Assembly (NCBI RefSeq): GCF_021165935.1
Contig: NZ_CP088953.1
Span: forward strand, 1,783,501-1,847,500
Source of the DNA: Microbulbifer elongatus
GTDB lineage: Bacteria > Pseudomonadota > Gammaproteobacteria > Pseudomonadales > Cellvibrionaceae
Length of the DNA stretch: 64,000 bases
Direction of reading: 5' to 3'
Part shown: in pieces, positions 1 through 64,000 of the stretch
Layout of the letters: every line of letters begins with the position of its first letter
How positions within the stretch are numbered: position 1 is the stretch's first letter
Made by a program: the position numbers and the translations under genes
Notes under the pieces: generated by a model
What the model saw: only the letters and a program-made list of their open reading frames with translations
Told to the model about the DNA's origin: nothing
Database searches by the model: none

Positions 1-177
1 GCGCAAATGGCGTTGGCGTTTGTTACCCAGCAGCCGTTTGTGACCAGCAATATCATTGGGGCGACGACCCTGGAGCAGCTGCGGTCCAACATCGCCAGCG
101 CCGAGCTGACCCTGAGTGATGAGATCTTGCACGCCATTGGCGAGATTCACGACCGCAATCCAAATCCGGCCCCTTGA
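1..177 (+). CDS. Aldo/keto reductase, C-terminal fragment (5' end outside window)
   Basis: The window opens inside a gene in frame 1; the visible 58 residues end in RNPNPAP followed by TGA. The stretch with QQPFVTSNIIGATTLEQL and a final helix ending LHAIGEIHDRNPNPAP is characteristic of the C-terminus of Tas-like NADP(H)-dependent aldo/keto reductases. In this family the SNIIGATTLEQL segment helps form the cofactor phosphate-binding site at the end of the TIM barrel. Substrate cannot be inferred. The catalytic Tyr/Lys/Asp/His residues lie upstream and are not visible. Family assignment is good; the paralogue is unknown. Confidence 0.85.
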   Translation, partial: AQMALAFVTQQPFVTSNIIGATTLEQLRSNIASAELTLSDEILHAIGEIHDRNPNPAP

Positions 178-366
178 AATCGCCTGCGTTCGCCTGCACC
201 CCGTATGGAGAGGGCAGCCTGTCGGAAGCGCGGTAGCTGACGGCAGCAGGCCCGCGTGGCGCCGGATTATCTATACTGGACAGTATGTGTCGGATTATCC
301 GGCCCGAGGCCAGCGGCCGTGCTGCAGGCAGTTCAATACTGGCAATTCACACCAAGGGGAAAGGCT

Positions 367-597
367 ATGGAAACCGGACATCACACGCTGAATGATCTGT
401 TCGCCCAGTTGGGACTGGGGTCTGATAACGAGGCCATCGAAGATTTCCTGACCCGTCACCACCTGTCCGGGGAGGAAAAGCTGGCGGGCGCCGCATTCTG
501 GACCGACAGTCAGCGCAAGTTCTTGCGCGAAGCGATTCTCGCAGATTCGGACTGGTGTGAGATTGTCGACGAGCTGGACGTTTTGCTGCGCCACTGA
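367..597 (+). CDS. DUF2789 family small protein
   Basis: This 76-residue protein begins METGHHTLNDLFAQLGL and has the acidic, tryptophan-containing pattern (FLREAI, DWCEIVDELD) of the DUF2789 family found in gammaproteobacteria. The family has no established function. I chose the ATG at 367 because an AAGGGGAAAGG purine tract precedes it at suitable distance and the family starts at this Met; an upstream in-frame ATG at 256 would add a non-conserved extension. It looks soluble and monocistronic. The 189 bases between the previous stop and this start hold no other gene that I can support. Confidence 0.82.
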   Translation: METGHHTLNDLFAQLGLGSDNEAIEDFLTRHHLSGEEKLAGAAFWTDSQRKFLREAILADSDWCEIVDELDVLLRH

Positions 598-776
598 ATC
601 GCCGGCGGCAAGCGGGGGCCGCCAGACAGAACCGGCGGGGCGAATCTGTGATCCTCTGGGCAGAGCCTGGTTTCGGCTATATCCGGCAACGGGACTGCGC
701 GGCTATAATGCGCCGCTTTGTTTCGGCTGCCATTGCGGCCGGGCTCCCTGTTTCCGATCGCAGTTATCCGCTTTTT

Positions 777-1733
777 ATGGAAAAACCCCATTTTCGCGTT
801 GCATTATTGCACCCTCGTTACTGGCTGACCTGGTTCTTGTTTGGAATCTGGTATCTGGTCGCGCAACTGCCCTATGGCTGGCAGATGTCCCTGGGGCGGC
901 TTATTGGCCGCCTGATGCTCCGCTTTGCCCATAGCCGCCGCCTCATTGCCGAGCGCAATCTGGCGCTGTGCTTTCCCGAACTCCCCTCCAAAAAGCGCGA
1001 GCAGCTGTTGCGCCGCAACTTCGCCTCCAACGGTATCGCGCTGATGGAAACCGGGATGGCCTGGTTTCGTTCCAGCCGCTGGCTGCGCCGCCGCTTCACC
1101 ATTGAGGGACTGGAGCATCTGCAGCAGCCCTACGAGCAGGGCCAGGGTGTGGTCTTGATGGCAATGCACTTTACCACCCTGGAAATTGGCGCTGCCTTTA
1201 TGAGCATGAGCCGCCCGGTGGACGGCATGTACCGGCCGCATAAAAACCCGGTCTATGACTACATGCAGCGCAAAGGGCGCGAGCGCCACGGGGAAAGCTC
1301 CAACGTCCTGCAGCGCAAGGATGTGCGCGGCATGCTGCGCGCGCTGCAGAAGGGCCGTGCGGTATGGTATGCCCCGGACCAGGATTACGGCATCAAACAG
1401 GGGGTGTTTGCTCCCCTGTTCGGTATCCAGACCGCCACCGTGACCGGCACTTCCCGGTTTGCCCGGGTCGGTCGTGCCAAGGTGGTGCCCTATACGGTGA
1501 CCCGCCTGGAAGAAAAAGGGATTTACCTGGTCCGAGTACATCCGCCGATCGACGAAATCCCCTCCGGCGACGAATACCGGGATGCGGTCCTGGTGAACCA
1601 GTTTGTGGAAGCCCGTATGCGGGAAAACCCGTCGCAATACATGTGGGTGCACCGGCGCTTCAAAACCCGCCCGGAAGGGGAAGAGAGTTTTTATCCTCCG
1701 CGGAAAAAACGGCGGAAAAAGCGCAAAATTTAA
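777..1733 (+). CDS. lpxL: Lipid A biosynthesis lauroyl/acyl-ACP acyltransferase (LpxL/HtrB family)
   Basis: The enzyme transfers a secondary acyl chain from acyl-ACP to Kdo2-lipid IVA on the cytoplasmic face of the inner membrane. At 318 residues it has normal family length. A hydrophobic N-terminal anchor (about residues 12-30, WLTWFLFGIWYLVAQL) is followed by the acyltransferase domain with the HX4E catalytic motif in MHFTTLE and the YRPHKNP substrate block. The C-terminus is very basic (KKRRKKRKI). The start at 777 is the Met nearest the family start; an in-frame Met at 648 would add 43 unconserved residues. LpxL versus LpxM or LpxP paralogy cannot be decided from sequence alone. Confidence 0.88.
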   Translation: MEKPHFRVALLHPRYWLTWFLFGIWYLVAQLPYGWQMSLGRLIGRLMLRFAHSRRLIAERNLALCFPELPSKKREQLLRRNFASNGIALMETGMAWFRSSRWLRRRFTIEGLEHLQQPYEQGQGVVLMAMHFTTLEIGAAFMSMSRPVDGMYRPHKNPVYDYMQRKGRERHGESSNVLQRKDVRGMLRALQKGRAVWYAPDQDYGIKQGVFAPLFGIQTATVTGTSRFARVGRAKVVPYTVTRLEEKGIYLVRVHPPIDEIPSGDEYRDAVLVNQFVEARMRENPSQYMWVHRRFKTRPEGEESFYPPRKKRRKKRKI

Positions 1734-1870
1734 CCGATTGTGCCCGTGTCAGCGTCCCTGTGGCGGGATGACTTTTTTGCGCTGGCATCGAACTGGCACG
1801 CTCAGTAACATACCGCATTCATTTTTAGGTGGTATCAGCCGGCCTCCGGTCGGTTAGAGAAGGAGTTGCA

Positions 1871-2746
1871 ATGATTTCCGGCAGTATGGTGGCGCTCGCC
1901 ACACCCATGTTTGCAGATGGTGGCCTGGATTGGGACAAGCTGCACGATCTGGTGGAGTGGCATATTGAGCAGGGCACCCGCGCCCTGGTGGCGGTGGGTA
2001 CCACTGGCGAATCCGCGACCCTGGATGTCCACGAGCACCTGGAAGTCATCCGCCGCGTCGTGGATCAGGTAGCGGGGCGTATCCCGGTGATTGCCGGTAC
2101 CGGTGCCAACTCCACCACCGAAGCCATAGAGCTCACCACCACCGCCGCCAAATGTGGCGCGGATGCCTGTCTGTTGGTAACCCCCTACTATAACAAGCCC
2201 ACCCAGGAGGGCCTGTACCAGCATTTCAAAGCCGTTGCCAAAGCCGTCGCCATCCCTCAGATCCTCTACAATGTGCCCGGGCGTACTGCCGTGGACATGG
2301 TACCGGACACCGTGGCCCGTCTGAGTGGCATCAGCAATATCGTGGGCATCAAAGAAGCCACCGGCGACCTGGAGCGTGCCCGCGCAGTGATCGATCTGGC
2401 CCCGGAAGGCTTTGCCGTCTACTCTGGTGACGATGCTACCGCCGTGGAACTGATGCTGCTGGGTGGTCACGGCAATATCAGTGTTACCGCCAATGTTGCC
2501 CCGGCTGCGGTGGCGCAAATGTGTGAAGCGGCCATCGCCGGCGATGGGGAAACCGCCCGCGCCATTAACCAGCGCATCGAAATATTGCACAAAACGCTGT
2601 TTGTGGAGTCCAACCCGATACCGGTGAAATGGGCGCTGAAGGAAATGGGCCGTATTGACGGTGGAATTCGCCTGCCCCTGACCGGTCTGTCTTCCGAGTA
2701 TCACGGTGTGGTGCGTGACGCACTGCGCAGCGCCGGGGTGCTCTGA
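1871..2746 (+). CDS. dapA: 4-hydroxy-tetrahydrodipicolinate synthase
   Basis: DapA condenses pyruvate with L-aspartate-4-semialdehyde, the first committed step to diaminopimelate and lysine. The 291-residue protein has the standard length and the conserved catalytic residues: Tyr133 (ILYNVPGRT) and the Schiff-base Lys161 (VGIKEATGD), plus the GTTGES pyruvate-binding motif near residues 43-48. The ATG at 1871 follows an AAGGAG ribosome site 6 bases upstream (GAGAAGGAGTTGCA). It is followed by bamC, an arrangement common in gammaproteobacteria, where bamC (formerly dapX/nlpB) sits next to dapA. Confidence 0.97.
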
Positions 2747-2836
2747 CGGCTGAGCGCACGCGTGCGTGCCCCGCTTGGGCGCGTACCGCTGTAACTGGAC
2801 TAACGTGATCGCGACTGATTCGACAAGGTACGAATA

Positions 2837-4012
2837 ATGACAAAATTGACTGCCGGAGCCCTGCTGTGCACCCTGGTTTCCACCCTCAGCGGCTGTGGCA
2901 TTTTCGGTGACGACGGCTATTTCCGCGACCGCGGCGACGACTACCAGCTGGCCAACAGCCTGCCGCCGCTGCAGATGCCGGAAGGGGTCACCGCCAAACA
3001 CCAGGAAGAACTCTACGAAGTCCCTCACATCAGCGCCGATGTGGACCGCGGTGAATTTGTGGTGCCACGCCCGCAGGCACTTTCAGTAAATGTGGGCCTC
3101 GACCGGGTAAAGATCCAGAAGCTGGGCAACCGCCGCTGGGTGCTGGTCAATCAGCCGCCGGATGAGGTCTGGCCGCAACTGCATTACTTCCTGCGCAGCA
3201 CCGGCCTGCAGCTGGCCATGTCTGACGCCGGCGCGGGGACCATGGAGACCACCTGGCTGACGTTTGGTGAAAACCCGGAAACCAAAGACAAATACCGATT
3301 GCAGGTGGAATCCGGTGTGCAGCCCGATACCACGGAAATTCATGTGCGCCACCTGTCTGCGCCCCTGCAAGCACCGGCCAGTGTTGCGGTGGAGTGGCCC
3401 GCGCAGTCCAGCAGCACCGAGCGCGAGGGCTGGATGATCGACGAAATGTCCTCGGCTCTGGCTGCGGATAACAGTGGCGCTTCCGCCTCTCTGGTGGCGC
3501 AGGCCATTGGCGGTGGCAAGGTAAAAGTGCAGGTGATGGAGCCTGCGGGTAAGGAACCGTTTATTGCCCTGGGGCTGGCCATGAACCGCGCCTGGGCAAC
3601 GGTTTCCCACGCGCTCAACACCGGCGCCTACCGCCTGCACCAGGAAGATTCTGACATCGGTATCTTCTATGTTACCTACGACGCCGACCGCGAACTTTCC
3701 GACGAGGACGATGGTTGGTTTTCCAGCTGGCGCTCTGGCACTGGAGAAGACAAACTGGCCAAAGAAGCCGAAGCCTACAGTCTGCAGCAGGTATTGGCCA
3801 ACATCGATCTGAATACCCGGGTTGAGCCGGCTCTGTTCAGCAACCTTCAGGGCCTGGGCGGCGCACCGGATACCGATATTCCCGGTTATCTGGTGGTGCT
3901 GCGGGGCGTGGATGACGCCATTGAAGTGCGCGTGCGCTCTACGCGCGGCTTGCCGCTGTCGCGCAACAAAGCGTCTGAGCTGCTGATGGCAATTCGCCAG
4001 AACCTGATCTGA
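2837..4012 (+). CDS. bamC: Outer membrane protein assembly factor BamC (lipoprotein)
   Basis: BamC is a lipoprotein subunit of the BAM complex that inserts beta-barrel proteins into the outer membrane. The 391-residue protein starts with a type II signal peptide whose lipobox LSGC places the lipidated cysteine at residue 20. The unstructured N-terminal segment (about residues 30-75) that binds BamD is followed by two helix-grip domains (around 100-220 and 270-390). It lies 90 bases after dapA, the classical dapA-bamC order. It is longer than the E. coli protein, mainly in the linkers. Acidic patches (DEDDGWFSS) lie between the domains. Confidence 0.9.
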   Translation: MTKLTAGALLCTLVSTLSGCGIFGDDGYFRDRGDDYQLANSLPPLQMPEGVTAKHQEELYEVPHISADVDRGEFVVPRPQALSVNVGLDRVKIQKLGNRRWVLVNQPPDEVWPQLHYFLRSTGLQLAMSDAGAGTMETTWLTFGENPETKDKYRLQVESGVQPDTTEIHVRHLSAPLQAPASVAVEWPAQSSSTEREGWMIDEMSSALAADNSGASASLVAQAIGGGKVKVQVMEPAGKEPFIALGLAMNRAWATVSHALNTGAYRLHQEDSDIGIFYVTYDADRELSDEDDGWFSSWRSGTGEDKLAKEAEAYSLQQVLANIDLNTRVEPALFSNLQGLGGAPDTDIPGYLVVLRGVDDAIEVRVRSTRGLPLSRNKASELLMAIRQNLI

Positions 4013-4027
4013 TCGGGCCGCTCAACG

Positions 4028-4861
4028 ATGGCGATCCGATTTGCCTCCCTGGGAAGTGGCAGTAAGGGTAATGGCACTCTGGTGGCCTGTGGTGATCACT
4101 TGCTGCTGGTTGACTGCGGCTTCACCATCAAGGAAACCGAGCGGCGCATGGCGCGGCTCGGTGTCTCGCCCGCGGACCTCTCCGCAATCCTCGTTACCCA
4201 CGAACACAGTGATCACCTGGGCGGTGTTGGCCCGCTGGCGCGCAAGTACCGCGTGCCGGTGTACCTGACTCCGGGCACCCTGCGCGCCCGGGATATCGGC
4301 ACGCTGCCGCAAGTGCAGTTGATTGAGGGGCACCAGCCGTTCGCGATCGGGGATATCCAGGTCACCCCGGTGGCCGTGCCGCACGATGCCCGCGAGGCGG
4401 CGCAGTTTGTGTTTCGCAGTCGCGGCAGCAGTCTGGGGCTACTCACTGACCTCGGCACCATCACGCCCCACGTGGAGTCACACTTTGGCGACTGCGATGC
4501 CCTGGTGCTCGAGGCCAATCACGATCCGCAGATGCTGGCCCAGGGGCCATACCCACCCTCGCTGAAGCGCCGGGTGGGCGGTGCCTACGGACACCTCAGC
4601 AACCAGCAGGCCGCCGGGTTTCTGCAGCGGGTCGGCAGTGCGCAGTTGCAGCACCTGGTGGTGGCGCACATCAGTGAAAAGAACAACAGTCTGGAGCTGG
4701 CCCGCGCGGCACTCGCGGAAGTGGCGGCGAAAGCGGCGAATTGCATCTACGCCTGTCAGCAGGAAGGATTTGACTGGCTTGAGGTCGAGGCTCGCTCCCG
4801 GCAACCGGCGCGTGGCATCGCGCCGTCGATAGAAAATGCCCCGCTGGAAGCGCTAGACTAG
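4028..4861 (+). CDS. MBL-fold metal-dependent hydrolase (WalJ/YycJ-like)
   Basis: This 277-residue metallo-beta-lactamase-fold protein starts MAIRFASLGSGSKGN, the usual signature of the WalJ/YycJ subgroup, and carries the metal-binding THEHSDHLGG motif at about residues 58-67. Later metal ligands are seen in VAVPHDA and in LEANHDP and VVAHISEKNNS. Members are predicted nucleases or phosphodiesterases, but the substrate of the proteobacterial branch is not settled. It starts 15 bases after bamC and is probably co-transcribed. In several gammaproteobacteria this gene is followed by purC; here that slot holds a sugar-phosphate mutarotase. Confidence 0.85.
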   Translation: MAIRFASLGSGSKGNGTLVACGDHLLLVDCGFTIKETERRMARLGVSPADLSAILVTHEHSDHLGGVGPLARKYRVPVYLTPGTLRARDIGTLPQVQLIEGHQPFAIGDIQVTPVAVPHDAREAAQFVFRSRGSSLGLLTDLGTITPHVESHFGDCDALVLEANHDPQMLAQGPYPPSLKRRVGGAYGHLSNQQAAGFLQRVGSAQLQHLVVAHISEKNNSLELARAALAEVAAKAANCIYACQQEGFDWLEVEARSRQPARGIAPSIENAPLEALD

Positions 4862-4912
4862 TCGCTCGCATTTCCGGCGATCCCTCCCCCCAATCGAAAA
4901 TGGAGTTTCCCT

Positions 4913-5776
4913 GTGGCAGCACTCGACTATCTCACTCGTACTGACAGCGGCGCCCTCTACGGTAAGCCAGGTCTGGATCTGCTGGTGGTGGAGACAGGCC
5001 TGTGCCGTGCGGTGATTGCACTGCAGGGCGCCCAGGTGCTGGAGTTTACCGCCCGCGGGCGGGCACCACTGCTGTGGCTGAGCCCTTCTGCGTCCTTTAC
5101 GCCAGAGGCGGCGGTGCGCGGTGGTGTCCCCCTGTGCCTACCCTGGTTTGGCGAAAACCGCAGTGATCCATCCAAGCCCAAGCACGGCCTGGTGCGCGCC
5201 CGCCTGTGGACCCTGGAGGGCAGTGAAGAGCAGGCGGATGGTGAAGTGCGATTAACATTTTCCTTCGAACACGGCGGCGACGCCCTGTTTGCGGACAGTT
5301 TTGCCTGTTCTCTGACCATCGGTCTGGGAAAGTCCCTGACCTTCGCCCTTGAACTGACCAACACGGCGGAGCGGGCTGTGGAATACAGCTGGGCGCTGCA
5401 CAGTTACTTTGCGGTGGCGGACGTCAAAGACGTTCAGGTCGAAGGGCTCTCCGGTGTGGAATATCTGGATAAGACCCGGGACTTTGCCCGCGACCAACTG
5501 GAGGGTAATCAGGCCTTTACCGGCGAGGTGGACCGGGTGTTCGAACAGGCGCCTGCGGAGCAGACCATCATCACACCCAACCCGATTAAGGCCCGCAGTG
5601 AAAACTGTCACACGGTGATCACCTGGAATCCCGGGGCCGAGCTTGCCGCCACCACTGGTGATATCGGCGCTGACTACACCGGGTTTGTCTGCGTGGAGCA
5701 CGGTAACGCGTTTGCCGACAGCTGGCGCCTGGATGCCGGCGAATCTGCCAGCGCCCGCCTCGAACTGAGCCGCTAA
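4913..5776 (+). CDS. D-hexose-6-phosphate mutarotase (YeaD family)
   Basis: This 287-residue protein is an aldose-1-epimerase-fold (galactose mutarotase-like) beta-sandwich of the YeaD group, which interconverts anomers of glucose-6-phosphate-type sugars. Diagnostic segments include GVPLCLPWFG with the phosphate-binding region, WALHSYF with the catalytic His in the middle, and VCVEHGN near the C-terminus. The start is GTG at 4913, preceded by a GGAG site (AATGGAGTTTCCCT). It stands 51 bases after the MBL hydrolase and 11 bases before zntB, so it may be part of a short operon. Confidence 0.86.
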   Translation: MAALDYLTRTDSGALYGKPGLDLLVVETGLCRAVIALQGAQVLEFTARGRAPLLWLSPSASFTPEAAVRGGVPLCLPWFGENRSDPSKPKHGLVRARLWTLEGSEEQADGEVRLTFSFEHGGDALFADSFACSLTIGLGKSLTFALELTNTAERAVEYSWALHSYFAVADVKDVQVEGLSGVEYLDKTRDFARDQLEGNQAFTGEVDRVFEQAPAEQTIITPNPIKARSENCHTVITWNPGAELAATTGDIGADYTGFVCVEHGNAFADSWRLDAGESASARLELSR

Positions 5777-5787
5777 GGCGGGCACTG

Positions 5788-6756
5788 ATGCAAGCAGGCC
5801 TTATTCATGCCTATTTGCTCGACGGTGAGGGGCGTGGCCGCCGCCTGAGCTGGGCCGAGGTGGAGACCTGGGACGCGGCGCAGGGCCGCCTGTGGGTACA
5901 CCTGGATTACACCGTGGCCGAGACTCGCGCCTGGATCTGCGAGGGCGCCGGCCTTGACCCTCTCGTGGCAGAAGCACTCCTTACCGAGGAAACCCGCCCG
6001 CGCTCCACATCCGTGGACAATGGCCTGCTGATTGCCCTGCGTGGGGTCAATCTCAACCCGGAATCGCAACCGGAAGACATGGTATCGATCCGGCTGTGGG
6101 CGGAGGAGGCGCGGGTCATCAGCACACGCAAGCGCCAACTGCTGTCTGTGGATGACCTGTGCCAGCAGCTGGAAAATGGCCGGGGGCCGCGCTCAACCGC
6201 CGGGCTGGTGGTGGAGCTGGCGGACCTGCTGGTATGGCGAATGAGCGATACTGTGGACACCTTTGAAGATACCATCGACGATCTGGAAGATCGGGTGGTA
6301 GCCGGCGCCAGTGGCAGTCTGCGGCTGGATCTCGCGGTGCTGCGCAAGCAGACCATTACCCTGCGACGCTACCTTTCTCCACAGCGGGAAGCCCTGGCGC
6401 GGTTGATGGCCGAGAAGCTGACGTGGATCGCCGAGCAGGACCGATTGCAGTTGCGGGAAGTGAGTGACCGCTTGCTGCGGCATATCGAAGATATCGACGC
6501 GGTACGCGAGCGGGCAGCGGTGACCCAGGAGGAGTTGATGAGTCGCATCTCCGAGCAGCTCAACAGCCGTATGTACGTGCTGTCGATTATCGCTGCGATC
6601 TTCCTGCCGCTGGGCTTTTTTACGGGGCTGCTGGGGATCAACGTCGGGGGGATCCCCGGTTCCGAGAATCCCCAGGCGTTTGTAATCTTCAGTGTGTTAC
6701 TGGTTATAACTGTGGCAATTCAGTTAGTCGTCTTCCGCTGGAAGAAGTGGCTGTAA
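5788..6756 (+). CDS. zntB: ZntB/CorA-family divalent cation transporter
   Basis: This 322-residue protein is a 2-TM-GxN family cation transporter. A long cytoplasmic N-terminal domain (about 1-255) with the acidic helix around FEDTIDDLEDRVV is followed by two C-terminal membrane helices (roughly 262-282 and 295-315). The loop between them has GLLGINVGGIPG, that is a GIN signature as in ZntB rather than the GMN of CorA. ZntB proteins move Zn2+ (proposed to be proton-coupled) in homopentamers. The basic C-terminal tail RWKKWL is typical. CorA-like Mg2+ or other metal transport remains possible. Confidence 0.85.
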   Translation: MQAGLIHAYLLDGEGRGRRLSWAEVETWDAAQGRLWVHLDYTVAETRAWICEGAGLDPLVAEALLTEETRPRSTSVDNGLLIALRGVNLNPESQPEDMVSIRLWAEEARVISTRKRQLLSVDDLCQQLENGRGPRSTAGLVVELADLLVWRMSDTVDTFEDTIDDLEDRVVAGASGSLRLDLAVLRKQTITLRRYLSPQREALARLMAEKLTWIAEQDRLQLREVSDRLLRHIEDIDAVRERAAVTQEELMSRISEQLNSRMYVLSIIAAIFLPLGFFTGLLGINVGGIPGSENPQAFVIFSVLLVITVAIQLVVFRWKKWL

Positions 6757-6771
6757 GTCCGGCCAAACAGA

Positions 6772-7599
6772 TCATCCGAAAATAGTGGCCGTCTGGCGGG
6801 AGAGGGCAATTAGTTGCCCGTTTGAATCCCACAGGCGTGCGGCAATTACCGCGTAACCGTCATCGGCCTGTTCCACCTCTGCCAGATATTGCCACCAGTC
6901 GTGGGGGCTGGCGGTTGTTCCGTGGGCCGCGGGCATCCACTCTACGGTCCAGGTCAGAGAGCTGGCCGGGGCCAGAGTCTTCAGCATCGATAGCGCCGCC
7001 GGTGGCCATGCATCGATCAGGGCCAACACGTGACTGGTGGTGACCGGTGATGTGGCCTGAGCTTCCCCGTCCGATTTGAATCGGATCCAGCCACCGATCC
7101 GCCCCTCGCCACTGCCGCTAAACGGCAGGGCGCCGGCGCCCAGTCGATAATCAAATTTCTGGGTGAACTCAGGCACCAGTCCTTCGATATAGGGCAGCGC
7201 CTGACAGTCATCGGGCGCGGGAAATTCCGGGGCCTGATCCGTGCTGACAGAAACCACCGATTCCCGCGGTTTGCCAAAGCTGGCCAACGCCGCTGTGGTT
7301 ACCTGCTCGCCCTGGCTACCGTGAGCCTCGATTTGTACCGCGGAGCGGCCAGCACGCAGTACCCGTACCGCGGTATCCAGGTTACCCGCCTCCGCCGGTG
7401 CCACAAACGAGAAGGTCAGTGAACGCAGCGGTGTCTGCTGTACCTCTTCACCGGTGGCCTTTTCCAGTGCAGCCTCGACGGGTTGATACAGCATGGCGGC
7501 CATCAGCCCGCCAAACGTCGCACGCCCCTGGCTCCACCCTGTGGGTATGTGTACCTGCGCGCTATCCCGCGCGTCGCGGATAATGCTCTCGAAATCCAT
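6772..7599 (-). CDS. Acyl-CoA thioesterase-like double-hotdog protein
   Basis: This 275-residue protein resembles the TesB-like thioesterase superfamily with two hotdog folds. It has an N-terminal hotdog (GWSQGRATFGGLMAAML, then RSLTFSFVAPA), and a C-terminal hotdog with DAWPPAAL and SLTWTVEWM. Such enzymes hydrolyse acyl-CoA esters; the natural substrate is unknown here. I use the Met at 7599 (MDFESII). An in-frame Met at 7662 would add 21 residues and run into panB. It lies 43 bases after the panB stop on the same strand, so co-transcription is plausible, but no pantothenate role is evident. Confidence 0.78.
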   Translation of the reverse strand: MDFESIIRDARDSAQVHIPTGWSQGRATFGGLMAAMLYQPVEAALEKATGEEVQQTPLRSLTFSFVAPAEAGNLDTAVRVLRAGRSAVQIEAHGSQGEQVTTAALASFGKPRESVVSVSTDQAPEFPAPDDCQALPYIEGLVPEFTQKFDYRLGAGALPFSGSGEGRIGGWIRFKSDGEAQATSPVTTSHVLALIDAWPPAALSMLKTLAPASSLTWTVEWMPAAHGTTASPHDWWQYLAEVEQADDGYAVIAARLWDSNGQLIALSRQTATIFG

Positions 7600-7642
7600 A
7601 CTGCCTGCCTGTTCTCGGGTTACTTTTTTACGCGTGAATTCC

Positions 7643-8458
7643 TTAGCGAAAGCTGTGGGCATCGTCCGGAAATACCCCGTTCTTTACATCTTCCGCGTAC
7701 TTGCGCAGGGCGCCGGGAATATCGCCGGCTTCCTCTAGGAAATTCTTGGAAAACTTGGGTGGCTTTTCGGTGAGGCCGAGAATGTCGTTGATCACCAGAA
7801 CCTGGGCATCGGTATGCGGGCCGGCGCCGATACCGATGGTGGGCATGGTGACGGTGTCGGTGATGCGTCTGCCCAGCTCTGAGGGAACGCACTCCAGCAC
7901 CAGCAGGTCGGCACCCGCCTCATCCAGTTGCACGGCGTCATCGAGAATTTCACCGGCGCGTTCGTCGTCGCGCCCCTGTACGCGGAAGCCCCCCAGCTTG
8001 TGAACGGATTGCGGGGTAAGCCCAAGGTGCGCGCACACCGGGATACCGCGCTCGGTAAGCATTTTGACGGTGGGTGCCAACCAGGCACCGCCCTCGATTT
8101 TCACCATATGGGCACCGGCCTGCATGATGCGGGTCGCATTGGTGAGTGCCTGCTCCGGCGTGGCGTAGGTCATAAAGGGCAGGTCCCCCATGATCAGGGA
8201 CTTCTTATTGCCCCGGGCCACGGCTTCCACATGGTAGATCATCTGCTCCATGGTGACGGGGATCGTGCTGTCGTAACCGAGCACCGTCATACCCAATGAG
8301 TCGCCGATCAGCAAAGTTTCCACGCCGGTTTTCTGTGCCATCGCCGCCATGGGGGCATCGTACAGGGCGACGCAGATAAACTTTTCTCCATCGGCTTTCA
8401 TTTTTCGCAGGGTCTGAACCGTAACGGGTTTGCTGAGTTCGCTGGTTCCGTAAGGCAT
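7643..8458 (-). CDS. panB: 3-methyl-2-oxobutanoate hydroxymethyltransferase
   Basis: PanB transfers a hydroxymethyl group from 5,10-methylene-THF to alpha-ketoisovalerate, forming ketopantoate for pantothenate and CoA. The 271-residue TIM-barrel protein has the family hallmarks: LIGDSLGMTVLGYDST (Mg-binding Asp), GDLPFMTY, VKIEGG, AHLGLTPQS and LVLECVPSEL with the catalytic Glu. It belongs to a minus-strand run pcnB-folK-dNK-panB matching the Pseudomonas order pcnB-folK-panB. No panC follows; a thioesterase occupies that position. Confidence 0.96.
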   Translation of the reverse strand: MPYGTSELSKPVTVQTLRKMKADGEKFICVALYDAPMAAMAQKTGVETLLIGDSLGMTVLGYDSTIPVTMEQMIYHVEAVARGNKKSLIMGDLPFMTYATPEQALTNATRIMQAGAHMVKIEGGAWLAPTVKMLTERGIPVCAHLGLTPQSVHKLGGFRVQGRDDERAGEILDDAVQLDEAGADLLVLECVPSELGRRITDTVTMPTIGIGAGPHTDAQVLVINDILGLTEKPPKFSKNFLEEAGDIPGALRKYAEDVKNGVFPDDAHSFR

Positions 8459-8553
8459 GGTGTGTTCTCACGTTGTGGGCGTTGGGCCCTGAATTCTGAA
8501 AGAGTCGCCGCGGCACCTGCGGGTACCGCGGATTGCACCGGAAGGGTGGAGTT

Positions 8554-9273
8554 TTATTTACCCGGGTTGTAGTAGTGGCGGCCGCTTTTGACGTTCAGCA
8601 GATATTCCACCAGCTGCAGGTAGTCACTCTGCTCATCGACAATATCGATTTCCGCGCAGTTGACGATCAGCAGGGGTGCCTGATCGTAGTAGTGGAAAAA
8701 GTTGGTGTACGCCTCATTCAGCGTCGCCAGATATTCGTTGCTGATGCTGCGCTCGGCAGCGATACCGCGCTTGTGTATTCGCTCCTGCAGTACGTTCAGC
8801 GGCGCCTGCAGATAGATCACCAGATCCGGTTTCGGCGCTTCCAGGGTGAGGTGCTGATACACCTGACGGTAGAGCTGAAGTTCGTCGCTGTCGAGGGTGA
8901 CCTCCGCAAACAGGTGGTCTTTTTCGATCAGAAAGTCTGCCACCCGCACCGGCTTGAACATATCGTCCTGGCGCAGCGCCTGTATCTGCTGGGAGCGCTG
9001 CAGCAGAAAGTGCAGCTGGGTGGGTAGCGCGGTACTTTTGGGGTCGCGGTAGAAGCGTTCCAGAAAGGGGTTGTCTTCCGGGAGTTCGAGCAGGGTATCG
9101 TAGTTGAAGGTGGCGGCGAGTTTTTTCGCCAGCGTGGTTTTTCCCACACCGATGTTGCCTTCCACCGCGATAAAACGCGGCAGCTCGCGGCCATTGAGAT
9201 CCAGTTCGTGTGAGAGGTTTTCTGCTCGGTAGTCTTCGCCTGCAGGCGTGTCCGGGGCGGAAAGTGGGGGCAC
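8554..9273 (-). CDS. Deoxynucleoside kinase (dGK/dCK family)
   Basis: This 239-residue P-loop kinase carries Walker A at GNIGVGKTTLAKKL (about residues 38-51). After a LID-type segment (HKRGIAAERSIS) comes DLVIYLQAPL, as in deoxyadenosine/deoxyguanosine kinases. It salvages deoxynucleosides to dNMPs using ATP. The start is GTG at 9273, with AAGGAG 10 bases upstream (CAAGGAGTAATCTCG). A gene of this type between folK and panB is familiar in several gammaproteobacterial lineages other than Pseudomonas. Base specificity cannot be read from sequence. Confidence 0.87.
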   Translation of the reverse strand: MPPLSAPDTPAGEDYRAENLSHELDLNGRELPRFIAVEGNIGVGKTTLAKKLAATFNYDTLLELPEDNPFLERFYRDPKSTALPTQLHFLLQRSQQIQALRQDDMFKPVRVADFLIEKDHLFAEVTLDSDELQLYRQVYQHLTLEAPKPDLVIYLQAPLNVLQERIHKRGIAAERSISNEYLATLNEAYTNFFHYYDQAPLLIVNCAEIDIVDEQSDYLQLVEYLLNVKSGRHYYNPGK

Positions 9274-9312
9274 CGAGATTACTCCTTGTTTTTCCCTGGT
9301 TACAAAGAACCG

Positions 9313-9789
9313 TTACAGTCGTTGTAGCCTGTTCTCAGGACACTGCTGAAGCAGTGTCTGCAGCGGCGTGCCGTCGGGCATGATCAGGTCCGGCGCCAGG
9401 TCGGCCAGGGGCACCAGAACAAAATTGCGCTCCGGGATACGCGGGTGCGGTACCGCCAGTCGCTCGGTAGACAGGGTGATGTTGCCAAACAGCAGTATAT
9501 CCAGATCCAGAGTGCGTGCGCCCCAGCGCACGGAACGCTCGCGGCCGTGGCGGTTCTCGACGGCTTGTAGCGCATCCAGCAGTGATTCTGCCGGTAAATC
9601 GGTATCGAGTGCGGCAACCGCGTTCACATAATCCGGCTGTTCACCGGGGCCGACCGGTGCACTGCTGTAAAACGGTGAGCAGGCCATCAGCCGCGTTTCC
9701 GGAATCAGAGTAATGGCGTCGAGTGCGCGGCGCAATTGCCCGGCCGGGTTCGCCAGGTTACTGCCGAGGCCAATATAGCAGCGAGTCAC
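9313..9789 (-). CDS. folK: 2-amino-4-hydroxy-6-hydroxymethyldihydropteridine pyrophosphokinase
   Basis: HPPK transfers pyrophosphate from ATP to hydroxymethyl-dihydropterin in folate synthesis. The 158-residue protein starts TRCYIGLGSNLANP after a GTG initiator at 9789 and carries the family signature around RWGARTLDLDILLFG (Asp pair binding two Mg2+) and PHPRIPERNFVLVPL. The long upstream reading-frame extension to 10029 overlaps pcnB and is not conserved, so the GTG start, 13 bases after the pcnB stop, is preferred. Tight spacing indicates translation from a pcnB-folK transcript. Confidence 0.93.
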   Translation of the reverse strand: MTRCYIGLGSNLANPAGQLRRALDAITLIPETRLMACSPFYSSAPVGPGEQPDYVNAVAALDTDLPAESLLDALQAVENRHGRERSVRWGARTLDLDILLFGNITLSTERLAVPHPRIPERNFVLVPLADLAPDLIMPDGTPLQTLLQQCPENRLQRL

Positions 9790-9802
9790 TTGGGATTTCC
9801 GC

Positions 9803-11296
9803 TCAATCTGCCGGGCGATGCGCGCCGCTGTCGGGGCGCTTGTTGCGATTCCGATTGCGTCCACCGCGATTGCGGCGCCCCCGACTCTTACTGCCGCGGG
9901 GGCCGTTGCGCGGTACGTCGCGCACCATCTGTAGACGCTGTTCTTCATCAGCCTGCTGGAAATCCGTCCACCACTGGCCGAGGCCGGCGGGGATTTCGCC
10001 GCTGTCTTCCCGCAGCAGAAGGAAATCATAGGCGGCGCGGAAGCGGGGCATTTCCATCAGTCGGAAGGCGCGCTCGCCGCCGCGGCGGGGCAGGCGGGAC
10101 TGCATATCCCAGATCTCTCGCATAGGCATGGAAAAACGCTTGGGAATGGCGGTATGCGCCAGCTGTGCGCTGGTGATCTTCTGCGCGGACTGGGCCAGCG
10201 CGGGTACTGGTGGAATACCTTTGCTTTCGAGAAATTTCTGTTCGCTGTTGACCGCAGGCCACAGCAGCGCCGCGTACAGGAATGCCGGGGTTACGCGCTG
10301 GTCCGAGCGGATGCGGGTGTCAGTGTTGCGCAGGGCCTGGCGGGTGAGGGCCAGAGCCTCCGGGTGCTCCAGCATGCGCGCGTTGTCCGGGAACAGGTGC
10401 GGCCACAGCGCGTGTTCACGCAGTAGCTCGAAGGTGCGTTCGCCGTAGCCGCTCATCAGCAGCTTCAATACCTCATCGAACAGCCGTGCCGGGGCAATAT
10501 TGCGCAGCAGCGGGGCGAGAGTGCGCAATGGCGCGGCAGTACTGGGCTCGATGTCGAAATCCAGTTTGGCCGCGAAGCGCACGGCGCGCAGCATTCGTAC
10601 CGGGTCTTCTTTATAACGGGTTTCCGGGTCGCCGATCATACGGATCAGGCGCTGTTCGATATCCTGGATACCGCCGGTGTAATCGTGGATCTCAAACCCA
10701 TTTGTGGTGTAGTACAGCGCGTTGACGGTGAAGTCCCGGCGCACCGCATCGCTTTCCAGGTCCCCGTACACATTATCCCGTAGCAGCATGCCGTGTTCGG
10801 ACTGCTGTGCTTCATGGGCTTCGCCATCGCTGTGATGGCCACGGAAGGTGGTTACTTCAATGACCTCGCGGCCGATGCGCGCATGCAGAATCCGGAAGCG
10901 GCGGCCGACGATCCGGGCCCCGCGAAACAATTGCTTGGCCTGCTCCGGTGTGGCGTCTGTGGCCACGTCGAAATCTTTCGGGTGGCCGCCCAGCAGCAGA
11001 TCGCGTACGCCACCGCCCACGATGTAGGCCTCAAAACCCGCTTCCTGCAGACGCTTCATGACGGTCAGCGCCGCGCGGCTGACATCCCGTCGTGACAGGC
11101 AGTGATCACTGCGGGGGACCACGGTGCGGGAATGGCTGGAAGGTGATGTGGGTTTGCGGTTGGGGCGCGGGGGGCGGGAGTCGGAAGAAGGAGACTGACC
11201 GGAATCGGATTGGCCCGAGTCTCCATGGGCTTCGCCTGCGGAGGCTTTGGACTTGTTGTGCCAGCGCTTGATGCTGCTGATCAGGGTGTTGAACAT
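9803..11296 (-). CDS. pcnB: Poly(A) polymerase I
   Basis: PcnB adds 3' poly(A) tails to RNAs and promotes their decay. The 497-residue protein contains the class II nucleotidyltransferase core: VGGGVRDLLLGGHPKDFDVATDA (GG and DxD motif, about residues 90-112), the RRDFTVNALYY block and the RMLRAVRFAAKL helix. The C-terminus is rich in Arg/Gly/Asn, probably RNA-binding. A Ser/Pro-rich linker occupies residues 20-60. I start at the Met at 11296 (MFNTLISSIKRW); the frame stays open to 11665, but that part overlaps the putative CrcZ-like RNA and is not conserved. Location just downstream of cbrB and the RNA matches Pseudomonas. Confidence 0.93.
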   Translation of the reverse strand: MFNTLISSIKRWHNKSKASAGEAHGDSGQSDSGQSPSSDSRPPRPNRKPTSPSSHSRTVVPRSDHCLSRRDVSRAALTVMKRLQEAGFEAYIVGGGVRDLLLGGHPKDFDVATDATPEQAKQLFRGARIVGRRFRILHARIGREVIEVTTFRGHHSDGEAHEAQQSEHGMLLRDNVYGDLESDAVRRDFTVNALYYTTNGFEIHDYTGGIQDIEQRLIRMIGDPETRYKEDPVRMLRAVRFAAKLDFDIEPSTAAPLRTLAPLLRNIAPARLFDEVLKLLMSGYGERTFELLREHALWPHLFPDNARMLEHPEALALTRQALRNTDTRIRSDQRVTPAFLYAALLWPAVNSEQKFLESKGIPPVPALAQSAQKITSAQLAHTAIPKRFSMPMREIWDMQSRLPRRGGERAFRLMEMPRFRAAYDFLLLREDSGEIPAGLGQWWTDFQQADEEQRLQMVRDVPRNGPRGSKSRGRRNRGGRNRNRNKRPDSGAHRPAD

Positions 11297-11569
11297 ACGC
11301 CTATCTATATTGTCCGCGGCCCTCTGGAATGGGGCGGCTGTAATCTTTATCGGTGTACCTTCTCTCTGCCTCCCGCTCGGCGTGTGTGGCGTCGGGTGCG
11401 CGCTGGTCGAAGATACCTGAGTGGAAACCGGAGTGTTCCGCATGCGGGCTATCAGAAGCCTGGCGGCGGACGCGGTGTCGGTATGAGGGCGGATTCTATC
11501 ACATGCAGCACAATGCACAGCTGCCGGACCCACTCCTGTGGGGACCAGCATCCCATGTGCATCGATTGA

Positions 11570-11988
11570 GAAGAAAGAAAAGAAGGGAATTATTCTTATT
11601 CGGTATGAAGGCAGCGGCTTCCTTGCGCTATCAATTTGCTTTTCAGCAAACCCTCTCCCAGGCACAATCAGTCAGTTTGTCACGTGCTTGTCGTTATTTT
11701 TGTTGTCTTCTACAAATTATTGTTTTTGTTATTTCTCTTTATTCTTATTGTTTATTTTTATTATTAGCTTTGTGTGGTACCCGAAGGTAACCGTTTTTCA
11801 TTTATTTTTATTGTTGTTCTGAGCCTTATTATTGTTATTGGCTCTGTTTTGCTCCGGAATCGATCGCTTTGGCTTTTATTGTCGATCTGCCCGTTATTAT
11901 TTTTATTGTGTTGCGCCCGCTTATTGTCAGTTGTTATTAGGGCTTAAACAGTCATTTATTTTTATTCTTGGCTGTTCTTGTTGTTTGA
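11570..11988 (-). ncRNA. crcZ: Putative CrcZ-like Hfq/Crc-sequestering small RNA
   Basis: Read on the minus strand, this cbrB-pcnB intergenic stretch is extremely A-rich while flanking genes are GC-rich. It holds about ten AANAANAA-type blocks, for example AACAACAAGAAC at the predicted 5' end, AATAAAAATAATAAC, AATAACAATAATAAG, AACAACAATAAAAATAAA and AATAACAAAAACAATAAT. They are separated by small stems: GAGCC-N14-GGCTC with the A-rich block in the loop (11821-11844), a C(UUCG)G-capped stem (11776-11792), and TTTGCT-GAAA-AGCAAA (11635-11650). Known: Pseudomonas CrcZ (about 400 nt) lies in this same slot and titrates Hfq/Crc through such CA motifs. A sigma-54 promoter ends about 10 bases before the predicted 5' end. 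The 3' end is uncertain: I stop in a pyrimidine tract (11568-11587) and see no clean terminator. Confidence 0.72.
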
Positions 11989-11997
11989 CCTATACAA

Positions 11998-12013
11998 AGC
12001 AGATAGCGTGCCA
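11998..12013 (-). promoter_or_regulatory. Sigma-54 (RpoN) promoter of the CrcZ-like RNA
   Basis: On the minus strand the sequence is TTGGCACGCTATCTGCT, i.e. TGGCACG-N4-CTGCT. It matches the sigma-54 consensus TGGCACG-N4-TTGCW with one mismatch and has the required GG-N10-GC spacing. Counting from the GC at -12, transcription would start near 11986-11990, just before the first A-rich block. The gene immediately upstream, cbrB, encodes a sigma-54 activator. Confidence 0.78.
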
Positions 12014-12087
12014 ACTTTGAAAAAGCCTTATAAATCAATGGTTTAACTTTTTTGGGAACTTTTTTGTGGCGCTGAAATACAGCGATC

Positions 12088-12181
12088 CGTTACACATGGT
12101 GCGCTTGTTGTTACTTGTCTGCGGTGGGGGGTAACACTTTCAGTTGTTACCAATTTTGCGGGGTGTTACCGCTCCGTTACA
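12088..12181. promoter_or_regulatory. Cluster of TGTTAC half-sites, candidate CbrB upstream activating sequence
   Basis: Six copies of (T/C)GTTAC or its complement lie within 94 bases: 12088-12094, 12109-12114, 12131-12136 (as GTAACA), 12145-12150, 12164-12169 and 12175-12181. The pair TGTTAC-N16-GTAACA (12109-12136) forms an inverted repeat. The cluster begins about 75 bases upstream of the sigma-54 promoter, typical enhancer distance. From memory, Pseudomonas CbrB recognises TGTTAC/GTAACA-type palindromes; assignment to CbrB here is an inference. Confidence 0.6.
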
Positions 12182-12255
12182 GGCCCGTCACGGGGCGTGC
12201 GGGCCCTCGGGGTCGGCGGCTAAGTCGTTGAAAGGTATGGGGTTTTCCCGGAATT

Positions 12256-12286
12256 AAAAAAGCCCGGGCTGGCAGGCCCGGGCTTT
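12256..12286 (-). terminator. Rho-independent terminator after cbrB
   Basis: A perfect 11-bp stem (AAAGCCCGGGC / GCCCGGGCTTT) with a six-base loop is followed on the minus strand by six T residues. It lies 25 bases past the cbrB stop. It separates cbrB transcription from the independently promoted CrcZ-like RNA. Confidence 0.9.
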
Positions 12287-12311
12287 GCGGCAGTAGGTGG
12301 TCGGGGGGCGC

Positions 12312-13706
12312 TCAGGCCTCCGCCAACCGTTTGGCTTTTTTGCGGGGGATGCCCAGCTTCTGGCGGCGCTCCCACAGACATTTGCGGCTCACCCCAAGTT
12401 TCTTGGCCAGTTCGGTCTCGCTCATGGTCTCCTGGTGCTCGAGAACGAAACGGGCAAAATAGTCTTCCAGCGACAGGTCCTCCCGCGGATCTTCCCGCAG
12501 GCTGTTGCGCGGACGCCGTTCCGGGTCGGCTTCGTCGATGGGAACCAGGTCCAGGTCGATATCCAGCGTGCGGTGGTCGATCTCGGTGGTGTCGTCGGTG
12601 AGAATCACGGCCCGCTGAATCGCATTCTCCAGTTCGCGCACGTTACCCGGCCAGGTGTAGGTGGTTACCGCCTGGATCGCTTCCGGTGACAGCTTCAGGG
12701 TTGCGCGGTTGACCTTGGCACAGAATTTTTCCAGCAGCTTTTCCGCAATGCTCAGGACATCTTTGCCGCGCTCGCGCAGTGGTGGCAATGTCATCTGCAC
12801 GACATTGATCCGGTAATAAAGGTCTTCCCGGAATTTGTGCTCAGCGGCCAGTTGACGCAGATTTCGGTGGGTGGCGGCAACCAGTCGAACGTTGACCTTG
12901 CGGGACTCGATGGCGCCAATCGGGCGAACTTCGCCCTCCTGAAGGACCCGCAACAGCCGCGCCTGGGCTTCCAGAGGTAATTCGCCAATTTCGTCGAGAA
13001 ACAGGGTGCCACCATCGGCGGCGGTGATCAGGCCCTCGCGGGCCGTCTGGGCGCCGGTAAACGCCCCTTTCTCATGACCAAACAGCTCGGCCTCAATCAG
13101 GGTCTCGGGAATGGCGGCGCAGTTCACCGAGATCAGAGGCTTGCCGTTGCGCTTGCTCTCCTCGTGGATCGCCCGCGCTACCAGTTCCTTACCGGTGCCG
13201 GTTTCGCCGTGCACCAGTACCGTGGCATCAGTCGGTGCCACCTTGTGGATGCGCGCATAGAGCTCGCGCATCACCGGGCTGTCGCCGATCATTCCGGATA
13301 TGGCCCGGCCCTCGGCCTTGCTGTCTGCGGCAGCGGCGCCGGCGGCGCGGTTCTGCTCAGCCTTGCCGATGACCCGGCGCACGGTGGCCAGCATCTCGTC
13401 GTGATCGAAGGGCTTTGCAATATAGTCGGCGGCGCCCATGCGCATGGAGTCCACCGCAGAGCGCAGACTGGCGTAACTGGTCATGATCAGCACCGGTACA
13501 TCCCCCGCCAGCTTGAGCAGGTCGGTACCCGGTGCGCCCGGCAGACGCAGGTCTGAGATGATCAGATCCATATCCGCCAGGCGATACTTTGTGGTGGCCT
13601 CGCGGACCGAGCCGGCTTCACTGATCTTGTAGCGGTGCCGCTCCAGCAGTTTGCGCAAGGCAGTGCGGATAATGGCTTCATCTTCTACGATCAGAATGTG
13701 GCTCAT
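12312..13706 (-). CDS. cbrB: Sigma-54-dependent response regulator CbrB
   Basis: This 464-residue NtrC-family activator has a receiver domain (phospho-acceptor Asp52 in IISDLRLPG), an AAA+ domain with Walker A GETGTGKE and the sigma-54-contacting GAFTGA loop in HEKGAFTGAQ, and a C-terminal Fis-type helix-turn-helix (ETELAKKLGVSRKCLWERRQ). Known: CbrB, phosphorylated by CbrA, activates carbon/nitrogen utilisation genes and crcZ in Pseudomonas. Context (gluQRS-cbrX-cbrA upstream, pcnB downstream) supports orthology over other NtrC-like regulators. A TGTTAC half-site overlaps the leader right before the ATG (13708-13713), which would allow autoregulation. Confidence 0.93.
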   Translation of the reverse strand: MSHILIVEDEAIIRTALRKLLERHRYKISEAGSVREATTKYRLADMDLIISDLRLPGAPGTDLLKLAGDVPVLIMTSYASLRSAVDSMRMGAADYIAKPFDHDEMLATVRRVIGKAEQNRAAGAAAADSKAEGRAISGMIGDSPVMRELYARIHKVAPTDATVLVHGETGTGKELVARAIHEESKRNGKPLISVNCAAIPETLIEAELFGHEKGAFTGAQTAREGLITAADGGTLFLDEIGELPLEAQARLLRVLQEGEVRPIGAIESRKVNVRLVAATHRNLRQLAAEHKFREDLYYRINVVQMTLPPLRERGKDVLSIAEKLLEKFCAKVNRATLKLSPEAIQAVTTYTWPGNVRELENAIQRAVILTDDTTEIDHRTLDIDLDLVPIDEADPERRPRNSLREDPREDLSLEDYFARFVLEHQETMSETELAKKLGVSRKCLWERRQKLGIPRKKAKRLAEA

Positions 13707-13873
13707 GTGTTACGCCTGGTTACAAAGTGTGCAGAGGGGGCTAAGTTTTACCTTTTGGGCGTTTCGATGCAACCCAGAGTCGCCCCTGCGGTTAAAAAAC
13801 GCTCAAATATTGTTGTCTATTCGTAACCATCCGGTCACAAGTGCTTCCGCCTCGGCGTAGCCCGACTCGTGAT

Positions 13874-16867
13874 TCACGCCGGTAGCAGTGGTATCTGCAC
13901 GATAAAGCGCGCCCCGCGGCCTGTCTCCGGATGGGCCGGGCTGACCAGCTCCAGCTGTCCCCCGTGCTCTTCCACGATGCTGTACACCATAGCCAGGCCC
14001 AGTCCGGTTCCCTCACCTGGTTCCTTGGTGGTAAAGAAAGGTTCGAGGATGCGTTCCCGGTGCGCCGGGGAGATACCCGGGCCGTTGTCGGTGACCGCAA
14101 TACAGGCGAGCCCGGTGCGGGTATACCCTTCTACCTCAATATGCCCGCCGTCCGGGCTGGCATCGCGGGCGTTGCTCAGCAGGTTGATGAAGACCTGGAT
14201 CAGGCGCTGATTATCCCCCAGGCCTATCAAGCCTTCGGGCACCTGGTTGGCGAAGGTCACCTCGGTTTTATCCCGCTGTAGAGACAGCAGTTGCACCGCC
14301 TCCTCCACGCAGGCGCGCATATCCACCGGGGCCTTTTCCGTTTCCTGGTTGCCGCTGTGAGAGAAGCTCACCAGGGAGTGCACAATGCGGCTGATCCGCT
14401 GGGTCTGGCTCAGAATCTGGTCTGCGGTCTCCAGCACTTCTGGATTGTCGGAATCGAACTGGAGATTCTGTGCCAGGCAGGCAATCCCGGTAACCGGGTT
14501 GCCGACTTCGTGCGCAACCCCAGCTGCGAGGCGGCCCACCGATGCCAGCCGCTCACTGTGCATCAACTCCTGCTCCAGAAGTTGCGTTTCAGTAATGTCT
14601 TCCACCAGCAGCATCTGCCCGTCACCGCGGTTGTCTCGGCTGCGGCTTTCTTTGCTGCGATTGCTGTTGTCGCGGCCGTACTTGCCAACACGCTGCTTGA
14701 GGCGTGTCTTGTGCAGGTTCAGCCAGTGGCTGGCCCCCTCGATGTCGACCTGCTGCTTGAACTGGCTGTCCTCTTCTGAGCGTGCAAACTCCGTCAACAG
14801 GTCGCGCCAGGGTGCCGGCAGGTATTCGGGCTTGGAGCCGATCACTTCGCTGGCCGTGATACCGGTGAGGTCGGCCATGGCGTAGTTCCACAGTAATATC
14901 TCGCCATCGCGGCCGAGAGAGCAGGCGGCCATGGGCAGTTCTTCCAGCATCTGCCGGTGGTACAGGCGCAGGTTGTTGAGCTCTGCCGCGAGGCCGGTGA
15001 GCTGATTTTTGTAGCGGCTGAGGCGGGTCTCGATCAGGTTGATGTCTTTGTTAGCGGGCTGGTCGCCGGTAACAAAGGGCAGGTGCCGGTCGAGAATCTG
15101 GCCGGCCAGTACCCGTCCCAGCAGGCCGGATAAATTGGCTTCCAGTCGGTCGCGCAACTGGCGCAGGGCGTAAGGGCGTCGCTCTTCTTCGGTCAGATTC
15201 AGCTGGCGCAGAGCGCGGCCAACCTCCTGGCTGGCGGTGGCGGCGCCAAGGCTTTCGGAAAGCCGCAGGCGGAATTCCGCGGCGGTCTGAACATCCAGTT
15301 CCAGACGCAGGGCCTGGCTGATGGAGTCGTCGCTACACAGATCCGCGGCGTAGCGCTCCAGGCTGGAGGTACGGGTGAAAATCGACAGGCAGACAAACAG
15401 CAGAATGTTGGCCGATAGCGACAGGGTGGTGACCTGTGGCCAGATTTCCATTCCCAGGGGCACACGGTAGCCGCCGACAGTGATGCCGCTGTTGCCGACC
15501 ATGGCCGGAAACAGCAGGCCCGCGGCCCAGATCAGCATTCCGGCCAATAGCCCCGCGATAAACCCGCGGCGGTTACCCTGCGGCCAGTGAATCACGGCAA
15601 AGATACCCGGCAGAAACTGCAGCGAGGCAATAAACGCAATAATTGCCAGGTCGGAAAGTGACAGCCGGTTATTCAACAGCAGATAAAAGGCAAATCCCGC
15701 GAGGAATAGTGCCGCCACCAACGCCCGGCGCAACCAAAGCAGTTGGCGGTACATGTTGTCATCCGACTGCCAGCGGGTGCCGGGCAGCAGCCAGTGGTTC
15801 ATCACCATGGTGGCCAGTGCCAGGGTGATCATGATCAGGGCGCCGGTGGCGGCGGAAAGACCACCGATAAAGGCGAGAATCGTCAGGGTGGCCGAGCCGC
15901 TGGCGCGCGGTACTGCCAAAGTGAAATATTGCACCGGCTCGGTGACATCCAGCGCAAACCCTGCCCACATGATCGGGAAGATCGGCAGTGCCATCAGCAG
16001 CATAAACAGGGGGAAGCCCCAGCTGGCGGTGCGTAGCCCCTGGGTGGCGGGGCGCTCGGCAATACTCAGATAAAAAATGTGCGGCATGGCGACCGCGGTG
16101 GCAATAAACACCAGCAGCAGGGTGTGGGAGGAGCCCTGTTTAATGGGGGAGTAGAGTAGCTGTTGCATATCGCTGTTGTCGGCCAGCCAGCTGTCCAGCC
16201 CATCCAGTCCACCGAACACCCCATATACCGCGTAGAGCCCCACCGCCAGCAGGGCGACCAGTTTGACCACCGACTCCAGCGCCATGGCGCTGGCGAGGCC
16301 GGCGCGGCGTTTGCGCGAGGCGCCGTAGGTGCTGGTGAATACGGCGAGCAATACGCAGTAGAAAAAGGCGATGAGGTCTTTGCTGGTGACGCCCGTGTCC
16401 GGCAGGGCCAGGGCGGCGACGTTGTCCCGGGACAGCAGTGCGAGGGTTTCCGCAACGGCCTGAATCTGCAGGGCGATCAGTGGTAGCAACCCAAGCAGCA
16501 TAAACAGGGTGGCGAGGGTGCCGGCTTCGCGGCTGTGGTAGCGGAATACCAGCAGGTCGGCGGGGGAGGTGAGCTGGTAGCGCTGCGCGAGTTTTGCCAG
16601 GGGTTCCAGTGCTACGGGGGCAAACAGGAACATGGCGCCAGTGCCGAGGTGGTAGGCGAGAACGCCGTACCCGTGCTGCCAGGCGAGGTCGATGATGCCG
16701 TAGTAGGTCCAGGCGCTGAGGGAAACGCCGAGGGACAGGACATAAAAAAACGGGTGGCGCACCCAGTTGGTGGGCAGCCAGCCTTTGGAGGTAGCGAAGG
16801 CGACGAAGAAGAGGGCGAAGATGTAGGCGACGCCGATCAGCGCAATATTGACGATCTCAAAGGTCAT
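13874..16867 (-). CDS. cbrA: Sensor histidine kinase CbrA with SSS-transporter-like domain
   Basis: This 997-residue membrane kinase begins with a multi-helix sodium/solute symporter (SLC5-like) domain (about 1-500), followed by a cytoplasmic linker domain, a PAS domain (about 640-720, around LPMAACSLGRDGEILLWN) and the kinase core. The H-box is AAGVAHEVGNPVTG with phospho-acceptor His786; the N box is FINLLSNARDA; the G boxes are DNGPGIS and GTGLGLAMVYS. Known: Pseudomonas CbrA has the same SSS fusion, transports histidine and signals to CbrB. Here it overlaps the cbrX-like gene upstream by 11 bases and precedes cbrB by 167 bases. Confidence 0.94.
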   Translation of the reverse strand: MTFEIVNIALIGVAYIFALFFVAFATSKGWLPTNWVRHPFFYVLSLGVSLSAWTYYGIIDLAWQHGYGVLAYHLGTGAMFLFAPVALEPLAKLAQRYQLTSPADLLVFRYHSREAGTLATLFMLLGLLPLIALQIQAVAETLALLSRDNVAALALPDTGVTSKDLIAFFYCVLLAVFTSTYGASRKRRAGLASAMALESVVKLVALLAVGLYAVYGVFGGLDGLDSWLADNSDMQQLLYSPIKQGSSHTLLLVFIATAVAMPHIFYLSIAERPATQGLRTASWGFPLFMLLMALPIFPIMWAGFALDVTEPVQYFTLAVPRASGSATLTILAFIGGLSAATGALIMITLALATMVMNHWLLPGTRWQSDDNMYRQLLWLRRALVAALFLAGFAFYLLLNNRLSLSDLAIIAFIASLQFLPGIFAVIHWPQGNRRGFIAGLLAGMLIWAAGLLFPAMVGNSGITVGGYRVPLGMEIWPQVTTLSLSANILLFVCLSIFTRTSSLERYAADLCSDDSISQALRLELDVQTAAEFRLRLSESLGAATASQEVGRALRQLNLTEEERRPYALRQLRDRLEANLSGLLGRVLAGQILDRHLPFVTGDQPANKDINLIETRLSRYKNQLTGLAAELNNLRLYHRQMLEELPMAACSLGRDGEILLWNYAMADLTGITASEVIGSKPEYLPAPWRDLLTEFARSEEDSQFKQQVDIEGASHWLNLHKTRLKQRVGKYGRDNSNRSKESRSRDNRGDGQMLLVEDITETQLLEQELMHSERLASVGRLAAGVAHEVGNPVTGIACLAQNLQFDSDNPEVLETADQILSQTQRISRIVHSLVSFSHSGNQETEKAPVDMRACVEEAVQLLSLQRDKTEVTFANQVPEGLIGLGDNQRLIQVFINLLSNARDASPDGGHIEVEGYTRTGLACIAVTDNGPGISPAHRERILEPFFTTKEPGEGTGLGLAMVYSIVEEHGGQLELVSPAHPETGRGARFIVQIPLLPA

Positions 16868-17033
16868 CGGGTTTGCGCCTCCGCTGTATAAATATGGCCA
16901 GCAGGATCAGGACGAACCAGAGGATAAAGGGGCGATACCAGGCGCCGGTGGGGTTGATCATCCAGGTGAATACGGTGGGGCTGAATACGTAGCCCACCAG
17001 TACCAGCAGGATTAACAGGGTGCGGTTGCTCAT
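16857..17033 (-). CDS. CbrX-like small inner-membrane protein
   Basis: This 58-residue protein starts MSNRTLLILLVLVGYVFSP and has two predicted membrane helices (about 4-24 and 36-52), separated by a short loop with MINPTGAWYRP, and a basic tail (QRRRKPDDL). Its stop overlaps the cbrA start by 11 bases, implying translational coupling. Pseudomonas genomes have a similar small hydrophobic gene overlapping cbrA, called cbrX in P. putida as I recall. Function is not established. A longer in-frame start at 17093 is less likely. Confidence 0.75.
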   Translation of the reverse strand: MSNRTLLILLVLVGYVFSPTVFTWMINPTGAWYRPFILWFVLILLAIFIQRRRKPDDL

Positions 17034-17146
17034 TGATGGCCTGTTGCGGGTGTCCTGCGGTGAGGCAGATCGATCTCGTGAAAACTGGCGCAAAATGTTA
17101 AAGCGCGGTTGGGGTGGAGTTCAACTTTTGTGGATCTTTTGGGTGT

Positions 17147-17323
17147 AGTGGCGGCGCCGCTACCGGGTGAAGCTTTGTAAGACACGAGCTAGGCGCCCCC
17201 CCGTTAACCCGTCCTTGGGGGCTCTGCACCGCCATCCATGGCGGTGACAAAACGATAGTTTTGGACGCCGGAGGCGCCCGAAGGGTGAGCTTGCGAATCT
17301 ACGTCTTGCAAAGACATACCCGG
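17147..17323. repeat. Dispersed imperfect inverted repeat, copy A
   Basis: This belongs to a three-copy intergenic family (copies near 20.3 and 27.0 kb). Shared landmarks are AGTGGCGGCGCCGCTACC, then GACACGAGCTAGGCGCCCCC, then a TTAACCC..GGGGGCTC core. Outer arms are 17163-17183 and 17303-17323, of which 16 of 21 positions pair, plus one G-T. Internal hairpins are CCGCCAT-CC-ATGGCGG (17230-17245) and CAAAAC-GATA-GTTTTG (17248-17263). It fills most of the 330-base gap between cbrX and gluQRS; I see no gene there. Confidence 0.75.
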
Positions 17324-17363
17324 TATCGACACCTTATCCCTGACCACGTTGAGCCATTGATTG

Positions 17364-18221
17364 CTAGTCGAGCAATCGGTTGCGAATATCAACGGCTTTT
17401 CTATGCCAGCGCGCACTGGCCCACGAAAGCACACGCGCCGGCGTTTCGGATTCGAGCCCCGGAGGCGGATGAAACCCGAGAAAACCCAGCGCCTGAACAA
17501 GGTTTTCCGAGGCCCTGTCGTCATCCAGCGGCGCGGCGTGGTTCTGTTTACTGAGCTTCTGACCGCCCTCGTTCATCACCAGTGGCAGGTGGCCGAACTC
17601 GGGTGGCTCGGCGCCGAGGGCGCGGAAGAGTTGGCGTTGCACACCGGTGCAATCCAGCAGGTCGGCGCCGCGCACCACGCAATTCACACCCTGTGCGATA
17701 TCGTCGACGACGACTGCGAGCTGATAGGCGTAGAGGCCGTCTTTGCGTTTGAGGATGGGGTCCTCGGTAACTGTCTGGGTCTGTTCGCCCTGCCAGATAT
17801 CGTGAAACTTTTCGGTAGCGCCGGCGCAGTGGAAGCGCAGGGCGTGGGGGCCCTGTTCGCCGATGCAGTTGGCGCGGCGGTGGCCGCCGGCCTTGCGTAC
17901 CTGTTCGCGGGTGCAGGAGCAGGGGTACACAAGATCCTGTGCGCGCAGCGCGTCGAGCGCCTGTTGATACAGGGCGTGGCGTTGGCTTTGCCAGACAACG
18001 GGGCTGTGGCTGTGCAGGCTGTGGGTGTGCAGGGATTTGAGGATACGGTCGGCGGCGCCGGGCATTTCCCGGGGTGGGTCCAGGTCCTCCATGCGTACCA
18101 GCCAGTGTCCGCCGTGGGCGATGGCGTCGAGGTAGCTGCCGAGGGCGCAGACCAGAGAACCGAAATGCAGTGGGCCGGTGGGGGAGGGTGCGAAGCGGCC
18201 GATATAGGAGGGGGAAATCAT
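17364..18221 (-). CDS. gluQRS: Glutamyl-Q tRNA(Asp) synthetase
   Basis: GluQRS activates glutamate and attaches it to the queuosine base of tRNA(Asp), without the anticodon-binding domain of GluRS. The 285-residue protein is a truncated class I synthetase: the HIGH-like motif is in FAPSPTGPLHFGSL, the Zn-binding cysteines are in YPCSCTREQV and HRRANCIGEQG, and the KMSKS-equivalent is KLSKQN near the C-terminus. The gene follows dksA on the minus strand, the usual dksA-gluQRS arrangement. A palindrome lies between the two (18327-18371). Confidence 0.93.
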   Translation of the reverse strand: MISPSYIGRFAPSPTGPLHFGSLVCALGSYLDAIAHGGHWLVRMEDLDPPREMPGAADRILKSLHTHSLHSHSPVVWQSQRHALYQQALDALRAQDLVYPCSCTREQVRKAGGHRRANCIGEQGPHALRFHCAGATEKFHDIWQGEQTQTVTEDPILKRKDGLYAYQLAVVVDDIAQGVNCVVRGADLLDCTGVQRQLFRALGAEPPEFGHLPLVMNEGGQKLSKQNHAAPLDDDRASENLVQALGFLGFHPPPGLESETPARVLSWASARWHRKAVDIRNRLLD

Positions 18222-18326
18222 TAGTTCGGTGTATGGCGCCTAGCGATCGGGCGGCGCTGCGCAGGAGGTTCGTACACAGGAAGCCATCCATGATGCACTG
18301 CCTGACCCGGCCATCCTTGGCAGGTC

Positions 18327-18371
18327 GTGAATTCGCGCAGCGAGCAGTGCTCGCTACGCGCGCGAATTCAC
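18327..18371. repeat. 45-bp palindrome containing the dksA stop codon
   Basis: Perfect 12-base arms GTGAATTCGCGC and GCGCGAATTCAC flank an inner AGCGAG/CTCGCT stem. On the minus strand the dksA TGA (18368-18370) lies within the first arm. There is no T-run, so it is not a standard terminator, though in RNA it would form a very stable hairpin between dksA and gluQRS that could limit read-through or protect the dksA 3' end. Confidence 0.8.
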
Positions 18372-18805
18372 CCCGAGATCTGCTTCTCTTTGATCTCCGC
18401 CAGGGTTTTGCAGTCCACGCACAGGGTTGCGGTCGGACGGGCTTCCAGGCGGCGGATACCGATTTCGACGCCACAGGCCTCACAGAAGCCGTAGTCGTCC
18501 TGATCGATCAGCTCGATAGTGGAGTCAATTTTCTTGATCAGCTTGCGCTCGCGATCGCGAGTGCGCAGTTCCAGGCTGAACTCTTCTTCCTGGCTGGCGC
18601 GATCCGCAGGGTCCGGAAAGTTCGCAGCTTCATCTTTCATATGAGATACGGTGCGATCCACCTCTGCCATCAGTTCGGCCTTCCAGGCCAGCAGCAGCTT
18701 GCGGAAATGCTCCTGCTGCTTCTCATTCATGTACTCCTCGCCCTTCTGTTCCTGATAGGGCTCAAAGCCGTGCAGAGAATCGGATTTCGCAGCAGTATTG
18801 GGCAT
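18368..18805 (-). CDS. dksA: RNA polymerase-binding transcription factor DksA
   Basis: DksA enters the RNA polymerase secondary channel and, with ppGpp, represses stable RNA promoters and activates amino-acid operons. The 145-residue protein has the coiled-coil hairpin with tip DPADRASQEEEF (the Asp pair contacting the active site) and a four-Cys zinc finger CEACG...CVDCKTL. The ATG at 18805 is chosen because GAGAGG lies 9 bases upstream; the in-frame ATG two codons earlier (18811) is too close to that site. Classical dksA-gluQRS pair. Confidence 0.95.
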   Translation of the reverse strand: MPNTAAKSDSLHGFEPYQEQKGEEYMNEKQQEHFRKLLLAWKAELMAEVDRTVSHMKDEAANFPDPADRASQEEEFSLELRTRDRERKLIKKIDSTIELIDQDDYGFCEACGVEIGIRRLEARPTATLCVDCKTLAEIKEKQISG

Positions 18806-18837
18806 AGTCATTGCCTCTCTCGTAAATCGGGCCCTAC

Positions 18838-18865
18838 TTAATAGGGGCACTACAACCAAATTCAA
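18838..18865 (-). promoter_or_regulatory. Candidate sigma-70 promoter of dksA
   Basis: On the minus strand, TTGAAT and TATTAA are separated by 16 bases, about 33 bases upstream of the dksA ATG. Each hexamer matches consensus at four of six positions. Position is right, the match is moderate. Confidence 0.4.
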
Positions 18866-19104
18866 GCCTGGCAGGCATAACGCCTGGACCGCAGGCTGTA
18901 TTCTCTGGCCGCTTCCGCGACCAAGCCGTGGAAACTATCAAATCTCTCCGGACAGCGCCACAAAATGTTGCCGTACCGGCCTGCCGGCGACGATCCTCCC
19001 ACAATGAATGACCCGGTTGGTGTATTCTGGCGGCCAAAATTTCCCCAACTTGTCGTTCACATCTACAAGTGATGACTTTTTGAGCAAAAAAGCGAGAAGT
19101 CCCC

Positions 19105-19812
19105 GTGAAACTCAGCCCTCCTCTGGCTCAGGGCAAACTCCTGCGCCGCTACAAACGCTTTCTGGCCGACATTGAATTACCGAATGGTGAAATTTTAACC
19201 ATTCACTGTCCCAACACCGGCTCCATGAAAAACTGCTGGGAAGAAAACACCCCCTGCTGGTACTCCGACTCCGGCAACCCCAAACGCAAGTACCGCCACA
19301 CCCTGGAAATCAGCACCACCCCGGAAGGTGCCCGTGCCGGCGTGAATACCGGGCGTGCCAACCACCTGGTGGAAGAAGCCATCCACAAGGGTGTGGTGCA
19401 AGAGTTACAGGGTTACGACACATTGCGTCGGGAAGTGAAATATGGAGAGGAAAACAGCCGCATCGACTTCCTGCTCAGCGGCGAGCAGGGCGACTGCTAT
19501 GTGGAAGTGAAAAATGTCACTCTCGCGGAAGGCAACCGGGGACTCTTCCCCGATGCCGTCAGCGCCCGCGGCAGCAAACACCTGCGCGAACTGCAGAAAC
19601 TCGCCCAGAGCGGTACCCGCGCGGTACTGTTTTATTGCGTCCAGCACACCGCCATCGAAACCGTAGAAGCTGCGGTGGAAATAGACCCGGCGTATGCCGC
19701 CGCGCTGCAGGAAGCAGTCAGTGCGGGCGTTGAAGTCATCGTCTATCGCGCCAAGCTCGACGCAGATGAAATCCGTCTTATCGAGCCAATACCCTACCGG
19801 CCTGCCACATAA
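19105..19812 (+). CDS. sfsA: DNA/RNA nuclease SfsA (sugar fermentation stimulation protein)
   Basis: This 235-residue protein has the SfsA layout: an OB-like N-terminal domain (LAQGKLLRRYKRFLADIEL, then HCPNTGSM) and a PD-(D/E)XK-like nuclease domain with SRIDFLLSGEQGDCYVEVKN (Asp, Glu and Lys of the active site) and FPDAVSARGSKHLREL. E. coli SfsA was first noted for effects on maltose metabolism and is annotated as a nuclease. Start is GTG at 19105 after GCGAGAAG. Transcribed divergently from dksA, with 299 bases between the two starts. Confidence 0.92.
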   Translation: MKLSPPLAQGKLLRRYKRFLADIELPNGEILTIHCPNTGSMKNCWEENTPCWYSDSGNPKRKYRHTLEISTTPEGARAGVNTGRANHLVEEAIHKGVVQELQGYDTLRREVKYGEENSRIDFLLSGEQGDCYVEVKNVTLAEGNRGLFPDAVSARGSKHLRELQKLAQSGTRAVLFYCVQHTAIETVEAAVEIDPAYAAALQEAVSAGVEVIVYRAKLDADEIRLIEPIPYRPAT

Positions 19813-19825
19813 CCCAGAGAATCAA

Positions 19826-20170
19826 TCAGTCCGCCAGCAACACATAGAGCCCGTCCTGCGCATACTCCACCGGCACCGGCGTCAGTGCATCCCCGGCACA
19901 GGGCCCGGCAATGCACTCCCCGGTGCTGATCTCGAACAACGCACCGTGGGACGCGCACTGGATCAGCGCCTTCTCCGAATCGAGAAACTGGTCCGGCTGC
20001 CACTCCAGATTAATGCCCCGGTGCGGGCAAACGTTCTTGTAGGCGTATACCTCGCCGTCTTTCTTCACCGCAAACACATTGTCCATGCCCGCGCTTTTCT
20101 CACCCAGAGAAAAGCCTTTGGAGTCGCCTTCGTTGAGGTCTTCGTAGCCGCAGAGGAAATGTTTTTGCAT
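19826..20170 (-). CDS. Rieske [2Fe-2S] protein
   Basis: A 114-residue stand-alone Rieske ferredoxin-like protein. It carries the paired cluster motifs CPHRG (about 48-52) and CASHG (about 72-76), spaced and ordered as in Rieske proteins with two His and two Cys ligands. No membrane segment, so it is probably a soluble cytoplasmic electron carrier or the small part of an oxygenase-like system, but no partner oxygenase is adjacent. It converges with sfsA, 13 bases apart. Confidence 0.87.
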   Translation of the reverse strand: MQKHFLCGYEDLNEGDSKGFSLGEKSAGMDNVFAVKKDGEVYAYKNVCPHRGINLEWQPDQFLDSEKALIQCASHGALFEISTGECIAGPCAGDALTPVPVEYAQDGLYVLLAD

Positions 20171-20265
20171 GGTAGTTCGCAGATTTTCGAGGTTGCTTTG
20201 GAATTCAGCAGGCGAGTGTACAGAAATTGAATAGTGCTGCGAAATCCGATGCGAAGGCGGCGATG

Positions 20266-20375
20266 CCGGGGAAGAGGGGGCAAGACCTTCCGCGAGAGGG
20301 ACCTCGCGGAAGAGCCCCCATGGATGGGTTCACGGCGTGTCTTGCCCCCTCTTCCCCGGTAGCGGCGCCGCCACT
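20266..20375. repeat. Dispersed inverted repeat, copy C (opposite orientation)
   Basis: The outer arms 20266-20286 and 20339-20359 are perfect 21-base complements (beginning CCGGGGAAGAGGG). Inside is a perfect 10-bp hairpin CTTCCGCGAG/CTCGCGGAAG (20287-20312). The core GAGCCCCCATGGATGGGTT and the flank GCGGCGCCGCCACTG match copies A and B in reverse complement. It fills most of the 233-base gap between the Rieske and protease genes. Confidence 0.85.
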
Positions 20376-20403
20376 GAGTCAGGCCCGTAGCCCTCGAACC
20401 TCG

Positions 20404-21465
20404 TTAAGGCGCCGCCAGAACAAGCGAAGTCTGATATGCCTCTCCGTCCCGCAAGTAGTCCACCCGCACCCGGTCCCCGGGACGCCGGTTCTCCAGCAGG
20501 TTCATCAAATCATCGTAATTATTCACCGGCTGGCCATCGATCCCCACAATCACATCACCCAACTGCCAGCCCCCGCGACTGCCGCGATAAACCCCGCGCA
20601 GCCCCGCCTTCTCCGCCGGCATCCCCGGCGCCGTGCGCAGCACCGCCACACCGGTAAAATCGTAACGGCTCGCCCACTGGTCCGGCGCCGACTCAATCCC
20701 CAGAATCGGCCGTACCAGACGACCGTGAGCAATCAACTCCGGCACAATCTTCTTCACCGTATCCACCGGAATCGCAAAACCGATCCCAACGCTCGCCCCA
20801 CTGGGACTGTAAATCGCCGTATTCACCCCGATCAGCCGCCCACTGCTGTCCAGCAGAGGGCCACCGGAATTGCCCGGATTGATCGCCGCATCCGTCTGGA
20901 TCACATTGCGAATCGTCCGGTTACCCGCCGCCTCGATCTCCCGCCCCAAGGCGCTCACCACCCCAGTGGTCAGCGTCGTATCCAGACCGAACGGATTGCC
21001 AATGGCCAGCACCTTGCGGCCCACCGCAAGGCCCGCAGATTCACCGGCCACCAGCGGCTTCAGCAACTTCCGCGGCGCATTGATCTTCAGCACCGCCAGG
21101 TCCTTCTCCGGCGCCGATCCCACCAATTGCGCGGGCCACTCACTGCGATCCTGCAGGGTAATGGTGATCTTGCGTGCCTTCTCGATCACGTGGAAGTTCG
21201 TCACCACATGGCCCTGTTCGTCCCAGATAAAGCCACTGCCGGAACCTTTGGGCACCGAGTGCAGGCGCAGGGTCCAGCGGTCTCGCACCAGGGTTTCATT
21301 GGTGACAAACACCACCGACGGACTGGCGAAATTGAACACCTGCATGGTGTTGGTTTCATCGTCCGTGGCGAACTGGGGGACGCGGGAATCGGCGCTGGCG
21401 CCGATAGCGAGGCAGGTAAGAGCGAGGGTAATGGCGAAGCGGGAGAAAAAATCGATCACAGTCAT
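20404..21465 (-). CDS. HtrA/Deg-type trypsin-like serine protease with one PDZ domain
   Basis: This 353-residue S1C protease has an N-terminal signal sequence or anchor (about 8-24, FAITLALTCLAIGASA), a trypsin-like domain with the triad His (VTNFHVIEKA), Asp (EKDLAVLK) and Ser (NPGNSGGPLLD), and a single C-terminal PDZ domain (about 255-350, GLRGVYRGSRGGWQLGDVIVGIDG). One PDZ points to a DegS-like or specialised Deg protease rather than DegP. It would act in the periplasm on misfolded or regulatory proteins. A second DegS/AlgW-like gene lies at the end of the window, so this is probably not the sigma-E sensor. Confidence 0.87.
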   Translation of the reverse strand: MTVIDFFSRFAITLALTCLAIGASADSRVPQFATDDETNTMQVFNFASPSVVFVTNETLVRDRWTLRLHSVPKGSGSGFIWDEQGHVVTNFHVIEKARKITITLQDRSEWPAQLVGSAPEKDLAVLKINAPRKLLKPLVAGESAGLAVGRKVLAIGNPFGLDTTLTTGVVSALGREIEAAGNRTIRNVIQTDAAINPGNSGGPLLDSSGRLIGVNTAIYSPSGASVGIGFAIPVDTVKKIVPELIAHGRLVRPILGIESAPDQWASRYDFTGVAVLRTAPGMPAEKAGLRGVYRGSRGGWQLGDVIVGIDGQPVNNYDDLMNLLENRRPGDRVRVDYLRDGEAYQTSLVLAAP

Positions 21466-21515
21466 AGCGAAGGCGGATTCCTGCGTGAATTATTCAATTG
21501 GCCGCAGGGCCGGAT

Positions 21516-21543
21516 CAAAAGGCGTGCCCGCTGGGCACGCCTG
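21516..21543 (-). terminator. Rho-independent terminator after htpX
   Basis: A stem AGGCGTGCCC / GGGCACGCCT with a three-base loop is followed on the minus strand by TTTTG. It begins 12 bases past the htpX stop. Bases on the other side (GAAAAATT) make it weakly bidirectional. Confidence 0.75.
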
Positions 21544-21554
21544 AAAAATTGCGG

Positions 21555-22448
21555 TCAACGAGCAGAATTTTGCAGCGCCAGGATCCGATCCTCAAGAGGC
21601 GGGTGGCTGGCCAGCAGGGCGGCCATGCTGTTGCCGTAGATGCCGAACGCCTTCATGTTGGCGGGCAGCGGTTCCTCGCGGCCCGCTTCGGACTCGGCCT
21701 TGATGCGCGCCAGCGCGGCGATCATCGCATCGGGGCTGGCCAGGTGGGCGCCAGCGGCATCTGCACGGTACTCGCGGCGGCGGCTGAACCAGGCGACCAC
21801 CATCATCGCGAAGACACCGAACACCATGTCCATCACGATGGACGTAATGTAGTAACCGATACCGAGGCCCTGTTCATTGCGCAGCAGTACCCGATCGACG
21901 AAGAAGCCGACGAGGCGGGCAAAGAACATGACAAAGGTGTTCACCACCCCCTGAATCAGCGCCAGGGTAATCATATCGCCGTTGGCCACGTGGCCAACCT
22001 CGTGCCCGATCACCGCGCGCGCCTCGTCCCGGTTAAAGCGCTGCAGCAGGCCGGCACTCACCGCCACCAGCGCGTTGTTGCGGTTCCAGCCAGTGGCGAA
22101 CGCATTGGCCTGGGGCATCGGGAAAATCCCCACGTCCGGCATGCCGATACCCGCTTTCTGGGACAGTTCCCGCACGGTCTCTACCAGCCAGCGCTCGTCC
22201 GCCGTTTGCGGCTGATCGATGACCTGTACTTTCATCGTCATCCGCGCCATAAACTTCGACAGCAGGAGCGAGATAAACGCGCCGCCAATGCCGAAAATAG
22301 CGCACATCAGCAAGAGTCCGGGAAGGTTCAGGTTGACGCCGTTGGCATCGAGGATTCCCTGGATCCCCAGCAGGTTAAAGATGATGCCAACCAGCACCAT
22401 CACCGCCAGGTTGGTAAGCAGGAAAAGCCCTATTCGCAGCATGTGCAT
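21555..22448 (-). CDS. htpX: Membrane-bound zinc metalloprotease HtpX
   Basis: HtpX is an M48 inner-membrane protease that degrades damaged membrane proteins together with FtsH. The 297-residue protein has two N-terminal membrane helices (about 4-24 and 34-54), the zinc motif VIGHEVGHVANGD (about 138-150), two further hydrophobic segments (about 160-180 and 198-218), and the third-ligand region EYRADAAGAHLA. Length matches E. coli HtpX (293). Monocistronic, with its own terminator. Confidence 0.96.
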   Translation of the reverse strand: MHMLRIGLFLLTNLAVMVLVGIIFNLLGIQGILDANGVNLNLPGLLLMCAIFGIGGAFISLLLSKFMARMTMKVQVIDQPQTADERWLVETVRELSQKAGIGMPDVGIFPMPQANAFATGWNRNNALVAVSAGLLQRFNRDEARAVIGHEVGHVANGDMITLALIQGVVNTFVMFFARLVGFFVDRVLLRNEQGLGIGYYITSIVMDMVFGVFAMMVVAWFSRRREYRADAAGAHLASPDAMIAALARIKAESEAGREEPLPANMKAFGIYGNSMAALLASHPPLEDRILALQNSAR

Positions 22449-22634
22449 TCTCCGAAGGGTAAGCAGAAACCGAATAATAAGGTGAAACCATCCGCCCCAC
22501 CGGCGCTTGAGACCGCGCAGTGGGGATAGAGGTTCCGGGGGTGATCCCGTGGCAGGATCCTGCTCTAAATAGGGTCGAGCCGGGCCAATTACAAGTTGTG
22601 CCTGGATAAAATTGACCGGGGGAGAGTGTAAGGG

Positions 22635-22919
22635 TCAGGCGCTGTCTTTGCGTGCCAGCAGTTGCTCGGCTTCATTGACCAGGTTGGCTTTCAGGTCCGG
22701 GTCCAGGTCATTCCAGTGCACATCGAGAATGGCGCCCTGTAAGGCGTAGAGAAGAACCCGTGAGGCGTTGATACCGCGGCGACGGATACTGGCGAACGCT
22801 TCCGCGGGGCCGACGCGGTGCAGGTCATCCAGCGTGCGGATGCCAATGGAATGCAGGATGTTTACGGAGGCAAGTCCCAGGTTTTTCAGTTTCAACAACT
22901 CTGACTGACTTGGGTGCAT
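22635..22919 (-). CDS. TfoX/Sxy C-terminal domain protein
   Basis: This 94-residue protein corresponds only to the C-terminal (TfoX_C) domain: LKNLGLASVNILHSIGIRTLDDLHRVGPAEAF is a helix-hairpin-helix-like unit typical of the family, and RVLLYALQGAILDVHW follows. Full-length TfoX/Sxy is a competence coactivator working with CRP; stand-alone C-terminal domains occur widely and have no proven function. It is isolated, with 186 bases to htpX and 424 bases to the divergent M15 peptidase. Confidence 0.85.
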   Translation of the reverse strand: MHPSQSELLKLKNLGLASVNILHSIGIRTLDDLHRVGPAEAFASIRRRGINASRVLLYALQGAILDVHWNDLDPDLKANLVNEAEQLLARKDSA

Positions 22920-23343
22920 AAAATTCTTCCCTGAACTTTTTGACAGTGTGGCAACCGCGAGTCCTTTTTGCGCCTGCCCGATGGGGTCCGGAGAACCTTT
23001 TCTTCTTCAGGTCTTCACTCGGGACCAACTTTAGCGGCCGTTCAACATAGCACAAAAGAATAAAAGGCCAAACCGTCGCCTGCGGTGAACGGGTAGTCCG
23101 CGTTCGACCGCTGTGCGGCGCGAAATGGGACTGGCTGGCGCCTGACGCACCTTAACAATTGCAGTACAGTGATGACACTTCGCCGTTGGTCTAATTTCAT
23201 CAGCGGGTAATATTGTGCTATTTAGTCAGGCCTGTTGAAAAAGCCTAGTCTGCATTGCGGCTTTTTGCAGGTCGCCCGTTTCTGTTTCGAGCCGTCACCC
23301 GCGGGAACACATGGGTTGTGGCGGCTCCAAGGTTGAGAAATCG
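22920..23343. other. Intergenic region with candidate promoter and terminator-like hairpin
   Basis: No gene is supported in these 424 bases between divergent genes. On the plus strand, TTGGTC-N16-TAATAT (23186-23213) resembles a sigma-70 promoter. About 25 bases downstream of it, AAAAAGCC-N13-GGCTTTTT (23238-23266) forms a U-ending hairpin like an intrinsic terminator or attenuator, placed before the M15 peptidase start. It could be an attenuated leader or end a very short transcript. Confidence 0.4.
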
Positions 23344-24072
23344 ATGCACCGATTATTGCGTGACATGCTGTTTGGGCTTACCGATGCCCATGTCATCCTC
23401 GAGCCTGTGTCGGGGCAGCTGATGCACCCGGAAGCGCTTAGCGCATTCGACCAGTTGCGGCGCGATGCGCGTGATGCGGGCTTCGAGCCCAAAGTGGTTT
23501 CGGGGTTTCGAGGTTTTGAGCGCCAGCGGATCATCTGGAATGCCAAGGCCTCCGGTCAGCGGCCAGTGCTGGACAACGCCGGGAGACCTGTCGACCTCAC
23601 CCGGATGTCGCCCGATGACATCGTCTTCGCTATATTGCGCTGGTCCGCCCTGCCAGGAGCGTCCCGCCACCACTGGGGGACAGACTTCGATATCATTGAC
23701 GCCGCCGCCGTCGGCGAAGATTACCAGGTGCAGCTGACCCCGGATGAAGTTGCGGACGAGGGCGTATTTGGCCCCTTCCACTGCTGGCTGGATGAGCGTA
23801 TTGCGGCGGGTGAAAGTCGCGGGCTGTTCCGGCCTTACGCGGAAGATCGCGGCGGTGTGGCGCCGGAACGCTGGCACCTGAGCTACGCCCCTCGCGCACG
23901 GGAACTTCAGGACCTGCTGAGCGAACAGGCGCTGGTGGACCTGATTCTCGATTGCGCACCGGACCAGCAGGTAGCTCTGAGCGAGTGTATCTGCGCGCGG
24001 ATGCCGGAAATCTACGCACGGTTTATTGCTGTGCCGGAATCCGCCTACCCGACGAACATCACACGACTGTAA
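23344..24072 (+). CDS. M15-family D-alanyl-D-alanine carboxypeptidase/dipeptidase
   Basis: This 242-residue protein contains the zinc-binding pattern of VanY/DdcY-like M15 peptidases: VSGFRGFERQRIIW, then SRHHWGTDFDIID (SxHxxGxDxD with the His and Asp ligands), and ERWHLSYAP near residue 177 with the general-base Glu and third His ligand. It presumably trims D-Ala from peptidoglycan peptides, but no signal peptide is clear. Start uncertain: ATG 23344 is used, ATG 23311 is the alternative. It ends 9 bases before cysE, so the two may be co-expressed. Confidence 0.82.
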   Translation: MHRLLRDMLFGLTDAHVILEPVSGQLMHPEALSAFDQLRRDARDAGFEPKVVSGFRGFERQRIIWNAKASGQRPVLDNAGRPVDLTRMSPDDIVFAILRWSALPGASRHHWGTDFDIIDAAAVGEDYQVQLTPDEVADEGVFGPFHCWLDERIAAGESRGLFRPYAEDRGGVAPERWHLSYAPRARELQDLLSEQALVDLILDCAPDQQVALSECICARMPEIYARFIAVPESAYPTNITRL

Positions 24073-24081
24073 AAACAGGGC

Positions 24082-24918
24082 GTGAGCAAAGGAGTGAAAC
24101 CCATTTCTCTGAATAATGTGAATGCCCGCGCGCTGAAACAACGGGATATCTGGTCGGCAATGCGGGCAGAGGCTGCCGCCGCGGCATCCGGCGAGCCGGT
24201 GTTGGCCAGTTATTTTCACAACACGGTACTGCGCCATAACAGTATCGACCGCGCTCTGGCCTATCAGCTGGCATCGGTGCTGGATCACGCGGCACTGACC
24301 GCCACCGCCCTGCAGGAAGTGATTGCCGCGGCCCTCGCCGACGATCCGACCATTTCCCAGTGTATGCAGGCCGATATCTGCGCCTGGTACGACCGTGACC
24401 CGGCCTGCGACCAGTATCTGATGCCCTTTCTGTACTTTAAAGGCTTTCACGCCCTGCAGTCCCATCGTATCGCCCACTGGCTGTGGAAAAAGGGCCGTCA
24501 CACGCTGGCCCTGTATTTTCAGAGCCAGGTGTCGGAGCAGTTTGCGGTGGATATCCACCCCGCCGCCCGCTTTGGCTGCGGCATCATGATCGATCACGCC
24601 ACCGGATTCGTGGTGGGGGAAACCTGTGTGGTGGAAGATGATGTATCGATTCTGCACTCGGTGACCTTAGGGGGAACTGGCAGTGGCGGCGGCGATCGCC
24701 ACCCGAAGATTGGTCGCGGGGTCATGATCGGGGCCGGGGCCAAGGTACTTGGGCCAGTGAAGATCGGTGAAGGGGTAAAGGTTGCCGCGGGTAGCCTGGT
24801 ATTACGCGACGTACCGGCCCATTCCACGGTGGCCGGTGTGCCGGCGCGGGTAGTAGGCGGTAAATGTGAAGGTGCTCCGGCTTACACCATGGATCAGACA
24901 CTGGATTCTGACAGCTAA
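24082..24918 (+). CDS. cysE: Serine O-acetyltransferase
   Basis: CysE acetylates L-serine with acetyl-CoA, the first step of cysteine synthesis. The 278-residue protein has the N-terminal helical domain (about 20-150, YDRDPACDQYLMPFLYFKGFHALQSHR) and a left-handed beta-helix of hexapeptide repeats ending IGEGVKVAAGSLVLRDVPAHSTVAGVPARVVG. Catalytic residues lie in IMIDHATGFVVGE and SVTLGGTG. The likely start is GTG 24082; a second GTG lies at 24094. Its C-terminal tail carries no obvious Ile terminus for CysK docking (it ends DSDS). Confidence 0.94.
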   Translation: MSKGVKPISLNNVNARALKQRDIWSAMRAEAAAAASGEPVLASYFHNTVLRHNSIDRALAYQLASVLDHAALTATALQEVIAAALADDPTISQCMQADICAWYDRDPACDQYLMPFLYFKGFHALQSHRIAHWLWKKGRHTLALYFQSQVSEQFAVDIHPAARFGCGIMIDHATGFVVGETCVVEDDVSILHSVTLGGTGSGGGDRHPKIGRGVMIGAGAKVLGPVKIGEGVKVAAGSLVLRDVPAHSTVAGVPARVVGGKCEGAPAYTMDQTLDSDS

Positions 24919-25018
24919 ATTGGTTTGAATGGCGATTACTCACGCCAGCGATGCCAGCAACCGCAGTGGCCGACGAGGAACGCGGCAACACTATCGAGAT
25001 GATCAATGAGGTAAGGCT

Positions 25019-25558
25019 ATGACCGAATCGACGTACAGCGTAATTTTCCGCGGCGATCTGGAGCCCGGGTACACGGTAGCGGACGTAAAAGCCAACTTCG
25101 CGCGCCTGTTCAAAGCTGGCCCGGACACCGTGGAAAAGCTGTTCAGCGGTCGTCCGCTCGCCATCAAGAAGGGGTTGAGTCAGGCGCAGGCCGAGCAGCT
25201 GCAGGCCACCCTGTCCCGTCATGGCGCGCTGTCTTCCCTCAAACCGGAAGGTGAGCCGCAGCAAGCTGCTCCGGCGCCCAGCCCCGCACCACAGCCCCAG
25301 CCGCCCGCAGCCGAGAAGGTGGATTCCGAAAGCGGTCTCTCTCTGGCCCCGATGGAGGGATATCTACTCAAGGACCACGAGCGCGCCAAGGTGGATCCGG
25401 TTCAGGTGCCGGTGAGCCATCTGAGCCTGAAGCCCGCCGGTGGAAATCTGGTTGAGGCCAGTGAGCAGCCGGCGCCCCCGTCTGTACAGGTTCAGGTGCC
25501 CAACTGGCAGCTGGGCAGTCACATCAGCGGCAAGGCGTCGTTCAAGCTACCGGACTGA
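25019..25558 (+). CDS. Unknown protein with N-terminal conserved module and Pro/Ala/Gln-rich linker
   Basis: I do not recognise a named family. The 179-residue protein has a conserved-looking N-terminal module (about 1-75: YSVIFRGDLEPGYTVADVK, FARLFKAGPDTVEKLFSGRPLAIKKGL, LQATLSRHGA). Similar modules occur at the N-terminus of gammaproteobacterial membrane proteins. It is followed by a Pro/Ala/Gln linker (about 80-100) and a tail with repeated V(Q)VP and LSL segments. No membrane segment or signal peptide. It follows a GAGGTAAGG site and overlaps the convergent tag stop by 12 bases. Confidence 0.65.
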   Translation: MTESTYSVIFRGDLEPGYTVADVKANFARLFKAGPDTVEKLFSGRPLAIKKGLSQAQAEQLQATLSRHGALSSLKPEGEPQQAAPAPSPAPQPQPPAAEKVDSESGLSLAPMEGYLLKDHERAKVDPVQVPVSHLSLKPAGGNLVEASEQPAPPSVQVQVPNWQLGSHISGKASFKLPD

Positions 25559-26161
25559 AGGTCGTTTAAAGCGTTTTCTCGCCTTGTCGACCGCGCTGCG
25601 GGTCACGCAGCCTTGCACATGGTCATTGATCAGTCCCATCGCCTGCATAAATGCGTAAATGGTGGTGGGACCGACGAACTTCCAGCCGCGTTTTTTCAGA
25701 TCTTTGGAAATGGCTGTCGAGACGTCAGAGGTGGAAACACTCTGCGGCGCGGTATCTGTAGATTCTTTTGGTTCAAACTGCCAGAAATAGGCGGCCAGTG
25801 AGCCTCCCTGTTTCACCATTTCCCGGGCGCGCTGGGCGTTGTTGATCACCGCTTCGATTTTGCCCCGGTGCCGTACTATCCCCGCATCCTGCAGCAGCCG
25901 CTCAACGTCCTGTTCGGAAAATTTCGCCACCTTGTTGAAGTCGAACTGCTTGAAGGCTGCGCGAAAGTTTTCCCGTTTGGCGAGGATGGTTCGCCAGCTG
26001 AGCCCGGACTGGAACCCCTCCAGACAGATCTTCTCGAACAGGCGCTGGTCGTCGTCCACCGGAAAACCCCACTCGTTGTCGTGGTAGGGGAAGAAGTCAT
26101 CGGTGGCGGCACACCAGCCGCAGCGGGGCTTGCCGTCGGGGCCGTTGACGGTATCTGGCAT
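25547..26161 (-). CDS. tag: DNA-3-methyladenine glycosylase I
   Basis: Tag excises 3-methyladenine from alkylated DNA. The 204-residue protein has the zinc site and N-terminal signature CGWCAATDDFFPYHDNEWG, the catalytic-region LEGFQSGLSW with its Glu, an HhH motif around LLQDAGIVRHRGKIEAVINNA, and the C-terminal GPTTIYAFMQAMGLINDH...C. The start at Met 26161 follows GGAGCAGC 6-12 bases upstream; 15 extra upstream codons are possible but unlikely. Its 3' end overlaps the preceding convergent gene. Confidence 0.94.
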   Translation of the reverse strand: MPDTVNGPDGKPRCGWCAATDDFFPYHDNEWGFPVDDDQRLFEKICLEGFQSGLSWRTILAKRENFRAAFKQFDFNKVAKFSEQDVERLLQDAGIVRHRGKIEAVINNAQRAREMVKQGGSLAAYFWQFEPKESTDTAPQSVSTSDVSTAISKDLKKRGWKFVGPTTIYAFMQAMGLINDHVQGCVTRSAVDKARKRFKRPSVR

Positions 26162-26204
26162 GAAAGCTGCTCCGGAAATATTGATGAGGCTATTTAACGG
26201 GCAC

Positions 26205-26230
26205 AAAAAAGCCGGCGCAAGGCCGGCTTT
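26205..26230 (-). terminator. Rho-independent terminator after ppa
   Basis: A 9-bp stem AAAGCCGGC / GCCGGCTTT with a five-base loop is followed on the minus strand by six T residues. It starts 30 bases past the ppa stop and separates it from tag. Confidence 0.9.
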
Positions 26231-26259
26231 CGGAAAGATCAGGTGATCGCCAGTGGGGA

Positions 26260-26796
26260 TCAGCCCTCTTCCTTCAGGTAGCGCTCGCGGGAGGCCATCA
26301 CTTCTTTGCGTGCGGTGTCAGCGTCGGCCCAGCCGTCTACTTTCACCCACTTGCCTGCTTCCAGTGCTTTGTAGTTTTCGAAGTAGTGCTCGATCTGCTT
26401 GATCAGCAGCTCCGGCAGGTCGCCGATTTCGTTCACGTGGTCGTACAGTTTGGTCAGCTTGGTGTGCGGTACCGCCAGCAGTTTGGCGTCGACACCGGAT
26501 TCGTCGGTCATGTTCAGAACGCCGATCACGCGGGAGCGGATGACGGAGCCAACCATTACCGGGTAAGGGGCTACAACCAGCACGTCCAGGGGGTCGCCGT
26601 CTTCAGACAGGGTCTGGGGTACGTAGCCGTAGTTGGCCGGGTAGAACATGGGGGTAGCTACGAAACGGTCTACGAATACCGCGTCTGCGTCCTTGTCGAC
26701 TTCGTATTTGATCGGATCGTGGTTGGCCGGGATCTCGATGATTACGTTGATATCGTTGGGCAGGTCTTTGCCTGGAGAAACCTTGTCGAAGCTCAT
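26260..26796 (-). CDS. ppa: Inorganic pyrophosphatase (family I)
   Basis: Ppa hydrolyses PPi to phosphate, pulling biosynthetic reactions forward. The 178-residue protein shows the family I signature [12 protein letters not shown] (Asp residues binding Mg2+), YEVDKDA, and [13 protein letters not shown], and the C-terminal [19 protein letters not shown] hexamer occurs on the minus strand at 26840-26845, about 45 bases before the start, with a poor -35. The PPi-dependent phosphofructokinase at 42 kb would use the same metabolite. Confidence 0.97.
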
Positions 26797-26886
26797 TGCT
26801 GGTCCTGACTAATGTGTGATCGGAAAATTTGGAGGCCGGATTATATACCCTGAGCGGTCGCTAACATAGTCGTGAATTTGGGGCAC

Positions 26887-27050
26887 AGTGGCGGGGCCGC
26901 TCACGGGTAAAGCCTTGCAAGACACGAGCTAGGCGCCCCCCCTTAACCCATCCATGGGGGCTCTTCCACGAGGTGGCCCGGCCGTTCCAGGCATTCACGG
27001 CGCCTTCGGCCCCTCTCGCGGAAGGTCTTGCAAGGCTTTACCCGCAATCG
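26887..27050. repeat. Dispersed inverted repeat, copy B
   Basis: The outer arms 26904-26923 and 27025-27044 are perfect 20-base complements (GGGTAAAGCCTTGCAAGAC). The interior shares GACACGAGCTAGGCGCCCCC and TTAACCCATCCATGGGGGCT with copy A, and CTCTTCC...CTCGCGGAAGG with copy C. It fills most of the 353-base gap between ppa and the glutamine synthetase-like gene; no gene is seen there. Confidence 0.85.
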
Positions 27051-27149
27051 CCCCCTTCGCACAGCACATCGCTGCGTTGACTATGCTTGAGGGCAAGAAT
27101 CCACCTGCCTTGATCGCATGACGCGGTGGTCACAATAACGGAGCTTCTC

Positions 27150-28616
27150 ATGGACGAGTCCACCGAACTGCCGCCTTCCTCGCCGGCATCCGTCACCACA
27201 TCGGTCTCTGCCCCTTCCCCCGCGGCCAATGGCACGCCCCGGGCGCTGAATCCCCGCGAGGTGCGCACGGTGGCCGACGCCAGGCGGATTGTGGAAGCGC
27301 GCAACCTGACCCATGTAAAGGTGGGGCTGTTTGATAACGACGGGGTGATGCGCGGCAAGTATATGAGCCGGGAGAAGTTTTTCTCCGCCCTCGACAAGGG
27401 CTTTGCCTTCTGCGATGTGGTGCTGGGGTGGGATATCCAGGATCAGCTGTACGATAACGCGCGCTATACCGGCTGGCACACGGGCTATCCGGATGCGCCG
27501 GTGCGGATTCTGCCCCATAGCTGCCGCGAAGTGCCGTTTGAAGACGGTATGTTGCTGTTTCTGGCGGAGTTTGAGGGGGCGGCGGAGGCGGTGTGTCCGC
27601 GGGCTCTGTTGCGCAGGGTTATCGAGCGCTGCGAGAAGGCGGGGTTTGTGCCGTTTGCGGCGCTGGAGTACGAGTTTTTCCTGTTTGATGAGACGCCGGA
27701 TTCTGCCCGCGCCAAGGGATATCGGGATCTGAAGCCGTTTACACCCGGCTGGTTCGGTTATTCCACGATTCGCAATTCGGTGCACGCGGATCTGTACCAC
27801 GAAATTCTGGCGTTTGCCGAGGAGATGGATTTTCCCATCGAGGGGCTGCATACAGAAACGGGCCCCGGGGTGCTGGAGGCGGCGATCACGGTGGATCACG
27901 CGGAGGCGGCCGGTGACAAGGCGGCGCTGTTCAAAACCTTTATCAAGGTACTGGCGCAACGGCGCGGTTTGATGGCGACGTTTATGGCCAAATGGTCCAA
28001 CGATTACCCCGGCCAGAGCGGGCATATCCACGTGTCGCTGCGCAATAAAAGCGATGACACCTCGGCGTTTTTTGCCGAGGGTCAGCCCCATTCCATGAGC
28101 GATATTCAACGGCATTTTCTGGCCGGGCAGCAGCGGCTGATGCCAGAGCTGTTGTGCATGGTGGCGCCCACCATCAACAGTTACCGGCGCATGATCCCCG
28201 GTTTCTGGGCGCCGACCGATGCCACCTGGGGTGTGGAAAATCGCACCGCGGCACTGCGGGTCATCCCCGGCAGTGATCAATCCCAGCGTCAGGAATATCG
28301 CCTTGGTGCCGCCGATGCCAATCCTTATCTCGCTCTCGCAGTGGCGCTGGGCTCCGGTCTTTACGGCATCGAACAGCAGTGGCAGCCGGGCGAGGCGGTG
28401 GAAGGGAATGCCTACGAGAGCGAACACCCCGATGAACTGGCACTGCCGCGCACTCTCTGGGACGCGGCACAGCGGCTCAAGCAGTCTGCCGCGGCGCGGG
28501 ACCTGTTTGGGGAGGCGTTTGTGGAGCATTTCGCCGCGAGCCGGGAGTGGGAAGAGCGCGAATACCGCAAACATATCGGCGACTGGGAATTGCAGCGGTA
28601 CTTCGAGATTATCTGA
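27150..28616 (+). CDS. Glutamine synthetase-family ligase (gamma-glutamyl amine ligase type)
   Basis: This 488-residue protein has the GS fold: the N-terminal beta-grasp after a Ser/Pro-rich leader of about 30 residues, then the catalytic domain with EYEFFLFD, ETGPGVLEAAI (Glu metal ligands), GQSGHIHVSLRN (His and metal), INSYRRMIPGFWAP (Arg) and ENRTAALRVI. Such GSI-like paralogues (PuuA, SpuB, IpuC, GlnA4) join glutamate to amines rather than to ammonia. The adjacent aldehyde and alcohol dehydrogenases suggest an amino-alcohol or amine substrate. Start at ATG 27150 after CGGAGC; an earlier GTG (27126) is possible. Confidence 0.88.
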   Translation: MDESTELPPSSPASVTTSVSAPSPAANGTPRALNPREVRTVADARRIVEARNLTHVKVGLFDNDGVMRGKYMSREKFFSALDKGFAFCDVVLGWDIQDQLYDNARYTGWHTGYPDAPVRILPHSCREVPFEDGMLLFLAEFEGAAEAVCPRALLRRVIERCEKAGFVPFAALEYEFFLFDETPDSARAKGYRDLKPFTPGWFGYSTIRNSVHADLYHEILAFAEEMDFPIEGLHTETGPGVLEAAITVDHAEAAGDKAALFKTFIKVLAQRRGLMATFMAKWSNDYPGQSGHIHVSLRNKSDDTSAFFAEGQPHSMSDIQRHFLAGQQRLMPELLCMVAPTINSYRRMIPGFWAPTDATWGVENRTAALRVIPGSDQSQRQEYRLGAADANPYLALAVALGSGLYGIEQQWQPGEAVEGNAYESEHPDELALPRTLWDAAQRLKQSAAARDLFGEAFVEHFAASREWEEREYRKHIGDWELQRYFEII

Positions 28617-28652
28617 TTCCAATTTTTATTCAGGCAGGAAGCCCATAGATTT

Positions 28653-30050
28653 ATGCAAAAACTCCAGTGCATTTCCCCCATCGACAACCGGGTTTATGTC
28701 GAGCGCCCACTGGCCACGGAATACGAGATTCAGAACGCGCTCAGCGGCGCGCAAGGTGCCCAGCAGCACTGGCGGCAGGTGCCGGTTTCCGAGCGCGCCG
28801 CACTGGTGCGTGCCGCGGTAAAAAACCTGCAGCAGAAAAAAGCGCAACTGGCGGAAGAGATCTGCTGGCAGATGGGCCGCCCGATTCAGTACGCCGGCGG
28901 TGAAATTGATGGCCTAGCGGAGCGTGCGCTGTATATGGCGGATCTCGCCGAGTCTGCGCCGGGGCCGCTGGGGGATATCCCGCTACCGGAGAAGTCGGGC
29001 TTCACCCGGTTTATTCGCCGGGAGCCACTGGGTACCAGCTTTGTGATCGCGCCGTGGAATTACCCCTACCTGACCGCCATCAATGCGATCGCGCCGGCCA
29101 TTCTCGCCGGCAACAGTGTCATTCTGAAGCACTCCGCACAGACGCCGCTGTGCGCCGAACAACTGGTGGCCGCCTTTACCGAAGCGGGACTGCCGCCCGG
29201 GGTGTTCCAGTATCTGCATCTGGATCATCGCGATGCGGAGCAGGTTCTGATCAACGGTGGTGTCCAGCATGTGGCATTTACCGGCTCGGTGGCCGGCGGC
29301 GCCGCGGTAGAGAGTGCGGCAGCCGGGCGCTTCCTCTCTGTCGGGCTGGAACTGGGTGGCAAGGATCCGTCCTATGTGCGCGCCGATGCGGACCTGGAAT
29401 ATGCCGTGGCGTCCATTGTGGACGGCGCTTTTTTCAATTCCGGTCAGTCCTGTTGTGGCATAGAGCGGGCTTACGTCCACGAATCCCTGTTTGATGAATT
29501 TGTGCAGCGGGCGACGGCGCTGATTCGCGAATACCGTCTGGGCCGTTCCGATGAACAGTCCACAACACTGGGGCCGTTGGTGCGCGCCAGTGCCGCGGAT
29601 TTTGTGCGCGACCAGATTGACGAGGCCCTGGCCCAGGGCGCGCAGGCGCATATTGATGACGGTGACTTTGCCCTGGATCAGCGCGGCAGTGCTTATATGG
29701 CGCCGCAACTGCTCACCAGCGTCAATCACAATATGCGGGTGATGAGCGAGGAATCCTTTGGCCCGGTGTTGGGGGTGATGCCTGTGGCGGACGACGGAGA
29801 AGCGCTGGCACTGATGAACGACAGCGAGTACGGCCTCACCGCCGCCATTTACTCCGCCGATGCCGAGGCCGCGCTGGCGCTCGGGGACCAATTGCAAACC
29901 GGCACCGTATTTCTGAACCGCTGCGACTATCTCGACCCGGCCCTGGCGTGGACCGGGGTCAAAAATTCCGGTCGCGGCTGCACCCTGTCCGGCGTCGGCT
30001 TTGAACACCTTACCCGGCCGAAATCTTTTCACTTCAAACTTGAGCCTTGA
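28653..30050 (+). CDS. NAD(P)+-dependent aldehyde dehydrogenase
   Basis: This 465-residue enzyme is a full-length ALDH with PWNYPYLTAINAIAPAI (cofactor-binding Asn), FTGSVAGG, the general-base Glu in LELGGKDPSYV and the nucleophilic Cys in FNSGQSCCGIERAYV. It lies 36 bases after the GS-like ligase, and the downstream alcohol dehydrogenase begins 8 bases past its stop (an alternative TTG start would overlap by 4). Within a gamma-glutamylation route, it would oxidise gamma-glutamyl-aminoaldehyde to the acid. A generic succinate-semialdehyde-type role is an alternative. Confidence 0.9.
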   Translation: MQKLQCISPIDNRVYVERPLATEYEIQNALSGAQGAQQHWRQVPVSERAALVRAAVKNLQQKKAQLAEEICWQMGRPIQYAGGEIDGLAERALYMADLAESAPGPLGDIPLPEKSGFTRFIRREPLGTSFVIAPWNYPYLTAINAIAPAILAGNSVILKHSAQTPLCAEQLVAAFTEAGLPPGVFQYLHLDHRDAEQVLINGGVQHVAFTGSVAGGAAVESAAAGRFLSVGLELGGKDPSYVRADADLEYAVASIVDGAFFNSGQSCCGIERAYVHESLFDEFVQRATALIREYRLGRSDEQSTTLGPLVRASAADFVRDQIDEALAQGAQAHIDDGDFALDQRGSAYMAPQLLTSVNHNMRVMSEESFGPVLGVMPVADDGEALALMNDSEYGLTAAIYSADAEAALALGDQLQTGTVFLNRCDYLDPALAWTGVKNSGRGCTLSGVGFEHLTRPKSFHFKLEP

Positions 30051-30058
30051 GACAGACC

Positions 30059-31228
30059 ATGTCCGACAATCCATTTTTTACCAGCTGGAACTACCCCACC
30101 GCCATGCGTGTCGGGCCCGGGCGTGTCTGCGAGTTGCCGCAGCTGTGCCGCGAGATGGGGATGGCATCACCGATGCTGGTGACCGATCCCGGCCTCGCGG
30201 CACTGCCAATAATTCAGGGTGTGGTAGAGAACTGCCTGGTGGCCGGGGTGCCGCTGACGGTGTTCAGTGACATCAAGGGCAACCCCACCGGCAGGAATGT
30301 GAGCGACGGGGTTGCCGTCTTCAGGGCTCATGGCTGCGATGGTGTGATTGCGTTCGGCGGCGGCTCTGCGCTGGATGCGGGCAAGGCGATTGCCTTGATG
30401 GTCGGGCAGACCCATCCCATCTGGGAATTTGAAGATGTGGGAGACAACTACCTCAAGGTCAATACCCGGGGCATGGTGCCGGTAATTGCGGTGCCCACCA
30501 CTGCCGGAACCGGCTCGGAAGTGGGGCGCTCGTCAGTGATTACCGACGAAGACGCCAAATTAAAGAAAATCATTTTTCACCCGCGCATGCTGCCGGAAAT
30601 TGTTCTGCTCGACCCCGAGCTGACTCTGGGGCTACCGGCACCGATTACCGCGGCGACGGGCATGGATGCACTGTCCCACAACCTGGAAGCCTTCTGTACG
30701 AATAACTTCCATCCCATGGCGGAGGGTATTGCCCTGGAGGGGATGCGTCTGATCAATGTGTACCTGCCGCGGGCGGTAGCCGATGGCAATGATCTGGAGG
30801 CGCGAATGCAGATGCTGGTGGCTTCCAGTATGGGCGCCACCGCCTTTCAGCGCGGGCTCGGTGCCATGCACGCGCTGGCCCATCCCCTGGGTGCCCGGTA
30901 CGACAAGCACCATGGCCTGCTCAACGCAATCCTCATGCCCTATGTACTGAGCGCCAATCAGGTTGCGATTGAGGAGCCGATGAGCCGGCTGTCCCGCTAT
31001 CTGGCGTTGCCCACTGCGGGCTTTGCGGGGGTGTTGGACTGGGTACTGTTTCTCCGCCGGGACTTTGGCATTCCGCATACGCTGGCGGAAATCGGTATTG
31101 GTGAGGAAGACGCGGATCTGGTCGCGGGTATGGCCGCCGCGGACCCATCGGCGCCGGGCAATCCGTTGCCATTTTCTACAGATGATTACCGCGGTCTCTT
31201 TCTAAAAGCCTGTCGCGGTGACCTTTGA
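30059..31228 (+). CDS. Iron-containing alcohol dehydrogenase
   Basis: This 389-residue group III dehydrogenase has the dinucleotide-binding FGGGSALDAGKAIAL (about 98-112), the GTGSEVGRSSVI segment, and metal ligands in TGMDALSHNLEAF and HALAHPLGARYDKHHG. It would interconvert an alcohol and aldehyde with NAD(H). ATG 30059 has a weak GAG site; an upstream TTG at 30047 overlaps the ALDH stop. The order ligase-ALDH-ADH implies that the alcohol group of a substrate is oxidised stepwise after glutamylation. Confidence 0.9.
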   Translation: MSDNPFFTSWNYPTAMRVGPGRVCELPQLCREMGMASPMLVTDPGLAALPIIQGVVENCLVAGVPLTVFSDIKGNPTGRNVSDGVAVFRAHGCDGVIAFGGGSALDAGKAIALMVGQTHPIWEFEDVGDNYLKVNTRGMVPVIAVPTTAGTGSEVGRSSVITDEDAKLKKIIFHPRMLPEIVLLDPELTLGLPAPITAATGMDALSHNLEAFCTNNFHPMAEGIALEGMRLINVYLPRAVADGNDLEARMQMLVASSMGATAFQRGLGAMHALAHPLGARYDKHHGLLNAILMPYVLSANQVAIEEPMSRLSRYLALPTAGFAGVLDWVLFLRRDFGIPHTLAEIGIGEEDADLVAGMAAADPSAPGNPLPFSTDDYRGLFLKACRGDL

Positions 31229-31239
31229 GGGGCGGGGAA

Positions 31240-32103
31240 TCAAACCAGTTCTGCTGTCAGGGCACGGATTTCCGATTGCAACGCCGCCGTCGACAGGGGT
31301 GGTGACGCTTTGCCGTTGCGTTGAACCCCGTACCAGAGAATCGACAGATAGCGGTACACCTGCTGCCACCGCTGGAGTTTTTCCAAATCCCCATCTTTGA
31401 CAGGGCGTTGTAAATACCCCTCGAGTAGCGTCTGCTGCTGATCATTCTTCATTTCAAACCCGAGGGTTACCGTGGCCAGATCGAAAAACCGGTGGCCACA
31501 GGCCGCGTATTCCCAGTCGATGGCGCGCAGCACGCCGGTGTTATCCACAAGCAGATTGCCGGGCAGCAGGTCGTTGTGACACAGGCAGTGATTGTCTGTC
31601 TGCTGGCTGCAGTGGATTAGCCGCGGCTGTATTTTTTCCCGCAGCTGTTTTAGCGACGCACGCAGAGGGTCGCTCGGTTGGATTGATTGCCAGTAGGTTT
31701 CGGCTTTCGCGGCGTAATCAAGATGGGTGCCAGTCTGTGGCAGTCGGTGTAATTGACGCAGCAGACGTGACAGATCGGCGATCGCGTTCGGCCGTGTCAG
31801 TGTCAGCGGGGTGGCGTCAATAAAGCGGGTGATCAGGTAGCGATGGCCCGGGTCGCTATACACCAGCGGAGCACTCAGATTGGCTTTACTGGCGTGGGTG
31901 AGGGCTTCCACCTCTGCGCTGCGGTTCAGGTCCAGTGCGCTGGAATTGGCAGCATTAATGCGCAGTACCAGTCTGTCGCTGCCGGTCTGAATGAGAAAAC
32001 TGTGATTGGTCAGCCCGCCCCCAAGAGGGCGGATGTATCGCGGTGGCTGGTCGCTCCAGTGTTGCCATTCTTCGGCGAGGAGTGTGTCGACCAGATTCTT
32101 CAT
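31240..32103 (-). CDS. APH/choline-kinase-fold phosphotransferase, probable thiamine kinase
   Basis: This 287-residue kinase has a small N-terminal lobe (RPLGGGLTNHSFLIQ as the nucleotide loop, LVLRI with its ATP-binding residue) and the catalytic loop CHNDLLPGNLLVD followed by the metal-binding IDWEYAACG. That pattern is shared by choline kinase, aminoglycoside phosphotransferase and ThiK. Its place in a TPP-riboswitch operon, overlapping pnuT by 4 bases, favours thiamine kinase (thiamine to thiamine monophosphate), which would trap the imported vitamin. This substrate assignment is inferred from context. Confidence 0.82.
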   Translation of the reverse strand: MKNLVDTLLAEEWQHWSDQPPRYIRPLGGGLTNHSFLIQTGSDRLVLRINAANSSALDLNRSAEVEALTHASKANLSAPLVYSDPGHRYLITRFIDATPLTLTRPNAIADLSRLLRQLHRLPQTGTHLDYAAKAETYWQSIQPSDPLRASLKQLREKIQPRLIHCSQQTDNHCLCHNDLLPGNLLVDNTGVLRAIDWEYAACGHRFFDLATVTLGFEMKNDQQQTLLEGYLQRPVKDGDLEKLQRWQQVYRYLSILWYGVQRNGKASPPLSTAALQSEIRALTAELV

Positions 32104-32738
32104 GTGGCGAGGGCTTGTTCTGGCTCAACCTTTTGCCGGCGGTAGAGCGCGTACCACTGGAAAAAGCCGATAACGACGAGCACCACGTAGAGGACGAACA
32201 GCAGGGCGGTGAGATACATGCCGCGGTCGACATACAGATAGATGGCGGCGCCGTCGATGACGATCCAGTAGAGCCAGTTTTCCAGCACCTTGCGGGTCAC
32301 CATGTAAGTGGTGATCACGGCTCCCCAGGTGGTGAAAGAATCCAGATAGGGGAGGGCGGCGCTGGTGTAATTGTCCAGCACATAGCCGAAGATCAGCGTG
32401 AGTGCGCCAACCCCCGCGAAGGCCCCAAGGTGCATGGCTGCAGACCAGCGGTGGATATGCAGCTTTTCGCCGTCTCTATTGCGATGCCGCCACTGCCACC
32501 AGCCGTATACGGCGATTACCAGATAAAAAATCTGCAGTGCCGATTCCATCAACAGACTGACATCCCAGAACAGGAACAGGTAGATTCCGGTACTGGCAAA
32601 GGCGGCGTACCAGCACAGGATGTTTTCCCGCATGGCGAGCAGCAGGTAGGCCAGTGCCAGTACCACCGCGGCCACTTCCCACAGGGACATGGCAGCCATG
32701 GATTGGGCGATGGCTTCGCGAATTTCCGGGGAGAACAT
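32100..32738 (-). CDS. pnuT: PnuC-family vitamin transporter, probable thiamine transporter PnuT
   Basis: This 212-residue membrane protein has the PnuC/SWEET-like 3+1+3 helix layout with Trp-rich substrate-site segments (YLLLAMRENILCWYAAF, YGWWQWRHRN, LENWLYWIVIDG). PnuC homologues carry nicotinamide riboside, but those under TPP riboswitches are PnuT, which facilitates thiamine diffusion coupled to kinase trapping. It starts 3 bases after the ykoF-like stop and overlaps the kinase start by 4 bases, so the operon is tightly coupled. Confidence 0.85.
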   Translation of the reverse strand: MFSPEIREAIAQSMAAMSLWEVAAVVLALAYLLLAMRENILCWYAAFASTGIYLFLFWDVSLLMESALQIFYLVIAVYGWWQWRHRNRDGEKLHIHRWSAAMHLGAFAGVGALTLIFGYVLDNYTSAALPYLDSFTTWGAVITTYMVTRKVLENWLYWIVIDGAAIYLYVDRGMYLTALLFVLYVVLVVIGFFQWYALYRRQKVEPEQALAT

Positions 32739-32741
32739 GGA

Positions 32742-33002
32742 TCAGAGCCCGATATTAGGGTTGAGATCGCCGTCGATAAATTTACACACGAAAATCGCGC
32801 GCCCGAACTGTTCCCAGGATTTGCGCATTTCCGCTTTCAGTACGTCCATCACTACATCGTAGTCACCGAATACCTGGGTGCTCATGGTGTTGGAGATCAC
32901 CTGCAGCTGCGGCTGCTCATTCAGGCGCTGGATAAAATCCTTGATCGCCGGGATGTACTCGTCTTTCAGTGGGTACATGCTGATTTCTACGGAGAGTTGC
33001 AT
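32742..33002 (-). CDS. YkoF-like thiamine/HMP-binding domain protein
   Basis: This 86-residue protein resembles one half of Bacillus YkoF, whose tandem ACT-like ferredoxin folds bind thiamine and hydroxymethylpyrimidine. Landmarks are VEISMYPLKDEYIPAIKDFI, a central QVISNTMSTQVFGDYDVVM, and the FVCKFIDGDLNPN end. No signal peptide, so it is probably a cytoplasmic thiamine-binding or delivery protein. Position between the receptor and pnuT in a TPP-regulated operon supports a vitamin B1 role. Confidence 0.78.
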   Translation of the reverse strand: MQLSVEISMYPLKDEYIPAIKDFIQRLNEQPQLQVISNTMSTQVFGDYDVVMDVLKAEMRKSWEQFGRAIFVCKFIDGDLNPNIGL

Positions 33003-33016
33003 ATCAATATTCCCAA

Positions 33017-35158
33017 TTAAAAGGTGTAGCTGCCGGAGATGCCCGCGGTGCGCGGTTCACCCAGCTGGTAGTAGGCTTCCGGGGCATAGCCGTTGGCCGG
33101 GTTGTTGCCGAACTGGTTGCTGAAGTAGAAACCGCGAGTGTAGATCACCTCGTCGGTCAGGTTTCTGCCCCACAGGGAAAGATCCCAGTTGTCGCCGCGA
33201 TAGGTAAGGCGCGCATTGACCAGTTCATAGGCGGTGGATTTTTCATTGTGGCTGTTGGAGAAATAAAAATCGTCCTTGCCTTCCAGTTCCACCCGTCCAC
33301 TCAGATTGCTGGTGAAGGCGTATTCGGCACCGGTAACGTACTGGTAATTCGGCGCGTGTGCCAGGTCGCGACCGTTGAGATCTACCGGTGAAGTGTCGCC
33401 GGTGTTGTCATCGCGGCCGTCAACGTGCGTGCTGCTGACAAAGTCTTCGAATTCCGCATTCAGCCAACCAATGGTGGCGAAGAGTTGCAGGGCATCGCTG
33501 GCCTGGAAGTTGATTTCTGCCTCAATACCGGTGCTGTGACCGCCGGCGGCATTGGCCAGATAGTCGTCGAAGGAAAAGTCTTCCGGGTTGAAAATGGATT
33601 GCTTGGCCTGAACATCGCTGCGGTCCTGGTAGAAAGCGGCGAACTGCGCCTGCAGGCGGTTTTCCAACCAGTCACCTTTTACGCCGAGCTCATAGTTCAG
33701 CATGCTTTCGGTATCGAACAGGAAGGTCTCGCTGCCGATGGCCGGGTTGTTTTCCGACGCCGAAATAATGCGGCCGTTGACGCCGCCGGCTTTGTAGCCG
33801 CGGGACAGGGTGCCGTAGAGCATGGTGTTGTCGGTGGCGCTGAACTGCAGGGTGATATTGCCGCCCCACAGGTCTTCGCGGGTGTCGCTGGCGACTTCGA
33901 GATTGTCATCGTAGTCCGCGCGGCGCTGTTCCAGTCGCAGGCCGGTAATCAGTTCAAGGCGGTCGCTCAGTGCGGTATTCAGCTGCCCGTAAATAGCGGC
34001 GTTATCGGTATCGAACTGGCTGGCAAAGCGGGCATTGCGCTCCAGTGCCTCTTCTTCGGTGCGCAGATAGACACCCGCCACCCAGCCGGTGCTGTCGCCA
34101 AACAGGCGACTTTCTTCAGTGGATACCAGGCGCACATCGGCGCTCAGGTTGTCGCGGTCACGCAGGTAGTTGTCGGTGGAGACGTATTCCCAAGGGTGGA
34201 AGCCTAGATAAGACCAGTCTTCGTCGTAGCCGTATTCGGTATCGGAGCTGGCGGCACTCAATACGGAGTGGACGGTAAATAGTGTGTTGCCGCTCCACTG
34301 GGCGCTCACCGCACCGGCCAGGGTTTCCTGGCGGTCGTGGCCGGGCTGGTCGGACTGGGTGGTGCGGCTGTTGTCGAAGCTGAAGGCGTCGTAGCCGTTG
34401 TCCGCATCCAGGTAGAAGAGGGTGAAGTCCAGTTGCAGGTCGTCGCTGGCCTGGTAGCGCAACTTGCCGCGGGCCACGGTCTCGTCGATATTGTTGGTGT
34501 CTTTGCGATCCAGGTAACGGTTGTACACATAGCCGTCGGACTGCTGGTTCTGCACCGCAAAGCGGTAGCTCAGTTGTTCCGAGAGGGGGCCGCTGGTGAT
34601 TGCGGACACCGTGTGGGCGCCATAGCGCGCGGCTTCGGCGGATATCTTGCCGGTGTGCTCGGCAGTCGGCGCATTGCTGGTCATGCTCACCAGACCGGCC
34701 AGCGCGTTGGCGCCATACACGGTGCCCTGGGGGCCGCGCAGGATTTCCACCTGCTGCATATCCAGGGTGCTGGCGGCGAGGCCGAGGCCGGTAAAGTCGA
34801 TACCATCGACGATCAGTCCCACGGAGGGATTCACCGGGTCGATAAACTGGCTGCGCTCGCCGATACCGCGGATCTGTACAAAGCGTCCGCGGGAGGCACC
34901 GCTGGAGAAGTTCACATTGGGCGCCAGGTTCAGCAGCTGCTCAAGGTTGCTGGCGCCGCGGGTCTCGATGGCGGCGGCGTCCAGTACACTCACACTGGTG
35001 GGGGTGTCGAGCTGGCTGCTGGCGCGCAGCTGACTGGTGACCACCACTTCCTCGATCGCGGTGTCCGCGACCGCGGTGGCGCTGATCAACGCGGTTACCA
35101 CACCAATAGCGTGGGCAAGGGTATGGGCGAGTGGTTTAAAAGCGTTATTGGTTTTCAT
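33017..35158 (-). CDS. TonB-dependent outer-membrane receptor, probable thiamine uptake
   Basis: This 713-residue receptor has a signal peptide (about 1-31, ending ATAVADTA), a TonB box EEVVVTSQ, the plug domain with QIRGIGERSQ and EILRGPQGTVYGANALAGLV, and a barrel ending GISGSYTF with the terminal aromatic residue for BAM recognition. The TPP riboswitch directly upstream, and the thiamine-associated genes downstream, indicate that it imports thiamine or its precursors across the outer membrane. The ATG at 35158 follows a GAGAG site; an ATG 15 bases earlier is less likely. Confidence 0.9.
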   Translation of the reverse strand: MKTNNAFKPLAHTLAHAIGVVTALISATAVADTAIEEVVVTSQLRASSQLDTPTSVSVLDAAAIETRGASNLEQLLNLAPNVNFSSGASRGRFVQIRGIGERSQFIDPVNPSVGLIVDGIDFTGLGLAASTLDMQQVEILRGPQGTVYGANALAGLVSMTSNAPTAEHTGKISAEAARYGAHTVSAITSGPLSEQLSYRFAVQNQQSDGYVYNRYLDRKDTNNIDETVARGKLRYQASDDLQLDFTLFYLDADNGYDAFSFDNSRTTQSDQPGHDRQETLAGAVSAQWSGNTLFTVHSVLSAASSDTEYGYDEDWSYLGFHPWEYVSTDNYLRDRDNLSADVRLVSTEESRLFGDSTGWVAGVYLRTEEEALERNARFASQFDTDNAAIYGQLNTALSDRLELITGLRLEQRRADYDDNLEVASDTREDLWGGNITLQFSATDNTMLYGTLSRGYKAGGVNGRIISASENNPAIGSETFLFDTESMLNYELGVKGDWLENRLQAQFAAFYQDRSDVQAKQSIFNPEDFSFDDYLANAAGGHSTGIEAEINFQASDALQLFATIGWLNAEFEDFVSSTHVDGRDDNTGDTSPVDLNGRDLAHAPNYQYVTGAEYAFTSNLSGRVELEGKDDFYFSNSHNEKSTAYELVNARLTYRGDNWDLSLWGRNLTDEVIYTRGFYFSNQFGNNPANGYAPEAYYQLGEPRTAGISGSYTF

Positions 35159-35221
35159 GGCTCTCTCGTACATATCGGTGAGAGACCCGGAGCGCGACGT
35201 GAAGTGGGGAGCTGGAGGACT

Positions 35222-35319
35222 ACCTATTCCTACGCCGGTATTAGCCGGATCAGGTTCAAGGGTTTCCTGCAGAATCGTAAAAGATCCCGCAGCATCTCAG
35301 GCTTTCGCCACCCCTTAGG
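35222..35319 (-). promoter_or_regulatory. TPP (THI-box) riboswitch
   Basis: On the minus strand the sequence contains the universally conserved THI elements: GGGGUGGCGAAAGCCUGAGA at the 5' side, then ACCCUUGAACCUGAUCCGG, then UAAUACCGGCGUAGGAA at the 3' side. The P1 arm closes with CCUA/UAGG. It lies about 65 bases upstream of the TonB-dependent receptor start and should shut down the four-gene thiamine uptake operon when TPP is abundant. No T-run hairpin was seen between it and the start, so translational control is likelier. Confidence 0.96.
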
Positions 35320-35469
35320 TTGTGCAGTAGGTTTTGCGGGCGCGATCCTATCAGATAAGCGAAGTGGCAGGAACTGTGGTGTGCGTGGCGAACAGGTTCG
35401 CTACGATGGTCATATCTGAACCCTCCTTTGCGCCAGCTTGCGCAAGGCCAAACGCGTACAGGAGTTGAT

Positions 35470-36468
35470 ATGCGCGCTTTTTCACTGCTGGATCTATCCC
35501 CCATTACCGAGGGGAGTGACGCCCGCACGGCATTGTTGAACTCTCTGGATCTGGCACGCCACGCCGAAGGTGCCGGTTACTGCCGCTACTGGATGGCAGA
35601 GCACCACAATATGACCGGCGTGGCCAGTGCGGCGACCGCGGTGGCGCTCGGCCATATCGCCGCGGGTACCAGCAAGATTCGCGTTGCCGCCGGCGGGGTG
35701 ATGCTTCCCAACCACGCGCCGCTGGTGATTGCGGAACAGTTCGGCACCCTGGCGGCACTCTACCCGGACCGGGTGGATCTGGGGCTGGGGCGGGCACCCG
35801 GTACCGATGGTGCCACCATGACCGCCCTGCGTCGGGATCCGTTGCACGCGGCGGACCAGTTTCCGGAGGACGTACGCGAGTTGCTGCACTACTTCGCCCC
35901 GGAAACACCCGGCCAGCGGGTACGGGCCGTGCCGGGGGCCGGATTGCAGGTGCCCATCTGGTTGCTGGGCTCCAGTCTCTACAGTGCGCAGCTGGCGGCG
36001 GCCATGGGACTGCCGTTTGCCTTTGCCTCTCACTTTGCCCCCGCCATGCTGGATCAGGCGTTGCATCTCTATAGAACACAGTTCAAGCCGTCGGAATCGC
36101 TGGCAGAGCCCTATGCGGCCGCGGCGATCAATGTGTTTGCTGCGGACGACGCGGTTGAGGCGCGCAAGCTGATGACGTCCATCGAGCAGCAGTTTGTCGC
36201 CCTGCGCCGGGGCACCCCCGGTAAAATCAAACCGCCGGTGGACGATCCGGAATCCATCGCCGCTCCCGCCGAGCGCATGCAGGTGGCGCAGGCACTGGCG
36301 GAGAGTGCGGTGGGCACGCGCGACACCGTCGCCGAGTGGATTGATGGATTTCTCGAACGCACCCGGGTGGACGAGCTGATTGTTACCGGCGCGATTTACG
36401 ATCACCGCGCGCGGCTGCGCTCCTTCGAACTGGCGGCGGACGTATTGCGGGAGCGGGTCGATGGTTGA
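35470..36468 (+). CDS. LLM class flavin-dependent oxidoreductase
   Basis: This 332-residue protein is a luciferase-like monooxygenase of the group that begins [12 protein letters not shown] and contains [17 protein letters not shown] and [23 protein letters not shown], with [10 protein letters not shown] as the flavin/phosphate loop. These enzymes use FMNH2 supplied by a reductase; most have unknown substrates. Start ATG 35470 follows CAGGAG. Its stop overlaps the next membrane protein by 8 bases. Confidence 0.9.
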
Positions 36469-36913
36469 TACGGACCCCATGGATCGAGCGGTGCACTGGC
36501 GGTGGTTTCTCGCCCACTTGCTGTTTGTGCTGGTGGCCTGGACGCTGTTTATTAAATACCTGTTTCCCATCGCTGTGGCCCTGTCCAGCGGCACCCCCTG
36601 GCACAGCCATGTGTACTGGGATCTGTGGCCGCTGGCCCATCTGTGGCTGGGCTGGGCGCTGCTCAGACAGCCGGGTTACCTGCGCATCCTGGCGATCGCG
36701 ATGGCAGCGATCGAAATCGTGATTATCGTCACCAAGTTTGCACTGTTTCTGGCGGAGCCCCAGTGGGATATCTGGCGCACCAACTGGTTCGTTAACAAGG
36801 TCTTCGTACTCAGCTGCTTTGTTCTGGTTCTCGCTACCGCAGTGGCGCGGCCGCGTGCATTGAGCGCTCAACCGCGCGATTCCCGCGAATACGCGGACGG
36901 CGCATATAAATGA
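36461..36913 (+). CDS. Uncharacterised integral membrane protein
   Basis: This 150-residue protein starts [17 protein letters not shown] inside the 3' end of the LLM gene (8-base overlap). It has about four predicted helices (roughly 13-35, 52-66, 70-92 and 108-128) with Trp/His-rich loops ([14 protein letters not shown]). I do not recognise a family. The overlap suggests co-translation with the oxidoreductase. The C-terminal 20 residues are hydrophilic. Confidence 0.7.
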
Positions 36914-36917
36914 AAAC

Positions 36918-37151
36918 ATGACCGCCGGCGCGTATGGGGGAAACCTTCTGGCCGCTGCAGTAAGTATCGGTATTTTCCTGGTTGCCCTGCATGGCTGGGC
37001 CCGGTGGCTGGCCTGCCTGGTTCGGATCATTCTCTCCGCCCTTACCCTGCAGGTACTGGGCGCTCCCTGGTGGCCGGCCCTGGTTGCGGTAGCTGCAGCG
37101 GTGATGGGCGGACTGCTTGGTGATTTGCGGTCACTAAATTCCCGAACTTGA
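36918..37151 (+). CDS. Small hydrophobic protein, unknown
   Basis: A 77-residue open frame begins 4 bases after the previous stop. It predicts two or three membrane helices (LLAAAVSIGIFLVALHGW, LVRIILSALTLQVLG, WPALVAVAAAVMGGLLGDL). No recognised family and no strong ribosome site, but the tight spacing and gene-like codon use favour a real gene. It might be spurious. Confidence 0.45.
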   Translation: MTAGAYGGNLLAAAVSIGIFLVALHGWARWLACLVRIILSALTLQVLGAPWWPALVAVAAAVMGGLLGDLRSLNSRT

Positions 37152-37182
37152 AAATTTTGGCTTTGCAGTGCTGCCTTACCGG

Positions 37183-37211
37183 TTTTTATTAATCGGCCAA
37201 ACACATATAAT
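37183..37211 (+). promoter_or_regulatory. Candidate promoter of the RpiB-family gene
   Basis: A perfect TATAAT (37206-37211) lies 122 bases upstream of the ATG in a 181-base gap whose first part is locally AT-rich. The -35 region at 17-base spacing is TTTTTA, a weak match. Confidence 0.4.
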
Positions 37212-37332
37212 CCCGTAACTAAAAATTCGCCCGCATCGGCCCGTTCTGTTCGAATTTTGATCGGCTGTCGATGGCGATCCCTGTCCACCCGTCCTGTCAC
37301 CGCCAGAGTCGGGGTCAACCGGAGACCAAATA

Positions 37333-37971
37333 ATGAAAATCGCACTGATGAATGAATTCAGCCAGGCATCCAAAAATGCCGTGGTCCTGAAAGAGCTGCA
37401 GGATGTTGCCGGCGAGCTGGGCCACACCGTGTACAACACCGGCATGAGCGACGACAACGATCACCGCCTGACCTACATCCACCTTGGGATCATGGGCAGT
37501 CTGCTGCTGAATTCCAAAGCCGTGGACTTCGTGGTGAGCGGCTGCGGTACTGGTCAGGGCGCTTTGATGTCCCTGAATGCCTATCCGGGCGTGACCTGTG
37601 GCTATTGTATCGATCCGGCAGACGCCTTCCTGTTTGCCCAGATAAACAACGGCAACGCACTGGCCATTCCGTTCGCCAAGGGTTTCGGCTGGGGCGCGGA
37701 ACTGAATATCCGTTATATTTTCGAAAAAGCCTTCACCGGCGTAAAAGGCCAGGGCTACCCGCCAGAGCGCAAAGAATCTCAGGTGGCCAACGCCGGCATC
37801 CTGAATCACATCAAGGAAGCCACCGGCAAAGCCTATCTGGACGGTCTCAAGGCCATCGATCTGGAGCTGGTAAAAACCGCCGTCACTGGCGAGCGCTTCC
37901 AGGCCTGCTTCTTTGAAAACAGCCAGGACCAGGAACTGACCGACTTCGTACGCAGTGTGTTGGATTCCTGA
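37333..37971 (+). CDS. RpiB/LacA/LacB family sugar-phosphate isomerase
   Basis: This 212-residue protein has the RpiB core: the catalytic Cys71 in VVSGCGTGQGALM, and GYCIDPADAFLFAQINNGNALAIPF. Canonical RpiB is about 150 residues; this one continues with FGWGAELNIRYIFEKAFTG, GYPPERK and a helical tail, a subgroup seen in other marine bacteria and Bacteroidetes. It would isomerise ribose-5-P, allose-6-P or a related sugar phosphate. Monocistronic with its own terminator. Confidence 0.86.
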   Translation: MKIALMNEFSQASKNAVVLKELQDVAGELGHTVYNTGMSDDNDHRLTYIHLGIMGSLLLNSKAVDFVVSGCGTGQGALMSLNAYPGVTCGYCIDPADAFLFAQINNGNALAIPFAKGFGWGAELNIRYIFEKAFTGVKGQGYPPERKESQVANAGILNHIKEATGKAYLDGLKAIDLELVKTAVTGERFQACFFENSQDQELTDFVRSVLDS

Positions 37972-38003
37972 GTGAAGCTGCGCTGACAACCGGCGCAGTT
38001 TTC

Positions 38004-38040
38004 AAAAGGCCGCCGCGGAAACTCCGGGGCGGCCTTTTTT
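38004..38040 (+). terminator. Rho-independent terminator after the RpiB-family gene
   Basis: Stem AAGGCCGCC / GGCGGCCTT (38006-38036), with an inner partial CGG/CCG pairing, is followed by a T-run on the plus strand. It begins 33 bases past the stop. Confidence 0.92.
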
Positions 38041-38087
38041 GTTATAGTCGCTCCTTACTTTTCGTGTCTGGCGAGGGACCTGCGCAG

Positions 38088-39032
38088 ATGTCTGAAAGAA
38101 ACCAGAATACGACCGTGCCCTACGTGCAGGAAGGCGAACGGGTTTTCCTGTTCGACGGGGTTTGTCGGCTGTGTTCCTTCTGGGCGCGCTTTCTGCTGAA
38201 GTTCGATCGCCATCGCCGCCTGAAACTCGCCACCGTACAGTCTGATGAGGGGCAGGCGATCCTGTCGTTTTTCGATATGCCCCTCGATGAATACGAAACC
38301 CTGCTTCTGGTTGAAAATGGCCAGATGTATGTAAAGTCGGACGCGATACTGCGTATTCTAAAACTGCTCCCATTTCCCTGGCCGGCACTCAGCTGCTTTC
38401 GACGGATACCACTGTCGGTGCGCGACTGGATTTACGACCGTGTCGCGCGGAACCGGTATCGGTTGTTCGGGAAAAATTCGGTGTGTGCCGCGCCTCGCGC
38501 AGAAGATGAATCGCGTTTTATCAGCAAAAAAAAATCCCTCTTAATGGAAATACGCGAAGCATTACAGACGGACTTTGAGCAAGTCTGGCCCATCTTTTAC
38601 CAGGTGGTCAGCGCCGGTGAGACATACGCCTACGCGACGGAAACCTCGCGGGAGGAGGCGTACAAGATCTGGATGGAAGCGCCGCGCAAGACCTTTGTCT
38701 GCGAGGAAGATGGGGAAATTCTGGGTACCTACTACCTGAAAACCAATCAGCCTGGCCCTGGTGCGCATGTGTGCAACTGTGGCTATATGGTGGCAGCCAA
38801 TGCCCGCGGCAGAGGGCTGGCTTCCGCCATGTGCGAACACTCGCAAAAAACAGCGCGCGAGCTGGGGTACCGTGCGATGCAGTTCAATTTCGTCGCCGTC
38901 ACCAATGAGGGGGCGGTGCGCCTGTGGAAAAAGCTGGGGTTTGCTGAGGTGGGCCGCCTGCCCGGTGCGTTCAATCATCCCTCCGCTGGGTATGTGGATG
39001 CACTGGTGATGTACAAGAGGCTTGTCGATTGA
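38088..39032 (+). CDS. DCC thiol-disulfide domain fused in frame to a GNAT acetyltransferase
   Basis: This 314-residue frame joins two domains that are usually separate. Residues about 15-140 are a DUF393/DCC domain with LFDGVCRLC (Asp23, Cys26, Cys29), RRLKLATVQSDEGQ and RYRLFGKNSVC. Residues 153-314 are a GNAT N-acetyltransferase starting MEIREALQTDFEQVWPIF, with the acetyl-CoA loop VAANARGRGLASAM and FVAVTNEGAVRLWKKLGF. The junction falls on a run of nine A residues (38526-38534); with eight A's the DCC frame would stop at a TAA overlapping the GNAT ATG. So this may be two genes in other strains. Start ATG 38088 follows AGGGA. Confidence 0.8.
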   Translation: MSERNQNTTVPYVQEGERVFLFDGVCRLCSFWARFLLKFDRHRRLKLATVQSDEGQAILSFFDMPLDEYETLLLVENGQMYVKSDAILRILKLLPFPWPALSCFRRIPLSVRDWIYDRVARNRYRLFGKNSVCAAPRAEDESRFISKKKSLLMEIREALQTDFEQVWPIFYQVVSAGETYAYATETSREEAYKIWMEAPRKTFVCEEDGEILGTYYLKTNQPGPGAHVCNCGYMVAANARGRGLASAMCEHSQKTARELGYRAMQFNFVAVTNEGAVRLWKKLGFAEVGRLPGAFNHPSAGYVDALVMYKRLVD

Positions 39033-39079
39033 AGTGAGCGAGGTAAAACCAGAGGGACTGGTGATAAATGGAGTTTACG

Positions 39080-40042
39080 ATGGATCAAGGCAGGTTGCAG
39101 GAGGGTGCGGCTAAATGCTGCTGTGTCTGTGAAGAGCCTATTCCGATTCACCTGCGGTACACAATGGCCTCGAAAGATTGGCCTCACTGTGGTGCCCACG
39201 ACTGCTCCCGATTGCTTTCACAGCAGGAAAGTATGCCGGAACCGTTGTTTCTCGCTCGGCTGTCCGCGTTAAAGTCGCAAACCCGAGAGCGCAAGGTTTA
39301 CCGGCAGGACCGGGAACGGCGGATTCTCGCGCGGGTCGAGGCAGAAGAGGAGGAGAACCAACACCAGCTGGACTCCCTTCTGGCCACACGCACTGACCTG
39401 GATCGCGGTGACGTTCATCGGATGGTGATTCCTGCAGGACGCCGTAACGCGGTTCCACTCTCCAGCGCGCGTGTCGAAACGTATCGCGAACACCTGTTGG
39501 CGGTGGCCGCGGAAGCCGAGAATTACCTTTCGGTGGCGGACGTTTCTGAGGACCGGAATCTGCGCTCCGCCGCCATGTGCGTTCAACACGAAGAAGCGTT
39601 CTCGCCGGATTCCCGGGTGCAGAAAATCAGCGACCACATCTGCGGTACCTGCCGGGGAGCATGCTGTTCCTCCGGCGGTGAGACGGCGTACCTGTCGCCA
39701 TTGAGTGTGCGTAAGGCAAGTGCCCTCTACCCGGATCTGGATAAGGACGGGATCATTGAGTTGTATCTTTCCCGCGTGGCGCCGGTGACCATTGAAAACG
39801 CCTGTATCAATCAGACCCCCGACGGCTGCAGTCTGCCGAGAGAACTGCGCTCGGACATCTGCAATGCGTATTTTTGTGATCCGTTGCTGGAGTACCATCG
39901 CGAAAGTGCCGAGCAGTCACCCAAGCCGGCGGTGTTGGCGATTCAGCGGGAGGCCACCTTTGGCGGCACTCTCGATCCCGACGCGTCAAATGCCATACTC
40001 GATGTGGTTCTGGTGACTGAAGACGGGGTGGAGCGCGCCTAG
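39080..40042 (+). CDS. Cysteine-rich YkgJ-like protein, unknown function
   Basis: This 320-residue protein has an N-terminal Cys cluster (AAKCCCVCEEPIP, then HCGAHDC), a charged coiled-coil-like middle (RERKVYRQDRERRILARVEAEEEEN) and a C-terminal module with ICGTCRGACCSSGG followed by four more cysteines (NACINQTPDGC, DICNAYFC). The CxxCxxxCC pattern resembles the Zn/Fe-chelating YkgJ family. ATG 39080 has GGAG at ideal spacing; ATG 39068 is an alternative. It follows the DCC-GNAT gene on the same strand. Confidence 0.68.
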   Translation: MDQGRLQEGAAKCCCVCEEPIPIHLRYTMASKDWPHCGAHDCSRLLSQQESMPEPLFLARLSALKSQTRERKVYRQDRERRILARVEAEEEENQHQLDSLLATRTDLDRGDVHRMVIPAGRRNAVPLSSARVETYREHLLAVAAEAENYLSVADVSEDRNLRSAAMCVQHEEAFSPDSRVQKISDHICGTCRGACCSSGGETAYLSPLSVRKASALYPDLDKDGIIELYLSRVAPVTIENACINQTPDGCSLPRELRSDICNAYFCDPLLEYHRESAEQSPKPAVLAIQREATFGGTLDPDASNAILDVVLVTEDGVERA

Positions 40043-40155
40043 CAACCAGCGCTGTGGAAACAATACAAGTTCGAGCGGGGTAGCTTCTTTACGGGAGTAT
40101 TTGCTTTACACTGCGTGCCTCAATTTCATTCCCTGGCGAACCTTGTGGAGCCTGT

Positions 40156-41544
40156 ATGAGTCAGTCTGATGTGAATAACTGGCTGGATAACCTGCCCGAA
40201 GCCTTCCTCGCCTATCTGAATGGCCGTCGCCTGGATGAGGTCGAGTGCATTGTCCCGGATCTGAATGGCATGTCGCGGGGCAAGGCGATGCCGCTGAACA
40301 AGTTCTCCCCTGAAACGCCGATCTTCCTGCCTATCTCCATCTTCTACCAGACCATCACCGGCCAGGATGTGGAGATGGATATCGAAAACCAGTGGGCGGA
40401 AAGCGATATGGCGCTGGTGCCGGATATGTCCACCGCCATGGCGGTGCCCTGGGCAAAAACGCCGGCACTGCAGATTATTCACGACCTGCAGGATCTCGAC
40501 GGCAACCCGATTCCCTGCGCGCCGCGCAATGTGCTGAAGCGGGTGATTGCCATGTACCGGGCGCGGGGCTGGCAGCCGATTGTGGCGCCGGAGCTGGAGT
40601 TCTATCTGACCCGGCCGAATGTGGATCCCAACGAACCGATCCAGCCGCCCATCGGTCGCAATGGTCGCTCGGGCACTTCCCTGCAGTCCTATTCCATGAC
40701 CGCCATCGACGAATACGGCCCGGTTATCGATACCATTTATGAGTTTGCCGAGGCCGCGGGCCTGCATATCGACTCGGTGATTCAGGAAGACGGCGCCGGC
40801 CAGGTGGAGTTCAACCTGCCTCACGGCGATCCGCTGCTGCTCGCCGACCAGGTGTTTTACTTCAAGCGCATCATCCGCGAGGCGGCGCTGAAAAACGGTA
40901 TGTTTGCCACCTTTATGGCCAAACCCATGCGCGATCAGCCCGGCAGTGCCATGCATATTCACCAGAGTGTGGTGGACGTCCATACCGGCGGCAATGTGTT
41001 CTCAGCGGAAGACGGCAGTGCCTCGGACCTGTTCCGCTACTTTATCGGTGGCACCCAGAAACATTTGCGGGAAATCATGCCGTTTATCGCGCCGAACGTG
41101 AATTCCTACCGCCGCTATGTGCTGTCGGACAATTCCAGTGCGCCGACCAATATCGGCTGGGGCTACGACAATCGTGCCACCGGCCTGCGGGTACCCAATT
41201 CCGGAGCCCAGGATCGCCGTCTGGAAAATCGCGTGGTCGGGGTGGATGCCAACCCGTATCTGGCAATTGCCGCGAGCCTGGTGTGTGGATACCTGGGGAT
41301 GATCAACGGTATCGAGCCGAGCGCCCCGGCGGCGTCGGAGCTGGATGAGGCTCAGGAGGAAAGTTTCTATATCCCGCTGACCTTTGATGAAGCGTTGCGT
41401 ATCTTTGACGACGCGGACGAGCTGCGTCAGACCCTGGGGGAGGATTTCTGTCAGTTGTACGCGGCGGTGAAGTACGAGGAGATGCGCCTGTTCCACCGGG
41501 AGATTTCCCCCTGGGAACGCCAGCACCTGCTGTTGAACGTGTAG
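40156..41544 (+). CDS. Glutamine synthetase-family ligase, probable gamma-glutamylpolyamine synthetase
   Basis: This 462-residue GSI-like protein has CIVPDLNGMSRGKAMP (the DLNG..RGK pattern of PuuA/SpuB-type enzymes), APELEFYL and QEDGAGQVEFNLPHGD (Glu metal ligands), GSAMHIHQSV, VNSYRRYV and YDNRATGLRVP. PuuA/SpuB glutamylate putrescine and other polyamines at the start of the gamma-glutamyl catabolic route. It differs clearly from the other GS-like protein at 27.2 kb, so they probably have different amine substrates. Monocistronic, with a strong terminator. Confidence 0.88.
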   Translation: MSQSDVNNWLDNLPEAFLAYLNGRRLDEVECIVPDLNGMSRGKAMPLNKFSPETPIFLPISIFYQTITGQDVEMDIENQWAESDMALVPDMSTAMAVPWAKTPALQIIHDLQDLDGNPIPCAPRNVLKRVIAMYRARGWQPIVAPELEFYLTRPNVDPNEPIQPPIGRNGRSGTSLQSYSMTAIDEYGPVIDTIYEFAEAAGLHIDSVIQEDGAGQVEFNLPHGDPLLLADQVFYFKRIIREAALKNGMFATFMAKPMRDQPGSAMHIHQSVVDVHTGGNVFSAEDGSASDLFRYFIGGTQKHLREIMPFIAPNVNSYRRYVLSDNSSAPTNIGWGYDNRATGLRVPNSGAQDRRLENRVVGVDANPYLAIAASLVCGYLGMINGIEPSAPAASELDEAQEESFYIPLTFDEALRIFDDADELRQTLGEDFCQLYAAVKYEEMRLFHREISPWERQHLLLNV

Positions 41545-41560
41545 CGGGTCGCCAGAACAG

Positions 41561-41596
41561 AAAAGGCCCCAACCGGAAACCGGTGGGGCCTTTTTT
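41561..41596. terminator. Bidirectional rho-independent terminator
   Basis: AAAAGGCCCC-A-ACCGG-AAA-CCGGT-GGGGCC followed by TTTTTT forms a long stem with a plus-strand T-run. On the minus strand four T's follow the stem, so it can end both the GS-like gene and the convergent phosphofructokinase gene. Confidence 0.93.
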
Positions 41597-41616
41597 ATTG
41601 CGGGAGCCTGTGACGG

Positions 41617-42885
41617 TTAAACGTCGAAGCCTTCCTTCAGTTTCTTTTCCACCAGGGCCTTTTTCAGGCGGGCGTACTGGGGGACGCCGTTCTTGTAGGG
41701 TGGGTAGTCCTCGCCCTGGATCAGTGGCTCGAGGTAGTCGCGACCGGCCTGGGTGATGCCGAAACCATCCTCGGAAATGAATTCCTTGGGCATGAATTTT
41801 TCCACATTGGCCACCTCGGAAAGCGGCGCCTCACCGATGCTCCAGCTGTAGTCGGCGGCACCCGTGCCATTGCGCTCGATTGTCGGCATGATGGCATTCT
41901 TGCCGGCAGCCGCCGCTTCCACCGCGGCTTTCCCCACCGCGTAGGCCTGCTCCACATCGGTGGCCGAAGCAATATGGCGGGCGGCACGCTGCAGGTAGTC
42001 AGCCAGGGCCCAGTGGTACTTCAGACCCAGCTCGTCTTTGACCATCTTGGCCAGCGTCGGCGCCACACCGCCCAGCTGCTTGTGGCCGAATGCATCCACA
42101 CTGCCGGCGTCTGCCAGGAAGGTGCCGTCTTCGTACTGGGCGCCCTCGGAGGCAACGATCACACAGTAGCCTTTGTCGTCGACAGTCTGCTGCACTCTGG
42201 CGAGAAACTTTTCTTTATCGAAAGCGACTTCGGGCAGCAGGATAATGTGGGGGGCATCGCCTTCCTGTTCCTGAGCGAGAGCACCGGCGGCGGCGATCCA
42301 GCCGGCGTGACGGCCCATGACTTCGAGGATAAAGACCTTGGTGGAGGTGGCGCACATGGAGGCCACGTCCAGTGCTGCTTCCCTGGTGGAGACGGCAACG
42401 TATTTGGCCACGGAGCCGAAGCCCGGGCAGTTGTCGGTGAACGGCAGGTCGTTGTCCACGGTTTTGGGAATGTGGATCGCCTGGATGGGGTAGCCCATCT
42501 TTTCCGACAGCTGGGAAATCTTGAGGCAGGTATCGGCGGAATCACCGCCGCCGTTATAGAAGAAGTAGCCAATATCGTGGGCCTTGAACACTTCGATCAG
42601 GCGCTCGTACTCGGCGCGATTCTGTTCCAGGCTTTTCAGCTTGTAACGGCAGGAGCCAAAGGCTCCCGACGGTGTGTGGCGCAGGGCGGCGATGGTGTCG
42701 GTGGATTCCTGGCTGACGTCGATCAGCTCTTCCTTGAGGGCGCCGACAATGCCGTTGAGGCCGGCGTAGATGGTGCCGATCTTGTCGCTGTGCTGGCGGG
42801 CGGTCTCGATGACTCCGCAGGCGGAGGTGTTGATAACGGCGGTGACGCCGCCGGATTGCGCATAAAAAGCGTTCTTCTTCGACAT
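41617..42885 (-). CDS. Phosphofructokinase, probably PPi-dependent
   Basis: This 422-residue protein phosphorylates fructose-6-phosphate. It has FYNGGGDSADT in place of the ATP-type GGDGS, and PKTVDNDL with Lys where ATP-dependent enzymes have Gly. Both features indicate use of pyrophosphate as donor, making the reaction reversible. GSVAKYVAVSTREAALD and VMGRHAGWIAAAG are the substrate-binding blocks. ATG 42885 follows AGGATAG; an earlier ATG at 42909 is less likely. It would work in glycolysis/gluconeogenesis and consume PPi in competition with Ppa. Confidence 0.9.
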   Translation of the reverse strand: MSKKNAFYAQSGGVTAVINTSACGVIETARQHSDKIGTIYAGLNGIVGALKEELIDVSQESTDTIAALRHTPSGAFGSCRYKLKSLEQNRAEYERLIEVFKAHDIGYFFYNGGGDSADTCLKISQLSEKMGYPIQAIHIPKTVDNDLPFTDNCPGFGSVAKYVAVSTREAALDVASMCATSTKVFILEVMGRHAGWIAAAGALAQEQEGDAPHIILLPEVAFDKEKFLARVQQTVDDKGYCVIVASEGAQYEDGTFLADAGSVDAFGHKQLGGVAPTLAKMVKDELGLKYHWALADYLQRAARHIASATDVEQAYAVGKAAVEAAAAGKNAIMPTIERNGTGAADYSWSIGEAPLSEVANVEKFMPKEFISEDGFGITQAGRDYLEPLIQGEDYPPYKNGVPQYARLKKALVEKKLKEGFDV

Positions 42886-43258
42886 GTCTATCCTATGGCT
42901 TCTCGTCAAAAGTCACCCGTAGCGTGGGGTGTTTTCGGCGGGCGGCTCTTGGCGGCTACCTCACGCGGCGCGAAGTCTAATGTATTCATATGGCAATTGC
43001 ATGGAATTGCGGGCATTCGACACTTACTGTGGTAAAAGGCCGTGATAAGCTTGCGCGTCGTCGATTTTTCGAGCACTGCTGATACTTCCTGCCGTGGACC
43101 AGAGCAGAAGCAAAAAGCGCGCCGGGCCGCAGATGGCCTCGGATATTCCCGCAAGCGTGGAGATTGATTGCGTGAATGGGCAGTCTCAGGCGGCACCACG
43201 TGCGGCCGTGTGGGCCGGCGCTGGCGCGCTTCCGTATTGAATAGAGTGAACAACTGGC
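42886..43258. other. Divergent intergenic region between pfk and mpl
   Basis: These 373 bases hold no supported gene. GCAATTGCATGGAATTGC (42992-43009) is a partial inverted repeat, and the area before it (TCTAATGTATTCATATGG) is the only AT-rich stretch, a likely place for divergent promoters. I could not identify a convincing -35/-10 pair. Confidence 0.35.
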
Positions 43259-44641
43259 ATGCATATACATATTCTAGGCATTTGCGGCACTTTTATGGGC
43301 AGCCTTGCGCAACTGGCCGTGGCCGAAGGGCACAAGGTCACCGGCTCCGATGCCAATGTGTACCCGCCCATGAGTACCCAGCTGGAAAATGCCGGGATCC
43401 TGCTGACCGAAGGGTACGACCCGGCCCAACTGGATCCGGTCCCGGATCTGGTCATTATCGGCAACGCCCTGTCCCGGGGAAATCCGGCGGTGGAAGCGGT
43501 GCTGGAAAAAGGGTTGCCCTATACCTCCGGCGCCCAGTGGCTGTGCGATCACTTCCTCGGTGGGCGCTGGGTGCTGGCGGTGTCCGGTACCCACGGCAAA
43601 ACCACCACCGCGAGCATGCTGGCCTGGGTTCTCGACTACGCGGGGATGGACCCCGGGTTTCTGATCGGTGGCGTGCCGCAGAACTTCGATGTATCGGCGC
43701 GCCTGGGCAGCACGCCCTTTTTTGTGGTGGAGGCGGATGAATACGACACCGCCTTTTTCGACAAGCGTTCCAAGTTTGTCCACTGCCGCCCGCGCACGCT
43801 GATCATCAACAACCTCGAATTTGACCATGCGGACATCTTCGAGGATCTTGCTGCCATTCAGAAGCAGTTCCACCATCTGGTGCGCACCGTGCCCGCCAGT
43901 GGGCTGGTCATCGCCGCCCGGGAAGATGCGGTATCCCAGGTGCTGGAAGCCGGCTGCTGGAGTGAAGTGCAGCGCTTTGATGTCGAACACGCCGATGGTG
44001 TGCGCCTGGGGGACTGGTGCGCAGTGAACGTGTCGGCGGACGGTGGACACTTCGACGTGCAGCTGGAGGGCACCACCGTGGCCAGCGTGCAGTGGGAGCA
44101 AACCGGACTGCACAGTGTGAAGAACGGACTTGCGGTCATCGCTGCCGCGCGCCATGTGGGCGTCGAACCGGCCACCGCCGCGGAGGCGCTGGGTCAGTTT
44201 GGCGGAGTGAAGCGGCGTATGGAGTGTCTGGGGGAGATCCAGGGTATCCGGGTCTACGACGATTTCGCCCACCACCCCACAGCGATTGAAACCACCCTCA
44301 ATGGGCTGCGGGCGAAGGTCGGCAGTGAAAAAGTCATTGCGCTGATTGAACCGCGCTCCAATACCATGCGTATGGGACACCATCAGAATCAACTGGCCCG
44401 AGCCTGCTCGGGGGCGGACCTGGTGCTCTGGTACCAGCCCGAAGGGATGAACTGGTCCCTGGATGAGGTGGTTCACCATTCCACCGTACCGGCAAAGGTT
44501 CTCCACAGCATCGACGCTGCGGTAGAATCCGTGCTCGAACTGTCTGGCCCCGGTAGCCACATCATTGTGATGAGCAACGGTGGCTTCGGCGGTGTACACC
44601 AGCGATTGCTCCACGCGCTGGAGCAGAGATACGGCAAATAG
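43259..44641 (+). CDS. mpl: UDP-N-acetylmuramate:L-Ala-gamma-D-Glu-meso-DAP ligase
   Basis: Mpl attaches recycled murein tripeptide to UDP-MurNAc. The 460-residue Mur ligase has the N-terminal Rossmann-like domain starting MHIHILGICGTFMGSLA, the P-loop VLAVSGTHGKTTTASML, a central domain with VVEADEYDTAFFDKRSKF and NNLEFDHADIF, and the C-terminal DDFAHHPTAIETTL. The GICGTFMGS start distinguishes it from MurC. It precedes ubiX by 30 bases; the mpl-ubiX pair is common in pseudomonads. Confidence 0.96.
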   Translation: MHIHILGICGTFMGSLAQLAVAEGHKVTGSDANVYPPMSTQLENAGILLTEGYDPAQLDPVPDLVIIGNALSRGNPAVEAVLEKGLPYTSGAQWLCDHFLGGRWVLAVSGTHGKTTTASMLAWVLDYAGMDPGFLIGGVPQNFDVSARLGSTPFFVVEADEYDTAFFDKRSKFVHCRPRTLIINNLEFDHADIFEDLAAIQKQFHHLVRTVPASGLVIAAREDAVSQVLEAGCWSEVQRFDVEHADGVRLGDWCAVNVSADGGHFDVQLEGTTVASVQWEQTGLHSVKNGLAVIAAARHVGVEPATAAEALGQFGGVKRRMECLGEIQGIRVYDDFAHHPTAIETTLNGLRAKVGSEKVIALIEPRSNTMRMGHHQNQLARACSGADLVLWYQPEGMNWSLDEVVHHSTVPAKVLHSIDAAVESVLELSGPGSHIIVMSNGGFGGVHQRLLHALEQRYGK

Positions 44642-44671
44642 CCCCGCGCGGGGGCGGAAACGGATACCTCA

Positions 44672-45292
44672 TTGGCTGAGTCCACTTTTCCCAAAACAGT
44701 AACCCTGGCAATCACCGGCGCGTCCGGCGCCCAGTACGGCCTGCGCCTGTTGCAATGCCTGCTGGCGGCGCGGGTGCGGGTGTGGCTGCTGCTGTCCGAT
44801 GCCGCGCGCATCGTGATCGATACCGAAACCGACGTTTCCCTGCCGGAAGACGAGGGCCGCACGGAAGATTTTCTGCGTGCACTGTATGCGGCAGAAGCGG
44901 GGCAGTTAACCCTGTTCGGCAAGCGCGACTGGTTTTCCCCGGTAGCGTCCGGCACCGGCGCCGCCAGCAGTTTGGTGATTTGCCCGGCCAGCGGCGGCAC
45001 CCTGTCTGCCATCGCCACGGGCGCGTCCAACAATCTGATTGAACGCGCAGCGGATGTGGCCCTGAAAGAGCGCCGGCAGTTGATCCTGGTGCCGCGGGAA
45101 GCGCCGTATTCGCAGATCCATCTGGAAAACATGCTGAAGCTCACCCGCATGGGAGCGGTCATTCTGCCGGCCAGCCCGGGTTTTTATCAGAAGCCGCAAA
45201 CCGTGGAGGATCTGGTGGACTTTGTGGTCGCCAGAATCCTGAGTCAGTTACACATCGAACAAACTCTGTTACCCCCCTGGGGAAACTGCTGA
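44672..45292 (+). CDS. ubiX: Flavin prenyltransferase UbiX
   Basis: UbiX prenylates FMN to make the cofactor for UbiD decarboxylase in ubiquinone synthesis. The 206-residue protein has TLAITGASGAQYGLRLLQCLL (FMN phosphate loop), a GASNNLIERAADV block with the conserved Ser/Asn region and LVPREAPYSQIHLENMLKL (prenyl-phosphate residues), and MGAVILPASPGFYQKP. The initiator is TTG at 44672; no better ATG or GTG is available in frame. It is 12 bases upstream of the SelW-like gene. Confidence 0.94.
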   Translation: MAESTFPKTVTLAITGASGAQYGLRLLQCLLAARVRVWLLLSDAARIVIDTETDVSLPEDEGRTEDFLRALYAAEAGQLTLFGKRDWFSPVASGTGAASSLVICPASGGTLSAIATGASNNLIERAADVALKERRQLILVPREAPYSQIHLENMLKLTRMGAVILPASPGFYQKPQTVEDLVDFVVARILSQLHIEQTLLPPWGNC

Positions 45293-45304
45293 GAGTCCCG
45301 AGTT

Positions 45305-45577
45305 ATGGACAAGACCATCACCATCCATTACTGCGTGCAGTGCAACTGGATGCTGCGCGCCACCTGGATGACCCAGGAGCTGCTGTATACCTTCGCCGAA
45401 GATCTGGATCAGGTGGCTCTGAAACCGGGCAGTGGGGGTGTGTTCGAAATTCACGTGGGGGATCGGTTGATCTGGGAACGTAAACGGGACGGGGGTTTTC
45501 CCGGGCCAAAAGAACTGAAACAGAAAGTGCGGGACGTCCTGTTTCCCGAGCGCGACCTCGGGCACGTGGACAAGTAA
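45305..45577 (+). CDS. SelT/SelW/SelH (Rdx) family protein
   Basis: This 90-residue thioredoxin-like protein begins with the redox CxxC motif in HYCVQCNWMLRATWM and ends with the family pattern GGVFEIHVGD, RKRDGGFPGPKELKQKVRD. Eukaryotic and some bacterial members have selenocysteine at the second Cys position; here both are cysteine. A redox role is inferred for the family. It sits in an apparent mpl-ubiX-rdx cluster. Confidence 0.9.
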   Translation: MDKTITIHYCVQCNWMLRATWMTQELLYTFAEDLDQVALKPGSGGVFEIHVGDRLIWERKRDGGFPGPKELKQKVRDVLFPERDLGHVDK

Positions 45578-45662
45578 ACGGGATTTACGAAATGTCGGCA
45601 GTGCGAAACGGAATCAAAGGCCGCGCGCTGCCTGATTTCTATCAGAACAAAGCGAATTGATT

Positions 45663-48281
45663 ATGCTGTTGGGCTTGAAGACCTGGTACGAAAAGCTGGT
45701 TCTCGGACATCCGAAAATGGTGCTGGCTCTGGTGGCGCTGCTCACCATTGCCGCGGCAGCCGGGCTGCCGAATTTCAAATTGGATGCATCGGCAGATTCC
45801 CTGACCCTGGAAACCGACGATTCACTGGATTTTTTTCGCGAGATTTCCGAGCGCTACAACTCCGGCGATTTTCTCGTGGTGACCTATCGCTACAAGCAGG
45901 GCGACCTGTTCAGCGATGACTCTCTGGCAACCATGCGCCGCCTGCAGGACGAGCTGGCGATGGTCGATGGCGTTACCGGGGTGCAGTCGATCCTCAATGT
46001 GCCACTGCTGTACAGTCCCAAGCTATCCATTACCGAAGTGGCTGGCGGAATCCGCACACTGTCGAGCCCCGGTGTCGACAAGAGCCTGGCCCGCCAGGAA
46101 TTTCTCGAAAGCCCTATCTACAAAGAGCTGATTCTGAGCCCCGATGGCGAGACCACCGCCTTGATGCTCAACCTGACGCTGGATAAGGAAGGGCTCGACC
46201 TGGTGCGTGAGCGCGATGCGCTGCGTCGCCTGCGCAACGAGCAGGGGTTAAACACGGAACAGGCAAGCCGCCTGCAAGCGGTGAGTGCGGAATACCTGAA
46301 ACACCGTACTGCGCAGGAAACTGCCGCACGGGAGCGCGTCGACGAGGTGCGCCAGATCCTCACACATTACGAAGAGAATGCCGAGTTGTTCCTCGGCGGC
46401 CTCACCATGATCACCTCGGATATGATCGCGTTTATCCAGAGTGACCTGATGGTGTTCGGCGCCGGTATTCTGATCTTTATCGTGGTCACCCTGCTGCTGA
46501 TTTTCCGCCAGCCGCGCTGGGTACTGCTGCCGCTGATAACCTGTGTGACCACTGCCGTAATGATGCTGGGGCTGTTGTCCTGGCTCGACTGGCGTATGAC
46601 CGTCATCTCTGCCAACTTCGTCGCGCTGTTGCTGATCATTACCCTCGCCATCACCATCCATCTGGCGGTGCGCTATCGCGAATATTTTTCCCAGTACCCG
46701 CAGTGGGATCGATTGCAATTGGCCTCCGCCACCGTGGCTTTTATGGCCAAACCCTGTCTGTACACCGGTCTCACCACCATGGTTGCCTTTATCTCCCTGG
46801 TGGTCAGCGGCATCCGCCCGGTGATCGATTTCGGCTGGATGATGACCATCGGTGTCACCATGGCACTGGTGCTGTCGTTCCTGATCATTCCTGCCAGCCT
46901 GATGCTGCTGAAAAAGCGCGATAGCGGTCAGGGGGCCGACAACTCCCACGCATTCACCCAGGTGTTTTCCCGCTTTGCGGAGAACCACAGAGGTATCGTG
47001 CTCGGCGTCGCGGTACTCGCCGCCATCATCAGTGCTGTGGGTATCTCCCGCCTGAAAGTGGAAAACCGTTTTATTGACTATTTCGATGATTCCACCGAGA
47101 TTCATCAGGGTATGCTGGTCATCGACCAACGCCTCGGCGGCACCATCAATCTGGATGTGATTCTCAACAAACCGGAAGAAACCGCCCCGGCGTTTGATGG
47201 CGAAGAAGACCCCTTCGGTACCGACTTTGGCGGCGACGAGACTGTGGGCGAGGTAGCGGGGGAGGAAGCCGACCCATTTGCCGCCGAAGACCCCTTCGCG
47301 GCGGACGACCCCTTTGCATCGGGCGATGGCGCAAGCCAGGCCCCGGACGCCTACTGGTTTACCGTTGCCGGCCTCAATCAGATCGAGCAGCTGCACGACT
47401 TTCTTGAAGCTCAGCCGGAAATCGGCAAGGTGCAGTCCCTCGCCACCCTCTACAAAGTGGCCCAAGACCTGAACGACGGCGGCCTCAACGACTTCGAACT
47501 GGCCGTTGCCCGCCAGAGCCTGCCGGACGAAATCAATCAGGTACTGATTAACCCCTACTGGTCGCCGCAAGCGCAGCAGGCGCGTATTACCATGCGCGTC
47601 ATGGAGACAGATCCTAATCTGCGCCGGGATGAGCTGATCCAGCGTATCTACACCTACGTGCAGGATGAAATGGGCATCGCCCCGGAGAACATTCGCCAGA
47701 CCGGTATGCTGGTACTGTACAACAACATGCTGCAGAGCCTGTTCAAGTCCCAGATTCTCACCCTGGGCGCCGTCTTCGCCGGCATCCTGCTGATGTTCCT
47801 GGTGCTGTTCCGCTCGCTCTCCATCGCGATCATCGCCCTGGTGCCCAATATGCTCGCCGCCTGTGTGGTCCTCGGTGGCATGGGCCTGGCAAATATCCCG
47901 CTGGACATGATGACCATCACCATCGCCGCCATCACCGTCGGCATCGGCGTCGACCACGCCATCCACTACCTGTACCGGTTCCGCGAAGAATTCGCCAAAG
48001 ACGGCGACTACATCGCCACCATGCACCGCAGCCACGCCACCATTGGCCGCGCCATGTTTTACACCGCCATAACGATTATCGCCGGCTTCTCGATATTGGC
48101 ACTGTCCAAATTCGTGCCCTCGATTTACTTCGGATTGCTGACCGCACTGGCCATGTCGGCAGCCCTGCTGGGCTCACTGACACTGCTGCCGTTGCTGCTG
48201 GTATTGTTCAAGCCGCTGAAGAATCCAGCGGAGGGGAGTGAGCCGGGAAAGCCGCTAACGGCTGAAACCTGCCCGGGTTGA
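45663..48281 (+). CDS. MMPL/RND-superfamily exporter with acidic DPFA-repeat insertion
   Basis: This 872-residue protein has the duplicated RND layout: an N-terminal helix (about 15-35), a periplasmic domain, helices 2-6 (about 255-420, including FLIIPASLMLLKKR), a second periplasmic domain and five final helices (about 695-855). It resembles hopanoid/lipid-type MMPL transporters. Between residues about 505 and 563 it carries an acidic, low-complexity insertion with repeated DPF(A/G) units (DPFAAEDPFAADDPFASGD). The two SDxx-like motifs of RND pumps are replaced by IGVGVDH/ITLAITIHLA-type helices. Start ATG 45663; substrate unknown. Confidence 0.85.
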   Translation: MLLGLKTWYEKLVLGHPKMVLALVALLTIAAAAGLPNFKLDASADSLTLETDDSLDFFREISERYNSGDFLVVTYRYKQGDLFSDDSLATMRRLQDELAMVDGVTGVQSILNVPLLYSPKLSITEVAGGIRTLSSPGVDKSLARQEFLESPIYKELILSPDGETTALMLNLTLDKEGLDLVRERDALRRLRNEQGLNTEQASRLQAVSAEYLKHRTAQETAARERVDEVRQILTHYEENAELFLGGLTMITSDMIAFIQSDLMVFGAGILIFIVVTLLLIFRQPRWVLLPLITCVTTAVMMLGLLSWLDWRMTVISANFVALLLIITLAITIHLAVRYREYFSQYPQWDRLQLASATVAFMAKPCLYTGLTTMVAFISLVVSGIRPVIDFGWMMTIGVTMALVLSFLIIPASLMLLKKRDSGQGADNSHAFTQVFSRFAENHRGIVLGVAVLAAIISAVGISRLKVENRFIDYFDDSTEIHQGMLVIDQRLGGTINLDVILNKPEETAPAFDGEEDPFGTDFGGDETVGEVAGEEADPFAAEDPFAADDPFASGDGASQAPDAYWFTVAGLNQIEQLHDFLEAQPEIGKVQSLATLYKVAQDLNDGGLNDFELAVARQSLPDEINQVLINPYWSPQAQQARITMRVMETDPNLRRDELIQRIYTYVQDEMGIAPENIRQTGMLVLYNNMLQSLFKSQILTLGAVFAGILLMFLVLFRSLSIAIIALVPNMLAACVVLGGMGLANIPLDMMTITIAAITVGIGVDHAIHYLYRFREEFAKDGDYIATMHRSHATIGRAMFYTAITIIAGFSILALSKFVPSIYFGLLTALAMSAALLGSLTLLPLLLVLFKPLKNPAEGSEPGKPLTAETCPG

Positions 48282-48330
48282 AGTCGGGAATTGCTTAACT
48301 ACCTCAGAGTTTAAAATCGAAGGCAAGACG

Positions 48331-48424
48331 CTGGGGATGGGGTTTCAAATGCGGCGGCGACAGGGACGTCGCCGACGCAGCTTACAGGGATGTATTTACA
48401 GCGGTTTTGAAAACCCATCCCCAG
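48331..48424. repeat. Intergenic long stem-loop repeat
   Basis: The arms CTGGGGATGGGGTTTCAAA (48331-48349) and its complement at 48406-48424 match at 18 of 19 positions. The interior has GGCGAC-N6-GTCGCC and a CTTACAGGGATGTATTTACAG segment. It lies between the convergent MMPL and darP genes. There is no T-run, so it is not a standard terminator; it looks like a mobile or structural intergenic repeat. Confidence 0.8.
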
Positions 48425-48480
48425 TGGCTTGCTGCCACAGGAGTTTCCAAGTGCTTTCGGAGTGAGGGCCGAAGTCCCGT

Positions 48481-49011
48481 TCAGTCCGCCTGCATAAAAA
48501 AGTCCCGCAAGTAGCGAAACAGTTTTCGCTGGTTGGTCGGGGCTTTTTTATTGGCGATCTCTTTATTGGACTCGCGAATCAGCGTGCGCAACTGCTGGAT
48601 ATCCACACCCGGGTGCGCATCAAAAAACGCACTCTGGCCTTCCTTACCCTCCGTCAGCAAACGCGCCCGCCACTCCTCCGCCATCCGATCAAAGCGCAAA
48701 TGCTGGTGATCCTGTTCCTTGTGCTTCTCCAGCACCGCCTCAATCGCCTCCACATCCGCCTTGCGCATCAGCTTGCCGATGTACTGCAACTGGCGTCGCC
48801 GTGCCTCCCGCGACTTGATCCGATGGAAGGTCGCAATCCCCTCCTCAAGGGTCGCATCCATCGGCACCTCCGCCAACTTCGCCGCATTCAGCTCCGTCAA
48901 ACGCTTACCGAGCGCCTGCAGCGCATGCATCTCCTCCTTGATCTGAGTTTTGCTTTTCGGCAAATCCTCATCAAACTCATCATAGGGATTACTGTCATCA
49001 GAATTGTGCAT
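48481..49011 (-). CDS. darP: Ribosome biogenesis factor DarP (YjgA, DUF615)
   Basis: This 176-residue protein is all-helical and highly charged, with the family pattern SKTQIKEEMHALQALGKRL near the N-terminus, REARRRQLQYIGKLMRK in the middle and RKLFRYLRDFF at the end. E. coli DarP (YjgA) binds late 50S precursors. In many gammaproteobacteria it neighbours pmbA/tldE; here neither is adjacent, with mgtE upstream instead. Confidence 0.92.
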   Translation of the reverse strand: MHNSDDSNPYDEFDEDLPKSKTQIKEEMHALQALGKRLTELNAAKLAEVPMDATLEEGIATFHRIKSREARRRQLQYIGKLMRKADVEAIEAVLEKHKEQDHQHLRFDRMAEEWRARLLTEGKEGQSAFFDAHPGVDIQQLRTLIRESNKEIANKKAPTNQRKLFRYLRDFFMQAD

Positions 49012-49075
49012 AGGAAATCTCGAGATCTGAACTCAATCAATAATCGCAGCGGCCGCTGGATCGGGTGCCCGATGA

Positions 49076-50443
49076 TCAGGCAAAAAATATGGTCGCCAGT
49101 CCAAGGAATGACATAAAACCCACCACGTCCGTCACTGTCGTCAGCGCCACACCGCCAGCCAGTGCCGGATCGATACGCATGGCCCGCAACGCCACCGGCA
49201 GAATCGCCCCCGCCAGCGCCGCGGTAATCAGGTTAATCACCATCGCCGCAATGATAATCCAGGCAATCCGCGGATCCCCGAACCAGAGCGCCGCAATGGC
49301 TCCCATCACCGCCGACCACAGCATCGCATTCAGAGCGCCGCTGCCCAGCTCCCGCGACAACAGCCAGCGCAGATTACTGCGGCCCACCTGGCCCAACGCC
49401 ATACCGCGAATCACCACCGTAAGCGTCTGGCTGCCGGCAACACCGCCCATACTGGCCACGATCGGCATCAGGACCGCCAATGCCACCACCTTATCAATGG
49501 TCCCCTGAAACAGATTGATGACCCAGGAAGCGAGCAGTGCCGTAAGCAGATTGATGCCCAGCCAGATAGCCCGGCGCGGTGCGGTTCGCCGGACCGTGGC
49601 AAAAGTGTCCTCTTCCTCATCGAGCCCCGCCAGACTCATCAGCGAGTGGTCCGCGTCCTCGCGAATCACATCCACCACATCATCAATGGTAATGCGCCCC
49701 AGCAGATGGCGTTTGTCATCGACCACCGGGGCGGTAATCCAGTCATACTTGGCAAAAAGGCGCGCTACTTCATCGTCCGGCATATCCGCGGGAATGGGTT
49801 CGATGTCGGTCACCATAATCTCCCGTACCGTCACCGAGGGATCTGTCGTCAGCAGCTTGGTCAGCGGCAGCAGGCCGATAAAGCGGTCCTTACGGTTGAC
49901 TACAAAAATGTTATCGGTGGATTCCGGCAGCTGCTCGTGGCGGCGCAGGTAGCGCAGCACCACATCCAGGTGCAGATTCGGCCGCACCGACACGATCTCC
50001 GTGTCCATCAGGCCACCGGCAGTCTCCTCATCGTAAGAGAGGACGCTCTCCACCCGCTGGCGATCGCGCTCGCTCATTGCCGAGAGCACTTCTGCCATTA
50101 CCCGGTCTGGTAACTGCTGCAGAATGTCGGCCACATCGTCCGCGTCCAGCCCCTCCATCACCGCCACCATTTCCTCGGTGTCCATGGTGGAGAGAATCTG
50201 GCTCTGAACCTCGTCGGGCAGCTCCTGCAGTACTTCGCCTTCAACCTCGCGGTCGATCAGCTTCCACAGTACCTGGCGAATTCGCGGTGGTGAGCTCTCC
50301 AGTAACTGCGCGATACTCGGCGGAGAGAGGGAGGCCAGCATGCGCTGGACTTCACGCCCGGTGCCGCTATCCAGCGCGGCGTACAGCTCACCGAGCTGGT
50401 TCTGGGCGCGGAAATTGATATCGGCGTTCGCGGGCTTGGGCAC
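49076..50443 (-). CDS. mgtE: Magnesium transporter MgtE
   Basis: MgtE is a Mg2+ channel of the inner membrane gated by cytoplasmic Mg2+. The 455-residue protein has the helical N domain (about 10-130, LPDEVQSQILSTMDTEEMVAVMEGL), tandem CBS domains (about 135-265), the connecting plug helix, and five membrane helices from about 290 to the C-terminus, with GVAGSQTLTVVIRG and the pore-lining Asp in TTVTDVVGF. Upstream of it in the same direction is the ptsO-rapZ-ptsN cluster, as in Pseudomonas. Confidence 0.94.
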   Translation of the reverse strand: MPKPANADINFRAQNQLGELYAALDSGTGREVQRMLASLSPPSIAQLLESSPPRIRQVLWKLIDREVEGEVLQELPDEVQSQILSTMDTEEMVAVMEGLDADDVADILQQLPDRVMAEVLSAMSERDRQRVESVLSYDEETAGGLMDTEIVSVRPNLHLDVVLRYLRRHEQLPESTDNIFVVNRKDRFIGLLPLTKLLTTDPSVTVREIMVTDIEPIPADMPDDEVARLFAKYDWITAPVVDDKRHLLGRITIDDVVDVIREDADHSLMSLAGLDEEEDTFATVRRTAPRRAIWLGINLLTALLASWVINLFQGTIDKVVALAVLMPIVASMGGVAGSQTLTVVIRGMALGQVGRSNLRWLLSRELGSGALNAMLWSAVMGAIAALWFGDPRIAWIIIAAMVINLITAALAGAILPVALRAMRIDPALAGGVALTTVTDVVGFMSFLGLATIFFA

Positions 50444-50604
50444 AGAGGTTCCTGACGTTGGGTGGTTTGATGGGCGGTGTGATGAGAGGTGTCACAGGTG
50501 CCGGCATTATAGTGCGAAACCGGTGAATGGCAGCCTGTTTGCCCTTCCGGTTGGGGCTGGCATTGCGTAAACGCGGTGTTCCAGCGCTGTTACGGATTCA
50601 CCGG

Positions 50605-50874
50605 TTACTCACCCTCGCCGAAGCGGTCGTTGATCAGCGCGCAAATGGCCTCGTGCGCGGCCTCTTCATCGCGCCCTGTTACTTCCAGCTCCAGCTCCAC
50701 GCCTTTACCGGCGGCGAGTAGCATCAGCGCCATGACACTCTTGCCGTCTACCGCCTTACCCTGGCAGTGGACTTTTACATCGGACGAATAGCGGGCGCAG
50801 GTCTGAGCGAGTTTGCTCGCGGCACGGGCGTGCAGTCCGAGTTTGTTGATGATGGTAATGCGGGTTTTCGGCAT
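50605..50874 (-). CDS. ptsO: Phosphocarrier protein NPr (HPr family)
   Basis: This 89-residue HPr-fold protein has the active-site His15 in KLGLHARAASKLAQ and the regulatory-type Ser46 in GKSVMALMLLAAGKG. Its location downstream of rapZ and ptsN marks it as NPr, the phosphocarrier of the nitrogen PTS (PtsP-NPr-IIA-Ntr), not the sugar PTS HPr. The GVELELEVTGRDEEAAHEAICALI end is typical. Confidence 0.93.
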   Translation of the reverse strand: MPKTRITIINKLGLHARAASKLAQTCARYSSDVKVHCQGKAVDGKSVMALMLLAAGKGVELELEVTGRDEEAAHEAICALINDRFGEGE

Positions 50875-50933
50875 GCTGGGTAATCTTCGATTTGTTTTTT
50901 TAGCTTGCGCTCGGGATTGCGCAGCCGCACGGC

Positions 50934-51812
50934 TCAGGGGCGGCTCTTTTCCTGTTCCCGGTGGCGAACCTGAATGTTTTCAAAGGTGTTGGCGAAGTGT
51001 TTGGCCAGTTGTTCCACCATATACACCGAGCGATGCCGGCCACCGGTGCAACCGATGGACACCGAGGTGTAACTGCGATTGCTCTGCTGGTAGCTGGGCA
51101 GCCAGCGCTCCAGGAACGCGGTGATGTCCCGCTGCATATCTTCCGTTTGCTGGTGGGAGCGCAGGAAATCCGCTACCTCGGGGTCCTTTCCGGTTTTCTC
51201 CCGCAGTTCCGCCACCCAGTAAGGACTGGGCAGGCAGCGCAGGTCAAATACCAGGTCGGCGTCAACGGGCACTCCGTGCTTGAAACCGAAAGACTGGAAC
51301 AGCACCGCCATACCCGGGGAGTCCTTGCCGACCACCCGGGTTTTAATCTGATCGCGCAACTGGTGCAGGCTCAGACTGCTGGTATCGATCACCAGGTCGG
51401 CCATGGCCGCAAGGGGGGCGAGGACCTCCTTCTCCCGGTTGAGGGCTTCCAGCAGGTGAGTGCGGCTGTCGCTCAGGGGATGCTTGCGGCGGGTCTCACT
51501 GAAGCGCTGAACCAGTACCGGCGAGCGTGCGTCGAGATACACCACGTCGCACTCGATCCCGCTTTCGCGCAGGTCATTGATGACCTGGGGAGCCTGGCGC
51601 ACATCCTGCCAGAGGTTGCGGGCATCAATGCCGAGGGCCAGCTGGGTATCTTCACCGGGTTCCGGGGGTGTCTGCTCTCTGACCCGGCGAACCAGCTCCG
51701 GTAGCAGGCTGGCGGGCAGGTTGTCGATACAGTTGAATCCGACGTCTTCCAGCAACTGCAGGGCAGAACTCTTGCCCGAGCCGGAACGGCCGCTGATGAT
51801 GACCAATCGCAT
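50934..51812 (-). CDS. rapZ: RNase adapter protein RapZ
   Basis: RapZ binds small RNAs and directs RNase E to GlmZ in E. coli, regulating glucosamine-6-P synthase. The 292-residue protein has Walker A GRSGSGKSS (about 8-16), Walker B VVYLDARSP, and the C-terminal RNA/metabolite-binding domain with SFGFKHGVP, DLRCLPSPYW and IGCTGGRHRSVY. It belongs to the rpoN-hpf-ptsN-rapZ-ptsO cluster. Confidence 0.95.
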   Translation of the reverse strand: MRLVIISGRSGSGKSSALQLLEDVGFNCIDNLPASLLPELVRRVREQTPPEPGEDTQLALGIDARNLWQDVRQAPQVINDLRESGIECDVVYLDARSPVLVQRFSETRRKHPLSDSRTHLLEALNREKEVLAPLAAMADLVIDTSSLSLHQLRDQIKTRVVGKDSPGMAVLFQSFGFKHGVPVDADLVFDLRCLPSPYWVAELREKTGKDPEVADFLRSHQQTEDMQRDITAFLERWLPSYQQSNRSYTSVSIGCTGGRHRSVYMVEQLAKHFANTFENIQVRHREQEKSRP

Positions 51813-51927
51813 TACACTCGCGCTCCTTGCAGGTTGAGCAGGCTCTGTTTATTCGTCCGGCCAGTATAAATCAGTCACCCCCGTAAGCGGGGATGAAATA
51901 CGCGCCATTGAGCGTTAGCTCAAAAAA

Positions 51928-52389
51928 TCAGGCCGCGGCGGCGCTGTTTATGGCCAGCGCGTAGAGTTCATCGCTGCTGGTTGCGTCGCGCAGTTTTTCG
52001 CGCACGCGGCTGTCGCTGAACAGGGCGGCAATCTCCGCCAGAGTATCCAGGTGCTCCTGTTCGGAGTCCTCGGGTACCAGCAGGGCAAACAGCAGATCCA
52101 CCGGCTGGCGGTCGATTGCGTCGAAATCCACGGCAGGGGAGGTGGTGCAGAGAACACCGATGGGTTTTTCACAGCCAGGTAGCCGGCAGTGGGGAATGGC
52201 GACACCTTCACCGATCCCCGTCGATCCCAGGCGCTCCCGGGCTACCAGCTGGTTGAATACCGTGTCCGTATCCAGGTCGGGGTATTGTTCCGAGATCGCC
52301 TGGGCGATATTGAGCAACAGCTTCTTCTTGCTACTCCCCGCCAGATGGCAAAGGCTCAGGCGGGGAGAGAGTAATGCTTCCAATGTCAT
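51928..52389 (-). CDS. ptsN: PTS IIA-like nitrogen-regulatory protein PtsN
   Basis: The 153-residue IIA-Ntr protein contains the phospho-acceptor His67 in GEGVAIPHCRL and the family blocks GSTGIGEG and LLFALLVPEDSEQEHLDTLAEIA. It receives phosphate from NPr and regulates potassium uptake and other targets rather than transporting sugar. Located between hpf and rapZ on the same strand. Confidence 0.95.
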   Translation of the reverse strand: MTLEALLSPRLSLCHLAGSSKKKLLLNIAQAISEQYPDLDTDTVFNQLVARERLGSTGIGEGVAIPHCRLPGCEKPIGVLCTTSPAVDFDAIDRQPVDLLFALLVPEDSEQEHLDTLAEIAALFSDSRVREKLRDATSSDELYALAINSAAAA

Positions 52390-52444
52390 AACGTACAGAT
52401 GATCTAGCGGTGCGAATCAGCCGTTGACTCGTGTTGGTTTGAGT

Positions 52445-52738
52445 CTAGCGGTGACCGCGTAACTTCTCTTTGTGTTTCAGCAGCTGCCGGTCGAGCTTGT
52501 CCGTGAGCGAATCGATCGCCGCGTACATATCTTCAGACTCTGAATCGGCAAAAATATCCTTGTTGCCGTTTACGTGCACACGGGCTTCGGCTTTTCGCAT
52601 CAGGTTGTCGACGGACAGGATAACCTGCGTTGTGGTGATCAGGTCATTGTGGCGGGAGAGCTTGTCCAGTTTGGTCAGGCAGTAATCGCGAATGGCCGGG
52701 GTAACGTCTACATGGTGGCCACTGATATTGATCTGCAT
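52445..52738 (-). CDS. hpf: Ribosome hibernation promoting factor (short form)
   Basis: This 97-residue protein has the YfiA/HPF fold: MQINISGHHVDVTPAIRDYC, ARVHVNGNKDIFADSESEDMYAAIDSL, and a basic C-terminus (KHKEKLRGHR). It has no long-form dimerisation domain, so it should act in 100S ribosome formation with RMF or alone. ATG 52738 has GGAG (GAGGAGAAATCC) at ideal distance. It is directly downstream of rpoN, as in most gammaproteobacteria. Confidence 0.95.
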   Translation of the reverse strand: MQINISGHHVDVTPAIRDYCLTKLDKLSRHNDLITTTQVILSVDNLMRKAEARVHVNGNKDIFADSESEDMYAAIDSLTDKLDRQLLKHKEKLRGHR

Positions 52739-52947
52739 GGATTTCTCCTCATCGGGTACAACACAATCTGGCCGCACCCCCGCACAGGGCGGCAACCCTA
52801 CTAGGAAGTGCGTCAGAATGGAAGGATACACTCGCCGCCTGGCTATTGGTTGCCCAGAAAATGATCGCAGCCCGGCTGCGTCGGTGTGGGGGAGGAGGAA
52901 TAGGGCGAAAATTGACGGAGCGCACGCCACTTTTGTGACTCAGACTG

Positions 52948-54411
52948 CTAAACCAGTCGCTTGCGCTCACTGGAAGAGGGGATGCCCATGGACTCACGGT
53001 ATTTGGCGACGGTACGACGAGCGACCTTGATACCCTGGGCATCCAGCTCCTGTGTGATCTTGTTGTCAGACAGCGGCTTGCGCGGCTGCTCGCCGTCGAT
53101 CAGTTTGCGGATCAGGGCGCGGATGGCTGTAGACGAGGCATCTTCGCCGGAATCGGTGCTGACGTGGCTGGAGAAAAAGTATTTGAGTTCGAACACGCCC
53201 CGTGGAGTGAGCATGTACTTCTGCGTCGTAACCCGGGAAATGGTGGACTCGTGCATACCGATGGTCTCGGCGATGTTTGCCAGTACCATGGGTTTCATGG
53301 CCTCGGGGCCCTGCTCGAAGAAGCCCTGCTGTTTTTCCACAATGCTGCTGGCCACTTTCAGAAGCGTTTCATGGCGGCTCTGCAGGCTCTTCAGAAACCA
53401 GCGCGCTTCCTGCAGATTGTCGCGCAGGTAATTGTTTTCACTGGAGTTGTCCGCCCGCTTGATCATGGCCGCATAGGCGTCGTTGATGCGCAGCTTGGGG
53501 GTGGTCTCCGGGTTGAGTTCCACTACCCAGCGGTCCTGCTTGCGGCTGACGATCACGTCGGGCACCACGTACTGGGGCTCCTCGCCCCCGAAAGCCTCGC
53601 CGGGATAGGGGGTAAGCGTCTGGATGAGACGCATGACCTCACCCAGTTGGGCTTCGCTGAGGCGTGTGCGGCGGCTGAGCTGGCGGAAGTCCCGTTTGCC
53701 CAGCAGGTCCAGATGCTGGCCCACGACGGTGACAGCCTGGACCAGCCAGGGGGTGTCTTCCGGCAGTTGCTGGAGTTGCAGCAGCAGGCTTTCACGCAGG
53801 TCCCGCGCGCCACAGCCTACGGGCTCGAGTTGCTGGATGGTTTTGAGAACCGCCATCACTTCATCAATCTCGAGCTCCATGGATTCCGCCAGCTCTTCGA
53901 TGGGGGTATCCAGGGAGCCGTTGGGGGCGATGGCGTCGATCAGCGCTTCCCCGATCAACTTGTCTTCGATGGTCAGTGGGGTGAGGTTGAGCTGCCACAT
54001 CAGGTGGTCCTGGAGGCTCTCGGATACCGCGTTGCGCTGCTCCAGCGCATACTCGTCCCCTTCGCTGCCGCTGTGGCTGCCACCGGAGGAATATATGTCA
54101 TCCCAGCGGGTGTCTACCGGCAGGTCGTCGGGGATATCACTGTTCCAGTCACCCTCGGCGGCGGATTCGCTCTGGGCCTCTGTGGAGCGTTCTGGCGTTT
54201 CTTCCTTGCGCTCGGCGGGGGTGTTTTGATCCTGGTGCGATTCACCGGCGTGCTCGTCGAAATCGGACTCCAGCAGGGGGTTGCTGTCGAGCGCAGACTG
54301 GATTTCCTGCTGTAAATCCAGCGTCGACAGCTGCAGAAGGCGGATGGCCTGCTGCAGCTGCGGCGTCATCGTCAGCTGGGTGCCGAGTTTTAACTGGAGT
54401 GACTGCTTCAT
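52948..54411 (-). CDS. rpoN: RNA polymerase sigma-54 factor
   Basis: RpoN directs polymerase to -24/-12 promoters opened by AAA+ activators. The 487-residue protein has the Gln/Leu-rich region I (QLGTQLTMTPQLQQAIRLLQLS), an acidic region II (about 50-125), the core-binding domain, the HTH and the RpoN box ARRTVAKYRE near the C-terminus (about 465-474). It is the sigma factor required by CbrB, encoded in the same window, and the presumed reader of the promoter at 11998-12013. Confidence 0.97.
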   Translation of the reverse strand: MKQSLQLKLGTQLTMTPQLQQAIRLLQLSTLDLQQEIQSALDSNPLLESDFDEHAGESHQDQNTPAERKEETPERSTEAQSESAAEGDWNSDIPDDLPVDTRWDDIYSSGGSHSGSEGDEYALEQRNAVSESLQDHLMWQLNLTPLTIEDKLIGEALIDAIAPNGSLDTPIEELAESMELEIDEVMAVLKTIQQLEPVGCGARDLRESLLLQLQQLPEDTPWLVQAVTVVGQHLDLLGKRDFRQLSRRTRLSEAQLGEVMRLIQTLTPYPGEAFGGEEPQYVVPDVIVSRKQDRWVVELNPETTPKLRINDAYAAMIKRADNSSENNYLRDNLQEARWFLKSLQSRHETLLKVASSIVEKQQGFFEQGPEAMKPMVLANIAETIGMHESTISRVTTQKYMLTPRGVFELKYFFSSHVSTDSGEDASSTAIRALIRKLIDGEQPRKPLSDNKITQELDAQGIKVARRTVAKYRESMGIPSSSERKRLV

Positions 54412-54641
54412 AGGGGTATGCCGGCAGAAAAATCTGGCGTGAATCCGCTACGGAGAATTTTATCTTCTCGTCGGCGGGGTAAAGCTCATTTCCTGCAGAC
54501 TACCCCGGGGCGGGGCATATGACAAGGGAGCGGTTAAGCAATAAGTGTGCCGAAAAAATCGGGGTATTTGGTCACAGAGAAATTCCTGTGAATTATGTCC
54601 GCACTATTGCCAGAAACCGGGAAGTTGTTCCGCATAAAGTG

Positions 54642-55370
54642 TTAAATGGTGAACTCGTGTCCCAGGTAGACGTCTTTCACCTGTTGGTTCTCGGCAACGT
54701 CACGGGGGGCGCCGGAGGCGATAATATGGCCTTCGCTGACGATAAATGCGGTCTCGCAGATATCCAGGGTTTCCCGCACGTTGTGGTCGGTGATCAGCAC
54801 GCCGATACCGCGGTCCTTCAGGTGGCGGATGATCTGTTTGATGTCATTGACGGAGATGGGGTCCACCCCCGCGAAGGGTTCATCGAGAAGCACGAACGCC
54901 GGGTTGGTGGCCAGGGCGCGGGCAATTTCCACGCGGCGGCGCTCGCCGCCCGACAGGGCCATGCCAAGGCTCGCGCGGATGTGGGTGATGTGGAACTCTT
55001 CCAGCAGAGCCTCCAGTTGCGCTTTGCGCTGGCTGCCACTCAGATCCTTGCGGGTCTGCAGGATGGCGAGAATGTTGTCCTGTACGGACAGGCGGCGGAA
55101 TACGGAGGCTTCCTGGGGCAGGTAGCCGATACCCTTGCGCGCGCGGCCATGCATCGACAGCCCGGTAATATCTTCATTGTCGATCATGACCTGGCCGGCA
55201 TCTGCCTGCACCAGTCCTGCAATCATGTAGAAGCAGGTGGTTTTACCGGCGCCATTGGGGCCGAGCAGGCCGACGACCTGTCCGCTGGACACGCTGACAG
55301 AAACATCCTGTACGACTTTGCGCTTTTTGTACTGCTTGGCGAGGTGCAGGGCCCTGAGCGTTGGCATCAT
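54642..55370 (-). CDS. lptB: LPS export ABC transporter ATP-binding protein
   Basis: LptB powers extraction of LPS from the inner membrane with LptF/G/C. The 242-residue ATPase has Walker [16 protein letters not shown], the Q-loop in [10 protein letters not shown], signature [15 protein letters not shown], Walker [14 protein letters not shown] and the switch His in LITDHNV. Placed between lptA and rpoN, the standard lptC-lptA-lptB-rpoN order. Confidence 0.97.
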
Positions 55371-55464
55371 TCAATTCCGGCTGGCGGGCGGCTGGGTGCC
55401 GCCTCAAAAAATCTGCTGTGCGGTGGCGGTCCGGGGGCGGGCCCGGTTTGCGCCACTACTCTGT

Positions 55465-55998
55465 TTACTCTTCGTTGCTTTCTGATTGCCCCTCGGGCTT
55501 CCAGATCATTTCCACGCGTTTTTTCTCGGACTGGCCGCGGGCCTTCATCTGTTCGCTGTTGAGGTCGTAGTCGATGCGTTCTGCGGAGAGGGTATTGCCG
55601 TCGCGGTCGACAAACGCTTCGCCGGTCAGCTGCAGTGCGTCACTGGCCACCAGGAACTCGATACGCGCTGCCCGCGCCTTGACGGGGGTGGTGCTCTCTT
55701 CCACCTGCTGCTGAAAGTGGGCAGGCTTGCCGGTGGCGATCACTTTGTTGATCTCGCCTTTGGTGTTGCCGTGCACTTCAACGCGGTCCGCGCGAATCTG
55801 CAGGGAGCCCTGACTGATCACCACATTGCCGCTGTAGACCGAAAGGTTCTTGCTGCGGTTGGCTTCGAGGTTGTCGGCGGAAACTTTCACCGGCTGCTGG
55901 CGATCGTCCGGCAGTGCCTGGGCCGAAAGGCCCGGCAGTGCGCAGGCCAGGGCGAGCGCCAGTGCGGGCAGTCGGCGGCGGGAATTAACGGATTTCAT
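55465..55998 (-). CDS. lptA: LPS transport periplasmic protein LptA
   Basis: LptA forms the periplasmic bridge that carries LPS to the outer membrane. The 177-residue protein has a signal peptide (about 1-28, LALALACALPGLSAQA) and the OstA-type beta-jellyroll with QQPVKVSADNLEANRS, GNVVISQGSLQIRADRVEV and FVDRDGNTLSAERIDYDLNS. The ATG at 55998 overlaps the lptC stop by 14 bases, with a GGAAAG site. A Met five codons earlier is possible. Confidence 0.94.
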   Translation of the reverse strand: MKSVNSRRRLPALALALACALPGLSAQALPDDRQQPVKVSADNLEANRSKNLSVYSGNVVISQGSLQIRADRVEVHGNTKGEINKVIATGKPAHFQQQVEESTTPVKARAARIEFLVASDALQLTGEAFVDRDGNTLSAERIDYDLNSEQMKARGQSEKKRVEMIWKPEGQSESNEE

Positions 55999-56548
55999 AG
56001 CGGCTTTCCACATCGGACAGTATTTCTACCTTGTCTTTTTTCAGATCGGCGCGCAGACCTTTGCCGGTGGTCAGGTTGGGACCATCGGCAATGGTAACAA
56101 CTTTGTCGGTCTCGGCGAATTCTTCTCGCGGCCGGATCTCTATTTTGGGGGTGCGCAGGGTAGTGCCAGGCTGCGGCAGCTCCATAATCGAGACGTCGCC
56201 TTCGAGCACCACTTTCTGGCCGTTGTCGTAGGCGACGCCAGAGCGGGACTCGGTGCGCCACTTGGTGTCGTCCCCCTGGTAAAACATCATGCGGGGCTCG
56301 GTCAGGTCTGCACGGTCGCGGCGGGCAAACTGGAAGAAGGTAATGCGCTTGGCATCGACTTCGTACGCCAGGTCGCCATCGATGCTGTAGTGGCGCGTGC
56401 GCGCATCCCGGATGATCAAATCCGCTGCGCGATTGTGCTGTTGCTGGGTGGGGCGCTTGCCCAGTAACTGCTCCGGCGGGCTCTCGGTAAACCAGAGTCC
56501 GAGCGAGACAAGGGCCACCACAATCACCAGGGGAAACCAGGTGCGCAT
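55985..56548 (-). CDS. lptC: LPS export protein LptC
   Basis: LptC is a bitopic inner-membrane protein that passes LPS from LptBFG to LptA. The 187-residue protein starts with one membrane helix (about 5-20, FPLVIVVALVSLGLWF) and has the beta-jellyroll region GDLAYEVDAKRITFF, YDNGQKVVLEGDVSI and ADLKKDKVEILSDVESRYEIR. It overlaps lptA and follows kdsC by 50 bases. Confidence 0.93.
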   Translation of the reverse strand: MRTWFPLVIVVALVSLGLWFTESPPEQLLGKRPTQQQHNRAADLIIRDARTRHYSIDGDLAYEVDAKRITFFQFARRDRADLTEPRMMFYQGDDTKWRTESRSGVAYDNGQKVVLEGDVSIMELPQPGTTLRTPKIEIRPREEFAETDKVVTIADGPNLTTGKGLRADLKKDKVEILSDVESRYEIR

Positions 56549-56598
56549 CCGATGTTTCTTCCTTTTTTCCTGTGTCAGAGCTCTGACGTGTAAAACGG

Positions 56599-57147
56599 TT
56601 ACCGGGCTATATAGGGAGCCAGAGCGGCTCCAAAGGTTCCCTGTGCCTGCATGATGCGGTCGCAGACTTCCCGCACCGCGCCCAGCCCGCCTTCGCGTTT
56701 GGTGACAAACAGGGCGCGCTCCAGCACTGGTTGGGCGGCGTTGGGGACCGCTATGGGGCAGCCCACGCGGGTCATCAGCTGCAGGTCAGGATAGTCGTCC
56801 CCGACGTAGGCGATGTGTTCCAGGTCGTAGGCTTCCCGGGCGAACAGCTCCAGGAACGCCGTGTATTTGTCTTCGCGCCCCTGAATCAGGCGGGTGATTC
56901 CCAGGTCATGTGCGCGCTTTTCAACCAGTGCACTGCGGCGGCCGGTGATGATAGCAACCGCGACACCGGACTGTTGCAGCATTTTTATACCGTGGCCGTC
57001 CAGGGTGTGAAACGTCTTCTGTTCATTGCCCTGGTTGTCGAAATACAGGCGGCCGTCGGTCAGTACGCCGTCCACATCGAGGATCAGGTGGCGTACCTTA
57101 CTCAGTTTTTCCTGAATCTGCTGATCGTTTTCGGGGGGGTGGCTCAA
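56599..57147 (-). CDS. kdsC: 3-deoxy-D-manno-octulosonate 8-phosphate phosphatase
   Basis: KdsC dephosphorylates Kdo-8-P. The 182-residue HAD phosphatase has motif I LILDVDGVLTDG (both Asp), motif II AIITGRRS, and motif IV YVGDDYPDLQLM. No cap domain, as expected for the tetrameric KdsC. It sits downstream of kdsD and upstream of lptC in the standard Kdo/LPS transport cluster. Confidence 0.95.
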   Translation of the reverse strand: MSHPPENDQQIQEKLSKVRHLILDVDGVLTDGRLYFDNQGNEQKTFHTLDGHGIKMLQQSGVAVAIITGRRSALVEKRAHDLGITRLIQGREDKYTAFLELFAREAYDLEHIAYVGDDYPDLQLMTRVGCPIAVPNAAQPVLERALFVTKREGGLGAVREVCDRIMQAQGTFGAALAPYIAR

Positions 57148-57191
57148 GAGTCTCTACCTTTTCAATCCGTTCTATCAATTCCACGATGGGC

Positions 57192-58163
57192 TCAGATGAC
57201 CCCGGCGCGCAGGATGTCGTGCATATGCAGCAGGCCGATAGGGTGATGCTCGGGGTCTTCCACTACCAGCGCAGTAATCTTGTTGTCTTCCATGATGCGC
57301 AGGGCTTCTGCGGCCAAGGTGTGGGCGCTGACGGTCTTCGGTCGGCGGCTCATCACCTGTTCCATTGTGGCAGTGTCCATCTCCAGCTTCTGGTCGATCA
57401 CCCGGCGCAGGTCGCCGTCGGTGAATACCCCCAGTAGATGGCCGCGATCATCCACCACAGTCGTCATGCCAAAGCCCTTGCTGGTCATTTCCAATAATGC
57501 CTTGGAGAGTGGTGTCTGTGGGGTCACCTGTGGGAGTTCATCACCGGCATGCATCACATCTTCCACCTTCAGCAGTAGCTGCCGGCCCAGCGCGCCGCCG
57601 GGATGGGAGAAGGCGAAATCCTCAGCGGTAAAGCCGCGCGCTTCCAGCAGGGCCACCGCCAGGGCGTCTCCCATAACCAGTGTGACCGTGGTGGAAGAGG
57701 TGGGCGCCAGGTTCAGTGGGCAGGCTTCGGTTTCCACGGCGATATCAAGGTTTACATCGGCAGACTGGGCCAGAGGAGAGTCCGGTTTTCCGGTCATGCT
57801 GATCAGCGGAATACCGAGGCGTTTGAGTAGCGGCAGTAGTGTCAGCACCTCGGCGGATGTGCCTGAGTTTGAGATGGCGATCACCAGGTCCTGGCGCGTG
57901 ATCATGCCCAGATCGCCGTGGCTGGCCTCACCGGGGTGCACGAAGAAACTCGGGGTGCCCGTGCTGGCGAGGGTGGCGGCAATTTTACGCCCGACATGGC
58001 CCGACTTACCCATGCCGGAGACGATGACGCGCCCCGGGCAGTTGAGGATCAGTTTGCAGGCACGGTGAAAGTCTTCCCCGATGCGCGGCTCCAGCGCCGC
58101 CACGGCGGCGGCTTCCATGGCGATGGTTCGGCGTCCGGCCTGGATAATCAGATCTTTACCCAT
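57192..58163 (-). CDS. kdsD: D-arabinose-5-phosphate isomerase
   Basis: KdsD converts ribulose-5-P to arabinose-5-P for Kdo synthesis. The 323-residue protein has an N-terminal SIS domain (VIVSGMGKSGHVGRKIAATLASTGTPSFFVHPGEASHGDLGM, i.e. the active-site Lys/His region) and two C-terminal CBS domains (about 205-323). The first gene of the minus-strand kdsD-kdsC-lptC-lptA-lptB-rpoN run. Divergent from mlaC. Confidence 0.95.
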   Translation of the reverse strand: MGKDLIIQAGRRTIAMEAAAVAALEPRIGEDFHRACKLILNCPGRVIVSGMGKSGHVGRKIAATLASTGTPSFFVHPGEASHGDLGMITRQDLVIAISNSGTSAEVLTLLPLLKRLGIPLISMTGKPDSPLAQSADVNLDIAVETEACPLNLAPTSSTTVTLVMGDALAVALLEARGFTAEDFAFSHPGGALGRQLLLKVEDVMHAGDELPQVTPQTPLSKALLEMTSKGFGMTTVVDDRGHLLGVFTDGDLRRVIDQKLEMDTATMEQVMSRRPKTVSAHTLAAEALRIMEDNKITALVVEDPEHHPIGLLHMHDILRAGVI

Positions 58164-58468
58164 GGTGTGTCTCGCTTAGGCTCCACTTGGAAAGCGCGGG
58201 TGGCTGTGGCGGACCCGCGTGCAGGGAGGATATAGGTGCTAACCTATTAATACTGGTTCAAAAAACGGCGCCTCGATGCAAAGTGACCCAGTGCCGCTTG
58301 TCCGGAGGGCCGCCATGGTATAGTTTGCCGCCGCTATTGTCAGCTGTGGAGCTCGGGTGACGTGAGCTTTGTCGGTTCCGCCACTGCCAGCATGATTTTT
58401 TCGGCGTCCCACGACACTTTTTGACACTGTGGGTATCCAAGGGACGAATTGCCAATGGGAGATAATCT
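58164..58468. other. Divergent kdsD/mlaC intergenic region
   Basis: These 305 bases separate kdsD from mlaC where pseudomonads have mlaF, mlaE and mlaD. I find no reading frame or remnant of those genes. A TTGACA (58421-58426) on the plus strand is followed at 17 bases by only a poor -10 (ACGAAT). CCCAC...GTGGG around 58408-58433 gives a short inverted repeat. Confidence 0.35.
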
Positions 58469-59161
58469 GTGAGCGCACTCACTTCTCGTTTCACCTCTAC
58501 CTCTAACAGTACCGCAAGCGTTTCCGGTACTGCAGGCGCGCGCGTCGCGCGTAAATTCGCTTTGTGGATATCTGCCGCCGCCCTGTGCATCCTGGCGCCC
58601 ATGGTCTCTGCGGCACAAAACCCCTACGCCATGATCGAGGGGGTTTCCGGACAGTTGCTCAATGTCATCCGGACCGAGGGCAAAAACCTGAACGCCAATC
58701 CGCAGCGGTACTATTCTGCGGTCGACCGGGTGCTGGAACCGGTGGTGGACTTCGATTTTATCGCGCGCGGCGTCATGGGCTCCTATGCCAAGAAGGCGAC
58801 CCCGGCCCAGCGCGCCAAATTTGCCAGTACTTTCCGTCGTGATCTGGTGGCAACCTTCGCCCGGGGGGTTGCGACTTTTGGCAATCTGGATGTCAAGGTT
58901 ATCAATCCGGGGTCTACCCCCAGTGGAAACCGCGTCAATGTTTTGCAGGAGGTGCGCAGCAAGGAAGGCTTGACCAAAGTCTCCTACACTCTGGTGCGCA
59001 ACCGCAGCGGGCAGTGGAAGCTGATCAATGTGATCCTGAACGGGGTCAACCTGGGCAAGACTTTCCGCGGACAGTTCGCCCAAGCGATGCAGGCCAATAA
59101 CGGCAATATTGACAAAGTGATTGCCGGTTGGTCTGCCGCCGACAAGGTTGCCGGTAACTGA
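58469..59161 (+). CDS. mlaC: MlaC-family phospholipid-binding protein
   Basis: MlaC is the periplasmic shuttle of the Mla phospholipid transport system. The 230-residue protein has a signal region after a long Ser/Thr-rich N-terminus (hydrophobic segment about 31-48, ALWISAAALCILAPMVSA), then the Tol-like domain with DFDFIARGVMG, FRRDLVATFA and the SGQWKLINVILNGVNLGKTFR core, which contributes to the lipid pocket. Start GTG 58469; a later start near the signal sequence is possible. The usual mlaFED genes upstream and mlaB downstream are absent. Confidence 0.9.
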   Translation: MSALTSRFTSTSNSTASVSGTAGARVARKFALWISAAALCILAPMVSAAQNPYAMIEGVSGQLLNVIRTEGKNLNANPQRYYSAVDRVLEPVVDFDFIARGVMGSYAKKATPAQRAKFASTFRRDLVATFARGVATFGNLDVKVINPGSTPSGNRVNVLQEVRSKEGLTKVSYTLVRNRSGQWKLINVILNGVNLGKTFRGQFAQAMQANNGNIDKVIAGWSAADKVAGN

Positions 59162-59271
59162 TTCGAATGTGAAATTGTGCGCCGGTGCACAGTGGCAGTA
59201 TCGCGGCTGCGCACCGGTGGTGATTCCAGTACACTTGCGCGCTCTTTTTTAGCCGATAAGTAGTCCCACCT

Positions 59272-59505
59272 ATGCAACCAGATCAGATCAAGTCCCTGAT
59301 TGAAGGGCAAATTCCCGGTAGTCAGGTAGAAGTGGCGTTTGAGGGCAGTCACCTGCAGCTCACCGTGATCAGCGACGCGTTCAATGGTCTCAGCCGCCTG
59401 AAAAAACAGCAGCTGGTTTACGGCGCTCTCTCTGACAAGATTGCCGATGGCACCCTGCATGCGGTGCAGATGAAAACCCTCACCCCGGAAGAAGCGGGCC
59501 AATAA
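59272..59505 (+). CDS. ibaG: BolA-family protein IbaG
   Basis: This 77-residue protein is a BolA-fold protein: SLIEGQIPGSQVEVAFEGSHLQLTVISDAF and SRLKKQQLVYGALSDKI with the conserved His in GTLHAVQMKTLTPEEA. IbaG (YrbA) pairs with monothiol glutaredoxins in iron-sulfur handling and acid resistance. Its position directly before murA is the standard mla-ibaG-murA order. Confidence 0.93.
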   Translation: MQPDQIKSLIEGQIPGSQVEVAFEGSHLQLTVISDAFNGLSRLKKQQLVYGALSDKIADGTLHAVQMKTLTPEEAGQ

Positions 59506-59543
59506 CCAGGCACTTGCAACCGGGGGTTTTGCTGACCCAGTGA

Positions 59544-60839
<1,296 letters not shown>

Positions 60840-61014
60840 CTGCCCCTGTTTTCCTTCGCTGGAGGCGGGCGTTCACCCGTTTCCTTCTAGCGCTATTCTA
60901 GAACTGTATTGGCATGGTTCGAAAAGAGCCGATAAGCTCCCGGGGGATTTGGGGCTAAGGCCCGTACATTTTGGCCCGTAGACCGCGGGCGGATATCACA
61001 CAATCATAAACGCT

Positions 61015-61653
61015 ATGCAGATCACTATTGCCCTGACCAAGGGACGAATTCTCAAGGAAACTCTGCCGTTACTGGCGGCCGCAGGCCTGCAGCCAGCGGA
61101 GGATATCGCCAAGAGCCGCAAACTGATTTTCCCCACCAACCAGGAAAATGTCCGCCTGTTGATCCTGCGAGGATCGGATGTGCCCACCTATGTGCAGCAT
61201 GGCGCTGCGGATATGGGGGTGGCGGGCAAGGACAACCTGCTGGAGCACGATGACAGCAATATCTATGAGCCCCTGGACCTGAATATCGCCCGGTGCCGGC
61301 TGATGACGGCCGGGATCAAGGGGGCTCCTCTGCCCAGTGGTCGTATCAAGGTGGCCACCAAGTTCGTGCAGTCTGCCAAGCGTTACTACGCGGCCCAGGG
61401 GCGGCAGGCGGACATCATCAAGCTGTATGGGGCGATGGAGCTGGCGCCGTTAATGGACCTGGCTGACGAGATTGTCGATATCGTGGATACCGGTAATACC
61501 CTGAAAGCCAATGGTCTGGAGGCGCGGGATCAGATTGCCGATATCAGCAGCCGCCTGATCGTCAACAAGGCCTCCATGAAAATGAAGTATGGCCCGATCA
61601 GTGCGCTGATCGAGCAGTTGGCCGAGGCGGTGCGCACACGGAGCGCCGGGTAA
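61015..61653 (+). CDS. hisG: ATP phosphoribosyltransferase, short form (HisZ-dependent)
   Basis: HisG starts histidine synthesis by joining ATP and PRPP. The 212-residue protein is the short form lacking the C-terminal ACT-like regulatory domain, which requires a separate HisZ subunit for activity and feedback control. Landmarks are [20 protein letters not shown] and [18 protein letters not shown], the PRPP site. No hisZ is in the window. It precedes hisD by 5 bases. Confidence 0.96.
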
Positions 61654-61658
61654 TTGCC

Positions 61659-62975
61659 ATGAGTGAGTTTTCCGTACGCCGGCTGGATGCCGGAAATCCC
61701 GATTTTTCCTCCGATCTCGATGGGCTACTGGCGTGGGAGTCCGTGGCGGATACACAGGTTGAAGCGACGGTGGCTGGCATCCTTCAGGATGTGAAAACCC
61801 GTGGTGACGGGGCAGTGATTGAGTACACCAATCGTTATGACCGCCGCCAGCTAACGCAGGCCACAGACTTTTGCCTGCAGGCGGCAGACCTGCAGGGGGC
61901 ACTGGAGCGTATTCCCGCTGACAAGCGGGCCGCGCTCGAGTCCGCAGCCGAGCGTGTGCGTGCTTATCACGAACACCAGCTGCAATCCTCCTGGCAGTAC
62001 CAGGAAACCGATGGCACCGTGCTGGGCCAGCAGATTACCGCCATGGAACGTGTCGGTATCTATGTGCCCGGCGGCAAAGCCAGCTACCCTTCCTCGGTGT
62101 TGATGAACGCCATTCCCGCGCGGGTTGCCGGCGTGGAAGAAGTGTTGATGGTGGTGCCGGCACCGGACAATCAGCTCAGTGACCTGGTGTTGGCCGCCGC
62201 CGCGATTGCCGGTGTGGATAAGGTCTTTACCATTGGCGGCGCCCAGGCCGTTGCGGCATTGGCTTTCGGAACAGAGACCATTGCCCGTGTCGACAAGATC
62301 GTTGGTCCGGGCAATATTTTCGTCGCCTCGGCCAAGCGCGCTGTCTTTGGTCAGGTGGCAATCGACATGATTGCCGGACCCTCGGAAATTCTGGTTATCT
62401 GTGATGGCAAGACCGATCCGGACTGGATTGCCATGGATCTGCTCTCCCAGGCGGAGCACGATGAGCAGGCCCAGTCGATTCTACTGAGCCCGGATGCCGG
62501 ATTTCTCGATGCGGTAGCCGCGTCTTTGCAAAAGCTGCTTGCCGATCTGCCGCGAGAGGCCATTGCCAGCCGCTCTATTGCCGAGCGTGGTGCCTTGATT
62601 CTGGTTCGCGATATTGCGCAGGCGATCGAGGTCTCCAACCGCATAGCGCCGGAGCACCTGGAGGTGTCTGTGGATAACCCGGAACAGTATCTCCCGCAGA
62701 TCCGTCACGCCGGGGCGATCTTCCTTGGGCGTTATACCGCCGAAGCGCTGGGAGACTACTGTGCGGGGCCCAACCATGTGCTGCCCACCAGCGGTACCGC
62801 GCGCTTCTCTTCGCCCCTGGGCGTCTATGACTTCCAGAAACGCAGCTCGATTATCTATTGCTCTCCGGAAGGTGCGGATACGCTCGGGCGCGTAGCGGCC
62901 ACCCTGGCCAAGGGGGAAGGGCTGGATGCCCACGCGCGCTCTGCGGAATACCGGGTGCGCAATTCCGCAGACTGA
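61659..62975 (+). CDS. hisD: Histidinol dehydrogenase
   Basis: HisD oxidises L-histidinol to L-histidine in two NAD+-dependent steps. The 438-residue protein has [51 protein letters not shown] (zinc ligands), the catalytic [10 protein letters not shown] and [14 protein letters not shown]. In pseudomonads hisC follows hisD; here it does not. Confidence 0.97.
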
Positions 62976-63030
62976 TGTTCCGCCGGCCGACACCGTATGG
63001 ATGGTTGTGACCGGCGGTGATTGCCGAAGG

Positions 63031-63525
63031 TTACTGGCTGGCGGGGGCGACCGCTGGAATTTTGGTTGCCTGCCAGGCCAGTGCCCGCCACTCCCCATTA
63101 CGCTTGATGAAAGTGCCGGTGTTGAAGAACTCCATCTTGCTGGCACTGCGGTCGGCGCTGGGCTGAGGCTCGGCGATCAGGCGAAAGGCCACGATGGCGG
63201 TATCCCCCAGCAGGCGAATGTCGGTCGCCTCGGCGCGATAGTGCATCGCCGCGGAATCAGTCTGCGACTCTTCTTGTGTTGCTTTGTCGGCCGCGTTTTT
63301 TTTCATTCCCGCGAGAATCTCGGCTTTGCCAAACCGCTGACCTGATGAGCTGGTGTAAATAAGGTCGTCGGCCCAGAAGCGCTGGTGCACCTGGATATCG
63401 TCGGCGGCACCCGCCAGAAAGCGGTTGAGCAGGCGATTTAGGTTCGCGCGCTCATCGGCGAAGGTGCTGGGCTGAAACAGTGTCAGTATCACCGCTACAG
63501 TGCACCCGAGCGTTCTAGATTTCAT
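63031..63525 (-). CDS. Secreted NTF2-like (DUF4440-type) protein
   Basis: This 164-residue protein has a signal peptide (about 1-23, LGCTVAVILTLFQPSTFA) and a cystatin-like alpha+beta domain typical of SnoaL/DUF4440 proteins (HQRFWADDLIYTSSSGQRFGKAEIL, DTAIVAFRLIAE, RNGEWRALAWQATKI). Such proteins bind small ligands or act in unknown periplasmic roles; no catalytic assignment is possible. An unusually purine-rich leader precedes it, with AGAGGAG as ribosome site. It occupies the slot of hisC relative to Pseudomonas. Confidence 0.82.
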   Translation of the reverse strand: MKSRTLGCTVAVILTLFQPSTFADERANLNRLLNRFLAGAADDIQVHQRFWADDLIYTSSSGQRFGKAEILAGMKKNAADKATQEESQTDSAAMHYRAEATDIRLLGDTAIVAFRLIAEPQPSADRSASKMEFFNTGTFIKRNGEWRALAWQATKIPAVAPASQ

Positions 63526-63649
63526 GGTTGCTGGCTCCTCTTTTCTCCGTTCTCCCTTTCCCTTTTCCCTTCGCCATTCTCATTCACCGGTTTCGCTAGC
63601 CGGGTTTGGATATTCGGGTCTGGGCACCAGGTCAGCGGTGCGGAACGGA

Positions 63650-64000
63650 TCAACCGCCGTTCTGCGGCTGGCCGTCTTCTGCCTGAGGTCTCTCCGAGAC
63701 GGTTGCCTGGGTGGCCAGGGTTTCACCGTCGCGGATATAGGTGATGGTTACCACTTCACCGGGGCGCAGAGTGGCCATCGCGGCGTTGCCGTGCTTGCCA
63801 TCATTGATGGGGGTGGCGTTGATATGGGTGATCACGTCCCCGGGCTGCAGTCCCGCCTGGTGCGCGGGACCACTTTTGTAGATTGCGGTAATGATCACAC
63901 CGTTGGTGGATGCCAGGTTGAAAGCGCGCGCCAGCAGCGGGTTGAGGTTTTCCGCTTCCACGCCCAGCCAGCCGGGAACCACCCGGCCAAACTCGATCAG
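63650..64000 (-). CDS. DegS/AlgW-like serine protease, C-terminal PDZ part (5' end outside window)
   Basis: The frame is open through the edge of the window, beginning LIEFGRVVPGWLGVEAENL and covering one PDZ domain (GVIITAIYKSGPAHQAGLQPGDVITHINATPI) with a short acidic/Gln-rich tail. GR(V)VPGWLGVE is the usual junction between the protease domain and PDZ in DegS/AlgW/DegQ. With the hisG-hisD neighbourhood, this matches algW of Pseudomonas, the sigma-E/AlgU stress sensor. The catalytic domain is not visible. Confidence 0.85.
   Translation of the reverse strand: MIEFGRVVPGWLGVEAENLNPLLARAFNLASTNGVIITAIYKSGPAHQAGLQPGDVITHINATPINDGKHGNAAMATLRPGEVVTITYIRDGETLATQATVSERPQAEDGQPQNGG

Follow-up and report, generated by a model that had tools for sequence, protein, structure and literature searches.

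The window, meaning the whole 64,000-nucleotide stretch of DNA analyzed here, belongs to a genome of 4.2 Mb and carries on its minus strand, in this order, cbrA, cbrB, a gap of 1015 bases and pcnB. The product of cbrA has an SLC5-like N-terminal part, which we take to be a CbrA trait, and the cbrB product has NCBIfam matches only to related regulators, below their cut-offs. The gap is flanked by cbrB and pcnB both here and in each of the 34 relatives whose gap was fetched for comparison, which is the location of CrcZ. The gap contains a predicted CrcZ-like RNA, and the features of the locus are as follows.

13874..16867, minus strand: cbrA, histidine kinase, 997 aa
12312..13706, minus strand: cbrB, NtrC-type response regulator, 464 aa, named from synteny with cbrA
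12259..12286, minus strand: terminator-like hairpin directly after cbrB and ahead of the CbrB sites
12164..12169, minus strand: additional putative GTAACA subsite, by sequence match
12145..12150, minus strand: additional putative GTAACA subsite, by sequence match
12131..12136, minus strand: putative CbrB subsite F1, TGTTAC, 123 nt upstream of the sigma-54 site
12109..12114, minus strand: putative CbrB subsite R1, GTAACA, 101 nt upstream of the sigma-54 site
12013-11998, minus strand: predicted sigma-54 promoter TGGCACGCTATCTGCT, TGGCAC-N6-TGCT; every one of the 35 genus gaps, counting that of the window, has such a site
11571..11987, minus strand: predicted CrcZ-like RNA, about 417 nt, 5' end placed from sigma-54 geometry
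about 11571, minus strand: probable 3' end of the CrcZ-like RNA, placed where conservation ends at a pyrimidine tract
11590..11985, minus strand: A-rich array, 11 runs of AANAANAA or longer by run count
11985-11975, 11969-11956, 11938-11931, 11907-11894, 11839-11826, 11818-11802, minus strand: AANAANAA runs 1-6
11765-11752, 11749-11739, 11733-11717, 11704-11694, 11600-11590, minus strand: AANAANAA runs 7-11
11947..11976, minus strand: hairpin 1 (AACAG/CUGUU), hand-drawn, A-rich run in the loop, one pair changed on both sides
11915..11943, minus strand: hairpin 2 (GCCC/GGGC), hand-drawn, A-rich run in the loop, no paired change
11862..11887, minus strand: hairpin 3 (GAUCG/CGAUC), two pairs changed on both sides in relatives; its loop is A-rich without a AANAANAA run
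11821..11844, minus strand: hairpin 4 (GAGCC/GGCUC), A-rich run in the loop, only in the long-form clade, 57% of cells paired
11584..11691, minus strand: near-invariant 3' domain, model R1
11634..11651, minus strand: 3'-domain hairpin GUUUGCU/AGCAAAU, two pairs changed on both sides
11605..11628, minus strand: 24-nt block GCGCAAGGAAGCCGCTGCCTTCAT, almost unchanged throughout the genus
11493..11498, minus strand: TAGAAT, a possible -10 box of pcnB, seen in many relatives too
9803..11296, minus strand: pcnB, start taken at ATGTTCAAC

An earlier note on this DNA had described about ten A-rich blocks on the minus strand, and counting bore this out: the minus strand of 11570-11988 holds 11 runs of AANAANAA or longer, compared to a mean of 3.4 and a maximum of 8 in dinucleotide shuffles, and none of 2000 such shuffles reached 11. 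Overlapping AANAANAA matches number 44 on the minus strand of the window, 30 of them inside 11570-11988, and seven on the plus strand, none of them inside. The array locus is 46% A and 36% GC, compared to 60% GC for the window. Genome-wide there are 31 matches to AANAANAANAANAA, nine of which (including two overlapping pairs) fall in a 253-nt stretch of the CrcZ-like locus, all on the same strand. Like CrcZ, the transcript strand carries several putative A-rich sites for the distal face of Hfq. The blocks had also been described as separated by hairpins, a description that fails for three of the 11 runs, which lie inside the loops of hand-drawn hairpins 1, 2 and 4. The further claim that this RNA has more A-rich sites than the classical one holds here (11 versus 5-6) but not genus-wide, as the 34 genus RNAs counted range from 6 to 13 runs (mean 9.0; L059 was excluded, its 3' anchor being absent). 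The reference set consisted of 16 Rfam CrcZ matches from the Pseudomonas family (f20), one per genome from 25 over-cutoff matches, and contained 5-6 runs each (mean 5.8). This measure is calibrated by PAO1 CrcZ, for which the available text of PMC4063720 states six A-rich stretches.

The array had been said to begin just past a sigma-54 promoter; the site identified predicts transcription to start about 12 nt downstream, near 11987, in agreement with that placement. A sigma-54 promoter, as expected for CrcZ, is present in the window and in the genus gaps, and upstream of it lie CbrB subsites that match exactly the motifs TGTTAC and GTAACA named in a P. putida study (PMC6296734, available text). 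The same text describes CbrB binding as relaxed, with no strict consensus derivable. Across the 35 genus gaps we counted 105 such subsites versus 4.5 expected from mononucleotide shuffling, with at least two in every gap and near-fixed positions at about -123 and -101. The 54 other gaps, which include one duplicate (L130 = L223) and from which gaps with a sigma-54 score below 18 had been dropped, held 144 subsites versus 6.9 expected, with at least two in 49 of them. For both counts, the region examined extended at most 300 nt upstream from the sigma-54 site.

Our genus sample comprised 36 same-genus genomes, with the gap fetched from 34 (G007 and G025 were left out). A sigma-54 site followed by a sense A-array was found in all 35 genus gaps, counting the window. 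Comparing the cbrB-pcnB gap across relatives, as the earlier note had suggested, showed the same layout in 34 of 34 fetched genomes.

To describe structure we used alignment A2, containing 29 of the 35 genus gap sequences, in which the array shows insertions and deletions between sequences. A structure drawn by hand on the window sequence had 91.7% of its cells paired compared to 23-49% for slid structures, a measure that favors a drawing made from one of the aligned sequences. Seven of its 29 pairs were changed on both sides, a number reached by 8 of 500 shuffles, and 24 cells carried paired changes versus 7.4 in shuffles, reached by none of 500; on one of the five measures, further pair types, the structure was not above shuffles (14 versus a shuffled mean of 15.7). 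The RNAalifold consensus has 33 pairs, four of them changed on both sides, and it agrees with the hand drawing on hairpin 3 and the 3' hairpin; hairpins 1 and 4 are absent from it, and the GGGC of hairpin 2 is instead paired with the 3' domain. Of the predicted structures, the two on which both approaches agree, hairpin 3 and the hairpin of the 3' domain, have the best support. The single-sequence fold of the CrcZ-like RNA was not more stable than shuffles (z -1.19), which suits a sponge and provides no evidence for structure.

Within the genus the 3' domain has a mean identity of 90% in alignment A3 (24 of 34 sequences). Model R1, built on this domain, has a single match in each of 36 of 37 genus genomes, the miss being G007, an assembly that is 80% complete, and no match in 21 genomes outside the genus. 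The claim that sequence outside the motifs is not conserved therefore stands mostly for the comparison with Pseudomonas and fails within the genus, where the 3' domain is nearly invariant. A short open reading frame in the 3' domain was considered and set aside, as L065 has a change that would remove its TTG but leaves the hairpin paired.

A CrcZ covariance model search, proposed as a check by the earlier note, missed the locus. The Rfam model RF01675, described as a Pseudomonas sRNA, gave no gathering-level match in the window and no match at E<=0.001 in the whole genome, and the window RNA lies below its gathering score; the same-slot RNAs of many other families likewise score below it. At a lax threshold the search returned only sub-threshold CrcZ fragments, all A-rich pieces, which we did not retain. 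Among 390 genomes of the order, RF01675 matched 71 at E<=0.001 and 19 over the cutoff (16 from f20 and 3 from f2). It is these 71 genomes that indicate that the search works, not the 14 control genomes, none of which had a match. By position and layout, then, the window RNA is a putative CrcZ orthologue and not a family member as Rfam defines it.

Some primary sequence may be shared with Pseudomonas CrcZ. When the Pseudomonas element GCTAACTGATTCTTTTGGAGAGG is aligned to CTGACTGATTGTGCCTGGGAGAGG of the window, none of 100 shuffles reaches the score, the portion apparently retained being AACTGA...GGAGAGG. This first element scored beyond all 100 shuffles in four of the five genus sequences printed (WIN, L033, L045 and L062), and in the fifth, L055, its score was reached by 8 of 100. 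Outside the genus it was beyond all shuffles in three of nine same-family loci (L225, L227 and L228) and in 10 of 52 loci of other families. L225, L227 and L228 are same-family intermediates, which model R1 matches at E 0.014 (L225) and at only 0.31 (L227 and L228), these E-values being rough. The long-range 3' partner element of Pseudomonas, CCAAAGCAATCCGTTTGC, was not found in any of the five genus representatives examined. The case for orthology draws mainly on position, promoter, CbrB sites and array.

We then surveyed the order, where CbrA matches at E<=1e-120 occur in 273 of 390 genomes. A full unit was defined as a CbrB subsite at most 190 nt upstream, a sigma-54 site and sense A-runs, with at least two sense runs in 300 nt that outnumber antisense runs. 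Of 64 loci read outside the genus, not counting the duplicate L130, 52 have such a unit after cbrB, as do 26 of the 31 numbered families of the order; the families without it are f8, f10, f17, f27 and f43, and the f27 locus and one f2 locus (L070) are interrupted by a contig end. Families f20 and f2, the source of the over-cutoff Rfam matches, both have the full unit. Named loci with the unit are those of Gilvimarinus gilvus, G. agarilyticus (L130 = L223, from genome G092, in the same family as the window genome), Pseudomonas fildesensis, Dasania and Vreelandella lutescens, and no unit was found at the loci of Alloalcanivorax balearicus, 42_54_T18 bacterium and a Pseudomonadaceae MAG.

The survey also revealed variation in the arrangement of the unit. 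Behind cbrB, 11 loci (L230, L231, L232, L251, L234, L243, L252, L238, L126, L067 and L081) have two tandem CbrB-sigma-54-A-array units, and the sponge gene therefore appears to have undergone local duplication in several families. The RNA of Gilvimarinus and related genera (L222, L223, L224, L226 and L122) consists almost purely of A-rich modules, with 10-12 runs in 300 nt and few hairpins visible by eye. A weak Rfam CrcZ match (E 2.6e-11) lies at G043:C154:54748-54996 in an f8 genome, on a contig other than that of cbrB; because the stretch downstream of cbrB has no unit there, the RNA may have moved elsewhere in this genome.

Both presumed protein partners are encoded by the window genome. 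Residues 1-77 of its Hfq are nearly identical to P. aeruginosa Hfq. A 255-aa Crc lies between rph and pyrE, neighbors that were named by eye from ORF translations, and the order rph-crc-pyrE is the same in Pseudomonas. As expected of a Crc orthologue, its best PDB match is P. aeruginosa Crc (4jg3, E 1.4e-75). Crc is not confined to CbrA carriers, since a match at E<=1e-10 was found in 11 of 20 genomes without CbrA as well as in 36 of 38 with it. At E<=1e-30, a threshold chosen after the results were seen, Crc was matched for 46 of 48 loci with the unit versus 3 of 7 uncut loci without it (Fisher p 0.0014, which is optimistic because the genomes are related). Crc and the sponge unit tend to occur together. 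Four loci, L247, L261 (f43), L240 (f28) and L066 (f17), have neither the unit nor a Crc match at E<=1e-30, and a joint loss of the two is possible there. The available text of PMC9788540 states that Alcanivorax has no Crc homologue; the Alloalcanivorax slot, independent of the co-occurrence counts above, has no unit.

The position, the sigma-54 promoter, the CbrB subsites, the conserved sense A-array and a genome that encodes both Hfq and Crc together support the CrcZ homologue that the earlier note had proposed, and we consider it very probable from these sequence features that the locus encodes a CrcZ orthologue, driven by CbrB and RpoN, that sequesters Hfq(-Crc). CbrA/CbrB with RpoN would turn on the RNA of about 420 nt when the preferred carbon source is scarce, its A-rich sites would bind Hfq at the distal face along with Crc, and catabolic mRNAs would thereby be freed from translational repression. 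By analogy, since P. aeruginosa CrcZ titrates Hfq via distal-face A-rich motifs (PMC4063720, available text), the RNA should sequester Hfq(-Crc) while CbrB is active.

A-rich sites address the distal face of Hfq, and two loci with the unit (G051 and G287) are without a Crc match at E<=1e-30, as would be expected of an Hfq sponge in which Crc has no role and which targets the general Hfq pool instead of catabolite repression. We regard this as unlikely, as the window genome has Crc, as do 46 of the 48 unit loci, and control by CbrB points to carbon supply. Less likely again is that the stretch is a sigma-54-driven 5' leader of pcnB and not a separate RNA: pcnB does lie downstream in the same direction, and a search of the window for a canonical terminator ahead of pcnB and after the array found none, but conservation drops at the pyrimidine tract near 11571, about 275 nt before pcnB, and TAGAAT recurs upstream of pcnB. 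Also against a leader, in the Gilvimarinus locus L223 the array is directly followed by a terminator-like hairpin and a T-rich tail, although terminator-like sites number 8 in this locus versus 5.1 in shuffles. Open reading frames do exist (a plus-strand frame at 11353-11790 and a possible N-terminal extension of pcnB from 11665), but a coding function can be set aside almost entirely: genus clades differ by 2 nt in length inside the frame, changes in the hairpins preserve pairing, the A-array has gained and lost nucleotides, and pcnB homology starts at 11296.

Within the favored reading of a CrcZ orthologue, we tentatively raise the idea, more doubtful than not, that the RNA is bifunctional, combining an Hfq/Crc sponge, whose size in sites and tandem units would have been repeatedly adjusted across the order, with a separate 3' module that pairs with mRNA or recruits another protein. 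If so, carbon starvation would also trigger a second, specific regulation.

We also looked for candidate targets among the other A-rich matches of the genome, reading twenty stretches, several of which lie at start codons. An MFS_2 sugar transporter has an A-rich run beside its ribosome-binding site, and 6 of 11 homologous loci carry AANAANAA at most 45 nt upstream of the presumed ATG: the three closest orthologues (own genome included) and three more distant homologues. This counts in favor of the CrcZ reading. As background, AANAANAA lies near the start of 3 of 42 long window ORFs, one of them inside the CrcZ-like RNA, with starts assigned mechanically. For a dehydratase, five orthologues (L264-L268, own genome included) each have at least one AANAANAA within 45 nt of the start. 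This site is equivocal as an Hfq/Crc target because its 14-nt A-rich run is seen in this genome only and lysine or asparagine codons could explain the short runs. L206, which has an A-rich stretch around 980-1050 where no ORF was listed, was tried as a second sponge RNA and rejected, as model R1 had no match there at E<=1. Separately, the window contains a TPP riboswitch at 35210-35325 on the minus strand (64.4 bits).

The available text of a 2022 review (PMC8871633) confines CbrAB to Pseudomonas and Azotobacter and names these as the only genera in which the order cbrA-cbrB-crcZ has been described, and the CbrAB-CrcZ-Hfq/Crc circuit is described as exclusive to them there and in the available text of PMC6296734. 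Our search of the open literature, with subscription papers mostly outside it, found no paper presenting CrcZ outside these two genera, which is not proof of absence. In the available portions of PMC9049629 and PMC8312277, CrcZ comes up only in connection with Pseudomonas or in references, and that of PMC5073097 has cbrA and cbrB among the transcripts of a marine community and does not treat the question of CrcZ hosts. The parts of the circuit, CbrB sites included, occur in most of the families sampled from the order, and the named cases include Gilvimarinus, Dasania and Vreelandella, so that catabolite repression by an RNA sponge becomes testable in many organisms. The results also indicate that when the function of an RNA family depends on short repeats, many of its members can escape an Rfam model.

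The closest known system is CrcZ of Pseudomonas and Azotobacter (RF01675). The window RNA resembles it in its slot after cbrB and before pcnB, in a sigma-54 promoter whose CbrB subsites lie at corresponding positions (L236, L237, L069 and L124), in a predicted length of about 400 nt, in several (A-A-N)n sites and possibly in part of the AACTGA...GGAGAGG element. It differs in scoring below the Rfam threshold and in having 11 sites compared to the six stated for PAO1 CrcZ in the available text of PMC4063720. It differs further in that the five genus representatives have no match to the Pseudomonas 3' partner element, whereas the genus RNA has its own near-invariant 3' domain, once per genome. 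Judged by sequence, what would be new relative to known CrcZ are the larger number of sites, the near-invariant 3' domain and the tandem copies in other families.

Pseudomonas has further CbrB-driven Hfq/Crc decoys besides CrcZ, namely CrcY and CrcX. Both are named in the available texts of PMC6296734 and PMC8871633. In contrast to these, the search of the genus of the window for the 3' domain gave no second copy, and the arrangement of tandem units behind cbrB, as seen in other families, is a different one. RsmY/RsmZ and CsrB are multi-site protein sponge RNAs that present their motifs in hairpin loops. CrcZ is compared with them in the available text of PMC4063720. They use GGA motifs to bind RsmA/CsrA, and are unrelated to the window RNA in both protein and sequence, but they share with it the proposed design of a sponge RNA with many sites and with motifs in hairpin loops.
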